NCBI GenBank assembly: GCA_021014945.1
Contig: MU266403.1
Coordinates: 49,361-113,360, forward strand
Source: Leucogyrophana mollusca
Lineage: Eukaryota > Basidiomycota > Agaricomycetes > Boletales
Direction: 5' to 3'
Length of the DNA: 64,000 bases
The notes beneath the pieces are model-generated. The model was not told the origin of the DNA. It was given only the letters and a program-made list of their open reading frames with translations, and ran no database searches. Positions 1-64,000 of this stretch are shown piece after piece. Numbering within the stretch: position 1 is the stretch's first letter; every line of letters starts with the position of its first letter. The position numbers were made by a program, and so were the translations under genes.

Positions 1-569
1 TAGTCTGGTGAAGCACCCGCTGGAGGGCCGGCGGACGGAGCCGTGCTTTCAGTACAGCAGTGATGACCCGGGCCCACCTCAGACGAGCCTTACGACCCCG
101 TCGATGCAAAACAGGATATGAATGATCGTGCATGATACTGAAAGACTCGCGAACGAATCGAATGTCTAAAATGGCGAGTGAGGTCGCGACTACTCACTCT
201 GAACCTGAAAGATGGGATGTTGCCCCCAATATTTATCGCGATGCAGAGATTCCTACTGTCCCTTGCCGCTGATATACCTTGGTCTTTAACACGGATGAGA
301 CCTGAATACGAGAAGCGCAGCACTTGTGAGCCGCTCAATAAATAGGTGTTCTAGGGACGCTGCGTGCCACCAATGGGTCGAACCCGAAGCCTTCTGTAAT
401 CGATTCAAACAAAATTTCGACACCTATAAATACCCGAATACATGTGCATTGCGATCGCGGGGTGACCAGGATTCAACCCATCAAAACCAATAGATAGCCC
501 GGTCACCTTCCCGGAACACGAGCAAAGTAAGAAGCAACCGCTGTCAACGCTGGAACTAGCGTCCCATGC
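1..569. other. No gene recognised
   Basis: I see no convincing coding signal, RNA gene or repeat at the left edge. Short open frames exist on both strands without recognisable motifs or paired splice sites. Confidence 0.5.
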
Positions 570-1405
570 TCAGGGTGCCTTCACAAATCTCCCTAAGCGG
601 TGCCAAAATAAATGCTCCTCGCCTTCGTCAGGCAGCCCCCACACCTTCTGTTCGCGCCAGCCTCCCACCGCTTCCACCCATAGATGGGTCGGTCGATCTA
701 AATGACACCCGTCGAAAGCAAGGAGCCATAATGGCGTCCAGAAACGCTGCCACCACGCAACATCAGCACGCGCGCTTAGCACGTGCTCAAAGAATAGAAA
801 CTGTCCGCCAGGCTTCAGCACCTCGTCCGCGAGAGCTCTGATCGTCTTTTCGGGCGATGGTACCGAGCACATCGCCCTTACCGAAATAATGACATCCGCC
901 GAGTGCCGCTCTCCAAGGGTGCTCAAGATCTCGGTGAGATCTTCTGCCCCACAAGAGAGAATGGTAAGGGATTTAGAAGACTCGTCATAGCCAGCTGCAT
1001 GCGCGATGTGGCGGATTTTGTCATGCATGTGGACGTTGGGTTCAACGGCGACATACTTCGTCACACGCGACCTGTTGAGATAGTTGACAGCGTGTCCATG
1101 ACCTATGTCCAGTAGTCGTGAGCGATTTAAAATCCAGTAGGTGGATGCTTGATATTACCTGCACCAATGTCCACAACAACCCCGTACGCGTGTTCCGTGA
1201 TTAATTCTTCCTTCGCCTCCCGTCCATTCTCGTCCATTCCATCTCCCATAATTGCCCACACATGGGACATGAACAAGCGTGAGATGGCCGATGGCCGCAA
1301 AATTATTGAGGGGGACCAAAGAACCGCCCATGCAGTGGGCAAGAATGCTGTTTGAATCACAAAACGCAGTTGTCCGAGCAACGCACACGCGGCTGAGAGT
1401 TGCAT
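570..1405 (-). CDS. METTL7-like SAM-dependent methyltransferase
   Basis: Class I S-adenosylmethionine-dependent methyltransferase of about 260 residues. Two exons (1405-1159 and 1102-570) are joined by a 56-nt GT-AG intron that splits the glycine of motif I. Splicing gives VVVDIGAGHGHAVNYL, the SAM-binding loop, followed by YVAVEPN (motif II acidic region), SADVIISVRAMCSV and LKPGGQFLFFEHV (motif III/post III), which is typical of the UbiE/METTL7 type. A hydrophobic N-terminus (about residues 5-45, VLWSPSIILRP) may anchor it to a membrane, as in METTL7 relatives. The substrate is unknown. It lies 5.9 kb from the polyketide cluster with two GTPase-family genes between, so a tailoring role is possible but unsupported. 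Confidence 0.85.
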
Positions 1406-2117
1406 GGTGAGCCCGGATTATTCACCCGTGTGCAGGGGGGTTCGAAGGAAGGTGGGGCTAAAGACTGACCGGGACAACAGCGTAGCGCTGATGGTGTTGT
1501 GTTTGGTTGCACTGAGAGAGCAGTCTCATTTTAGAAAGTGTAGTATTCGTCTCTCGCTGCGACTCGCGGACTACTAAGCTCACCGATGTCGCTCAGCGTG
1601 CATAATTGCAGAGCCTCCTATTTGCCAAGCTGGAATTTCTTGGCCGCCGAAGTACTGTCAGCCGAGGCAAGTGTTGCCTTGAACTGGAAGAAACCGTTGG
1701 GAGATCGTAGACCCCGTAGATTATGGTTGCCTGGCTGTAGCCGGGTCCCAGCTGGTCTCAGCCGTCGTCGATATGCATGCAATACTCCAATGGAGTTGGC
1801 GTTTTCCGAAGGAGTTGCAAGCCAGGTCCGACCATGCTCACCACTTCGTGGTTTGGTACATAAATGCATCAGTATGTAAGACTGTATAAACTAAACATTA
1901 TACGGGAGAGGTATGTAGTGTATCCGCGGCCAAAGATAAAAATATTTACAGAGATCACAGATCGAAGCACCTCCTATCTCCAGAAACACTCGCGGGTGTT
2001 AACAAAGGGCTTGTATGCCTTGTAACCTCCAGCATGACTGCTGCTGGATAGAGTGTCACGTGGGAACGTCGCACATAGGAACGATGGAGGATAGGAATTC
2101 ATGAAATATAGAACCAG
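1406..2117. other. Intergenic, no gene recognised
   Basis: Holds the upstream region of the methyltransferase and the downstream region of K1. Open frames of 80-100 codons occur on both strands near 1586-1879 but show no motif or homology that I recognise. Confidence 0.5.
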
Positions 2118-5100
2118 TCACTGTGGCTGCGACGATTGCCCACGATTGCCCGAACGAACAGAAAAGCGGCGCGTGAGAGCTCGTTTCTGTTTTTGAGCTA
2201 TGCTGAGCTGCCTATGCATGGCCGCACGATCTTGCGGAGACCCCACGCTTCGACGGATCAAGTCTTGGAATTTGACGACGAGTTGCGTCCACCATCGAAC
2301 CAGAACAGTATACGCAGAGGTCTCGGATAGTGGCTTTCCTTCGTCCACCATCTCTTTCTGCAGTTGAATGGGTTGACGATCTGCAGTGTGAAATTTATCA
2401 ATGATTTCCCAAGCCGACTGGAACGTCGAGGAGAAGCGAGTCACGCGAGAGCCATGATCCATGAAGGGCTTCCAGAATTGCGTCCGGAGCTGGTCCTCCC
2501 GTCGGTTTCCTAATTCTATGGGAACTTCATCCCACATCGTCGTGGTCAAAATGACGTTCTGTAGTGCGCCCACGCCGCACAGCTCTTCAAACATCGACAG
2601 ATTCCGGATCGGCGCTCCGCGCATTCTACTCTCTGAGATACTGTGAAAGTATAGGATACCAGTCAATGTGATGTGTTTTTTATAACTAGAGGGACGGAAG
2701 TCCGATCAGCGCTCCCAGCTCCCCTAGGGGCAAATGCATACTTACGTGGCTTCCAGCCACACGGCAATCTCTTTGAGGACATCACAGTCCGTCCTCTGGG
2801 TGTCGTCAAAGCCTGGTGTATCGACGAGTACGATATTGCGCCCGCTTCCGTCGGGGTGAAGGCAGCTGAATGCGCGAACATGCTGCGTACACGATTCTAG
2901 AGTGTGACCGACGCGAGCCGATGATCGCCTTCTCGCTGCATTTATAAACTTGTATTTTCGTCAGAATCCGCACCTGCTGTTAATAAATGTACTTGCCGAG
3001 CTCTTGCCAGTGCCAGTTGGGCCCATTACGCTAGCGAGATTCGATGTCAGGCCCATCGGAACTACCCAGTGAGGTGTGTACTCACGCAATAATCATGTCC
3101 TCATCGGTGAATGTCACCGCTTCATCGTCATAAACTGATGCTCTAACGGACTCGTTAATACTGGGAGTGGCCGGGGATGATTGTGTGATTCCTGGCGCAA
3201 AAACGTGCGATCTTTGCGCACTTAAAATCCCAGAATACTGAGGGATATTGGGTTGCTGACGAGGGGTGAAATATGAGCCGGATGGACCTCCTGTGCTATT
3301 TTCTGAAGGTACAGGCGTGGCCAAGGGCGCAGTGGCGAGTGTAGAAAGGAGACGGGAAGTGAAATCTTTTTGTTGATCCTTGACAGGTTCCTCGCGACTG
3401 GGAATATCTGGATGAGACCGCAACTGCTGGACAACTTCATTTGCCTTGGGGCGGCAGTCAGGATCCGCATCCCAGCATTTCTCGATCAAACTCCAGATCA
3501 CGTCATCTAGCTCAGGGCTATCAGGGCGGGGAGGCCGTTGGTGTTGCGCGACAGCCATGATGGCGTGAGGAAGAGCAAACTCGGAGAAGCGCGGTCGCCC
3601 AGCATAAATCTAGGACTAGGTGAGCCCCAAGAAGGGACGAGAAAGACTGCTTAACGGAACCTCGTAACACACGCAGCCAAACGAATACATATCTGTGGCA
3701 CAACTTTTTCGTTTCCGCTCCGTTCCTTCGTACTGTAACAGCTCGGGAGCTAGCCAAAGGAGGGACCCAGCTCCAGATGAACTGGAAGCAGGCGAAAGTT
3801 GCACATTCAAATCTTCTGCGAGCGTGCACAGACCAAAATCGGCAACGCAAGCCCTCGATTCTGAAGTGATGAGGATATTTGCCTAAATAATACGTCATTA
3901 AATGGGGCGGGGCATAGTCTGCAATTACTAACGCCTTTCAGGTCGCCATGAATCACGGGGGGGTCGAAGGAGTGCAGATAGTCAAGACCTTGGGCGACAT
4001 CTAGCATCTGTCGACAACTGTGATTATTATGCTACGCCGAGATCCCGCTTGAGCCACGTACCAGTGACAGCCGATTGGCTTGCGCATTTTTCCCGAGGTA
4101 TTGTGAAATGTTCCCGTTAGTCATCCACGGTGATACGAGGCACACTCGAGACGGAGTCTCAGGCAAGCGATATACACCGCAGAACGGTAAGACGTGTGGA
4201 TTGGAGAGTTGTCCCCACAGAACCGCTTCTTTCGAGAACGCCTAGGCGCTAGCGTCACCCAAACCGAATAAACACTAACTCGAGATACGCACCTTGATTA
4301 GACTTTCCACAGCGGGGGTATCGAATACTCGCAAAATCTTGATAGCAACAGCGTGACCCGCTAAGGTCCCTTTACAAATGTCTCCAAAGCTCCCACCGCA
4401 CACCGGATTGAGGCCACGGGTATCAAGATTCCGGAGAACTAGGCACTCCGGATACAGTCCAGAATTTCGGGATAGCTTGATTATCGCCCTCACTAGAGCC
4501 GGACGAATGCCACCAAGCGGCAAGATATCGAGGAGCTATATGAAATGCATTAGTTAAACGGTCTATAACAACCAGAGCGCAATCATAGGCGACAGATACC
4601 TCTTGAAAGAGATCAAGTAAGGACTGGGCATCTAGTTCTTTCTTGTCTTGTAGCAGCTCCCGCCGATGAGGATCTTTGATAATAATCCATATTCGAGCGG
4701 AAATACACAGTGCATCGAGTTTCAGAATATTTTTGAGTAGCGTTTCAGCTCCGGTAGCACCATCTTGCGGTAGTGAATGCTCTGAGTCGTGAGAGCCACG
4801 ATGCTTATGAGGTTTGCTTAGCAAAAATAGCAATGCCTGGTTTCTTTGAGTCCAACGTACCACTTTGCATCGACTAAGGTATATTCGTAAAGTATCGTTG
4901 ATGGAACGATACTTTACGAGCTGGGCGATATCGTCAGCACTGGTGGTCCACTCGCGGTATTTCGTTTTCAAGGCGTTCTCCAGTCTGAACAATCAACACG
5001 TTTACTAATGTGCCACGACGGTGAACGAACCGAGACCGACGGGCAACACACCTGGGTCTAGAAACCTTCACAAGCTGTAGAATGTACGCGTAGAATCGCT

Positions 5101-5336
5101 GCAGGCACGCTCTATTAGAGATTCGTCAACTTCCTAGCGAGTTTTTGGCTAACTGGGTATATCAGGGCGATCTCAGCACCATCATGTTCTCTTCCAAATC
5201 CATGAATCGACGCGATCTTCAGTATCTGTAAGCTGTTGGCACGAAGCCAATCACCTGGAGCATCGACCAAGGAAATGGAGGTTTCGAATTCCCCAAGTGC
5301 ATCACCAAATCGCGAGATCGAAGAATCGGTAGACAT
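2118..5336 (-). CDS. K1: TKL-like protein kinase fused to a P-loop GTPase
   Basis: Multi-exon gene of roughly 880 residues, start chosen at MSTDSSISRFGDALG, which aligns with the starts of K2 and K3. Order: an unrecognised N-terminal helical region (exons within 5336-4600); a kinase with glycine loop VCGGSFGDICKG, lysine VAIKIL, catalytic loop HGDLKG|ANILI, VADFGLC and WLAPELL; then the G domain. One uninterrupted exon runs from the kinase C-lobe (ELDDVIWSLIEKCWD) through a Ser/Pro/Thr-rich linker to DEDMIIA, and the next exon supplies VMGPTGTGKSS, so the fusion is directly visible. G3 is VDTPGFDD and the G4 position reads TTTMWDEV. The intron after the P-loop uses a GC donor (GCAAGT). One splice site after the first exon (near 5120-5150) has no clear GT, so that junction is uncertain. 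Confidence 0.8.
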
Positions 5337-5674
5337 CACAAAACCTGACAGGCATGAGGAGAAGGTATGATCCCCCACGTTTCAAGCATCTTGCTTAAGT
5401 ACTACTAGTCTAGGCAAAGTCCAGACGCCGTCCATAAGCCTGCTGGGCGCCTTATCGTGGCTTCGCTGAAGCTGATTGGTGACCACACTACAATCGGTCA
5501 GCAGACCCCTTCGAACCCTGGAACTCGATGTCCTCGTGGATCATCTCATGTTCCGTAACCACTAGGGTTACGCGCTAATGTCTTCCAAGTTCTAGCTTTT
5601 TAGTCTTTCAGAGGGTGTTTGCCTACCAATATCCCAACTGCCATAACTCCTGTAGTCAACGGCCTTTCGAAAAA

Positions 5675-6594
5675 ATGTTTCAGAAATCAAAGAGAAAAGG
5701 TTGGAAGGGGAAGGACAGGAGGCACGATGATACTGTTATGAAGGACGCAATGGAGAGTGACATTATCATCCCGTATGTTCAGTTCTCTAGATCCAAGAAT
5801 TGCCTAAACTCGTCGCTTACCGGTCAATTTCCCTAGCGTTATGGGTGCAACAGGTGTCGGGAAAAGCACAGTACGCCGGGGTTTGAAAGATCGAAACATC
5901 ACCACACTAATTCGATTTGAACAAATAGTTTATCAACACAGTCGTGGGGAAACCAGTGACAACTGTTGGGCATGACTTGCAGTCGTGTACTAAGCACCTT
6001 CAACACGTCATTATTCCTTGCCCCGGAGACCCATCCCGCCGTATTGTGCTCGTTGACACCCCTGGTTTTGACGATACTTATGTAGATGACTTCGAGATCT
6101 TGAGGCGTATCGCCGTCTGGCTGGCGTATTCGTGAGTACCGCTGAGAGTTCACGTCCGATACATTGCCAACGCTTTTTCATAGGTACAGCAAAGATAGAA
6201 AAGTCGCGGGCATCATCCACCTGCACGAGATCACTCAGAATCGCATGTTTGGGTCATCGCGTAAGAACTTCACAATATTCAACGAGTTATGTGGGGAGGG
6301 AGCATCCCAGAACATCATCCTTGCAACCACGAAATGGGGCGATATCACGGAGGCCACAGCCCAGAAACATCAGCAGCAATTACTCTCGACGTTTTGGAGG
6401 GATATGATTAGCCAAGGCTCACGGACCGCTCAGTTTCGGGGTACTTCGGAGTCGGCTTGGAAGATAGTCAGCCTCATCCTTCCTAAATCACCTCTCATCC
6501 TTCAGATCCAAAGGGAATTGGTCGACGAGGACAAGATAACGCCAGAAACCAAAGCAGGCGACGCCTTACGGATCGAGTTAGTCGAGCACAGATG
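5675..6594 (+). CDS. A1: P-loop GTPase, class A, C-terminally shortened
   Basis: Exons 5675-5772, 5837-5870, 5929-6131 and 6184-6594. The first exon carries the family's basic start (GWKGKDRRHDDTV ... DIIIP). The 34-nt second exon encodes VMGATGVGKST. The third gives VGHDLQSCT (switch region) and VDTPGFDDTYVDD (G3). The last gives LHEITQNRMFG and ILATTKWGDI at the G4 position. The protein stops right after DALRIELVEHR, losing the coiled coil and the aromatic/basic tail of full-length class A members, so it is about 235 residues against about 300. It may be a recent truncation or a functional short form. Confidence 0.75.
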
Positions 6595-7336
6595 ACCAGG
6601 TACGTAGCTGGCGCCTCCTTTTCTTAGAGGGAGCTGAATAGTCCTGTTAGCAAACTATCGTGTTCTTCGATCCCTCTTCTCATCAGTTGTCTCATACCCA
6701 CTCAGGAAATTGGCTTCTTGCGAGTCAGCGATCGCATGTCGACAGTCGGTACAACTGGTCATCCTTCTATCCCTTGCCATCTCTCGAGGTGCTCGTAGAA
6801 TAGGCGGTACCGAACGGTGGGACTGATCAGTAATAGGGGAATACCGGACTAACCCTAGAAGCCTCGTACTTGAACTCCTGCCAGGACTCGTAGCTGTGTC
6901 TCCGTATTATTTATGGTAGCCTTTGTATCTTGAGATCCTCCTGGCCACAACATTCAGTCGATTCAACTATTTAGCTCAGTGATATTGTAGCTGCAAGCAT
7001 TGGCGCATCCATTCCACGCTTCGAGTCAACTGTGTAGGTGGCCAGTGATGTTCCCTTAGTTCAAGGCAAAGGTTTTCACAAGGTTATGAATAAATAATTG
7101 GGATGAAACGGAACGGGGGGTGCTCGAGAGGAGAGCAGGGCAAAACGAGTGTGAATAATGGCGTTTCAAGGTAGAACCCTAGCGCGACTGCCTTTACGTT
7201 ACAACGCCAGATACGAGGCGTCACGCGTCACCACACCAGCATCAGAGGGTTCTATAAAATCCGACAGCTGGATCAGAGACTTTTGAACGGCGGACACTAA
7301 CTTCGAACTTGTGGCTACTCGTCTCAGCTTGAAATC
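6595..7336. other. Intergenic region upstream of the FAD monooxygenase
   Basis: No gene recognised. The right end is the promoter region of the monooxygenase gene. I found no remnant of the missing A1 C-terminus downstream of its stop codon. Confidence 0.5.
7253..7259 (+). promoter_or_regulatory. Putative TATA box
   Basis: TATAAAA lies 78 bases upstream of the monooxygenase start codon, a suitable position for a fungal core promoter. It is a short motif and unsupported by expression data. Confidence 0.4.
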
Positions 7337-8967
7337 ATGGCAAACCCGAGGCCGCTGAAGATAGCCATTGTGGGAGGAGGTCTTGGAGGTTTGACGGCGG
7401 CGATATCATTGAGGAGACAAGGGCACAATATAGAGGCGAGTATCCTCTGTTGATTGCACAACTGCTTCTTCACTCACACTCTACCAGGTCTTTGAATCTG
7501 CTGCGACGTTCACCGAAATCGGTGCGGCAATAGGCCTTCCTCCTAATGCCGTGCGCATCCTCGACTCTCTGGGGTGTACAAACGATCGCGTTCAAGGAGT
7601 AGAATACGCCGGCGTCAGTCGATCAAATGTTACGTATGCACGGTGTTGAAGCTGTGTCCTTAGCTCGCCTCATACGATCCCGATGGAAATCCCGGATACA
7701 CGGTCACTCTAGGCGACATCGCTGGGAAGTATGGATGTGTGAGCATAATCCGGAAGGGCACAAACTGGGCTGCTGACTTAACGTTCAGCAATGGCGCTTG
7801 TGCCATCGGGTCGACGCACACGAGGTTCTGAAGAATTTAGCGTTCGGTGGTGGAGACGGACCGCCCGCCAGTCTACATCTCAACAGTCAAGTCATCTCGT
7901 GCTCTCCTAATGAAGGTACCTTGACATTGAAAAACGGAACGACACGTGAATTTGATCTCATCATCGGTGCGGATGGCATCCATGTGAGTTCATGTCTTCA
8001 GGCGTGGTATCAGTATTCCAAAGGCTTCTTCCCCTAAGTCCAGCGTGCGAGCTTCGGTTCTAAATGAGACCCTAGAGGCTCCTCCTTCGTCTGTGGCCGC
8101 ATACCGTTGGGTAATAGATGCCTCCAAACTTGACGACCATCCAGAGTTGGATTGGGTGCTGAAACGAGGTCCTTCGGGTCCACGAGTCGTCGCCTCAAGG
8201 GATTTTCGCGTCATCTTTCTTTATCCCTGTAGGAACAGTACTCTTGTCAACGCGATGGGGATTCATATTGACAGGCGCGATCAGAGCAAAGTTGGTGAGC
8301 ATGCTTGTTCACACGCAAAGATCGACTACAAAGGTTTAAACAGCTATCGTGCTGACCACCATTTCACAGGCCTGCACGTCCCTGCTACCCGTGACGAGCT
8401 CCTCGACACGTTCAAGGACTTCGATGCAAAGTTTCAGAGTTTCTTGAATCTTGCAGAAGACATCGGTCTCTGGCAATTCCGCTCACTTCCAGACCTTACG
8501 ACATGGGTTAATGGGCGCGTGTGCCTTCTCGGGGACGCGGCTCATGCGATGCTCCCTAGTAAGAGTTTTTCCCCCGTCCAGATCGGAGCATCACGAGACC
8601 CTGATTCTATCGCTTCAGCCATTGGCCAAGGAGCGGCCATGGCATTTGAGGACGCTGCTACACTTGCCGTATTAATACCCGCTGGCACAGCTCCGGAGCA
8701 CATATCAGCCCGCCTCAAGGCATATCAAGAGCTGCGTAAGCAGCGCGCTGATTACATCAAGACCGAGTCGCTCGAGCAGTTCATCATCCCTGCCAAGAGG
8801 GGTTTATACTATCGCAGTACGTCCGAGCTGGTTTGCTTGTATTACGGCTCGGGCGCTGACAGCTTAAATGACCGATTATAGCGCCGGAAATGCAGCAGCT
8901 TGTCATGGGGCACGATGCGATCAACGCAGCACAGAAGTATATGCAAAAACTGGAAGAAAGGATCTAG
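7337..8967 (+). CDS. FAD-dependent monooxygenase, salicylate hydroxylase-like
   Basis: Flavoprotein aromatic hydroxylase of about 440 residues. Begins MANPRPLKIAIVGGGLGG with the GxGxxG Rossmann motif for FAD; then IGAAIGLPPNAVRILDSLG, the DG motif IIGADGIHS and the GD motif VCLLGDAAHAMLP, which contacts FAD and NAD(P)H. The first intron (7436-7487) appears to use a GC donor (GCGAGT), because only that junction restores IE|VFESAATFTEIG in frame. Further introns interrupt the gene near 7.62, 7.74, 7.98, 8.29, 8.56 and 8.82 kb. It is the left-most gene of the polyketide cluster and ends only 35 bases from the convergent second monooxygenase. Likely hydroxylates a cyclic or aromatic intermediate; the substrate is unknown. 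Confidence 0.87.
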
Positions 8968-9002
8968 GCTATCGGTATGTAGATTATTTGTATGTCTCGT
9001 CA

Positions 9003-11192
9003 TCATTTGTATATGCTCGGCTGGAAAGTGATTGCTTGGAAATATTTGTCCAAACCTACCTCATCGTGTACTATGGCGCCCACCATCCCATCCGGCCTCA
9101 CGATTATGATGGTCGACGTATCCCCTGTCGCGTAATTTCTATATGCATGACCCTGTGAGTCGTAAAATACCTCAGCGCCCAAGCTGACGAGATCAACATG
9201 ATCCCCTAGCGAAGACAGGATTGTTATCCGATGCAGGGCTTCTGCAGGGTAACGTGTGAGAGACTCTCTCAGACGAGAGTCTTCCCCACCGCTGACAGAG
9301 AAGAAGACAGCGGTGTGGAATGAGACCCCGAACAGCTGGAATAGCGTCTTTTCCTCTTTAGTCAAAGTGTTGACCAAGCACGAGGCGTCAGGAGCTCGAT
9401 CTCCAGCATGCACAACAGTATCACTGTGCATCCCATAGGAATCATTTGCGCCTGAGCTATGTTCTTCGCCAATTTGCGGATCCAGAGCGCGCGCCCGCTG
9501 ATCCACCACTATAGAACTCCATCTGTAGTTGACACCGAGCTGACTGAGCGGTCCACCACGCTTCCAATGATCATGATCACCTTTCGCGGCCGTAGATGTT
9601 TTGTTGAGGATTGCGGTGGATATGTTCAACACCTCGGCAATGACCGGAAGGCGTTCTTCCGTGTAAGAAAGAAGAAGGTCTGGGGATGCTTGACCTTTTG
9701 CTACGAGAGCGAGCTTCCAAGCTAGATTAAACTGCACCAAGCCAGTTAGGTTAGTAGATGACATCAAATATATAAACTGTTGTTTCATACCGAATCTTGA
9801 ATGCTAGTATTCAATCCCTTCAGTCAATCAAACGCAGTTAGTTGATATCTCTGTCATGAAACCGACTGAACGTACCTGTCCACCTGTCAAAGGATGGACA
9901 TGGCCAGCATCTGGTGAGGTCACATCAGGCAAAGAGTCATAGCAGTCCCATTCTGTTCCACGTACCTCCAACAATAAAAATACGACCATCCTGAAACCTG
10001 TCCACCATGCGAATGCTAGGCCTGTAATCGGTTACCCAAGTGCATTCGCCCAGGACGATGTCAGGGCGACCCATCTTGGCATGGAAGTACTCTTTGAAGG
10101 CATCATAGTCGGAAGAAAGCTTTTCATAGTCCACGTCTCCCCCGACGATGTAGACGGTCATCAGGTTCCCACTTTTGATTTCTGATGGCCATATAAGGAT
10201 CCTAGTTGCACCTGAGAAATGAGCATAGCAAGGAATCGGGATTTGGGCCGCTCACGTTCCCGAAGGCCCGCCTCCAAACAGGTGAAGATGCTGATGTCCG
10301 AGCCATGTGAATCTAAGCACGGAGAAGGAACAGGCTGACTCACATGCATATCTAGCCCTTGTAAGTGAACGTCCGCAATGACGAATCGCTCGTTTCGAGT
10401 TTCCCCGATGAAGGGAAGGCCGAGCTGCTTCCGCACGGTGCCTAGAAGCTTGAGTGAGCGGCCATTTCGCTATCCGAGACGCATCACTTACTGTGTGCCC
10501 CATCAGCTCCGACGAGCCAGCCCACTTTCACGGTCTCCATAACCTCAGTGCCATCAATCATCTTTGCTAAATTGGCCACAACGTGATCGGCCTTCTGATC
10601 GAAGGACACCAGCCTCGTCCCCAGCTCCACATCGCATGCAAATGCGTGGAGGTGGGAGCGCAAGATGGTAACCGTGCGAGCTTGGGCTATCATCGCCGCG
10701 TTCGGCTGATCAAACCCCTAAGTGAGCAAAGGCACAGCGTTTTCTGATGGGGAGGAACCTTACCCATGGTGTACCAGATGTGGGCTCTTCGATCGGAGAC
10801 ATCCTCCACGTCTTGAGTGGTTCCGTGCCTCCCGGGAGCTCATAGCTCTGCATCGGCAGCGACGCAGCTGAGCTCTCAAGAATGTCAGGAAGGATGCCTA
10901 GAAGGTTGTACAGCTCTAGGGATCGTGGCTACGTCCGATGGAAATCAGCTCAGTCCGGCAATACGAGGTTCACAAACGCACTAACCATGACACCGGCACC
11001 TCTTTGTCCTACATGTGTAGCATAGTCTTTTTCGATAATGCGCACCGATACCCCATTCTTCAACAGTGAGAGAGCAAGGACGAGACCCGAGGGGCCAGCG
11101 CCGATCTATAATAACTGTGATCAGTTCACAACTCTTGGGACTGCACGAAATACCGTGCCCACCACTAGCACAGTCCGGGAGTGGGAATCCAT
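9003..11192 (-). CDS. FAD monooxygenase, phenol 2-monooxygenase (PheA/TfdB) family
   Basis: About 560 residues. The start MDSHSRTVLVVG leads across an intron into IGAGPSGLVLALSLL (FAD-binding), then KVGWLVGADGAHS (DG motif), MTVYIVGGDVDY, and IFIVG|DAGHVHPLTGGQGLNTSIQD (GD motif, split by an intron). The last 230 residues form the thioredoxin-like C-terminal domain typical of fungal phenol hydroxylases (GDRAPDASCL ... TIIIVRPDGMVGAI). It differs from the neighbouring gene in having this extra domain, so the two are not a recent duplication. Probably an NADPH-dependent hydroxylase acting on the polyketide product. Exon limits around 10.2-10.5 kb are less certain. Confidence 0.85.
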
Positions 11193-11748
11193 ATCTAATT
11201 TGACCTTGAAGAACCAACAAACGAGTAACCTTCCGACTATCAGTGGTGTCGCTTGATTCCGAGGACTCCCCGACCAAAATAGAGACGAGAATTTACAACA
11301 AGTATAACAGATCAATGCACGCGGAACGCATCAACTCTTGGCCGAATTGATCGCGGGGTCGCTGTGAGCTCAAATGTAGTGCAGGTTCCCTACTTATTGG
11401 TCGGACCCACAGTTGGGGCTATACAGATTTGATGGTCCCAAAGGGTCCCAGGGGGTGTGATCGTTCCTGCGCCATGAGATGATCAGCAGGAAACGGCAAG
11501 CGAACCCGAAGAGTGCTGTGATCAACTGATAACAACAAAGAGCAAGCTGGGCCTTAGATGTGCATGAGCTAATGACCGGGGATCATACACAAAATAGTGC
11601 AACATCAGCAAAGCAGGATACAATCCAGCTTATGCGGTGAGGTATTCGGAGATTATCTGCTTCACCCTCGGATCTACGAGTTGAAGGACTTCTACAGTCT
11701 CGTTCTGTAGCACACGGTCAGTAAGGTTCACCGATTCCTCTCCAGGCC
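11193..11748. other. Intergenic, no gene recognised
   Basis: Upstream region of the second monooxygenase and downstream region of the dehydrogenase gene. No motif-bearing open frame was found. Confidence 0.5.
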
Positions 11749-12936
11749 TCAGAAGCTCACCCAGATCCTTTCAGAAAGACGTTTCCCGTCCTCCCCAAGT
11801 AGCAAGTCACTCTCTTCGACTACCTCGCAGTTCGTCACGTAGTGTCCGTGGAACGCTCTCTCTTCAGGATCAGTAAGAGCGTGCACGAGTGTGCGACTGC
11901 CCATATCAGAAGTTCGGGCAAAGGCGGCTTTGAAGGCATATATCATCCACTTAAGAGGGAACTGCGATTCCGACTCGCGCGTCAATGAGGAGTGGCAGAA
12001 TCCGGGGTTGACCGCCGAAACGGCGACAGGTGTTGGGGAAGGCAGGCGAGCAGAGAGCTCGCGCACAAAGATCACGACCAACACTGAGCGCATAACGTCA
12101 GCTGGAATACAGGCTAAAAGGGTGAGACGGAAGGCGAACATTTTGAGATCATGTACCTCTGCTTCATAACACTGGTTGATGCATCAGTAAGTATGATGTA
12201 CGGACAACGAGTGAGAGAGCGAAACGGACCTAGCTGTGCAATATTTTTGGTCATTCAGATGAGCCAGAATGTTCGGTACCTTCTTCACATCGTCCAGGCT
12301 CTTGATTTGATAGTGTGCATCGCTCGAGACCAAAACTAGGCGGGAAGCTGAGTCCGACGTTGATGCCTTCACAAGGCTGGGAAGAAGTAGAAGACTCAGG
12401 AGTGCGTGCGAAAGATAGTTGACCTGTAAGCTACAGTCGGGTTGTTCTCAGATGGCGATGTACAGAAGAATATAGCATCTTACGTGCTCTCCCAGTCGTT
12501 CACAGTCTTCACAAATTTGCGAGTGGCAATCGCCGCGTTTCCCAATATACAGTCGATTTTTCCATCACCGACGGTCACCAGGGTATCTGCAAAGGAACGA
12601 ACAGATTCGAACGAAGACAGGTCAAGCGGATATGAAGTTATCTCGGTGTCGCCCGGAGAGTCCTGCGCAACCGCTTTTCAATTTGCGACCGTCCGTGAGT
12701 GTCAGGATGAGTGCCCAGGGCAATTACGCACTCTTTCTAGCCTCTTCGCCTTTGTCTGTATTTCTGCAGGTTAAGAGGAGGCGTTGGGGTGCGAGACTTG
12801 CGAGCTGCTTGGACGCTTCAAGACCCAGCCCAGAGTTGGCCCCAATGACGAGGATCGACTTCCCTTTGGCGCTGGTTGTCGGTGGTGGAATTTGAACCCA
12901 CTGTTCACGGAAAAAGCGAGTCACAGAGATACGGCC
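11749..12936 (-). CDS. Short-chain dehydrogenase/reductase, retinol dehydrogenase-like
   Basis: Classical SDR of about 330 residues with introns. Start chosen at MGRISVTRFFREQWVQIPPP. The cofactor motif GANSGLG lies near residue 30 (ILVIGANSGLGLEASKQLA), followed by CRNTDKGEEA, the NAA structural motif (CILGNAAIATRKF), the catalytic serine strand (RLVLVSSDAHY) and the catalytic YxxxK (YMISK). The C-terminus has the conserved VSAVNPGFCHSSL. All key residues are present, so the enzyme should be active as an NAD(P)-dependent alcohol dehydrogenase or ketoreductase. The arginine in CRN after the second strand suggests a preference for NADP. Position inside the cluster suggests a tailoring role. 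Confidence 0.85.
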
Positions 12937-13229
12937 CATCAGAGATGCTGGTAAGAACAAGGGGGAGTAGCCACGACCGTAATGACATTGGTATTTAACT
13001 GGGCCAACGTAATGGATCGACAACAGAAGTGATCACAAACCTTGCGCCTGTTTGCAACGCGCCTAGGAGCACGCAGACAATCATTAGAATTCAATTTTCA
13101 ATAACAACGTGCGTAAGACATGAAAGATGCAAGAAAAGTACCATAACCGCAAACCAAACATTCGTCAAAATGGGATAAATAACAAAGTCTGAACCCTCCG
13201 CCAGAGTGACCACCTCATTACCCACACAT

Positions 13230-15047
13230 TCACCATTCAGATGAGTTTCCGCGTTCCCATTCTTCCCACTGGCTCTGCGACCGCGACACTGCAGTTCGCG
13301 AGGTCGTGTACGAAGGTTCGAATCGAGGGGCGGACGCATGGAATGCCGTCAGTTCCATGGATCGCTCATCGCGACCACTACCTCTGTAGAAGGCATCGCG
13401 AAGGTTAAGTAGCAACTTGCTCGCCATCAATGGGGGTAGAAGCACCCCATAAGCTGATGCAGCTTCGACCAAGGTTGACTGATAGTACGTCGGTAAGAAT
13501 GACGACAAACAATGCAAATCTAACCCACCGGCTCCCAGTACCACACAACAGCGTTGGCTATGTACGCGGCATTGATGCTGGGCAGATAGATTCAGCGAAA
13601 GTCAACATGATGAGCGATCGCCAAACATACACGACAAAATAAATTATCGAATCTCGGACAAGTAGGTTCCCGAGGCGCTGCCCCGTCATCCCGGACACCA
13701 CCGTTACATTTTGTTGGCGGAAGTTGTGCCACCCTTTAATGAGCATCAGCGCTAAAAGCGTTATTTCGAAAGCCAGAATTGGTAGCCAGTACGCGGCGAA
13801 ATATCTTCCCTTGCGATGTCAGCCAACGCTCTACCAAAGAGGTTCACAGACATACGGGGGCAATGTCATCGAGCAAACAACAAACCCCGGAGCAGGCTGT
13901 GCAAGTGCTGAAGATGATCCCGAATTAGCCAATATTGATGAACTCATAGAGTGAAAGCATACCAGGAGAGTAGTTCAAACTTTTGCCCATGATGATGGCG
14001 CTGGCGATGATCTGTAATGTCCCGAACACGGACATAGATATCAGGATCAAACGATTGCGCCCGTACATCGCCCAGAGACGAATCACAAGGATCGCTGACG
14101 GAAGGGATGGGGAGTCAATGTCTGGAGAAGCTCATATAACAGTTCACCGACTCTGGACAATGATAAGAATAACGAGTGCGGCTCCACTTTGGAATTTGAA
14201 CCAATTTCCACCTGCAGATCATGGGCGGGTCAATGACTGTAATTCGGGAGTAAGATATACCCTGACATCTAGAAAGAAGCATCAGCATGAATGGTGGAGT
14301 TGGATGGTAAAACATACAGCTACACAAGATATCAGCTGACGCCAATAATTAGAGATTGAGCACTTACCGAGTTCCTCAGATTAGTGCCTTGGTACAAGAA
14401 CACTGGTTGGATTGCTTCAGCACGCCCCGACAAGGTCAAGAGTGTATGTCACTTGCCGCTGGAATTGAACCTGAAGTGTCCACCAATCGTAAGATCTTTG
14501 GATTGAATGGAGGACGCGATAAATCACTCACAGACCCTCGAATAGCGCGAGGTAACGGTTCTGAAAGCACGTAGATACTGTTTAGAGCTGCATTGCGCCT
14601 GACCTCAAACATTTGGATCCTCACTATGATATATAGAACTTTGAGAAAAGACCAGGGTCGGTTCTAAAGCACACAAATGAGCCGAAGGTGCAATATTGCT
14701 ATTTAACGTGTCATGGTTGCTCACCCAAACTAGGTCAACCTGCGCGGCAAGAGCGGTGGTCAGCGAGGTCACGAAAACAAGGTTTTTGGTCCAACCTCTT
14801 TGTCTAACGTCGTCACTACATAAGAGGGAAGTCTGGGTAAACAGCCAGAATGCACAAGTGAACTCCTTACCGAGGTCATAAACATAGAGAACTGTCATAG
14901 CCACTATAGCAGGCGAGACATCAGTGGGAGAACTGAGTGGGTACCCGAACAATAAAACACACGCATGTTGTACCTCGACATCGCTGTATTCCTGACCTCC
15001 GAAATAATTTCGTTCAGGACGGCGGGCGGAAGTGCAGGAGCGGCCAT
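13230..15047 (-). CDS. DUF6533-type multi-pass membrane protein
   Basis: Fungal integral membrane protein of the basidiomycete DUF6533 kind, spread over many small exons. Recognisable pieces in order are VLYVYDL near the N-terminus, ILVIRLWAMYGRNRLILI (third-helix loop, the family's hallmark arginine/YGR segment), GNLLVRDSIIYFVV, and the terminal SKLLLNLRDAFYRG followed by a polar tail. The candidate start is MAAPALPPAVLNEII at 15047, but I could not find splice sites that join the first two exons in frame, so either the start is elsewhere or the 5' end is damaged. Its function is unknown; such proteins are often found near secondary-metabolite genes but are also abundant genome-wide. Confidence 0.6.
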
Positions 15048-15692
15048 GGCAGAGCTCTACGGTGGTGAGCTGTGGGGGGACGAAGGAGCAGGCAGATAAC
15101 GAGACCCGGTCAACTCGATGGCCAATTGAAGGCCGACGGACGGAGGGTATAAAATACATTGTCAAATCCGCAACGAGGCGGTTCAGGTAATAGTGAACCG
15201 GGACCCCAAGCACAAGCTGGTGGGCAACGCCGAAATAGGAAACTCTCGTCCTTCAGGATCACGGAATCTAAAGTTGACGAAGGAATTTTTGAGCGCCTTT
15301 GGCCCGCATCTTGCTTCGAGTGACCAGAGATAGGATTTTGCTTCACAGGGTCCTTGCATCGTTTCTGGAGCACCCGGATCAAACGCGAGCTGCGACCCAG
15401 AGCGGTCCAGCCAGATCTGAGTATTTTGTGGAACAAGGCAGGTAGCTCCTTTCAGGTTGTGACTTACCTCATGGTCTCGGTATTCGGAGCGCGCGCTGTG
15501 CAGGAAGTTTACACAGGCTTATGACAGTTCTTGGTTTACGTCGAAAAGGGCGAGATATGAGGCGCCAGGGAAAAAATCTGTCAAACCCGTCGCTGTTGGC
15601 CTATCAGCGCGTCAACTTTTCCTGACCTTCGAATACCTCAGACTCAGGCTACCGCACATTCGTTCCGTTCCCTACACCGGGGCCATCCAAGC
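15048..15692. other. Divergent intergenic region
   Basis: Lies between the membrane protein (leftward) and the MFS gene (rightward) and probably holds both promoters. A TATAAAAT string occurs near 15148 but is oriented and spaced poorly for either gene. No coding signal is convincing. Confidence 0.45.
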
Positions 15693-18079
15693 ATGTCGAC
15701 CAAGAGTAGCACGACGGATGTGAAGCCCGCCTCGAGACAACACCCGCGGGACTGGCGATTCTGGCTGATATTCCTGGCTCTATGTGCATCGACATTCTTG
15801 TCCGCTTTGGACCTGGTGCGTGCCTGAATCGCCTCGTCTGTATGTCCAACCAACAGCCCTCTGGTGGCAGGCATCGATCGGCACCGCGCTTCCAAGCATA
15901 GTTCATGATTTGGATGGCACGGAATCCTTTGCCTGGGTTTCGGCCGCGTATACTCTCGCGTGCACGTCGATCTTGCCCTTGAGTGGAAAACTCGCGGATA
16001 TCTTTGGTAGAAGAGCGGTCATGCTGACATCTCTGCTTTTGTTCGCGCTTGGCTCTGTATTATGTGCCACTGCGAGGTCAATGACCATGTTGGTAGCTGG
16101 ACGAGGTTGGTCCTCCAATGCATCCTGCGAGTGCATTCCACGAACGTCATTTCGTTACAGCTGTCCAAGGAGTGGGGTCGGGCGGCATTCAGTCACTTAC
16201 GGCCATTGTTATCTCCGACCTGGTGACTCTTAAAGAAAGGGGTTTTTTCATTGCCCTCACCGGCGCGTGAGTGGGACTTGGGATAAATGCAGCAAGTCAC
16301 TAGTTAATCTGATGACGCTACAGCACTTATAGCTTGGCAACCGCCGTGGGCCCTTTCATTGGGGGAGCATTTGCACAGGACGTTACATGGAGATGGTGAG
16401 TCTGGTTATCCAATATCTCTGGAAGGCGAGCTTGACATGCCGCATGGTCACCAAGGCTCTTCTGTATGTGCGGTTATTTCAGATATATCTATTGGTACTA
16501 CGTGGTGACAGATTTAAATCTGCCCCTTTGTGGTGTTGCGATCGTCATCGTCGCCATTTTCATGCGACTCCGCAAACCCCACTCTGAAAGTCTCACACAT
16601 AGCTTGCTGGCACTGGACTGGATGTAAGGCATTCGCCTCATTGCAGTGGCAGGCTAACGAGTTGAAAATAGCGGAAACACCCTCATAATCGGAGGGACAG
16701 CCTCTTGCTTAATAGCGCTCACATGGGCGGGTGTGACCTACTCTTGGTCATCTTTCCAAGTTATCGTTCCTCTGACCATAGGATTGATCGCATTGGTCGT
16801 AGCGATGTTATACGAAACATGTTATGCGTCGCATCCAACAGTCCGTCATTACGCGATCCACTTTCAACGTTTCCCTGATGATGTCATGCAGATTCCTCGA
16901 GCAATTGTGTCAAATCTCACAAGTCTCAGCGGGTATGCGAAGTCTTGACCAGGTGCATAGATGCGCTGTGCGCTAATTTCTTTTCCAAGATACCTCGGTA
17001 CTTTCCTGCATGGAGCGGTGTCTATCCTTGTTTTCTGTAAGCGTGTCCAACCTGCATTGACGCGATTGACGTGTATCTGATCTTTTGGGCAGTCTATCTG
17101 TAAGGAAACTTCTTTCTTCCAATTCGTCTTGTGCTACTGCGATCCTCAACCATACACGTTCAGGCCTATTTACTTCCAAGCTGCAAAGCTGGCACCACCA
17201 CTTCGCTCTGGCTTATACTTCTTCCCCATGGCTGTGTCCATCTCACCGGCGGCGATTGCTCAAGGTATCATTATAAGTAAAACAGGGCGCTATCGTCTTG
17301 TCGTAAGGCATCAGACAATCTTTCACGATCAACTCTGATGGATATCGTAGAACCTTGTAGGGTGGTGTCTCATGTTTCTCGGCATCGGACTTCTCTGCCT
17401 CCTCCACCCGGACTCGCCCATTGGGTTATCTATTCCATTCCAGATTATAGCAGCGGTAGGGATGGGTTTATTATACGCGACTCAATTCTCTGTATTGGCG
17501 CCACTCGACCCCCAGTTGAATGCGCAGGCTCTTTCTTTCCTGATATTCACGCGATCGTTTTCCCAAGCAAGTACCCAATTTTACCCATCAATGAAATATC
17601 TAATGTACATCCAATAGTCTTGGAGCGTTTCCATTGGGGCAACCATTCTTCAAAACCGCTTGCGCAACACGCTTCCACGCGACTTTCTTGCCGGCTTTGC
17701 TCCAGGAGTAGATATATCCTACACAGCAATCCCACAACTGCCTACGCTTCCTTCGCCTCTCCAAGATGAAGCGCGCGCTGCTTTCGCAGACAGTCTCATT
17801 GTTTTGTGGAAGGTCGCCCTCGTGGTTTGCGCGGTCGGATTGTTGAGCGTCTTTGCACAGAAGGATATACCACTGCACCAGAAGATGGACGACCGATGGG
17901 GGATGGAGGAGAGCGTGCGCAAGGACGAAGAAATTGCGATGATGCGGATGGCGTCGCTGGAAACCCTACGGTTGGCAGACAATTCCCAGGAGAATTTAGC
18001 TGGTCGACCTCACGATTCAACCACGACCATCGCTATGAACGGGTCAGTTGCAGAGAAAATCGACAAGATATCAAGCTAA
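15693..18079 (+). CDS. MFS multidrug-type exporter (DHA2/Azr1-like, 14 TM)
   Basis: Begins MSTKSSTTDVKPASR, a polar cytosolic N-terminus, then the first membrane helix (WLIFLALCASTFLSALDL). The next exon gives TALPSIVHDL and the MFS signature GKLADIFGRRAVML between helices 2 and 3, then VQGVGSGGIQSL and AVGPFIGGAFAQDVTWRW (motif C-like). A long hydrophilic C-terminus follows the last helix (VALVVCAVGLLSVFAQKD). The length and the WRW segment suit the 14-helix drug:H+ antiporter family. Near 16.4-16.5 kb the best acceptor site is uncertain. Placed in the cluster, it likely exports the polyketide product or provides self-resistance. Confidence 0.85.
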
Positions 18080-18303
18080 GTGCCTCGTCGGTGACTCCGG
18101 AAACGTATATTGTATAGTTACAGAGCAGCTGTCTCGATACTGTACTCGCTGTTTTCACATGCATAATTTATCTTGGCCGAATCATGATTTAAGCTGCGGC
18201 CGTTTATTTATAACTACAATTCGCACAAGTATTTAACGGATATCGTGCGTACTCCACTCTTTCCCTCTGATCACTTCTATTGATCCGTCATCTAATCCGT
18301 CAT

Positions 18304-20066
18304 CTAATGCGCCATCACGCTTCGCCTGAGAAAGGCCGCCCACGTCGCCATGAGAGACCTCATCTCCTCATCAGACCACGAGACTTTGCTGTAATCGACA
18401 CTAAGGATGAGCCGGTTTCTCCATGACCATGCCCGGAAGGTCCTATTGAGGGTTTAGTGGCTTCAATTAGGAAGAGAAGGTCAACGCACGGTCCTGGCTC
18501 ATTTGTCTGGACGGAGGTCAGCGTACGATCAACTTGCAGGAATGTATTGCCATGAGAATCCGGATATTCGGGGGCTAAGTGTGTCTCTGCTATGCCGTCC
18601 CCTGTGTAACCGGGCGAAAACTTGGGAGGCGGGCTTTTCGTGAGAAGAGGGAAAATGGTCAGGATGTTATACATCGCCTCAAATTCACGAAACAGACCTC
18701 CCCGAGCGTGACGCCGCCCCTGCTTTGTAGTACTCGACCATATGAGCGGCTACAGCCAGTAAGGATGGATACGCTTTCTGTCTGGCATATTCCACTCCAA
18801 TGAGCGTAGCGACCTCATGGATCCACTCTGGAGCACACTCTTGAGGGCCCGCAGTGGTGGGGACCGCAGAAAAGGGTATTGCGATAGCCGTGAATGTTAG
18901 GCAGTACCCAGTGAAGCCGACGGTTGCCGAAAGTTCGGGAGACAGACGAAAACGCGCATTTGCCAGGTGCGTGAACACGAAAAGCGGGTCTGAAGTTGAA
19001 CACTCAGGTGTAGAGACCTGCGGGGAAACGGCAAAGACGAGTGCAGCGTGAACTATTGGAGACATCAACTTCGATTTCAAAGGGGGAGAAAAACAAGGGG
19101 ATACCGAGAGCATTCACTGTGAAGGCTTGTTGTCGGCAAAGCTGCAGAATATTCGCAGTTTCGCCCTCTGTCAAGGCAAACTCAACCCGTCCAGTGCGAT
19201 CAACACCATGTTGGCGCGACGGAAACACGACTTGGCGCTGCGATAACCATGGGTAAGAGTGGTGTCAGGACGGTCAGCATTAAATATACCGAGGCAGGAA
19301 TGGTCATGCTCTCCAGAGCCTCCCGCAACGTGCGCTGGTACTCAGGGCCCTCTTTAATCTCGCCGTCACAGAGGGCTGCGTGGTCATAAGCACAAGGACA
19401 GAGTTTGGCACCCTCAGTGCCCCATTGCAGGCTCAGAGGACTTGGCTCCAGGGAGCCGTCTAGAAATTGGACCAATCTCTTCAATAGAAACGTGAACAGG
19501 AGTTTTGATCCAACGCCGTCAATGAGGGCATGGTGGCTGTGGAGAAGAAGGTCGAACGTGTTTTCATGGAGAACCACGTAGAGGAGAACATGATCTCTGT
19601 TGGCAGTCGGGAGAGTTGTTGCACTAAGTTCTTCACGCAGCTCGTCGAGACCTATGTTGCCTCGGACGACAATAGTGCGACGCGCCCACTCGTCTGCCTG
19701 TATCTGGGTCGATAAGGTCTGGTAGTTCAACATCGCGGTTCCGCAATCGTCATGGGTGACTTCGGCCGCAATGGTAGGTACTTCGAATCGTGCAATGGTC
19801 CAAACCCTATGGAGACCTTCCATGAGTGATTCGGTTGAGAGGCCATCCCGGACAAAAGAGCATTCGACGCCAGCAAACAGCGTCAATTCTCCATGACCTG
19901 CGCGGTTCTGGATGTCACAAACTATCTCTCCACCTCCAGCCTCCCTGGAGTATAGCCCTGTTTCCGAATCCGCTTGCCACCTGTAACGGTGGTGATCGGG
20001 AGGAGGAATTTGAGGCGGCGCTGACATTGTCCGATTCGTAGTCACGGTCGTCGCACCCGCGGACAT
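18304..20066 (-). CDS. Acyltransferase of the HHxxxDG (alcohol acetyltransferase/condensation-like) superfamily
   Basis: About 470 residues in at least four exons. The N-terminal half (start at 20066, with an alternative in-frame Met 13 codons on, MSAPPQIPPP) carries the active-site motif HSHHALIDGVGS, HHxxxDG with general-base histidine, near residue 180. The C-terminal half (VNA|L.HAALVFAV ... GFTGYCLTFTAI) resembles the second lobe of CoA-dependent acyltransferases. The last exon, ending at 18304, encodes NRLILSVDYSKVSWSDEE, the typical final strand and helix. Expected to transfer an acetyl or longer acyl group from CoA to a hydroxyl, consistent with finishing a hydroxylated polyketide. 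It is divergent from the PKS gene and may share a promoter region with it. Confidence 0.8.
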
Positions 20067-20916
20067 GGCTAAGTTTCGCTCTATTTATGCGACCGTCCAG
20101 ATATTGTCGGGACTTAGGACCAGCCGCCTAACCAAGTTGATGCGATTTGCTCTCGCAGCTGTGCACCGCATCTCTCCGCAAGACACCGCTGCGCGGGATT
20201 TGAACATCCAACAGCCGCATTTTGACTTCGTGCCCAATTTGTGCCTGTCACTGCGAATAATCGTGGTATGTTTCTCGTCATTGCACGCCCATAGTCGCCT
20301 TTTCGGGGTCCAAGATCTCTGATCAACATTGCTTGGAAGGTACAGCAGCCTGTGAAAGGCGTGCCCTGGGCGTCAATCACGAAACGACTCAATCCGGCTT
20401 GCACCGTACTGGTCCATTATCCCAAATTCGTACACTCGCTCGGGAAGCTCGCTCCATATGCAGCTGAAAGGTCAGGAGCAAGAGTATACGGTGTGGTTGG
20501 ATTTCGCGTCTTATCCTCATATCCACAAACTCTACCGCTACCGTCCGGGTGAGCGCCGGAAAAATCGCCTCATTGGATGATCGTTTGTTGTCCTTCGTTG
20601 GTCAGGGACGCTGATGTACCCTGACTCTGGCAACCCGGTTTGCATCACTGAATTACAGTGCATTTGGCCCAAAAGGCCCTGATACACCGAGGACCAATTA
20701 TACATACCCAGGCAATAACCAGGTTCCAGTCATCGATCTTTGGGCTGTGTTACGCGATTACAACCACAGGAAGATCAAGAGTCGAACGCAGCTACCCAAG
20801 TAAGTCACCACGCCTCCGCCTCAGTACAAAGCCCACATGCCTCCTGATCAAAATACAACTTGCATGGCCCGTTACTTTGTCAGAGCTTTCCGCAGCGCCG
20901 TAACTGCGTCCTTTAT
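20067..20916. other. Bidirectional promoter region, with possible unassigned exons
   Basis: Separates the leftward acyltransferase from the rightward PKS. A stretch at about 20.34-20.80 kb stays open in frame with coding-like composition and a possible splice donor near 20.80 kb. It may be a 5' extension of the PKS, an unrelated small gene or a remnant; I recognise no domain in it. Confidence 0.35.
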
Positions 20917-23900
20917 ATGATGACCTCTACACTCCGAGACAGTCGCGTCAAGATGAAAGACCGTGTGCTCCAACCTGTCGCAATTGTACGTCCCCTCGAA
21001 ACCAGCGAATTGACAGTTTGTATCCCGTCACTAACCAATTATTGCGGATGTAGGTTGGCATTTCCGCTGAATTTCCAAGCGGTTCAACTTCTTCCACCAA
21101 TCTTGACCATGACAGCTTTTTCAAGTTCCTACTTGACAAGTCCCAAGCTTACGAGCGAATACCTCCAGAGCGTTTCAACATAGATTCGTATGTGTTCTTC
21201 TCGACTGTGTTTTGAAGCGACGGCCTGACCCGACGTCTAAGGTGGAAGGGTCAAGGTTTAGGCAAAGTCATCACGGACACCGGAACCTTTCTCAAAGATA
21301 TCTCGTTATTTGACCACCTCGAGTTCGGCATTACAAGCAAAGATGCCAAGAGTATGGCTGTCAGCACCCGGAAACTGATCGAGCTGTCATTCCTGGCACT
21401 GCTTGATTCTGGAATCGATTATAGGGGACGAAATGTCGGATGTTATACCTCTGGCATCCCGTTCGACCTGTTGACCGTCGCTGATGCCGTACGCGATCAT
21501 CTTGACTCCTGCTCCGCCAGTATGGTATGTTAACGTTGATGAACGTAGGATGAATTCGATGCTCGCGGATCATTCGCCGGTGGTCCATGCATGATAGCCA
21601 ACAGGCTATCTTATCATCTTGATTTAATAGGTTAGGCCCCATTAAATTTCCCAATGTGCCTCGAATCATGACAGCATCTTCTAGGTCCATCCATCCCGAC
21701 GGACACAGCTTGCAGCTCAAGCTTGAGTGCTCTTCATCTCGCTATCCAGGCTCTGCGGGCGGGAGATTGCGAAGCTGCTGTCGTTGGCGGGTGCCAAGTT
21801 AATCACAGGTAATATTCCATTCCAAGGTAGCGCAACCATTCATGGATCATCGCCTAGGTTCATCGATTTCATTCAGTATAGTCAGGGGTCTGTACTTGCC
21901 CCTGATGGCAAATGCAAACCATTCGACTCTTCAGCGAATGGGTAAGTGCCGTAGAATTCTTTCGTGAGTTTCGCTGACATGTTAGCAGGTTTTCCCGAGG
22001 AGAAGGAGCTGCTGTCATCGTAGTGAAACTCCTCGAAGATGCTGTTCGCGACGATGATCGCATATACGCCACAGTAAAGTTTTAGTCGGCTACCGTGAGC
22101 CTCTTGCTAACATATCGAAACAGATCTTAGGTACGGGCATCAACAACAGTGGCTCTGCAGCGCCTGTCAGCGCTCCGGTGGCCGAAGGGCAAGCGGACGC
22201 TATGCGTCGAGCGTACAGAGGTACCGGGAGGCTGCCAACGGAAGTAGACTTCGTTGAGCTCCATGCCACAGGTGAATCGCCCTCAGGGACCCCCTTCTGC
22301 TACATACTTAGCATCTTGCTCCCCCGACGTAGGCACGGCCGCTGGCGATCCAACTGAAGCCAACTGGGTAGGCCAGAACTTCAAACGTGATAGAGAGCTG
22401 CTTGTTGGTAGCGTGAAAGGAAATGTTGGGTGAGTCAAGCCTTTTCTGTGTTGTTTTTGGGGTTAAATTTCCTTCAGACACCTTGAAATCACCGCGTTTC
22501 TCGCGTCATTATCGAAAGTCTGTTCGATGTTTAAATATGGCCTGATCCCACCCAACGTCAACTTGCTCAACCCGAATCCCTCCATCAAGTGGGACGAGTA
22601 TCGTCTTCGGGTTCCTATAGATGCGCAGAAACTTCAAACAACCAATCCAAGCAAGCTCCCGCTGGTTTCGATTTGCAGTTCAGGTATTGGTGGTTCGAAC
22701 GGTCACGCTGTGATCGAAGCACCCCCGCCAAGTTCACTGCCCGGACGCAGAGAGAATGTCAATGGACCGGTGTTGCTTATGGCCTGCGGGCTCTCCCCCC
22801 GCTCCGCTGCTTCTATTGCTTCCGTCCTGACGGAGCTGGTGTCGGATGTGTCGTGCGACATCCATGCTTTGGCCACAGTTCAGGGACGACGGTCTCGCCA
22901 AATGACTTGGCGATCATTCTCGGTGGTGCTTCCAGACCGTTCAGCCATCCCCTTCACGCAACCGTGTCTCGCATCACGCGCAAAACCTCCTCTGGTGTTT
23001 GTGTTCTCTGGACAGGGTCCTCAGCATATCAATAGTTCGTTTCATTTCATATTCTTCGCGTTTATCAACCTGATTTGTCCGTTTATAGTGGGTCGGCAGT
23101 TATTCAAACTTTACCCTCGATTCGCTGAAAGCATCTTGTCTATGGATAAGATGTACGAAGACGTCGTGGGTCATTCTCTAATACAGACTACAGGACTATT
23201 CTTGGGTGAGGCGACGTCACAAGTGTTGCCTGAAATCTGGCCCATTGAGATTGTCCTCCCGTCGCTGGCAATGCTGCAGATGGCATTGGTGGATCTTTTG
23301 CGAAGTGTCGGTGTCGTGCCTGACGCTGTTATCGGGCATTCCGCTGGCGAAACCGCAATGCTCTACGCGTGTGGCGCAGCCTCTCAGGCCATGACCCTGG
23401 AGCTTGCCATCGCGAGAGGGGCAGCAATGTCTATCGCCGCAAAATGTGGTGGCACTATGGCGGCTTTCGCATGCACACCCGACGATGCTCGATTGATCAT
23501 TGCAGACGTTGCAGGCCCTAAATCACATGGTAAATTGGAGGTCGCCTGTTTCAACACTCCCGACGCCATCACACTTGCCGGCCAGGATGAGTACATTACT
23601 CGAGCCGTCCAGCACGCTCAATCCAAGGGTATTTTTGCCCGCAAGATCCGCACGCTCGTCCCTGTTCATTCTTCACTAATGGAGGTCTGTCGTTCTGAGT
23701 ACGAGAATCTGACGCGAGAGGTCTTTGGCCGATATCCCGGAGAGCACAAGCCTCAAATACCAACCTTCTCTACAGTGGAGGGTGCCCGCTGGGATGAAGC
23801 CTTCACTGCGGATTACTTCTGGAAGGGTACACGCCTCCCAGTACAATTTGACCGAGCCGTGCATTGTTTGTTGGACCAGATGCCGAACGCCACTTGTCTC

Positions 23901-26900
23901 GAGATCAGCCCCCACCCCGCATTATCGTCCTATATCGTGAGCATGGGAGCTACGTCGAGCTCTGTCATCTGCCCCATGATTCGCGCAAAATTGCCCTCTC
24001 CTTACCACGAGGGCCAAATTCTCCTCCAGACGCTCGGCCGTCTTGCTACCCTTGGATACAATTTCCTGAACTTTCGTTCCTTGACAAACTGTTCATTCTC
24101 CGGTATTGATATTTCGTTACCTCCATACCCCTTTTGCAAGAAGGACGTGCCTTACTACCCGGAGAATTCACGTATGGTCGCTCGACAGATGAGCAGTCGC
24201 AACGGACCGCTGAATCGTCCCGAAATGAAGCTCAGTGCTCAGACGCATCCGGAGTTAGCTCAACACGTTATTCGAGGGGAGCCAATTATGCCAGCAGCTG
24301 GTTACATTGAGATGGTGAGTCTTTGCGAGGTTTGACAGAGGCCTGAGCTGACTGATATCAGGCACTGGAATTCGGAGCTCGCGTGCTCTGGAATGTCGAG
24401 TTTCGTACTATGATGTCACTACCAAGCGACAAGGTCGTAAGCGTCGATGTCGAAAGCAAAGGTTACTACTGGAGTGTTAGATCGCGCACCCATTCTCGCC
24501 ACGACTCTTTACACGTCCAGGTAGGCATCTACGGAAAGGCTTTCATATATAATTGACCATCTCTCAGGCTAGCCGGTTACATGCGGATGGATACATGTCT
24601 ATGGAAACACCCGCACCAGCTACTAACTTAAGAATCGACACCATCTTGGAACGATGCAAACCATTCTCTATTACCAGTGTGTATTTTGTCATTCACAAAA
24701 CCAACGGAAATCTTTAACACCTGTTGTAGAATTTTATGATACGCTCAACTATTTTGCACAATATGGCCCTGTTTTTCGACGCTTAACAGCATGCTTCAGA
24801 GGCGAAGATGAAGCACTGGTGGAGCTTCGCGGTACTGATGCAGACTTGTTTGGGTACGTCAACCAGTAGTAAGCAGTGGGTATGGGCTAACCTTCTAACC
24901 TCCATCTCTTGCCTTAGTCACGACAGCTATGTGATCCATCCCGCAATACTCGATTCTTGTTTACATGTTATGGTCCACCCTTCCTTCACTGCGAACGCCG
25001 ATAGGAACGTCTACTATCTCCCCTCACGGGTCGACAGAGTCGTCCTGCACAAGTCGCGCGACAGGTTGATCCTCCCCGAGGTGATATACGTGCATGCAGT
25101 CTTCCGGGAATGGAGACCGGGTAAGTCCTTAGCACTTTTTAAACCACGTCGCATTGTTGAACAGATATTGCAGACAATCTTTTGCTAGACTTTACGATTA
25201 TGGACCTCCATGGGTCACCTATATGCTCCTTAACTGGATTTGAAGTTGCCAAACACCACATTACCGTCGCACCAGATATGCTTGAGCATCGTTACGACAT
25301 GGTGTATCAGAGCATCGGCGTGCCAGAGTCTAGGGTACATATCAATCCCAATCACTGGGAGTCATCTGACACTTGATCTTGTAGACGCTTGTACAAGATA
25401 CTGGTGCTGACCACAAGCCATTGATCCTCGAGTTCAAATCAGGACAAGAGTTAGCACTTCAACAGGACCTTCGTCGAGTCGAACATACCACATTGACTAC
25501 CATCTGGATTCAAGCGACATCGGGCATTGATGGAGCTGCTGCCCGCGGGTTCTCGAGATCGCTTCGGAAGGAGCTCTTCATGAACGTAGTTCGGCTGGTC
25601 ATATTCGATCAAGGGTGGTCCAGTGACGACCGATTGTTGTTCATACATCGCCTCTCTCGAATGGACGACTTGGAAGAGGAGATATGCGTCGATAGTGCTG
25701 GCAACATCTCTGTGCCTCGGCTCGTACCACTATCTTCCCCACCAGACACACAAACATTCAAGCCCGCAGAGTACTGGGTATCGGCGTCCATGGGGATCAA
25801 GCACCCGCCGACACCAGAAATCATAGATGAACACTCATTCGTCGCGGTTTCTCGGTGCTCTACCGTGGAGGCTGGGTTATGGGGTTTCGTTGGCCGAGTC
25901 GTTGAGGGCTCTTCTATCGCTGCAGATACTGTCGTCGTCGGTGTTGCTGACGGGCCGCTGTCCAACCGCGTGATGGTGCATGAAGGTCAATTATGGCTGG
26001 TGCCCGAAGGTTGCGACCCGGATGCATTGCCTGTCATCGCCCTGGGTGCTGTTGTGGCCTTTCTCGCTCTAGGTGCTGGTACTATTGATCATCCAAAACG
26101 ATTCAGTAGACGTCACATTCTGATCACCAATGCCGACACCACCATCGGGAAAGCTTTGACATTCATATGCAACTCACTTTGCCTCAACCACAATACCATA
26201 CCGGACGATATATCGCTGGATGGACTCTCGCTAGCCTCCACCAGTGATGTCGTTCTGTCTGGATCGTCAGCTGACAGGGACGTTCAGCTACTTCGCAGCT
26301 CCACATCATCCACGACGCGATGTTTCCTGTGGAATGACGCTCTCTGTGTTCGACAGGCTGTGCGGGATGACCCATGGGTTGTAGGAGACGCCCTAGCCAA
26401 GATCCTTACCAAAATCGTCCCTGTCCCGCCTTCTTTTGGGTTGCTTTCCGTCGAGCCCATCCATCGCCTGCCACCAGGATCACAAATGACAAGATCACAA
26501 CTCTTTAGCCCTTATAAGGTATACCTTCTTATCGGAGGGATCGGGTCATTCGGAGTTCACTGTGCGCTGTGGATGTACGAGGTTAGCCCCCATTTCCTCT
26601 GTACCCCCGGCTTTACTGACAACGCACTGTTATCCAGAAAGGCGCACGGAATATTGTCCTAACATCGCGCTCAGGAAAGGCGTCTCTCATCCGTACCAAA
26701 AACGTGATAGCCCTTCGCATCTTGAAGTATCTCGAGAACCTGCAGGACCTGACGGTTCGCCTCGAGTGTTGCGACGCATCATCGCAGTCAGATATGACAA
26801 CGCTATTGTCGACGATGTCTTTGCCTATCGGAGGTTGTCTTCTTTTGTCCGTGGCTCTGTCTGACAGGACATTCGACTCTCATACACAAGACACGTACGA

Positions 26901-27705
26901 AGTACCTTTCGCACCAAAGAAGGGCGCATTCGAAACGCTTCAAGCTGTCTACCCAATTGCCCAATTGGACTTTCTGGTTGCACTCTCATCAGCTACGATT
27001 TTCGGTAATGCGGGACAGACAAACTATGCGAGGTGATTCTGGATCCTATTGAATGTGAAACAGTGTTTTTAACGTAACTGATATCAACCAGCGCAAACTC
27101 GCTTGTCGATGAACTAGTGCGACCTTACAGCAACGCATTCTCGTTAGTCGCGCCTGCTATCATTGATAGTTCAACAATCGCGCAGACCGAAGATTTGCTC
27201 ACCGACAATCGTCTTGCACACTGGGCTTCTTGGGCAATGTCCAGTCGACGTGAGTGGAACCTGTTCTTGACGGCTTTTGGACAAATATTGATCTTACTTC
27301 CGCGCAGAGGTCTGTGACTGCATCGAGGATGGAATCCGAATGCTTGAAGTCCAGGACTTCTGGCTGTACGTCCCGAACTTCGACTGGTACCGCATGCAGC
27401 GAGATTTCGGTGCATCGCCCATCTATGATCACCTGGTTGTCACCCCCGAAGTGGCTGAGTCAACAGTCGCAGACGAGTCTTCCATTTCCCTTCAAGGCCT
27501 CGTCCTGCAATTCTTGGACGTCACGCCTGAGGATTTCTCCCCAGAAGTCCCGTTCACTTCATATGGCTTGGATTCACTCTCTGCGGGACGGCTTGCATAC
27601 GCGCTGAAGCCGCACGCAGTGATAACACAGCTACAGCTTTTGGCGGATATCAGCTTGAATGACTTGATGGAGAGGATAGATGGATCTCAAAAGGAGAGAA
27701 GTTGA
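20917..27705 (+). CDS. Highly reducing-type polyketide synthase, KS-AT-DH-remnant ER-KR-ACP
   Basis: Iterative type I PKS of about 2,000 residues with many small introns. Start taken at [20 protein letters not shown], just before [13 protein letters not shown]. The KS (about 20.9-22.7 kb) has TDTACSSS (active cysteine near 21.71 kb), VELHATGT and SVKGNVGH. The AT (about 22.98-24.1 kb) has VFVFSGQG and GHSAGE near 23.33 kb. The DH (about 24.2-25.3 kb) has [14 protein letters not shown] and [10 protein letters not shown], both catalytic residues present. No methyltransferase motif is seen. An ER-like stretch near 25.9-26.2 kb lacks a clear nucleotide-binding motif and looks non-functional. The KR has [19 protein letters not shown] and NAGQTNYA. 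The ACP has [10 protein letters not shown] near 27.57 kb. No thioesterase follows. The expected product is a polyene-like or partly reduced chain. Confidence 0.92.
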
Positions 27706-28205
27706 GGTCCAGTGACACTGCCATGTGATATCCCCTGAGATATTCTAACTTTACCTTGGACATAGTAAATTGATGTATGTAGCTTCATAGACTCCAGCTG
27801 TATCGCCCTATCTTACCTCTGAAACTGTCACAGGTGGTACTTACTGTATAGGTGTCCCTCGTCGGCTTCGGCTTCGGCCGAAGTCCCAGTTGGTTCACTT
27901 TCTAACCTTCAGATCGATCATCTCTCACTTGGTCTCATGCATAATATCTGGTTGGTATCTGGCAAAGCATCTCCCAATTCAATCAGCCCTCATACACTTC
28001 AAAGACATCTATTCGGGACGTGTGGGCTAAGGGAAAACTTACATACGTCGTGATGGTGCCACGTCAAGTGATAGTGATACTAACGGAAGTAGTTTAGGAT
28101 GTTCATGGATCCATGCCTCGTGTACGCTGTGTATTCGGGCGGTGGGACCACCGAGTCGCATCATGTCTATGCTATGTAATTGCGCACCTTCTAACTCGAT
28201 CAACG
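27706..28205. other. Intergenic region, border of polyketide cluster and GTPase array
   Basis: No gene recognised. A 12-base palindrome (CTTCGGCCGAAG, 27872-27883) follows a short CTTCGG repeat about 170 bases after the PKS stop. I would not assign it a function. Confidence 0.5.
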
Positions 28206-29931
28206 ATGAGTATGTCCGGTAGCAAAACGAAGGGCAAAAACGGGACTGGGAGGGAGGAGCCGTCCGCGTTAGCCGATGAGCCCTTGCAAGATTCCCGAGA
28301 AAGCGATATCGTTGTTCTGTGAGTTTTCTTTGCTGTTTCGTGTTTGACGAGTCAATTCCCTAACTGTTTAGCTAGCGTTATGGGGACGACAGGAGTCGGC
28401 AAAAGCACCGTACGGCGCTGATCAGTTCATGCGGTCCTTTGCCAGCTCATTTGCCTGTAGTTCATCAACGCCGCCGTCGGAAGCCCCAATGCAACGACCA
28501 TTGGTCATGAATTGAGATCGTGCACCTCCAAGGTTCAACATGTTGTAATTCCGGACCCCGCCAAGGTTGAAAACCGCATAGTCTTCGTTGATACACTTGG
28601 CTTCAATCATACCTACGTGGATGATTCGGAGATAATCAAGCGCATCACTGCTTGGTTGAAGCGTTCGTGAGTACAGCTGTGTCTCCTACGACTTATTGTA
28701 TATATTGACAGTGGATGTGGTAGGTACGGCGATCACCGGAAACCGAATGGGATCTTGTATCTCTATGATGTATCCCAGTCTCGCGACGTCAAGTGGAGGA
28801 CTACTATTCCCTTAATTCGTAATCTTTGTGGCGAGGGTACGATGAGCAATGTTGTGGTCGCAACGACCAAGTGGGACACAGTAAGGGAAGATGTGGGTTT
28901 GATACACGAACAACAGGTAGCTAAACTGTGGAATTATACCGGATCAAGGATGGCTCGGTTCTCGGGCACACCCAAATCTGCTTGGGACATAGTCACCCTC
29001 GCCACCAAGACGTGCCCTGTTGATACAATGATTCTGTGCGGTTTGTCCCCTATACTCCCACATTATTTTGGCCTGACCAATATTTCAGCATGCTGAGCCA
29101 AACTGGAGCGGGAAAAAGCTCTGTGAGGTGGTCTTTGTTGCTAATCGCGCACTGATGCTGATGTACTTCGTAGTTCATTAACACTGCTGCTGGGAGCGAT
29201 CTAGCGTCGGTCAGCGATGCTATGCAGTCTTGCACGACAGATATCCAACCTATCTATGTGCCTCACCCGCGTGACCCCAATCGTCGTATCGTGTTCGTTG
29301 ATACTCCAGGTTTTAACGATGCCTCGATGGGTGATGCAGAAATACTGCGAAGGATTGTCGAGTGGCTGCAGCGTCCGTGAGTGTCCTGTGTTGCACCACT
29401 TTCCACCTGCACTCATCCTATCGCAGGGTCAATGAGAAGATCGGACTAAGAGGGATCATCTATCTACTCGAAATCACTGAAAGTCGCATTGACCCTAGGA
29501 ACAACCTCATGTCGCCTAGCAAACTTTCTCGTCCTGGCACGGCGCATAACGTTGTTCTGGCTACTACGAAATGGGATGACATTCAAGAAGATGAAGGACA
29601 GAGACGTCAGCAACAACGGTCCGAGAGATGGCAGGAGATGCTTGATCAAGGATCATATCTGGTTCGGTTCACCAACACCCGACAATCCGCGTGGGAGGTC
29701 GTAGACCTTCTCCTCCAGAACCACGGGGCGGATGACCCTCCGATTCAGCGGGAGTTACCCCATGCCCTGACGGAGCTCGTTCAACAAGAGCTGACCCATG
29801 CCATGGCTCAACTTCCCGAACGGACCCAGACGGGCTTCATTGCGAGACTGTTGTCAGTTCTTTTTGGGACAGGTCGCAAGGTGATTTCTCTCCGACCATC
29901 ATGCTGACTTTACTCATGTTGCCATTAGTGA
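28206..29931 (+). CDS. D1: double P-loop GTPase (A-like plus B-like G domain)
   Basis: Exons 28206-28318, 28376-28409, 28461-28666, 28724-29035, 29089-29122, 29174-29376, 29427-29880, plus a last exon holding only the stop codon (29929-29931); about 450 residues. Domain 1 has VMGTTGVGKST, VDTLGFNHTYVDD (proline of DTPG replaced by leucine) and VVATTKWDTV. It has no coiled coil: VDTMIL is spliced straight to MLSQTGAGKSS, so the end of domain 1 becomes the first strand of domain 2. Domain 2 has a normal VDTPGFND, VLATTKWDDI and ends in the class B tail GFIARLLSVLFGTGRK. Both P-loops sit on 34-nt micro-exons. Confidence 0.85.
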
Positions 29932-30459
29932 CCACTTTGCCATGGCCATACTGTGCTTAGGGGTGCAACCTGATGCCACATACAATCTTGGTTTTGAGGG
30001 CGTGCCCGAGTAAATGTATGCTTCTCCTAGATCTCCTAGATGCGTATCTCGGAATCGATGGGTTTAGAAGAGGACATTCTTCCGGTGACGTTGACGATAC
30101 CGGACATCTTAATGGGTTCGTGCAAATTCAAGAACCGAACCTTCCCGTAATCGGGCGTCTGCTCGACCAAATGTCGTTCCGTGTGTCTTGGACAGTAGAG
30201 CTGTGGTCAGTGGGTTAGTTGCAATGTCTTCATCCGGAAGCTTCCAGGCACGAGGCAGTCACGCGGACTCTTCCAGGCTACACGCGCTGCATCCACGAGG
30301 ATTTCGAGTCCAAGGGTTGTTGTCAGCGCTTGAGCGACAGCAGTCTCTCACATAGCTACATTCTGGAAGGCCTTCGATGCTGTAGATGGTCACAGAGCGC
30401 CTGAGCTGGCTTTAAAGGTCGTCTTGAAACCACTGCCCTCGTCCCTATATCGTTTTGTC
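29932..30459. other. Intergenic, no gene recognised
   Basis: Holds the downstream end of D1 and the upstream region of K2. Short open frames are present without motifs. Confidence 0.5.
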
Positions 30460-33400
30460 ATGTCTGATTTTCTGATTTCACGATTTGGCGACGAGCTGGG
30501 GCAATTCAAACCCGCCATTTCTCTAGGTGATGAACCTTGTGACTGGCTTCGTGCCAATGCCCAGCAGATCTCGGAGGTCGTTTTGACGCTCGAAAGCCGC
30601 GAACAGCTTGGGATAGATGTGATAGACTTGGTGTTCCCGGTCAGCAAAGTGCCTTGTTACATCGAATTGTTGTTAACACAACTCTGCAGCGATTCTTTGT
30701 CTATACGATAGCCCACCTGAGCTTATTCAACCCCAAGTATGTTGCTCGCTCGCTCTCAACCCATTTTACTGAATTGGCGAATCGCTAGGCTCGTGGATCC
30801 CCTGAAAGCAATAGCCACTAAGTGGGCTAGCGATGCAGACGACATTGCCCACCTTGTGAACCATCGTACCATCAACGATACTCTATGGGACCATCTCGAT
30901 CGCTGCAGAGAGGTATGTCCGAAGTATGAAAATGCGCCGAACCTGCTTTTGATCTCCACCCACAGGCACACTTTCACGATACGGGCACTGAGATCCGAGT
31001 CGAAAACATAATAAAGCTTGACACACTATGCATCACCGCTCGGATTTTAGTCATCCTCCGTGATCATCAACGCCGGAAAGTACTAATGGACCAACAAGCC
31101 TCCAATGCACAATCATTGCTTGACCTTTTCCAAGCGGTATGCCTTTCTGCGCTGTCGCGGGTTACGAATCCTCGACTGACGATGTTACCGTTGCATGGTA
31201 GCTTCTTGATCGTCCGAATCTCGGTAGCGCTCGTCCGTCTATAGTGAGAGCGGTCGTGGACTTATCCAGAAAAACTGGACTTTATCCTGAGTGCTTGATT
31301 CTCCGGGGCGTGAAGATTCGAGGAAAGGAACCAGTGTGCGGGGGAAGTTTCGGAGACATTTACAAGGGTAAGGTCGCTGGTCAAGCCATCGCTATCAAGG
31401 TTATGCGGGTCTACAATGCGACTGCCATCGAAGGGGCCATAAAGGTCAGTTATTTTATGTGGACATGGCGTCCCTTGACCTTTGGATCTTTAGGTCTTCT
31501 CTAGAGAGGCGGTACTGTGGCGCCAGCTTTCCAACCCCAACGTCCTGCCATTTTATGGCGTGTACCGCTCGCCAGAGACAGCCTCTAAACTATGTCTCGT
31601 ATCGCCGTGGATGGAAAACGGAAACATTACACAATATCTGGAAAAGACGCCCACAGCTGATCGCCGGCCTCTAGTATGTGATGCCAGTCCAATCACGACG
31701 ATCACGTTTCTCACAAGCCAAAGGTGATGGATATAGCTCGTGGTCTAGATTATTTACACTCTTTCGAACCTCCAGTTGTCCACGGTGATCTGAGAGGCGT
31801 AAGTGATCCTTGGAGCTGCTCTTGTCCAGTCGTTGACGCTGAACGCGTCCCAGGCCAATGTCCTTATCACACCGTCTTTGCGGGCTTGCGTCGCCGATTT
31901 TGGTTTGACTACCCTTGAACATGATGTTAATGGGCCATTTACACCCTCAACAAGCTCCTATGGGGTTGGAGCGCTTTTTTGGACTGCTCCCGAATTACTT
32001 AGCTACCGCGAGGGCGAGCGTCAGCGCAAGAGTTTAGCTAGCGACATGTACTCGTTTGGTTGTGTGTGCTACGAGGTGACTTCCGTTGGTTTCTATTCAC
32101 TATTCAGTGATCGCTCATCTTCGACCAGATCTACACTGGATGTCCAAAATTTGTCAAGCTCCCGCTTCCGAGAGCCATCATTGCTGTTACCGAAGGCCGC
32201 CAAGTACCCCGGCCGACTCACTCTGAGCTCGATGACACAACATGGGACCTCATTGAACAATGCTGGGCTATCGAACCTTTATCTCGTCCAGTCTCAAGCG
32301 AGGTTGTCCATAAGCTTCGATCTTATTCAACTAACCCGCATCGCAAAGAGTCTGTCTGCGACTGGAACGAAGACATCATATTGGATCTTTACTCCAAGTT
32401 AACACACGAGCCGTCTGACACGATTGCATCCTCTGGGAGCGATGCGAGGGGTTCGTCGTTACTATTTCCCTCATTTGGCGTCGAGCTTGACGGTTATTAT
32501 CAGATGGTTCTCAAGATTACCTGAGTTCGTTTTCGGGACACTCTCAGTTTGCTGCCTCCACCATGACATGGACAACCTCATCAACCACTAGCCTCATAGA
32601 GTCTCCGATCTCGATCAACGAAGATGGAACATGGCCAATCACCGACCAGGATATAATTGTTGCGTTAGTGTTCCCGTTTCCTGTTCGTGTTTCGATGTCA
32701 AATGTTTCGATTTGATAGGGTGATGGGGCCGACAGGAACAGGCAAAAGCTCGGTGAGGGCTGCTCTCCTAACGACGAAGCGCGAATCTCTAAACCATGAT
32801 ATAGTTCATCAATGCAGCAACACAGAAAACATCCTCTATCATCGGCCATAACTTAGAGTCGTGCACCCAAGAGGTCCGCGCGTTCAACTGCCCCCACCCC
32901 CGCCAGCGAGGGCGCAATGTCGTGTTCGTCGATACCCCTGGCTTTGACGATACCCATAGGACAGACTATGATATCCTCAAGGACATTGCAAAATGGCTAG
33001 AAACGACGTGAGCTCCACTCCAAGAAAGTGTTTGCGTTTATATAACGGCGAATTTTTAGGTACAGACAACGTATAACCCTCTCCGGAATTCTGCTCTTCC
33101 ATTCCATCTCGGAAAGCAGAATGCGTGGAGCACCCCTAAGGAACTTGGACATGTTTCAAGAGTTGTGCGGCGTGAATGCGCTTCAGAATGTCGTTTTGAC
33201 TACGACGATGTGGGACGAAGTTCCCGTTGAAGTCGGAGCTCAGCGCGAGGACCAGCTCCGGAACGAGTTCTGGGGACCAATGATATCGCATGGGTGCCGT
33301 ATAGCTCGTTTCGAATCCACTTGGGAGTCGGCTTGGGATATCATCGGCAAGTTCGACATCGCGACTCGAAAACCAGTCCAACTGCAGGTCCAGTTGGTCG

Positions 33401-33681
33401 ACAAGGGATTAAAGCTCCCCCAAACGTCAGCATATGGTGTCCTGACCCGCTGGTGGGAGGCTGCCATCGCCAAGCTGAAGGAACTTCTACAGAAACGCGG
33501 AGGGTCCGCGAAAAGTCGCGCAGCCCTTAAGCAGCGACTCAAAGAGGCCGAGGTACAGAAACAGGCCCTTGATGACCGCCACTCGGTATCCAATCGCTCC
33601 CTCGCGAGCACTATCACTGCAGTATCGTCTAGGAAGTCTCGACCCTGGTTTGGAAATAAAGACATTTCAAAGACCTCATAA
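30460..33681 (+). CDS. K2: TKL-like protein kinase fused to a P-loop GTPase
   Basis: Most readable fusion gene, about 880 residues. The N-terminal region (MSDFLISRFGDELGQF ... DADDIAHLVNHRTINDTLW ... NAQSLLDLFQA) is predicted helical and matches K1 and K3 only. The kinase has VCGGSFGDIYKG, IAIKVM, VVHGDLRG|ANVLI, VADFGLTTL and WTAPELL, and a C-lobe ending SRPVSSEVVHKL. A 53-nt intron (donor GTTCGT near 32452) removes the only stop-containing frame before the linker and restores PITDQDIIVA, which is spliced to the 34-nt exon 32719-32752 (VMGPTGTGKSS). The G domain continues with GHNLESCTQEV, VDTPGFDDTHRTD and TTTMWDEVPVEV, then a basic, helical C-terminus. All canonical kinase residues and the Walker A lysine are present. 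Confidence 0.85.
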
Positions 33682-34243
33682 TAATCCATTGTCATCTTCA
33701 AGTTTGTTTGCCAAAGCTCCTGTTGCGCTGTATCATATCTCGCACCAACGTATCGTCTTGATTTGTTCATGTAGCACTCATTAATGTATTCAACTCTCAT
33801 CCCATCATGCTTAAGCTATCGCACGCCGTCCATCTTCGTCACTCGCCTTCATATATACTGTGGTGATCATACTCTTCATAGCTATTATCCGTTCACAAAC
33901 GCCTCATAACTCGTTTCTAAGGTCAAGAATGTTTTGCACGAGTTTGGTACTCACACGACTCGGGGGCCTGGCATCCCGAGGGTGAGAAACCTAAAGTGGT
34001 GCAATCCTCAAACCAGGGCCTTGTCCCATGGAGTGTACATCATGATTGGTTGTATGGCCTCGGGAATCGTTCTAGATAATTCGGGACATATGGCTACAAC
34101 TAAGCAGGCATAGCACAAGTACTGCAAACACGCCAAAATCTCTACCTCAGAAGCTCGTTGTGGGCCAGGGGAATCACTAAACGCGACGTGAGTGACTTGA
34201 ACATAATATTGAGCGAAAGAACTCACTGTACCACTCCCCCGAT
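33682..34243. other. Convergent intergenic region, no gene recognised
   Basis: Lies between the 3' ends of K2 and A2. No coding or structural signal was recognised. Confidence 0.5.
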
Positions 34244-35302
34244 TTAACGGAAACCAAAGAAGGCCAGAATCCGTCTGCCAATAGGTATCTTAAGTGCTTG
34301 AATCTGACCAAGGAGTGTGCGAATTTGATCCTCGGTGTCCTTCAACCTCCCTTGTACATCATCACCGCCCTCGTTGCCGCTCCGCAGCTCCATGATTGTT
34401 TTCTTGTGTGCCGCTACCAGGTCCTTCAACGAGCTGCGTAGGGCGTTGCCCGCTGCTGTCTCGGGGAGGATTTTTCCGAGGTCAACCAGTTCGTTTTGGA
34501 TTTGGAGGCATTCGAGAAGCTGTTTATCGGTAATGGTATTGATGATCTTCCAGGCAGACTGAGACGTGCCGTCGAACTTGGCCATTTTGGAACCCTGCTG
34601 AATCATGTCCTTCCAAAATTCCCCCAACTGTTGCTCGCGTCTCGCTGCCACATCAGGCTTAACATTGGCCCATTTCGTAGTCCCAAGAATGACATTCTGC
34701 GCGGCTTTCACGCCACACAATTTGTCGAACATGTCGAAGTTCTTGCGGGAGGTCCCTACCATACGAGCTTGGGTTATCTCATGCAGGTAAATGATCCCTG
34801 CAAGCTTTACTTTGTCGCTATACCTGTCATGCGCATGAACAGCTGTCGATCGTGATTGATGTAAATGTGCTTACGAACGCGCCAGCCAAACGGCAATCCG
34901 CCTCAGGATCTCCGCGTCGTCCTCGTACGTATCATCGAAGCCAGGGGTATCAACGAAGACAATGCGACGTGACCGATCGTAAGGATAAGGAACGATGGCG
35001 TGTGTTAACGCCGCTGTGCAAGACTCCAGGCTGTGGCCAACCTTGGTCAAATCAGCGCCAGCAGCAGTATTGATGAACTTTCGCTAGGATTGAGATTGCG
35101 AAGATCGTTGACTGATGAGGTTCTTACAGTGCTCTTGCCGACTCCAGTCGGCCCCATAACGCTAATGAAGTAAATGAATACGATCTCTTAGCCGTGAAGA
35201 TGCAAAATCTTACGGAATAACAATATCAGTGGGTCGAGCATCTTGCAGGACTGTATCACCAGGTCTCTGTTCTGACCCTTTCCAAATCTTTGAGATGGGC
35301 AT
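34244..35302 (-). CDS. A2: P-loop GTPase, class A, full length
   Basis: Four exons, first 35302-35214, start MPISKIWKGSEQRPGDTV, the family's basic start. Encodes VMGPTGVGKST on the 34-nt exon, then FINTAAGADLTKVGHSLESC, VDTPGFDDTYEDD (G3), LHEITQARMVGTSRKNF and ILGTTKWANV (G4 position). After the conserved LVDLGKILPETAAGNALR comes a charged coiled coil (KDTEDQIRTLLGQIQAL) and the tail PIGRRILAFFGFR. About 300 residues. All visible nucleotide-binding motifs are intact. Probably cytosolic with a membrane-touching or self-associating tail; its partner and trigger are unknown. Confidence 0.87.
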
Positions 35303-36430
35303 AATGCTATACGGAAAGTGCGACGGTGCGGGGAAGGTAGAGGGGCGAGCGGCTCACTTGGAATGCTCGCTTCAAGTATGTTGCACGGAAGCACGAGGTT
35401 CACGTCTGCAAGTGCCGGCGACACCATGAATGGGGCTTGGCAGGTGTTGGAATTCTAGGTTCAAGGGCTCCTGCAGGCGCCCTTACTGCGACCAGCCACA
35501 TTGTTTCCTTGACGAGCTCTTCGATGTTCCAACCACAGGAAGCATTCCAGAAAACGGGGGCCCATTCGATTTGGCAAGATAAGCCCTGTGGGGCCATGCC
35601 AGGGGCTTGCTTCGTGTTCAACACGTTGAACACATAGGTTGAAAAAGGCCTAAATTACTACCTGGAAGCCCGGAAAGTCAGCCGTGTTAGCAAAAGGCGA
35701 TAAGTAAATCTGACAAGTTACATGGTCCTGCTTTTAGTTAGGCCGTGTACCTGTTGTCCGATCGATTAAGATGGGACGAGCAGGCAAACCATAGCACTAC
35801 GGATTCTGGGAACGCTCTTCAGAAGCGCCCACAGTACTGTTCGTGTTGGTCAGAGGTTACCTTTTCGCTCTGGAGCCAGCGTCTCGACGCAAAACACACC
35901 ACGGAAGCTACATACTGAATGGCGCCGCGACATTTGGGGATACTGATGATCCGGAATGCACGAAACCTCAGGTTGGCCTCGAGGATGCTATCGTAGAGCA
36001 TCATGGGCGCCTTCGAGTCCATTTTGACGGGCCTCCATCTCACCGAAGAGAAAGCGATCGAAAGAGGTATTAGGCTATTTCCGGCTCACCCGGACGTTTC
36101 CGTGATCGTGGGGGTCTGCGCCACCGCGATCTGGATGTTTTGCAACTGGTGGTTGGCAATAATTCATACTCATAGGGAACATAATTCAAAACCGACCATC
36201 GTGGCCGACTTATCTTTGCCCCGGGTCCTTCAATTCGCGATTGTCAACTTAGCATTCCCCCTCGACTTGTGGGCAACAGTTTGAGTAAAATGGATCACAC
36301 CTATGTTCATAAGCTTTAGAATACATGGGCGAAAATCAAGAGGATATCGCTATTGTTCCCGAGGTAGGGGGTTGAGTTGCGATTATGAACAGTAAGCAAG
36401 TACATAGAACTCACGAAGCAACCAGCGCCC
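35303..36430. other. Intergenic, no gene assigned
   Basis: More than 1.1 kb between two same-strand GTPases. An open frame at 36003-36284 (+) contains one possible membrane helix (VSVIVGVCATAIWMFCNWWL) but has no known family and may be chance. A perfect 9-base inverted repeat with a 2-base centre lies at 35615-35634. Confidence 0.4.
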
Positions 36431-37513
36431 CTAGCGAAAACTAAACAGAGACATGATGCGCCTCCCAAGAGGAATCTTCAATTCTTGTATTTGCTTGAGG
36501 AGGGAGCGAAGCCTCTCCTCGGTATCCTGCAGTTTCCGCTGCAAATCTTCGTCCTCCCGAAGCCCGTCCGCACCTTGCAGTTGCATAACTATTTGCTTAT
36601 GCGTCTCCACCAGTTCCTTCAACGAGGCACGCATAGAGTCGCCTGCTTCTGTCTCCGGGAGGATTTTCTGGAGGTCGACAAGCTCTCTTTGAATTTGTAA
36701 GGCATCGATAGGCGTTTTCTCCACGATAAGATTGACGATGTCCCAGGCAGATGCGCGCGTGTCCTCGAATCGTGTCACCCTCGATCCTCCTGAGACCATA
36801 TCCTTCCAAAAGGTTCCGCGCAGCTGCTCCTCGCGGCACTGCCCGTCCTCTTCCTCGATATCACCCCATTTGGTCGTCGCTAGGATGATATTATGTAGCG
36901 CATCTTTGCCGCACAGTTTGTTAAACATCGCGAGGTTCTTGCGCGACGTCCCCAACATGCGGGCTTGTGATATCTCGTGGAGGTAAATGACACCAGCAAG
37001 TTTCATATCGTCGCTATAACTGGAGGCCGTTGTCAGAGTCTGCATCATGAACGAGAGGGCGACACTCACGAACGGGCGAGCCACACAGCGATGCGCCTCA
37101 AAATCTCTGAGTCTGGTGTGTACGTGTCATCAAACCCAGGGGTATCCACGAAGACCACGCGACGACTAGGGTCGGCAGGGTATGGAACGATCGCATGAAT
37201 GATTTCTGCGGTGCATGATTTCAGATCATGACCGACTGTCGTGAAGTTCCCGCCGGCAGCGGTATTGATGAACTGTGAGTGGAGCTGAGTTAATGAAGGT
37301 CGTTCAGTGACATGATCTTACGCTGCTCTTCCCCACCCCAGTTGGACCCATGATACTATGGACTCGTTTCAGCGTTCTTTCATGCCAATAGGTGAAGGGA
37401 ACGCACGGTATGATGATGTCGTTGGGTCTGCCGTCTCTCAAGACCGTATCAGTCTCCATCTGTTCTTTTCCTTTCCACAGCCTTCTTCTCATTTTCCGAC
37501 TCCCAGTAAACAT
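36431..37513 (-). CDS. A3: P-loop GTPase, class A, full length
   Basis: Start MFTGSRKMRRRLWKGKEQ at 37513; an internal Met seven codons on (MRRRLWKGKEQ) is equally possible and fits the paralogues better. Splicing joins DIIIP to IMGPTGVGKSS. Then come VGHDLKSCTAEI, VDTPGFDDTYTPD, LHEISQARMLGTSRKNL and ILATTKWGDIEEED. The C-terminus has a long coiled coil (RKLQDTEERLRSLLKQIQEL) and the tail PLGRRIMSLFSFR. All G1 and G3 residues are canonical. It is the closest match to A9 and A7 by eye, suggesting recent duplication followed by inversion. Confidence 0.87.
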
Positions 37514-38444
37514 TGTGAAGATCTAACTAGCAACGACAGAGTTGTGAAAAAGGGTGCGAGTGGGCCAGCGCCTGACATGCTTGTTTCAAGTACCAGAAGG
37601 GCACGAGGTAGAAGTGCACGCACCTGCGTGTATCATCAAGGGAGACGGCCAATAGCGCCAACTAATGCAGCACGACGCCTGTCAGAATTCCTTTTGCCAC
37701 ACCGAAACCGTCCGTAGAGATGGGAAGATACGTTTATGTGCTTTTATGTGACTTCGGCGTCGTGAACAACGAAGCGGAGGTGTAGGGCTGGAGTCGGTGA
37801 CCCTTAACGATAGACAGAATGCGCGTAACGAGAATATCTCGACATGCGTTCGGTCTCAATGAGAGGTTCCTTCCTTGACCTCAATTAAAAAAAGAGCGTC
37901 AATATGCCACGGGGTGCACAGCCGTGCACGAGGCTAACGGGTACGTCTCCTGCACGCCGCGATAAATATCTCAGCGGAAATCGGTTGCTGCCTGAACGTC
38001 AGTGAAAGAAGCTCGTTGGCAGAACCTCCTAAAGCCTGATCTGGAAGGTTTATGGAAGGATCCAAATCAAGATATTAAAACCGCAACGATACCTCAACGC
38101 GTGCGTGTGAGGTGGGGATCGATAACGACAGTATTTGACATGTATCGATCGTCGCGTGATAAGCATGCCCCACAGGTCTTGAGCCGGTGCTTTACCGGCG
38201 TTGTAATACGCATCCAGCCAGGCATCCCGCGATATGCACCGAAAGGCCAATCATTTATGGTCCACTCGTAGTATTGGCCGCAGCATTATTGCTCACGTGT
38301 TGCTTCCTGTAATATAGAAAGACCCGTTAGTTAGAACATACCAAGGAATCCAGCGAGCATAGTCCGTTGCCCTAACCCTTACACCAAAAGCATAGTTTGA
38401 ATATTTCTCTCCTTCCAGAAACGTAGTTGGTTCAACTCTCTTCG
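37514..38444. other. Divergent intergenic region, no gene recognised
   Basis: Between A3 (leftward) and B1 (rightward); probably contains both promoters. Open frames up to about 90 codons lack motifs. Confidence 0.5.
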
Positions 38445-39345
38445 ATGGCATTACCTGCCAAAATTCTGTGAGTCCTCTGTTCTGACAATGGAAACGGGCT
38501 GTCACCAGTACTTAATCGCTCCAAAGATTGCTGGGTCAAACTGGAGCGGGGAAAAGCACAGTAAGGATGTTTGTGTCGTCGAAATTATCCTGACTTACGA
38601 TTTACGATAGTTCATTAATGCCGCTGCTGGACAGAATGTCACGGCGGTCGGCCATGGGATAATGTCGTGCACGTCGAGTATTCAGTCCGTCCTCGTGACT
38701 CACCCCAACGACCCCCGTCGCAGCGTCACCCTCATTGACACTCCCGGGTTTAACGACTCCAACTGGAAAGACGATACCGAAACCTTGACCCGCATTGTAA
38801 ATTCCTTAACGTGAGCTTGCCAGCCTGTACCTCCCAGGTAATCCCGACTAACATAGCTTCCGCATGTAGGGATGGGGGAATAGAGCCCACAGGGATCATC
38901 TATCTGCACGAAATAACACTGTGTCGCAACGACCTCGACATACAGGGTTCATTGATGGGACCGATCCACCTCTCCAATCCCAGCGCAGTCCGCAACGTTG
39001 TTCTAACAACGACGAAATGGGGCAAGAATGCGTCAGATGAATTCGAGCGACGACAGAAAGAATTAAACAGGCAGTGGAAGACGATGCTCGACAAAGGATC
39101 ACAGACAAGTCGTTTCGCGAATTCAACGCCATCAGCGTGGGAAGTCATCGACCTCCTCCCACAGCCCGGTTCTAGCTCCCAGATTCGAGCTGAGCTGGTT
39201 CGTGTCCTGCAAGCTCTCCCGCAGCAGCAGCCACAAAACAGCCCTGGCGGGTTTTTCTCTCATCTTTTTGGAAAATTCAAACCTAACCGCCGTGTAAGTG
39301 CTGCCGCCGCGTTAGCACCACTGTGACTGAATTTCCGTCCAGTGA
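38445..39345 (+). CDS. B1: P-loop GTPase, class B
   Basis: Exons 38445-38467, 38527-38560, 38611-38810 and 38870-39293, then the stop codon at 39343-39345 after a pre-stop intron. The very short first exon (MALPAKIL) splices to LLGQTGAGKST, so the G domain starts almost at the N-terminus. Then VGHGIMSCTSSI, IDTPGFNDSNW (G3) and VVLTTTKWGKNA (G4 position). The C-terminus is GGFFSHLFGKFKPNRR. About 227 residues. If the final intron is retained, translation continues 11 codons to a stop at 39326 instead. It lacks the coiled coil of class A. Confidence 0.82.
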
Positions 39346-39793
39346 ATCAAGCCGATGACTCCGAAAAGAGGAGATAAAATTACTCGAGTAATCTTTATCT
39401 TTGCGCCATAAGATCGGGGGACTTGTACAATGGCCAAGCCAAATATTTCCTGTATCTCCTGTCTATGTATTTCAGCTCTCGAAGGTAAACCCAGTAAGCT
39501 TGCAGTGACAAGCCGCTGAACCGACGGACAGGTGTATTGTTTTTTTGGCTTACATATTTGAGTAATATCTACATGATATTGTTGCAAACGAGCATGAACT
39601 CGGAACAGGATCACTGCGACAGAAGTATAAGGGTATAACACTACTATGTAAGGTAGTGGATCGTTCGCAGTCCCTTCCCCCGGCAAGCAATCAAACGCCA
39701 TCATATAGACCGAGGCGTTCTATATCAGGATCTGCATACGGGAGACTAATCAAACGCTAATAATAGTGCATAGATCGTCGTCTCGCGTTGACC
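39346..39793. other. Convergent intergenic region, no gene recognised
   Basis: Between the 3' ends of B1 and B2. No feature recognised. Confidence 0.5.
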
Positions 39794-40611
39794 TCACCCG
39801 CCAAAAAGACGAGAAAAGAAACCCCTTATGCCGCCCTTCGCTGGCTTCTTGGGTAAGTGCTCCAGGACGCGAGTGAGTTCCCTTTGGATCAGAGAACCAT
39901 CGACAGGATCTTTCTGAAGGAGGACGCTCAAGACATCCCAGGCAGATTCGTGCGTGTTCGTGAACCGCGCCATGTGCGACCCTTTGCGGAGCATGGTCTT
40001 CCAGTGCACATTGGTCAGTTCTGCTTCATTTTTTGGCCCCACACCTTTGCTATCCTCCACCCATTTAGTCGTAGTTAGGACGATATACTGAACCAACCCG
40101 GGATAGCAAAGTTTGTTGGGCGTCATGAGGTCTGTAGGGTTTTCAGGATTTTCCGCCCGTGGCTGTTTGATGTCATGCAGATAGATAATTCCGGTGAGCT
40201 CTGTGCCTTCTTTGTGGCTATCGTGCAATGAGCATCGGCGGTGACCGTATGAGGCAGGTCACTCACCAAGACAGCCAGTCGACAATTGTTTTCAGGGTTA
40301 CCCCGTCCTCAAGCCACGTATCGTTGAAGCCCGGGGTGTCGATGAGGGTAACACGGCGATTGGGGTCGGTAGGATGCTGGGCGGTGAATGATTCTACGCT
40401 CTTTGTGCACGACTCCAAATTGTGACCAACCGCTGCTGGAGTTGCTCCAGTCGCATAGTTGATGAACTGCTTTCGTGGATAAGGAACCCGCGCTTGAAAG
40501 TAAAAACTTGCCTACCGTACTCTTCCCCGCTCCAGCCTCCCCTAGTACACTGATGGCGAGTAAGTTACAGCCTGAAAGGATCGGAGACGGTACGTACAGA
40601 AATACTGCCAT
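39794..40611 (-). CDS. B2: P-loop GTPase, class B
   Basis: The first exon is only 14 nt (MAVFL, start 40611) and is spliced to VLGEAGAGKST; this is the only start that reads into the P-loop in frame. The protein continues VGHNLESCTKSVES, LIDTPGFNDTWLED, YLHDIKQPRAENPEN and VLTTTKWVED, ending GGIRGFFSRLFGG. About 230 residues. Where B1, D1, D2 and D3 have an intron before the stop codon, B2 reads straight into TGA, although a GT donor overlaps that point and an alternative spliced end one codon longer is possible. Confidence 0.8.
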
Positions 40612-41026
40612 TCTGCTCTTTCCAAGCTTGCGAGAGGGATGGAAGGATTTTGAGAGGACATGGTGTCATGTCAATTGAGGCCCTCTAAGGCTGACGCGCG
40701 TATCGCTGTGCATGGGTGTCAGGGCTGAGGGGATCGGACACGAGAAAGCCATGCTGCTGATGGAGGCCGTTAGCTCTTAGGTACTTTGTTTGGGAGCATC
40801 CCAAAAGCAGCCTCGTATATTGCAGGATAATGTGATCCAGAGGTCGTCACTGGCATGCGAGATGTCAGATCGGAAGACAAGATAAAACGAGGTAGTCCCC
40901 CATTTACTCAAACGCCTATCCACCCTAACTTGTGACAATACGTCGGCCCTAATGCCAGCGCTAGCTCATAAGAAATTATTTATAGTGCTGCGGCTTGGGG
41001 CGGCACCGAAACTGGCTTTTAAGTGC
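40612..41026. other. Intergenic, no gene recognised
   Basis: Between two leftward genes, D2 and B2. Nothing recognised. Confidence 0.5.
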
Positions 41027-42696
41027 TCACTCGAAGTAATGTTAGCAACCAGACCAATAGGCACCGCGTCACACAGCATAGACCTACTTTTCGACCTCGC
41101 CCGAAGATGAATGTCAGGAATCCTCCCACGAAACCGGGCTCAGGCTTCTTAGGGAGCTGTGCTAGCACCTGGGTCAGCTCTTGATGAATCAAGGAGCCTT
41201 CCGGTCGGTCTTCCTGGAGAAGTCGGTCAACAATCTCCCAAGCGGAGTCGTGCGTGTTCAAATATCGGGCTGTCTGTGATCCTTTATCGATCATCTCCTT
41301 CCAGTACGATGCCTGCAATTGACGTTCGCGCTGCTCGTCTACATCATGGGCAACGCCATTCCACTTCGCTGTCGCAAGAACGACATTCTTCACCGCTTCA
41401 GGAGAGCGGAGTTTGTTGGGCACCAGGAGGTTCTCCGGGGTCTCTTTTGGACAGCGGGCATGCGTTATCTCATGCAGATAGATGATTCCCGACAGGTCCA
41501 CCCCCTCGTTGTGCCTAATGGACAGTCAGCTATTGACAAGACTCAGTACAGCACACTCACAAGGGCTCTAGCCACTCAATGATACACTTCAAAATCTCTC
41601 GGTCATTCACCCAGACGTCAATGAAACCGGGAGTATCAACGAAGATGATACGCCGAGTTGGATCCGTGGGATGGGGAACAAAAACCGGTTTTATGTTGGT
41701 TGTGCAGGTTTCCATGTCATTCCCGACAGGGGCTAGTTCATTCCCAGCAGCGGTGTTGATGAACTGCGGTCACGACTGAGTCAATAAAACTACGCGAGAA
41801 CAAAGGCCTCACAGTGCTTTTCCCCGCACCACTTTGACCTAGAAGCTAGGGTTTATAATGGGCGTTGATTTGAGTGGCACAAACAGATGAACTCACAGAA
41901 CCATGGTATTAGTCGGCCGTTTTCCGATGAGGAGGTCGATGATACTCCAAGCAGAGTCGCGCGTGCGATGGAACCGAGCTACCCTGGTTCCGATGTGATT
42001 CGATGTTCCAAATAGTCGCTGCTCCCGTTTTTGCTGTTCTACGTCCCCATGAACAGACCACTTCGTGGTTACTAGGATGATCTTGTTTATTGCATCTTTA
42101 CCGCAAAGTTTACGAATTTCAGGAATGAAGGTTCTCGACCATACATCCCGGGAAAGATATATGTCGTGAAGGTATACAATCCCGGTGACTTCGCTTCGCC
42201 CACCATACCTATTACAGTGTCTGTATTTGGAGAACGTACCGTCCTGCTAACTCACGAACAAGTCAGCCATGCATGCACTAGCTTCAAAAGCTTCGAGTTG
42301 TCGTATGCGCCATTGAATCCGGGGGTATCCAAGAGGACAATACGGCGGATGGGATCACTAGGATGGGAGATGACAATGGGTTTGAGTTCCGCCGTGCAAG
42401 GATTTAAGCCGTCGCTAATAGTCGTTGCATTTGTCGCAGCAGCGATATTGATAAACTGCCCAAACCTACCCAAACCTAGAGTGAATCTGGGAATATTGGC
42501 AGCACCAAACCACATACGGCACTGTTGCCGACTCCACTTAGACCCATGATACTGGAAGATCCAACAGGAAACGACTGCCTCCTGAGTGGTCAGGTGCAAC
42601 GTACACTATAATAATATCACTGCTCTGGGCGTCCGCCATGGTCATAGAAACACCATGTGTCCGCTTCCCCTTTCGTGGTTGCTTCCTCAGTATCAT
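41027..42696 (-). CDS. D2: double P-loop GTPase with degenerate first domain
   Basis: Start placed at MILRKQPRKGKRT, a basic N-terminus like class A. Domain 1 reads IMGLSGVGNSA at the Walker A loop: the invariant lysine is asparagine and the following Ser/Thr is alanine, so nucleotide binding there is doubtful. It keeps LLDTPGFNGAYD and LVTTKWSVHG. RPTNTM then joins LLGQSGAGKST of domain 2; the junction needs a donor (GTTCTG) slightly upstream of the obvious one. Domain 2 is canonical (VGNDMETCTTNI, VDTPGFIDVWVND, VLATAKWNGV) and ends GFVGGFLTFIFGRGRK, after which an intron separates the stop codon (41029-41027). About 460 residues. Confidence 0.8.
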
Positions 42697-43412
42697 GATC
42701 TTAGTGTCGTGGACGGATAATGCAGAGCAGGGAGATATGCAGTGGCAAAAGGCGCTGCCAGTGGGGGGTCCAGGCGCACTATCACCACGCATTTTCCTAC
42801 ATGCCTCCATTTTTCAATGACTTGGCAGAACAATGTGGCGACCATTAAATATTAAAATGGCGCCAGTGGGGCATGGGGTGACGGTAGTCCAGCTCGACGA
42901 TAGAATTGCAAGAGTAGTGCTGGTCATTGTCGTTGTATCAATATGAATAGAACTGAAAAACAACTATCGTGGGGAGGGTGGGTTGTTGCAGAGAACGAGC
43001 TGTCGGCGAGTACCGACAACTGGAAACGTTAATGCTTAGTCAGCTAAACGCTGGAAAGCGGGTTCTATTTGGAGCTTGCTCCACCTGCTATCGTGACTGC
43101 GATCTTGTCTTAGTGGAAGTAACCCAAATGGTGGTCCTGGACTCGAGTCTCAATATCAGCTATGGCTCACTCGCCGCAGACTCCGGCCTTGGTTATTGCT
43201 TGGACAGTGTAACAATTCATCCTTTCAACTCAGACAAGCCCCATCATACATGTGGCCTGCCGCAAGTCTTCCGTGCGTAGCGGTCATGCATTTGAAGGAT
43301 GGTCATGGAAGACCCTTACTGGCGCTTGACTTCGCAGCTTCACCTGCACTTCGTTTAGAACCGCAAACCCGCCAGCGTAAAAAGCGAGAGCCAGTGTGTG
43401 GGAAGTGTGCAG
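42697..43412. other. Divergent intergenic region, no gene recognised
   Basis: Between D2 (leftward) and A4 (rightward). Probably holds promoters; nothing specific recognised. Confidence 0.5.
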
Positions 43413-44326
43413 ATGCTGAACGATACTTTCATGGAGGACGCGAGGGACAACGATATCATTATTCTGTACGTTCCGTCCCCCCGTTCCGTGAGGAAAACTC
43501 ACACCTAACTGATTCTCAGCGTTATGGGTATAACAGGGGCAGGAAAGAGCAGTGTATGATCTTCTTCGATTCCTTGTCACCCTCGCTAACTCTGCCGGAA
43601 TCGTATAGTTCATCAACGCTGTAGCTGGGAAAAATGCTGTAACGGTTTGCCATAGCCTAACCGCGCAAACTGCAACAATTGAACATGTCATTGTCCCACA
43701 CCCCGACGACGCCGACCGTCGTGTTGTCCTCGTCGATACTCCTGGGTTTGATGATACATATTTAGATGACTCCGAGATTTTGAGACGCATTGCCGGCTGG
43801 CTGGCCGATTCGTGAGTTACACAGTCTCTGATACTGCCGCGGGTACTTACTACGTGCCAGGTACAACATGAAGAAGAAAATTACAGGGATAATTTATCTC
43901 CATGAAATTACGCAAACCCGCAATCCGTCGGAGACTCTCAATGCCATACAACTCCTATGTGGCAAACCTGCCTACCGGAATATGGTTCTGGCGACCACGA
44001 AGTGGTCCAATATCGCAGAAGCTAGGGGCAAGGAGCGCGAAGGACTCCTATACGCTTCATGGAAGGGTATGCTCGATCTGGGCTCAAGTATGTGCCGGTT
44101 TCTCGGCACACGAGACTCTGGTTGGAATATTGTCCGTTTGCTCCTCGACAAGCAACCCATTTTACTTCAAATTCAAGCCGAGATGCGTGGGCAGAGATCA
44201 CGTCTAGCTCAAACACGGGCGCAGAATATGTTTGGTGACAAGGAGAAGGAAGCGAAGCGGGGCAAGAACACTTGGAATCGGATAGCCCGATTGTGGTCGT
44301 CGTTATTTTCACCATCGAGGCGGTAG
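43413..44326 (+). CDS. A4: divergent class A P-loop GTPase
   Basis: Start MLNDTFMEDARDNDIII, shorter than in other class A genes and lacking the WKGKEQ segment. The P-loop exon encodes VMGITGAGKSS. Then FINAVAGKNAVTVCHSL (the usual VGH is VCH), AQTATIEHVIVPHPDD, VDTPGFDDTYLDD and VLATTKWSNI. The C-terminus is compact and strongly basic (GDKEKEAKRGKNTWNRIARL) and ends LWSSLFSPSRR in place of the long coiled coil. About 250 residues. G1 and G3 are intact, so it may still bind nucleotide; it is the most diverged single-domain class A member here. Confidence 0.8.
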
Positions 44327-44874
44327 CGAAATTTCGCAATAGTTTACGGGCCACAGTTTTCACACCATACTCTATGTCCTCCCACAATAATTTTGTTGGT
44401 GACTTTGGGACAGATTTGATTCAACTCCGTCATCAGGCTGTCGTGTACCGTTCAAGAGGCTCGGGGCTGAAGCGCTGACTACTTAAACTTACACACGCAC
44501 CAACCGCGTCACGCTCGAACCCCCAGTTCGACCTGCCTTCTTGGCTCACTGTGCCAAGCGAAGTCTCTTGTTTGCCAGACTCAGAAAGCAGCATTTCTGC
44601 TAACGAGATGTGGTTATATATATCTCCGAGCAAACAGCAACCTCCGGTTATTCGCTGTACGGCACTGGCATCTCCTCGGTACCTCCGTGATCTCGTTGCT
44701 TGTGCATGGGTGCAATGCAAATGCAGCACGCAGCGGCTCGCATGAGGGTGCCCCCAAACCTCGTGTACTCTTCCAAGGGGTACATACTGAAGATGGATAC
44801 CTCAGGCGCCTATTCGCAATAATCATAGTTCTTATTCTGCACCTACGTCTCCAAACACGATGCTTGGTGTGAAG
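44327..44874. other. Intergenic, no gene recognised
   Basis: Between the tandem genes A4 and A5. Nothing recognised beyond the presumed A5 promoter. Confidence 0.5.
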
Positions 44875-45967
44875 ATGCAGAGGAAGTGGAAAGGTAAAGA
44901 AAGGAAATGGAGGGGGAAGGAACAGAGGCCGGGAGACACGGTGATGGACCCAAAGCTGGCTCAGATGAGCGATATCATTGTACCGTAGGCATTCTCCACC
45001 ACTTTCCAGAACCACAGGGTCACCTGCTCTGTTTCCCAGCGTGATGGGACCAACTGGGGTCGGAAAGAGCACCGTGAGCATATTATTTGTCAAAGCCTCT
45101 CTCGTACTCAGTCTCGACGCAGTTTATCAACATCGCAGCAGGGAACCCGAATGCAACCACAGTTGGCCATGACTTGCGTTCTTCTACCTCCACTATTCAG
45201 CATGTCATTGTCCCCTATCCCGACGACCCTACTCGTCGTGTAGTTTTCGTTGATACCCCCGGCTTTGATGATACTTACGTTGACGACTCAGAGATATTGA
45301 GACGTATTTCCGTATGGCTAGCACGATCGTGAGTCCTGCGTAATCGTGTGTAGCTAGGACTGATAATACTTCATGCCCTAGATACAGCGATAATATGAGG
45401 CTCGCTGGCGTGGTGTACCTGCACGACATATCCCAAACTCGCATGTTGGGAACGCCGCGCAAAAATTTCGAGATGTTCGGTAAATTATGTGGCGAGGATG
45501 CGCTTGGTAATGTTATTCTAGCAACCACCAAGTGGTCCGATGTCCTGTACGAAACAGGGCGCTCGCGCGAACGGCAACTATCCGGAACATTTTGGAGGGA
45601 CATGATTGATCACGGTTCGCGCATGGCTCAGTTCCGAGGCGACCACGCGTCAGCGTGGACCATCGTCAACCTCATCATCAAGAAAGATCCCCTCATACTC
45701 CAAATTCAAAAGGAGTTGGTCGACCTCGGCAAACTTATCCCCGAGACAGAAGCGGGCAATTCCTTGCGCGCCAGGTTAAAAGACTTGGTGGAGAACTATA
45801 AGAGAGCAGCAGCGGAACTACGAGATGAGAATGGGAGAGAAGACGACGAAGATTTGCAGCAGAGATTACAGGATACCGAAAACCAAATTCATTCGCTGCT
45901 CGGCCAGATCCAAGACCTTAGGGTTCCTCTTAGTAAAAGAATAATGGCCTTCTTTGGCTTCCGCTAG
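44875..45967 (+). CDS. A5: P-loop GTPase, class A, full length
   Basis: Exons 44875-44984, 45040-45073 (34 nt, VMGPTGVGKST), 45123-45328 and 45382-45967. Start MQRKWKGKERKWRGKEQRPG shows a duplicated basic WKGKE element; an in-frame Met five codons upstream (44860) is an alternative. Motifs: VGHDLRSSTSTIQH, VDTPGFDDTYVDD, LHDISQTRMLGTPRKNF, ILATTKWSDV. The coiled coil (QQRLQDTENQIHSLLGQIQD) is followed by the tail PLSKRIMAFFGFR. About 300 residues. A good reference sequence for class A because every splice site is canonical. Confidence 0.9.
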
Positions 45968-46478
45968 GTTTCGTTTCACAGTAAGTCCTTCCGATGCATC
46001 TCTGGCTTTCTGAATTCGCTGAGTTGCCATGCCCTAGTGTCCGCTCTCGATTTACGCAAGAGGTTCGGTACATCAGCACCCTTCCCCTATTTTCAAAATG
46101 TGGCTGTCCTGTCTCGTACTACAGTACATGTGTCATTGCACGTAGCTGGTCTTGGTGGGACTGAGAAATGAATGGATGACAGCTACTTCGAGGGGCCAAA
46201 GGCGTGAATTGAGATTCCGCGTTTTAACCCCAAACTAAACCTTGTGCCAGACAAATTGTCCAAATCCGAGTCTGTACTAATCTGTGCTGGTCTAAACTTC
46301 CGTAACTTCTTTCGAGATAGGTGCAATAGTTAGAGCGCGACCCTGAACCCAGGGCTACGAGACATTAGTGTCCCAACCAAGAGCACACAACGCGTGACTG
46401 GATTATTCACCGTACCAGTGTCCGCAATGGATATTTGATAGTGGATTAATAGTGAATTCATTGATCGTGCTTCCCAAC
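45968..46478. other. Convergent intergenic region, no gene recognised
   Basis: Between the 3' ends of A5 and A6. The missing coiled-coil end of A6 would be expected here, but I did not find it in the frames inspected. Confidence 0.45.
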
Positions 46479-47412
46479 CTACTGCCGACGCTGCCCAGTC
46501 ACTTGTGTGGGACGCAACGCGTGCGCCGCGTCGGTTTCAGGAATAGGTTTGCCGAGGTCGACCACCTCCGTTTGGATTTGGAGAGGAAGCGAACGAACTG
46601 GGGCGACGAGGTCAACAATATCCCAAGCAGAATCTCGGGTATCGCGAAATTGAGCCATCCTCGACCCATGGTCGATCACCTCTTGCCAGAAATTTCTGGC
46701 CAGCTCTTTTTCACGATCCACTCCCACGTCCTCGTCAACCTCGCTCCACTTCGTTGTCGCTATAATGACGTTCTTGAGCGCATCGTCCCCACATAACCGG
46801 CGAAACATCGTGAGGCTCTTGCGTGAAGTTCCGAACATGCGAGTCTGAGATATATCGTGCAGGTAGATCACACCTGCTAGTTTCATTTTATCGCTGTATC
46901 TGTCAATATCCCGAGGTATTAGCTCGCACCATCGTGCTCTAAGCAGGCCAGCTGCTTACGATTGTGCGAGCCACAGAGCGATGCGCCTCAGTATTTCCAA
47001 GTCATCGACGGATGTGTTATCGAAGGAAGGCGTATCGACAAATACCACACGTCGGGCAGGGTTATTTGGATAGGGCACGACCACATGCTGAATACTCGAG
47101 GTGCAGGATTCCAAGCTATTACCGACGAGCATGGTATCTCTCCCAACAACGCAATTGATGAACTTGTGATTTGGGTAAGTCTTCGCGAACTGGTAACTCA
47201 GCAAGAACCTACGGTGCTCTTTCCGACCCCAGTTGGGCCCATGATACTATGGACATCGGAAAATAATAGGTGATGGTCATCCTGAAACAGATGCGGGACA
47301 CTCACGGGATGATGATGTCAGTCGCTTTGGCATCCTTTAGAAGCTGGTCGTTTAACTGCTGGATGGTTTTACTTTTGACCCTCGAACTCTTCTCGTTGGA
47401 CGGGTTGGGCAT
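46479..47412 (-). CDS. A6: decaying class A P-loop GTPase
   Basis: Start MPNPSNEKSSRVKSKTI; the usual WKGKEQ start is replaced. DIIIP is spliced to IMGPTGVGKST, then FINCVVGRDTMLVGNSLESC, where VGH has become VGN. G3 reads VDTPSFDNTSVDD: the DTPG glycine that contacts the gamma-phosphate is serine. IIATTKWSEV is kept. After IPETDAAHALR the protein ends in RPTQVTGQRRQ, lacking the coiled coil and tail. About 255 residues. These changes together suggest a gene losing GTPase function, or a nucleotide-locked variant. Confidence 0.72.
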
Positions 47413-48058
47413 AGCGAGCGCGAACGGGAACGGGATGTCGAGAGAGGTCGGAATACTGGAGCTTGGAACTGACAGGACACGAGCGCCTGATAGCCATCTG
47501 AACCGTGACGTTCGAAGTATCGCGCATCTAAGAGTGTACGCATCCAAACTCTTGCTGAGAAGAGGAACTGGGATCTACCGAGATAGGATCTTCTCCTCTG
47601 AACCGTTTGAAACGGGCCGTTCAATGCATTCTGCCGAGTCCGTTCCAGGCTTCTAGGTTCGATCCCAGTGCTCTGGGGCTTTCGCTACCGCTGACTGTCG
47701 GGCAGGCTGTCCCACTGACTTGCCTGATACGCGAATAACGGGAGTTTGTTCAGGATCATGCTTGCGGCCACACAACATCATCTATCAAAGCATCCCTTGT
47801 TCGGAACCACTCGTCACAAGTCTTAACCGAACTTGTGCATGGGTGATTGGCCTCACGTTTTGAGACCTACATGAAGTGCTCGAGCGAACAACTCCGCAGT
47901 CGATGGGGTATGGATAAACAAAAAGACGCGCCGGAAGAAAAACTAGATGAAAGCTAACATTGCTAGCATGTCTGTATAGTAAGGAGAGTAAAGTATGGGA
48001 ATAAACCAGGCCGATATTCGGCACGGAATATCTGGCCGAGGGACTCGGCATCTTCGAG
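47413..48058. other. Intergenic, no gene recognised
   Basis: Between two leftward class A genes. Nothing recognised. Confidence 0.5.
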
Positions 48059-49137
48059 CTAACGAAGCCCGAACCAAGATTTAACGCGTGCGCCCAGAGG
48101 TACCTTGAGGTCCTGAATCTGTTTGAGAAGCAACTGAAGCTGTGCCTCGGTCTCCCGGAGCCTCCCTTGTAAATCTTCGCTGCCTGGGCCACCTTTCTCG
48201 TTCTTCAGCTGCATTACAGTCTTCTTGTGAGTCTCAATCAACTCCTTCAATGTGGTGCGTAAAGTGTTGCCCGCCTCGGTTTCGGGGATAAGTTTCCCGA
48301 GATCCACCAGCTCCGTTTGAATGTGCAGAGTGAGAGGATGGTCGTGATTCTCGATGATACGATTGACGATCTCCCAAGCAGATGGATGGGTACCGTTGAA
48401 CCGAGCTATTTGTGAACCCCGTTCGACCATCTCTTTCCAGAATGTTCCTTTCAGTTGGTCCTCGCGTTTGGTTCCCGCTGCAATCCCATCCGGAAGATTT
48501 GCCCATTTGGTTGTCGCAAGGATGACGCTCCTGAATCCCTCGTTACCGCATAATCTTTCGAACATCATAAGGTTTTTGCGTGATGTGCCGAGCATGCGAG
48601 TCTGAGTAATCTCGTGGAGGTAGATAACGCCGGCAAGCCTCATCTCGTCGCTGTATCTGCAATGACCTTGGTCAATATGTGTACGATGGTGAAGTTGATA
48701 GTACTCACGAACGTGCCAACCAAACAGCAATGCGTCGCAAAATCTCCGAATCATCCTCGTATGTATCATCGAACCCAGGAGTATCCACAAAGATAATGCG
48801 CCGATTAGGGTCTTTGGGATAGGGAACAATTACATGGTGGATTTTTGCGGTGCAAGATTCCAAATCATGGCCAACGACCGTCGCATCTTCTCTCCCAGCA
48901 GCGGTGTTGATAAACTAACTTTGGAGTGAAATGAAGAAGACTGTTGAAGGACGAGGACCTTACAGTGCTTTTCCCGACTCCCGTTGGACCCATGATGCTA
49001 GGGGATCGTATAGGTAACAATCTCGCCTTTGAAATCTAAGAAACTCACGGGATGATCAAGTCATTGCTCCGGACTTCACTCCGGTCCATGACTGTATCAT
49101 CTGTTTTCTGTTCCTTCCCTTTCCAAAGCTTGGGCAT
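48059..49137 (-). CDS. A7: P-loop GTPase, class A, full length
   Basis: Start MPKLWKGKEQKTDDTV at 49137. Motifs in order: IMGPTGVGKST (34-nt exon), VVGHDLESCTAKIHH, FVDTPGFDDTYEDD, LHEITQTRMLGTSRKNL, ILATTKWANLPDG. A conserved FWKEMVERGSQIARF and SAWEIVNRI precede LVDLGKLIPETEAGNTLR. The coiled coil (QGRLRETEAQLQLLLKQIQD) is followed by the tail PLGARVKSWFGLR. About 305 residues, all motifs intact. Same orientation as A6 and probably its unbroken relative. Confidence 0.88.
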
Positions 49138-50227
49138 CGCGGTTGGAAACGTAGGGTAGAGGAAAGCGACAGTGTAGGAGTGCGTAGAGATGGCCGCCTG
49201 ATATATCCACAACCTTCTCTCTCCACACGCTACTTATGTGAAAAACACGAGGTTTCTGGGCACATTCCTGCAGGCTTACCCAGCGCTGCATCCATAGCAG
49301 GATACCTAGTCCGGAGTTTTGACCTGTGTACATACTATTAGCAGACCGATGTCATCTTACAACCAACACAGGAAAGGGTCTGATGGATGTCTTGTACACG
49401 CGGCTGGCAACCCTGTAGTATGCGCTTCTTGGAAACTAGGACGGTTCTCGATTCCGGCCACGCTGAATATATAACGTTCAGTCTTCAGTGGTCTGAAAAG
49501 CAGTCGTAACGCACTACAAATATAGCAGGTTAAGATTACTATCGCGCACCGCACAAGCAAACGCAAATGAACGACCCATATTGTCAAAATAGAGGTAGAA
49601 GCCACTGGCGCGCGATGAGTCGCGAAGCGACGGACTTGAAAATTGACTCAAGAAGTGCTTGTTCTTGGCTTGCTGGGGTGTCGTCGTCTGGCACCTCCCA
49701 CGGTCTCCGCATCACCAGGAGACCTACCGATCTGCAAGGACAGCTCCAAGGCGAATCTGCCTCCCAATGAAAGGGACACTCAGTACGCCTTCCATTCGAC
49801 CGACATCCAGTTGGTGGGCTGTTGAACCACGATAGTCCCGCAGGGGTCGGTTTACCATTTTTTATCGCATAGTTGCAGTCTAGGACATCTCCGCCTGCAT
49901 CGTCAATGCACGCAGTGCGCGCCTTCCCAGACATGTATTCTTTTCTGGGTCTGTCGAGATGAACATCTGCCATCGTGCACGGACATGCAGTAGCCCCACT
50001 GCCACAGCCAGAGCGACTACGCGGTGCGTCTCTTTGAAAGATATGCGCAGTAGTGGCGTTGTTCGATCCGCGGCATCATGTCCAACATGCTTCCTCCTTC
50101 ATTCGAGTTTCCCAAACGTGCGGAAGCCTCATGCGTGTCTGATACTTGAATGTTTCGGGATTCATGATGCTCCGCCTGTCCAACTCTTTGACATCAAAGC
50201 TTCCCTCCGTATTCTGTTGTTCCCGCG
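49138..50227. other. Divergent intergenic region, possible small unassigned frame
   Basis: Between A7 (leftward) and A8 (rightward). A 129-codon open frame on the minus strand (49973-49584; starts MADVHLDRPRKEYMSG, several cysteines) has no family I recognise and no visible introns. I leave it unassigned. Confidence 0.4.
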
Positions 50228-51412
50228 ATGACTGGTGTAAAATTGCCCAAGAAATGGAACGGAAAGGAACCCAGGCCTCTCGAAACAGTCCTGACACAAA
50301 GGGACATACAGAGCAGTGATATTATTATTCCGTACGTTCTCTCTCCCTATGAGCGAATCGGTTGCCTACTTGGTACTGTAGCGTAATGGGTCCATCTGGT
50401 GTGGGGAAGAGCACCGTAAGACTCCTATCAATGGTTGACACTCACCAACTCAACCAATCGCACTGATAGTTCATCAACACCCTTGTTGGAACTTCCCAGG
50501 CCAAAGTCGGCCACAACTTGGAATGTTGCACAGTAAACACCCAAGACTTTATCGTGACCCACCCCAAAGATCCTGACCGCCGTATAATCCTCGTTGACAC
50601 ACCTTCTTTCGGGAATGCCTCCGTGAACGACGTTGAAGTCTTAGGGCGCATTTGTGGATGGTTGGTGCACTTGTAAGTCCAATCTAACTGCTCCTGAAAC
50701 GAAGGCCAACGTGTTCTGGGTGTTTAGGTATGGCAACAACTCACAAATCTCTGGCTTCATCTATTTACACCCTATATCTCAAACTCGCATGGTCGGGCCA
50801 TCGGCAACCAAGGATTTCACGATATTCAAAAAGCTGTGCGGCGATGATGCGTATCCGAACGTCATTCTAGCGACAACGAAGTGGAGCGATGTTAAGGAGG
50901 ATATGGCCAAGAGACGCGAGGAGCAATTATCGTCCTTCTGGAAGGACATGGTTGATAATGGGTCGCGGATGGCGCAGTTCAGGGGTACTTCGGATTCCGC
51001 CTGGGCCATCGTTAATCTCATCCTCGAGAGGCAACCTCTCCAAAGCCTCCAGATTCAAAGAGAGCTGGTCGATTCTCAAAAGTCTATTCCTGATACCCAA
51101 GCCGGCGGCTGCCTGCGTGACATGCTCAAGGACCTGGTTTCCCTGCAGAAGAAAAATATCGCGCGGTTACGGAAGGAGGGAGGCGACGAACTGGAACAAA
51201 CGCTAGAGGATGCGGAAGAGCAACTTCGCTCCGCTTCGAGCCAGCTTGATCAGCTTAAGAAGGTTCGCCTTGTCAGACGAGTGATGTCTTTTGTCGGTCT
51301 CCATCGGTTGAGCGCGTCACGCCGTGAGTCTGCTAGTTACAGACTTTTCATTTACGTCGAAAGCGCTCACTCACCTTCTCTCTTTCTCTCAGCAACTACG
51401 CCTGCACCGTGA
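50228..51412 (+). CDS. A8: class A P-loop GTPase with altered G3
   Basis: Start MTGVKLPKKWNGKEPRP. The P-loop exon gives VMGPSGVGKST. Then FINTLVGTSQAKVGHNLECC, and G3 reads LVDTPSFGNASVND: both the DTPG glycine and the following acidic residues are changed. ILATTKWSDVKED is normal. The coiled coil (EEQLRSASSQLDQLKK) is followed by VRLVRRVMSFVGLH, the family tail, but translation continues: a final intron with a pyrimidine-rich 3' end joins LSASR to PTTPAP and the stop at 51410-51412. About 330 residues. The G1 lysine is kept, so it may bind but not hydrolyse GTP. Confidence 0.8.
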
Positions 51413-52589
51413 GCCACATCTTGACGATGTAGATATGGTGTTCAGTGCCGGGCCTTTGCGAGCTGGTTAGAGCCATTGGTTTACCCCCAAAAAACTCAAA
51501 ACTTCCGCCATAGCACTTATCATGACGCTTATTTCGAGTCAATAGCAAACCTCAGCTCGAGGTTCTGGAGCCTCCAGCGATTCTTAAGGCCCCGTGCACC
51601 AAATATGCAGCTTTCGTGGCGCCAGATATAAGGCCGTTATTTCGCATCTTCAAGTTCGTAAATGGAGTCGTGGACAAAACCAACATTTATTTATGCCAAC
51701 CCCTGGTTATCCAGCTTCGTATCGATGTACTCGGGCTATCAAACCCTTGGGTCAAGTGTTTTTTCGTTGTGGTAATATCAAAGCCTGTACTTCCAAGGAT
51801 ATTTCCACGGTCCAGCACGCTTCATACATCCTACCGGAACTCAGGCTGCTCGGCGTGTTTCTCCAGACGTGCCCGTGCATGCCCCATTCCCGTCAGCACA
51901 AGCCAAGATCCCGTCGTGGCCAATTCCTGCGCACCACGAGGACGGTGTAATGTAAGAACCTTAAGCATAGGTTTCTCAGGGCTGAGGGGAACGCCCGGCC
52001 CCTATGCGTCTTTGGTGCGTTGCTGGTGCCGAAGTATTCAGAGATAAGTTGATCATTACTATACGCGAAAGGAATTCATGGACTATGGCGGGGTCTGAAT
52101 GGTTGGTGGTTTGTGGGCAACACAAATTCCCTCCAGATATCCCGTTGTCCAAGTCGATCAGTAGATCCTGTACAAAGTCACCACCTGAATCCTTCTGGGT
52201 TCGGTGTGATAGACCGCATGTTTCCTCGAAGTCCACACTTCGTCGTAGCTAGATATAGCTCCAACCTCGTTTATAAACTCAGGTTATCACAACATCACGG
52301 TGGAAGGGTTCCCCCACCTGTTGGAGTCGTGGGACAGGAATCCTCGCCTTGAGCGCGTGCTCTACGTATTTGGGCAATTGGTCACCGAGGGGAGGGCCCG
52401 TTGGTGGTAGGGTAAGGGCACCAGCAAGATTAACACGATCTAGGCGCCTTTTGGCCAGATCAGCCACCGGGAAGGTAAGTCTTGAAGAGGCGCCATCGAT
52501 GTCTGGCCTGTTGTTTCTCTTCTCGCCAACGCCCTCTACTTACTAGTGGCTTTGACTTTTGACTGAGGCTAACTTGATAATCGGTACAG
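51413..52589. other. Intergenic, no gene recognised
   Basis: Nearly 1.2 kb between A8 and B3. Several open frames over 80 codons overlap on both strands, with no motifs and no consistent splice pattern. Confidence 0.45.
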
Positions 52590-53597
52590 ATGGACTCGGA
52601 AACGAAAGGCAGTGGACCAGGTCTCGTTCGATGGGAACCGAGAGAAGGGGATATCACCATCCTGTATGTTCTCCTTCCAATCATGTCGACCGACTGTAAC
52701 CAGCTCGATGTTATAGTTTGCTGGGCCAAAGTGGAGCAGGGAAAAGTACTGTGAGGGAGTGTCTCTTGCTCGGTTTTCTGCTAACAGCTCGCTCCTTGTG
52801 ATAGTTCATCAATACTGCAGCGGGGCGAGTTGTGGTACCTGTTGGTCACGGGATGACGACCTGCACCACGAAGATTACCCCTGTCGTCGTTTCCCATCCC
52901 ACCGATAAAAGCCGCCGCGTCGTGTTCATTGACACTCCAGGGTTTGATGACACCTGGGTGGGCGATCGGGAGACCTTGAAGCGTATAGTCAAATGGCTGG
53001 AAAAGTTGTCAGTGCGTTGCGTGAATTTTACCTCACCGGAACTCATCATATATTAGGCAGGGGGAGGGAGTGACCCTCACAGGGATAATCTACCTGCATG
53101 AAATAACGCAGAGTAGGAATGCGAAGGAGGCATCGGGTCACCTCATGACACCAGTTAAACTTGTTCATCCTGGTGGGGCGATGAATGTCGTTCTGACAAC
53201 TACAAGGTGGAACGATATTCAGCTTGCCACCGGGAGCCAGCGGGAGAAACAACTGTCCGAAACCTACTGGAAGGAGATGCTTGAGCAGGGAGCAAGGACT
53301 CATAGATTTGATGGCACAGCGAATTCTGCATGGGACGCTGTAAAACTCATCAGGGACCGTGGTGATGCTCCCCCTATTAAGACGGAGCTGGCCTTTATCT
53401 TAGAAAACCTTCCCAATAAGCCTAGACCCGGCTTCGTTGGGGGGTTCTTTACCTTTCTGTTTGGAGGACGCTCCAAGGTATGTCCCCAATCAGTGACCTA
53501 TTCCCCATGCTCACCCAGCCCTCAGCGAGCACTGGATGGTCCTGACGATCCCCTTGAAATCGATTACCCGAGTCAGGGAGTATCTGTTGGCGCATAA
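52590..53597 (+). CDS. B3: P-loop GTPase, class B, with extended C-terminus
   Basis: Start MDSETKGSGPGLVRWEPREG; DITIL is spliced to LLGQSGAGKST. Then FINTAAGRVVVPVGHGMTTC, FIDTPGFDDTWVGD, LHEITQSRNAKEASG and VLTTTRWNDI (the G4-position Lys is Arg). The B tail GFVGGFFTFLFGGRSK ends at a conserved intron boundary, but the codon after the 48-nt intron is CGA where paralogues have TGA/TAA, so the frame runs on 22 residues (RALDGPDDPLEIDYPSQGVS...). The intron length is a multiple of three and contains no in-frame stop, so retention also keeps the frame. About 240-260 residues. Confidence 0.8.
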
Positions 53598-53998
53598 CAT
53601 AGGCAGCTATAATGTTTTTCGTGTATCTTCCTTCGTTTGTACATCCCGTTGGGTTCGTTGGGTGCTGGAGCAGCCCGGGGCACGGAGCTACGTGGTGTTG
53701 AATGGGTGGCTGACATGTGTGCGTCGCGTATAGCTAGCAAGGTAAAGGAACGATTGTCTTCCTTTGAATCTTTGGTCTGCCTACGGGAGACTAGTGGAAG
53801 TCGCAGTTGGGAATACTTAGGTGGCAGTGCTACTGGTCGACGATTAAGTGCAGACTGGATGATGGATGTGAGTGCAGCCTCCAGTGCATGATGTTCGTCT
53901 TCGAAGCGATACCAAGTCACGGAAGCGCAACAGATTATACATGGAATAAAAGTATTTCCTCGGAGGTCAACTCGAAGCAATAAATTAAGGGTCACCAA
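53598..53998. other. Convergent intergenic region, no gene recognised
   Basis: Between the 3' ends of B3 and K3. Nothing recognised. Confidence 0.5.
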
Positions 53999-56900
53999 CT
54001 AGGTATCTTCAGAGCGCGAAGAGCCTCTTCTAGCTACCGTTTGACGTCGAGTCCGATATGCCATCGCAACTTTCGTGACAAGACCTTCAAACGGACGGGC
54101 TCGCCGGCCACCATCAAAGGCCTTTTGTTGGCGTAAAGCGACGTTCAGCTCCCTGCGCAGGGCGGCCTTCTCTCCCGGAGACCATAAGGGCTTGTCGAGC
54201 AGCTCCCGAACTTTCTCCACAAACTGCTTCCACCACCGAACCATCACAGAGTATGCCGACGTCTCAGAGAACTTCTTCCCCTCATCAACAACCTCCGTTT
54301 GTAACTTGACGGCCCGGCGGTTGTTGATGTCGAACTGGTTGATGATCTCCCAGGCAGAGTCAGAAGATGATTCGAAACGCGCCGTCCTGCATCCGTGCGA
54401 AATCATCGGGTGCCAGAACTGTGTCTTCAGCTGCTCTTCGTGCTCTAACCCGACTTCGATGGAAACTTCGTCCCACATCGTCGTAGTCAGAACAACATTT
54501 TGAAGTGCGTCCTTGCCACACAGTTCTTCGAATACAGCTAAATTCTTCACCGGCGTCCCACGCATTCTGGACTCGGATATGCGGTGAAAGAGGAGGATTC
54601 CCGTCAGGGTGATCCCCTGCCTGTAGCTGGTGAAGCGAGATGGGATTGTGCAGTGCTGCTCGAGGAAAATACTCACGTTTGCTCGAGCCATTTCGAGATG
54701 TCTCTGAGGATGTCATAGTCGGTCCTCTTGCTATCATCAAAGCCAGGAGTGTCCACGAATACGATGTTGCGATTGCTGCCATCGGGATGAGGACACGTAA
54801 AGGCTACGACTTTCTGTGTACATGACTCCAAGTCATGGCCAACTATTGCGCAGGCTTGTCGTATCGCCGCATTGATGAACTAGATTATCGGTTAGTGTGC
54901 TCTTCAACGAAATTAGAATCGGACCCACAGAACTTTTGCCCGTCCCGGTTGGGCCCATTATGCTATTAAATAATGATGTTCGGGGCGATGTAATCAGCCG
55001 GGTGGAGGACTACTCACGCAATGACAATGTCCTGGTCAGTTAGTGGTCGCATTTCATAACCACCAGTCGAAGTCATTATAGATATATCGGTGCTGGAAGA
55101 GGATGCGGCAGAGATAGGCGACCAAGGGCTGGACGAGGTCGAGCAACCTTCGGATCCTCCGGTATCTTCAGAATCATATTCCTAAGTTTGACAACAACAG
55201 ATAATTTACAATACAAACCATTCGCGCTTTCCGCAAATGAAACACCATCACAGGGATTGATCGCCAGTGCGGTACGAAGACGAGCCCTGATTTCCTCATC
55301 CCAATCACAGACAGGGACATCTGGCTCCACAGGAAACCGCCAGGAATCCAAGCTCTGGACAACATCATAGGCCCTAGGGCGAGCCGGTGGGTCTTCATGA
55401 CAGCACCAGTTAATTAGGTCCCAGGTCAAGTCATCGAGTTCTGTGATCAGAGGCCGCGGAGGGCGATGGTGTTCGATATGTGCCATGAGGAGTTGTGGAT
55501 AGGACATCCCACAAAACTGTGGCCGGCCAACAAACATCTGTCTTGAAGGTGAGAATTGGCTCGAGCAAGACAGGTTACGCTAAGAAATCTAACCTCGTAG
55601 AAGGTACAACCCAGTGAGTACATATCACTTGCCAAACTCTTCGGCAGTGGCTTTCCTTCTTGGTCATTTTCCTGCAATACTAACTCGGGGGCCATGTAGA
55701 CCATGGAACCAATCGAGTAGGCGCTTTTGGTGGGTGTGAATCGCACCAAAGCATCCTGGACGAGTGTGCACAAGCCGAAGTCCGCAACACAAGCTCTAAA
55801 CGATGAAGTAATGAGAACATTTGCCTGGGAGATAACCGAGTATGAGACTGCAGCTCGAGTCCTCGATTGCAATCACTCACTCCTTTCAGATCGCCATGAA
55901 CGATTGGAGGTTCGAAGGAGTGGAGATAGTGGATGCCTCGAGCTACATCTAGTAGCTGCACGACCCTCAGTTACCAGGATCACTAGGATAGTCCCCAGCA
56001 CCACGCACCAGAGGCTTTCGATCTGCTTGGGGATTTTTCTCAAGGTATTGGAGGACGTTCCCGTTATCCATCCATGGTGAAACAAGGCCGACGTAAAGAG
56101 GTTTTTCGGGACAATGGTGAACGCCGAGGAATGGTAAGACGTGCGGGTTGGAGAGCTGTCTCCATAGAACTGCTTCTTTGCAATATGTCTGTTGTGACTT
56201 CAAGTCAGAAGAAGTGCTGAACGTGCACATATATCGAACCTTGATATCATCAGGGGCACGTATGGATTTTATAGCAACTGCATGAGCGTCTACCTCACCC
56301 TTCCAGATGTCTCCGAAGGCCCCACCGGCCACCGGGTCTGGTCCATGGATATGGATGCCTTGTAATACTAGGCACTGGGGGTGAAGACCTGACTTTTTTG
56401 ACAATTCGACAACAGCCCTCACGATTGGTGGACGGATCCGGTTATCTAAACCAGGAGAATCAAGGAGCTAGAGAAGAAGCGTCAATAAAGAGGTCGGGAG
56501 TTGAAGCCGAAGGTGGTACTCCTTGAAAAAGATCAAGCAAAGACTGCGCGCTCGATCCTTCCTGATTCACCAGCTTCTTGCGGCACGTGGGATCGTGAAG
56601 AATGAGTAGGATACGGGCCGCGATATATAACTTGTCCAGTTCCAACAGTTTTTCAACGCGAAGCCTGGCGTCGCTGTCATTGGGGTGTTTCTAGACTTCT
56701 GTCAGTATGAATCCGTAAAGTTTGAAGCGGACCTTACACATTTGCACTTATTCAGCGCATCCCATAGCAAGTCGTTGATGATGTTATGGTGCGCGAGGTG
56801 GTCAATCTCGTCGCTGTTGGCCTCCAGCTTGAGGATAGTCTTTCGAGTCCTCGGGCTAATATGGCGACAATGTTACTTTCGCTGCCACGGAAGCGACGAC

Positions 56901-57206
56901 TCGGCGCCAGCGTATCGCTGGCAGCTCACCTTTTCTTTGCGCACAGCTTCGCATGTGCCAAAGTGTAAACAAAAAAGCGCTATGTAACCCCTCAGCAGCG
57001 GTCGGCGTCAGAAATGGTACCTGACTGACTGGGTAGATCGAGTCAATTTGCCGAAGTTTGAGGTCCAGTGAGCGTGAGGCCTCAAGGACATTGTTTATGT
57101 TTGCGTCCAGCCAATCTTTGGGCGAGCCGACAAGGGAAACGGCGGATTGGAAATTCCCAAGCGAATCACCAAGGCGCGACAAGGTAGAATCCATCGACTC
57201 GGGCAT
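53999..57206 (-). CDS. K3: TKL-like protein kinase fused to a P-loop GTPase
   Basis: Third fusion, about 880 residues, start MPESMDSTLSRLGDSLG. The N-terminal helical region (NSDEIDHLAHHNIINDLLWD, SAQSLLDLFQG) aligns with K1 and K2. Kinase: VAGGAFGDIWKG, VAIKSIRA, IVHGDLKG|ANVLI, VADFGLCTL, YMAPELV. The linker needs a 62-nt intron with donor GTTTCA to bring EYDSEDTGGSEGCSTSSS and PLTDQDIVIA into frame. It is spliced to IMGPTGTGKSS. The G domain has VGHDLESCTQKV, VDTPGFDDSKRTD and TTTMWDEVSIEV; the C-terminus is basic (RPFEGLVTKVAMAYRTRR). The activation-loop region is longer than in K1 and K2 (LQENDQEGKPLPKS insertion). Kinase and Walker A residues are intact. Confidence 0.8.
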
Positions 57207-59041
57207 GATTATTGTGAATGGGATTCTTGCGGTTCCCCATGTCTGTTACGCGATAGTTTGGTTTAAGTATCAATCCCAGCACAGTCCCTGCGGGACGACT
57301 GGCTCTGAACGTTCTGAACAGCGCATCACAAGATCTGAACAGCCACCACGGTACCCTCTGCTGATTGGCTGCCACACTGGCATACCTCGGACACGCGTTC
57401 ATCGATATCCATCAAGTATCAAGGGTCTTAGTTTTACCCCTTCACGCAACTTGCAGCATGGTGCGCGGAAACCTCGTGTATCTCGATACATACTGGGCCA
57501 TACCCAGAGCCCTGGCACCCAGTACCTTCCTCAGTCTCTTGAAAAACTCTCGTCATCATCTCTTTCACATTCGCGACCATCCACAAGCCATCTGTTATTG
57601 AGCAGGACGCACCGAAAGAAGTCGAAATGCTGGCACAGACGCGAAAAGATTCTCATAATGTCAGCGACAGCAATCTGTTTCAAGCTTCCTTTTCGTAGGT
57701 TTCTTGAATCCACCTTGGCATGAGGTCGCATTTACACCCATGGGTTATATCCTCAGTAAATTCTTTGGGAAAAAAGAGAGATCGCCATCGACCAGTTCAG
57801 TAGCGATAGCCAGCGCTCGTGACGAGCGCCAAATTTCGTACGCGCTTTCCAGATACCCCGTGGTCCCCGGCTTATACAATTCATTAGCCTGAAAACATCC
57901 ACGACGCCCGAACCATGGATCGTAAGAGTCGTGTCTTGAGTAGTTACTGAATAACTCAGTTTGAACTTCAGTCTATCGATACCCCCGAATCGAAGTCTAG
58001 GCTGACTGCAGAACCGGAATCTCAGAGTAACCATAAATCCAATGCGTAGGTCTCCCTTTTCCGGCTTCAGGATCGCACCTTATTCACTTTTGACGACAGG
58101 AACGAAAGAAAGAATCGGAAGGGTGAAACTGATGAGTCGTCACGAGCGAAAGCTGAAGAGATCAGCACGGCTCCGTGGGTATTTCTCTAGTACTTCATAC
58201 GAACTTGCAGACCTACTGAAGCCTCTGCCAAACTAGAATTCCGAGAAACGTCGTAAGGCTTTATTGTATCCCGTTTTGCATTTATTCATTTCGCAAGGCA
58301 GGATATCGTACATGACTTGCGTTCTCAACGAGACAACGGCCCCCAAAGCGTACCGTGCGTATTCTGTGCGTTTCGCGGCGCAACAATATTCACTTCCATG
58401 CTACCCAGTGGTCAGCCCAAAAGCAGAGACATGGTTTCGTCTCAGGAGAGTGCTCATAAAATTGGTAACAGTTCGTGCGTGCCCTCCAGGTAGCTTGCGT
58501 CACGTTATCACGACTGACTCGTCCACGTTTTAGACTCGAAACGGTAGAGCATAGTGTAAGATCCTAGCTTTCGAAGATGCCTCACTTGCTCACTTGCTCA
58601 CCCTGACCATAGTCCACAAAGGCACCTGTGAAAGAGGAGGCCACAGTGCCCGGATCGAAATCCCCGGGCGTCGATGTAACCAACATTCGGTGCGACCCCA
58701 CTGCTTATTTGTGTATGTCGCCATACTTATGTCGCGATACGAAGCAGAAACGTTACCACAAATGACGGGGGACCAACAGGGGATACCGCTATCCAGCCAG
58801 ACACTCGAGAAAACCTCGTCACTACTTTGTACGGATTTTCCAGCTACTCCGAGGTGTATCCCTTGACTCACTAAACTCCCACTAGACCCACCACCACGAG
58901 GGAGACTGTAAGAATCGTATTCTACGTGGTCCTCGTGTACAAATTCCTCACTATACTACAGTCCCCCAGTTCGAGCGCCAAAGAACTTACCAACTCGACC
59001 GCAGATACAAAGAGCGGTCATAGCAGTGCCAAATTTGTTCC
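57207..59041. other. Long intergenic region with one possible small gene
   Basis: 1.8 kb between K3 and A9, the longest gap in the array. Apart from the short frame at 57740 listed separately, and a possible coding-like stretch near 57.97-58.24 kb bounded by splice-like sites, I see nothing I can identify. An 8-base unit (TTGCTCAC) is repeated twice at about 58.59 kb. Confidence 0.4.
57740..57892 (+). CDS. Possible small protein with Arf-like N-terminal start
   Basis: A 50-codon frame starting MGYILSKFFGKKERS. The MGxxxS start fits an N-myristoylation consensus, and MGxxxSKxFGxKE resembles the N-terminal helix of Arf-family GTPases, but the following sequence (SPSTSSVAIASARDE) does not continue as an Arf. 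It may be a chance frame, a first exon of an unresolved gene, or a remnant. Possible further coding sequence lies at 57.97-58.24 kb. Confidence 0.2.
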   Translation: MGYILSKFFGKKERSPSTSSVAIASARDERQISYALSRYPVVPGLYNSLA

Positions 59042-60172
59042 GTGGGTTCCCGTCCGCTTAGAGATGGCACCAAGCTGACATTCATCATACCTAGGCAAGG
59101 CATCAGGAAGATTTGGAAAGGCAAGGAGCAAAGGTCGACCGATACGGTCTTGCCAGTTAAGGATGCTCGGGAGACCGACATCATTATTCCGTACGTCTTC
59201 TTCAAGATCTTCGAGGCGGACTTCCCGACTTATGAGATCTATCAGCATCATGGGACCCACAGGGGTCGGTAAAAGCACTGTAAGTTTTCATATCATGTTA
59301 TTTCTCCACCGACTGAATTCAGAATAGTTCATCAACAACGCAGCCGGGGCCGACGCAACCACAGTTGGTCACGGGCTGGAATCTTGCACTGCCGCTATTC
59401 AACATGTTATTGTTCCATATCCCGATGACCCGACTCGCCGTGTTGTTTTTGTTGACACTCCTGGATTTGACGATACCTACTTGGACGACTCGGAGATATT
59501 AAGGCAAATTGCGGTGTGGTTGGCCCGTTCGTGAGTGCCGTTGCTTCGAAATATACATAAGCTGACCGCATCTATAACAGGTATAGCGACAAGATGAAGC
59601 TCGCCGGTGTCATTTATCTGCACGAGATATCTCAAGCCCGAATGCTGGGGACGTCGCGCAAGAACCTCGGGATGTTCAACAAGTTGATTGGTAATGATGC
59701 GACAAGGAATGTCATTCTTGCCACCACGAAATGGGGTGATGTTGAGGAAGAGGTAGGATCTCGACGCGAAGAGCAACTGTCCGCTACCTTTTGGAAGGAG
59801 ATGGTTGAACACGGGTCGAGGATAGCTCAATTCCTAAACACCAGGGAGTCGGCATGGAACATCGTCGACCTCATCACCGAGAGGGAGCCTCTCGACGCCC
59901 TTCAGATTCAGAAGGAACTCGTTGACCTCGAAAAACTCATACCCGAGACTGAGGCGGGTAGCACTCTGCGTACCTCGCTAAAAGAGCTAGTCGAGGTCCA
60001 CAAGGCAACAGTTGGGAGGCTCAAAAAGGAGAAAGGGGGAGATGCGGAGGAAGAGTTACAACAGAGACTGAAGGATACCGAGAAACAGCTTCGCTCACTT
60101 CTGGGACAACTGCAGGAACTGAAAGTCCCCCTTGGTAAACGGGTAAAACGGTTTTTACATATCGGGTCCTAG
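59042..60172 (+). CDS. A9: P-loop GTPase, class A, full length
   Basis: The first in-frame Met is at 59042 (MGSRPLRDGTKLTF), giving an N-terminus longer than the paralogues before the usual KIWKGKEQRSTDTV. DIIIP splices to IMGPTGVGKST (34-nt exon). Then FINNAAGADATTVGHGLESC, VDTPGFDDTYLDD, LHEISQARMLGTSRKNL and ILATTKWGDVEEEV. The coiled coil (QQRLKDTEKQLRSLLGQLQE) leads to PLGKRVKRFLHIGS, a variant tail lacking the terminal FR. About 310 residues, all G1 and G3 residues intact. Very close to A3 in sequence. Confidence 0.87.
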
Positions 60173-61277
60173 GACGAGTCGCATGTTGGCATAGTGACAT
60201 TGGGAACTCCTTCCAATGCTTTCTCCCATTATCCTGGGTTTTCACAAGTGGCTCCCCCAGCGATGACCTGTTCGATTTGGTCACAGCTTCAAAGCTAGAT
60301 AGCGAGACGCGCCTGGTTGCGCGTAGATAAAATAACATGTCGATCGATGACTTACTGTTAGTTTAAGTACACTAGCTGGTTGACCCCTAGATTTGGGACG
60401 TGGGTTCCATGGAGAAAGGCAAAGCATTTGTTGCTGCTTTGCGCTACATTGTAATTAATAATATTCTTGTGTGGAGTGAAGTGTTATCGGGAGTTGCCGA
60501 ATTTGATGTTCACTTCTAACTACTGCAGCCTTGATTCAATACGCTCTATAATGATTGCAGTCTGCTCGCGTCCGTTTTAAGCCTTCAACCTTCAAGTTCG
60601 ACCTTTCTGGCATTAGCGCAAATTTCAAGACTGGTGATGCGAGGCGCCTTCCTCCCCTGCCATACTCGCGAACCCCGACACCCTCCCTGACGGACCAAAA
60701 TGACCTTCGAAGCTACAAAAACGGAAGGACTATAGCGCCACTGGGGAAATTTATATTTTCTCATTCGCGTCAAATAGCTATCTCGAACTTGGTTGACGGG
60801 ATTGATGTCTCATCGATCAGTTGACTGCAGCGATACAATAGGAGACGGAAAAACACCGCGAGACTCGTGTCGCCCATCTGCGTTGCTCCAAGTTGCCCTT
60901 TCAGCGAGACCCTTTTCGCAAGAGGAGTATCAAACCGATAATACCCCAGTGCAACCGTAATCACGGCGATCGGCGAGGCAATCTTCGCTTCGTGACGACT
61001 TTGGCTCAGGCGTTACCTAGTCGCGTACTACTGGCCATATTAGAGTCCGATAACATCGTCAATGTGACCGGTCGTTATACTCACGCTTACCGCGCGCCTC
61101 TGGCACGAATTGATGATGGAAACGATACCTTCGTGCGGCATGTCGTCTGTCGCCTCGCGAACCGATACCTCATGGTGTCCGGTACATAATTCAACTGTCC
61201 AGGAATAACTAATCGGCACACAGGGCCCTTAGCCCTAAGCTTTGTGATATCTCTCCTTTATCCGCACCCCATCCTCT
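60173..61277. other. Intergenic, no gene recognised
   Basis: 1.1 kb between A9 and D3. An open frame at 60555-60824 (+) has no known motif. Otherwise nothing recognised. Confidence 0.45.
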
Positions 61278-62979
61278 ATGTCCAAGAAATTCCCAAAGGT
61301 TTGGAAGGGGAGCCAGCAGAAGTCGGGTGATACGATTGTACACGATGCCAAAGACAGCGATATAATCATTCCGTACGTCTCTCCAGTATTTCAGGAATCA
61401 AGCCGGTCGCTTACTCTGGTTTCTTAGCATTATGGGTACCTCCGGAGTCGGAAAGAGCTTTGTAAGGCTGTTAACGTTAACCTCCAACTACCTCCAACGG
61501 CTGAAGTGCAACAATAGTTCTTCAATACCGTAGTTGGCGATCCGGATGCAAGTTTAGTTGGCCATGGATTGGAATCTTGCACCGCGAATATTCAACACTG
61601 GATCGTCCCTGATCCTGATGACTCGACTCGCCGTATAGTCTTCGTTGATACACCTGGTTTTGACGGTACGGACATAGAGGACTCAGAGATATTGAGGCGC
61701 ATTGCGGTTTGGCTGACAAATTCGTGAGTACAAATTTCATTCCTCTCGGAGACTTGGGTCGAGAAACATATGTCAGATATTCAGAACATAAGAAGCTCGC
61801 TGGCATCATTTATTTGCAGGAAATATTTCAATGCCGCGATGGATGGTCGGGGAAGGCCATCTCACAGATTCGCTATTTGTGTGGCGAAGATTCGATTAGC
61901 AATGTCGTCCTCGCGACTACTAAATGGACCCGAGTTACGGTGGACGAAGGAGAAAGGCGTGAACGACAACTGTCGGAAACATGGAAGCCCATCGGAACCA
62001 GAATGGCCAGGTTCCACGACACGCGCGACTCAGCCTGGGGAATCGTCAATCTCCTGACCACACAGCGCCCTATCGACAATATGATCCTGTATGCCTCTTG
62101 TCTCACCTCAAATGGACAACTTTTACTCACCCGACATGCAGCATCCTCGGCCAATCGGGAGCTGGGAAAAGTACGGTAAGAAACTCTCCATTGGTGTTTT
62201 GCCACTTCTCACACTTCGCCGAAAGTTTATCAACGTCGCCGCCGGGCGGGAAGTTACACCCGTTGGTCACGGTCTGGATACTTGCACGACAAAGATCAGG
62301 CCGGTCTTTGTTCAGCACCCTACTAATCCTAAACGTCGGATTGTCTTCATCGACACTCCAGGGTTTAATGATGCTCGTATTGGAGACACAGAAACGTTGC
62401 GTAGTATTGTCGAATGGCTGCATTCGTGAGTTCGGTGTGCGAATATCCTACGAATTGACACCCATAGTCACGCAGGCACGAGTGGCTGAAACTCACAGGA
62501 ATCATCTATCTACAAGAAATTACGCAAACACGCATCGGTCCCGCCAACTTGAAGGATTTCATGTCGCCTCAGAAGCTTTCTCACCCTTCCGCTGCCAACA
62601 ATATCGTGCTTGCCACTACTAGATGGGACGAAATTACTGAAGAGGAAGGGCAAAGACGCGAACACCAGCGGTCAGAGTTGTACCGCAAGGACATGTTCGA
62701 TCAAGGATCACATCTAGCTCGTTTCATGAACACGCACGAATCTGCTTGGGAGATCGTAAACCTCCTTCTGCAAAGAGATGACGCCCCGGTCCAACAGGAG
62801 TTGTCCACTGTCCTCAGACAAGTGCTTCAGCACGAGCTAAGCATTTCCCGGGCACAACCCGCCGAGAAGTCACAAGCTGGCTTCATCGCAGGGCTTCTTT
62901 CATTCCTCTTTGGGAGGAATTACAAGGTAAGTAGCCCACAGGACACTACTCTACCCACTGCTTACTCTGTTCCCAGTAA
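61278..62979 (+). CDS. D3: double P-loop GTPase
   Basis: Start MSKKFPKVWKGSQQKSGDT. Domain 1 has IMGTSGVGKSF, with phenylalanine after the conserved serine of the Walker A motif, then FFNTVVGDPDASLVGHGLES, VDTPGFDGTDIED and VLATTKWTRV. RPIDNMIL is spliced directly to ILGQSGAGKST. Domain 2 is canonical: VGHGLDTCTTKI, FIDTPGFNDARIGD, VLATTRWDEI, ending GFIAGLLSFLFGRNYK. An intron of about 50 nt separates the last sense codon from the TAA at 62977-62979. About 450 residues. Same layout as D1, down to intron positions, so both descend from one fused ancestor. Confidence 0.84.
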
Positions 62980-64000
62980 ATGTGGGAGGGCTGCACGTCC
63001 TAAACTGCTGTATAATCGTTGAATACTGTAAGACTCGTAACTAATATGTACCGTTTTTCCATCCGGTTGTCGTGCGCCATCTTCGAAGTGCACCTTCGTT
63101 CTTTAGACCGACGTAGGAGAGGCGTGCGTCGACCCAAGGATCGCCTCTGCCTCGCGCACTGCCAGAAATGGAGACAGCCGTTCGTATGAAAACACCAACA
63201 AACAAAATAACACCTAACTCCTGCCACCAACGAAATGACCACGGGTGGTGATGATGCCTGAAAATCGAGCTGGGCCGAAGGCCGCAATCTCTTGGTATGT
63301 TGACACCACCATGAGAGTATGTCGGCTTCCTCCCTGATTGAGAAGATACAACTATAGGTCGATCGCTAGGCACATCTCTATTTAGCATTTCATTGATCGC
63401 AGCAGCCCTCGAACACGCCTTCGCCACGACCTAGTCGTCATACTGTCCTAGTTGCCTGGGCGCGGAATCCTCGTGCGCCGAAATGCATGCATGTCTCCAA
63501 CTTCCTAAAGTGCGGCCACCCTTGACCCAAGCAGTTAGTTCCTTGAAATAACACAGCAGCTATACTTTTCTACTCTTGTTATCTGTTTTTTTTTTTTTTT
63601 TTTTTTTTTAAATCATTGATTATTGTCCTCTGGGGCTAGGCCCTATGTTAGACAATAGCTATCCAAATGTAACTACGCATGAGTCCGTGTGTTCTAAGTA
63701 CCATCTCTGCAATGGTTTCCTCTCCGAAGAGGGAAACGGTGAGCGCCATTGTAAGGCGGACGGGGGCAAGAGGGCAGGCGTCCAGGAGCGCTGGAGCGAT
63801 GCGTATGATGCGTAGGGGCTTGGGGTGGCTGTTCTGGTCTAGCGAGCATTTTCGGGCAGTAATAGGTTTGCGAATGTGCCCTCGAAGCGTTTCGTGCTGT
63901 GAATATATTTGAACAGGTGCTTGACATTTTTGGGGTCACTGAGCAGGGCGGAGAGTGTGCGTGAGCGGGGGGGGAGTGTCCTGAACAAAGCGTTGCGTTG
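62980..64000. other. Right edge, no gene recognised
   Basis: No gene identified. Open frames around 63.0-63.4 kb (-) and 63.7-63.9 kb lack motifs. A long T run is listed separately. Confidence 0.45.
63586..63609. repeat. Poly-T tract (24 T)
   Basis: An uninterrupted run of 24 T followed by AAA. It could be a simple repeat or the poly-A tail of a retroposed sequence inserted on the minus strand. No target-site duplication or element body was recognised. Confidence 0.8.

Follow-up and report, generated by a model that had tools for sequence, protein, structure and literature searches.

The window analysed here, the final 64 kb of contig C77 in the genome of the brown-rot fungus Leucogyrophana mollusca (32.3 Mb in 545 contigs), holds three genes, K1, K2 and K3, each predicted to join a helical N-terminal region, a kinase and a GTPase, and shares these with unfused copies of the same G domain (n = 18). 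The features referred to below are as follows.

2118..5336, minus strand: K1 gene, 12 exons, 868 aa, one GC-AG intron, architecture like that of K2; identical to public protein P0015.
3086..3609, minus strand: K1 exon 9 (524 bp, aa 427-601), kinase C-lobe, linker and G-domain strand beta1 ('DEDMIIA'), uninterrupted.
28362..29703, plus strand: two unfused G-domain copies, upstream of K2.
30460..33681, plus strand: K2 gene, 13 exons, 860 aa, stop-free, GT-AG introns; identical to public protein P0001.
30460..31297, plus strand: K2 N-terminal region, predicted all-helical, aa 1-206 (exons 1-4 and the start of exon 5).
31298..32332, plus strand: K2 kinase domain assigned to the TKL group, aa ~207-482 (exon model, Pfam), motifs intact.
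32333..32637, plus strand: K2 kinase-GTPase linker with a phase-1 intron (32451-32503), mostly low-confidence or disordered in the AlphaFold2 model.
32638..33438, plus strand: K2 G domain, introns 32664-32718, 32753-32804 and 33008-33059; G1 GPTGTGKSS, G3 DTPGF, G4-like TMWD.
33439..33681, plus strand: K2 C-terminal helices and low-confidence tail (AlphaFold2 model).
34451..35077, minus strand, opposite to K2: unfused G-domain gene, downstream of K2.
53999..57206, minus strand: K3 gene, 13 exons, 853 aa, architecture like that of K1 and K2.

K1, K2 and K3 are intact paralogues encoded by three separate genes. The exon models of K1 and K2 are identical in every letter to public Leucogyrophana mollusca proteins (P0015 and P0001, respectively), in keeping with the claim of a preliminary description of this DNA that each gene specifies one polypeptide. 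The public model of K3 (P0013, 608 aa) is N-terminally short: in our own reading its start falls inside a K3 intron, it matches K3 from residue 249 onward, and an alternative linker splice site leaves it 11 residues shorter. As had also been stated, the catalytic residues of the kinase and the Walker A (G1) motif are intact. The kinase Lys, the alpha-C Glu, the HGD Asp, the catalytic Asn, the DFG Asp and the APE Glu are present in all three proteins, and so are G1 and G3 (calls made by aligned positions for K1 and K2 and by motif search for K3). The G4 element (NKxD-like) reads TMWD, with Met replacing Lys, and varies among relatives; with so odd a G4, the guanine specificity of the K1-K3 G domain is best called putative.

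Several observations place the kinase and the GTPase on a single chain. In K1, one exon runs from the kinase C-lobe to the border of the G domain, as the preliminary description had pointed out (exon 9, 3609-3086). An uninterrupted frame likewise spans the junction in C90 and C116, two paralogues located elsewhere in the genome that are without the linker intron, and the spanning stretch is unaltered in the public proteins P0015, P0002 and P0031. Because the frame in K1, C90 and C116 is open from the kinase C-lobe to the first strand of the G domain, these are not adjacent genes. The linker of K2 and of K3 is split by an additional phase-1 intron, at an identical place and in an identical phase, and the maintenance of domain order and intron positions across all three genes excludes a chance joining. 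That gene prediction merged two neighbouring genes is arguable for K2 alone, where reading through the linker intron meets a stop just past 32521 and an ATG ~40 bp further on, and we hold it to be extremely improbable, given the matching intron of K3, the fused protein models that exist in several genera and the single clade formed by the G domains of fused proteins; K1 exon 9 and the intron-free junctions of C90 and C116 led us to reject it. From the exon models, kinase and GTPase of K1-K3 lie on one polypeptide and not in neighbouring genes.

The order helical region, kinase, GTPase given in the preliminary description was recovered in the structural model of K2, and that of kinase and GTPase also by Pfam. 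Pfam PK_Tyr_Ser-Thr (3e-38 for K2, 2.3e-31 for K3) and MMR_HSR1 (4.2e-9 and 4.3e-9) matched above their cut-offs, spanning in K2 aa 217-477 for the kinase and starting at aa 574 for the G domain, and the precomputed Pfam record of P0015 (K1) includes kinase and MMR_HSR1. Against the AIG1 cut-off of 27 bits, K2 scored below (23.4) and K3 above (29.4). The AlphaFold2 model of K2 (17 sequences, mean pLDDT 73, pTM 0.50) shows helices at aa 2-199, then the kinase, a linker (pLDDT <50 at aa 482-492 and 504-565), the G domain and, at the C-terminus, a pair of helices. The solved sequences closest to the K2 kinase include CTR1, TNNI3K and RAF. Foldseek with the full model returned nothing but kinases among the best 50 matches, the closest folds being CTR1, BRAF, MLKL (its pseudokinase ranking third) and TNNI3K. 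The K1-K3 kinase would accordingly be placed in the TKL group by its closest solved structures, with some tyrosine kinases near too, rather than by a kinome tree. For the K2 G domain, the closest solved sequences are GBP, IRG and GIMAP7. Its fold was compared not on the isolated K2 domain but on the relative P0034 (mean pLDDT 65), whose best 50 matches are headed by Toc34 and GIMAP proteins (GIMAP7, GIMAP2, GIMAP5), followed by septins, with some translation GTPases interspersed. Judged on P0034, the G domain of K1-K3 appears to be of the septin/AIG1/Toc34 type, GTP-binding switches of this sort having a part in the immunity of animals as well.

The N-terminal region of K2 gave no PDB match below E 0.25, none to MLKL, and no Pfam family above cut-off; a search with this region returned 4 matches. 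We rejected its identification as an MLKL-like bundle (profile comparison probability of 0.2 per cent) and as a death effector domain, FADD (E 0.25) and Pfam DED (E 0.15) being at chance level. Separately, DEAD_assoc matched two of nine N-terminal sequences (best E 0.0003, 21.1 bits, cut-off 23.5).

A protein search scored on the G domain and limited to long proteins yielded 89 proteins. The combination of kinase and MMR_HSR1, which the preliminary description had proposed to look for in fungi, is found by Pfam fields in 16 of these, and two more were added on reading (P0070 and P0089), giving 18 proteins from Leucogyrophana, Hygrophoropsis, Suillus, Tricholoma, Laccaria, Flammula, Coprinopsis, Boletus and Macrolepiota. 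The Suillus, Flammula, Coprinopsis and (partly) Tricholoma proteins, whose sequences are among those that built the profile, also have an N-terminal region of the K1 type, so that the full three-part protein extends to four further genera; shorter kinase-GTPase models occur in more, those of Hygrophoropsis and Laccaria being N-terminally short. In Pholiota P0008, which lies outside the profile build, the N-terminal region (E 2.7e-31) is followed by the G domain and the kinase is absent. In line with the preliminary description, which knew of no such fungal system, our search of the open-licence literature (2009 work on Laccaria kinases and RAS GTPases falls outside that scope) brought up no account of a TKL-GTPase fusion in fungi. 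Public databases already contain the proteins themselves, from several Agaricomycete genera, under the names TKL-ccin or kinase-like. The spread over several genera, the septin/AIG1/Toc34 type of GTPase and the presence of the same fusion at two more loci (C90 and C116) go beyond the preliminary description.

In a G-domain tree built with a mixture model (49 hand-chosen rows of 142), 16 fused rows and three relatives (Pholiota P0008, Hygrophoropsis P0028 and the C438 fragment) form one 19-row clade (support 99/97.9) with members from Leucogyrophana, Hygrophoropsis, Suillus, Tricholoma, Laccaria, Flammula, Coprinopsis and Pholiota. The alignment omitted chains covering <130 of 213 columns (4 of 46) and class B rows (see below). 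This clade spans Boletales (L. mollusca) and Agaricales; the orders of L. mollusca and Flammula were looked up, and the remaining genera we take to belong to one or the other. The distribution is most simply read as a single early origin of the fusion. Different Hygrophoropsis proteins pair with K1, with the K2 group and with K3, whose divergence would therefore predate the split between Leucogyrophana and Hygrophoropsis. A recent capture of neighbouring G domains was rejected, since 29 of 30 unfused genome copies fall into a separate 34-row clade in a quick tree (129 rows of the 142, after exclusion of proteins carrying three or four G domains); the thirtieth, the C438 fragment, pairs with K2 there. 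P0066 lies on a long branch outside the fused clade in the quick tree and inside it in the mixture-model tree. Membership of Boletus coccyginus P0070 in the fusion clade was rejected (p-AU 2.8e-89), and its kinase also falls outside the kinase clade; P0070 is an independent fusion. The kinases of P0089 and P0165 likewise lie outside the kinase clade.

We then took a census of the kinase lineage in 41 pieces of the genome (the window and L001-L040), hand-picked from the matches listed, so that its counts are not genome totals. Kinase chains of <100 columns were excluded, and L025 and L029 contain one identical kinase row each; the HRD letters of the census and the DFG letters of K1 are distorted there by intron read-through, the exon models giving the correct residues. 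Among the 43 chains past the coverage limit, 30 have a K1-type N-terminal region. In five of these 30 (K1, K2, K3, C90, C116) the kinase is followed by a G domain of the K1-K3 family (class A) and in three (C339, C196, C367), from our own gene models, by an unrelated class B G domain. The remaining 22 have neither class within 1.5 kb downstream on the same strand, <1.5 kb being available for six of them (L033, L034, L005, L017, L004 and L018). As most kinases of the lineage that were examined are without a GTPase, the kinase can dispense with a G domain. In a kinase tree made by a quick method (58 rows, several long branches, columns around one intron masked), the deep branches of a 43-row clade are fused, and C339 and C196, a class B pair, nest within the K1 lineage together with 22 chains lacking a G domain (a set slightly unlike the 22 of the census). 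C367 falls elsewhere along with one unfused relative, as does the L018 chain, itself unfused. Suillus paluster P0040, named TKL-ccin by its source, falls within the 43-row clade (SH-aLRT 94). A few losses of the GTPase and at least two replacements fit these sequences best. The class B fusions stem from our own splicing only: a 62-nt GT-AG intron joins the frames in C196, several candidate introns would do so in C339 and no single intron does in C367; L001 has a possible separate GTPase start, and L003 is unjoined by any single intron. A public protein search, whose length limits left out short separate GTPases, listed no class B fusion from L. mollusca. C196 and C367 also have no DFG motif.

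Comparison of K2 with its paralogues bears on which parts are maintained. Between K2 and C90, dN/dS is 0.18 for the kinase, 0.15 for the G domain, 0.34 for the tail and 0.99 for the alignable linker, and by these ratios both kinase and G domain are under purifying selection in this pair; the N-terminal region of C90 aligns poorly to that of K2 (110 of 206 codons unaligned, two stops). Between K2 and C116 the values are 0.41 (N-terminal region), 0.23 (kinase), 0.25 (linker), 0.47 (G domain) and 1.18 (tail). The C116 copy may be decaying, its G domain and tail being less constrained, and its protein (P0031) has lost the DFG Asp, which all 15 other aligned fused rows retain. All 16 aligned fused rows retain the G1 Lys, and 15 of them the G3 Gly. 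Conservation of G1 and G3, together with purifying selection on the G domain in the K2/C90 pair, suggests that the binding of nucleotide is important.

The same G-domain family is also joined to other partners. An MLKL-like C-terminal bundle accompanies it in 12 of the 89 proteins. A profile made from ten of these 12 found human MLKL bundles at the top (E 6e-5), and a full-length alignment of all twelve did so at E 1.8e-6; the other two matched the ten-protein profile at E 2.4e-56 (P0035, nearly a duplicate of P0034 at 90% identity) and E 2.3e-21 (P0052). Pfam MLKL_N was detected in only four of the ten (best E 0.0048). In the model of P0034 an additional helix comes first and another, short one separates helices 3 and 4, an arrangement akin to that of the BaMLKL domains described in a passage of PMC9815663. 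In Colletotrichum P0071, PNP_UDP is joined to the G domain, and Boletus edulis P0161 combines a class B G domain with TPR and HET. Partners of the MLKL-like, PNP_UDP and HET kind occur on fungal NLRs according to part of PMC12258605. Since these partners sit in other proteins, they lend K1-K3 an immune context by association; in this way, immune-like or cell-death signalling is probably the setting in which K1-K3 act.

To our knowledge, kinase and GTPase in one chain are a rare combination, the studied cases being Roco proteins. Roco kinases belong to the TKL group, and LRRK2 and Dictyostelium GbpC unite both activities in one chain as K1-K3 do. In Roco proteins, however, the GTPase precedes the kinase and is accompanied by Roc and COR, LRR and WD40 domains, whereas in K1-K3 the kinase precedes a GTPase of a different family. 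With E values up to 1 admitted, Pfam matched neither Roc nor COR in K2 or K3, and with these domains absent and the domain order reversed, we rejected membership of the Roco family. DAPK1 resembles K1-K3 in the same respect and places the kinase first, but this is a CaMK-group kinase combined with ankyrin repeats, Roc-COR and a death domain. Septins, GIMAP proteins and Toc34 dimerise via the nucleotide face, and several of them serve as anchors or polymers; septin/AIG1(GIMAP)/Toc34 GTPases are closest to the present G domain, at low identity, which is here fused behind a kinase. MLKL, for which we know of no GTPase, shares the TKL-type kinase fold with K1-K3, but the N-terminal region of K1-K3 gave no match to the MLKL-like (BaMLKL/HeLo) bundle. 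Passages of PMC6320773 and PMC9138534 propose that GTPase dimerisation controls the kinase in Roco proteins, and the former presents DAPK1, with its kinase-GTPase chain, as a mediator of programmed cell death. The TKL-ccin kinases of mushrooms share a kinase clade with K1-K3, most of the copies examined in this genome being without a GTPase; the expansion of TKL kinases in Laccaria is reported in PMC2838846, the consulted portion of which does not mention a GTPase domain. Fungal NLRs (NACHT/NB-ARC) likewise combine a nucleotide module with swappable partner domains and copy expansion. No NACHT, NB-ARC or repeat model scored above cut-off in K2 and K3, nSTAND1 staying below it (E 0.074 for K2, 0.023 for K3). 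An orthogroup with MMR_HSR1/AIG1/Septin matches had arisen among NLR candidates and was then excluded, as an excerpt of PMC12258605 records.

Taken together our results indicate that K1-K3 belong to a family of signalling proteins, each a single chain, that is old within the Agaricomycetes. The preliminary description had suggested that nucleotide state might gate the kinase, which is plausible by analogy. We give about even chances to a mode like that of LRRK2 and DAPK1, carried out by another GTPase family, in which nucleotide-dependent dimerisation of the G domain would gate the kinase in a context of self/non-self recognition, stress or cell death. The G domain would bind nucleotide and dimerise or oligomerise through it, as its structural relatives do; two kinase domains would be brought together across the flexible linker; the paired kinases would activate in trans, activation by dimerisation being common among TKL kinases; and the signal would pass to partners held by the N-terminal region.

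Three other views of the function deserve attention. As regards context, K1-K3 could serve ordinary developmental or nutrient signalling unconnected with immunity or cell death, a view that we find somewhat unlikely, although TKL-ccin kinases are listed among fruiting-body genes in part of PMC4082614 and appear in a Laccaria transcription-activator screen in part of PMC5604158; the expansion in copies, the loss of the GTPase, its apparent replacement and the MLKL-like, PNP_UDP and HET partners of relatives rather resemble fungal self/non-self gene families. As regards mechanism, the G domain could be a scaffold or a membrane or filament anchor that positions an independently regulated kinase, with nucleotide state not gating catalysis. 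The fold of P0034 is closest to Toc34, GIMAP proteins and septins, several of which act as anchors or polymers, the long low-confidence linker speaks against tight contact between kinase and G domain, and kinases of the lineage without a G domain are common; in the face of the near-invariant G1 Lys and G3 Gly and the purifying selection on the G domain of the K2/C90 pair, we still judge this reading unlikely. Control could finally run in reverse, the kinase being a sensor that phosphorylates its own or neighbouring G domains, the GTPase the output and the dead kinases decoys or adaptors. The 18 unfused G-domain copies in the window, the fused layout retained by C116 despite its lost DFG Asp, the kinases of L002 and L003, also without DFG, and Pholiota P0008 with its missing kinase would suit such a scheme, yet the DFG Asp persists in all other aligned fused rows, and we regard it as distinctly improbable.

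A wider arrangement may exist, which we put forward tentatively and with some doubt: a mushroom counterpart of NLR signalling based on GTPases, in which a septin/AIG1-type G domain would take the place of NACHT as the nucleotide-driven switch of assembly, and the outputs would be swappable (TKL kinase, MLKL-like bundle, PNP_UDP and, in combination with class B GTPases, HET). Behind the same kinase, even the switch would be replaceable. K1-K3 present a kinase-GTPase combination unrelated to Roco that occurs in both Boletales and Agaricales, and they offer a tractable system in which to study the possible gating of a kinase by a GTPase. They also suggest that, in mushrooms, GTPases may carry immune-like signalling alongside NACHT proteins.

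The G domain of the kinase fusion genes K1-K3, of the septin/AIG1/Toc34 type (class A), belongs to a large cluster of copies that continues along the same contig, C77, beyond the window:

Window 2310-62812: cluster of G-domain copies, including those of K1-K3
C77:28000-47800, outside the window: further G-domain copies (L015, L016)

The window holds 20 G-domain chains, K1-K3 among them, and, because one chain consists of two copies, at least 21 G-domain copies. In a quick G-domain tree of 129 rows, 29 of the 30 unfused copies of the L. mollusca genome were separate from the fused ones.

K-lineage kinases that carry no fusion were also observed with unfused class A G domains upstream, in the same orientation:

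L004 3207-3926 and L005 3453-4104 (C116): class A G domains, both unfused

Public gene models of two of the fusions begin late. By our exon model of K3 (window 57206-53999), the public protein P0013 begins within an intron, and about 250 N-terminal residues of K3 are absent from it. The public model of the paralogue on contig C90 (L007) likewise starts late; in alignment with K2 the kinase and G domain of this copy are conserved, whereas its N-terminal region aligns poorly and shows in-frame stops there.

Both G-domain classes were found with other partners. In 12 proteins of other mushrooms, a G domain of the class A family is joined to an MLKL-like four-helix bundle:

P0034, P0035, P0043, P0047, P0048, P0051, P0052, P0053, P0056, P0057, P0058, P0063: G domain with MLKL-like bundle

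In P0071 of Colletotrichum salicis, the class A G domain is preceded by a PNP_UDP domain; its source names it 'kinesin light chain', and a Pfam scan detected no repeats in it. P0161 of Boletus edulis combines a GTPase of the unrelated class B with TPR and a HET domain in a single protein, a layout that resembles an NLR but lacks NACHT.

Class B GTPases also follow kinases. P0165 of Suillus bovinus carries one C-terminal to two kinase domains, apparently an independent fusion, and at three L. mollusca loci one lies behind a kinase by our own gene models:

L001 (C339), L002 (C196), L003 (C367): K-type N-terminal region and TKL kinase, then class B GTPase

DFG is absent from two of these three kinases. 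Taken together, these loci raise the possibility that the switch behind one kinase has been replaced repeatedly.
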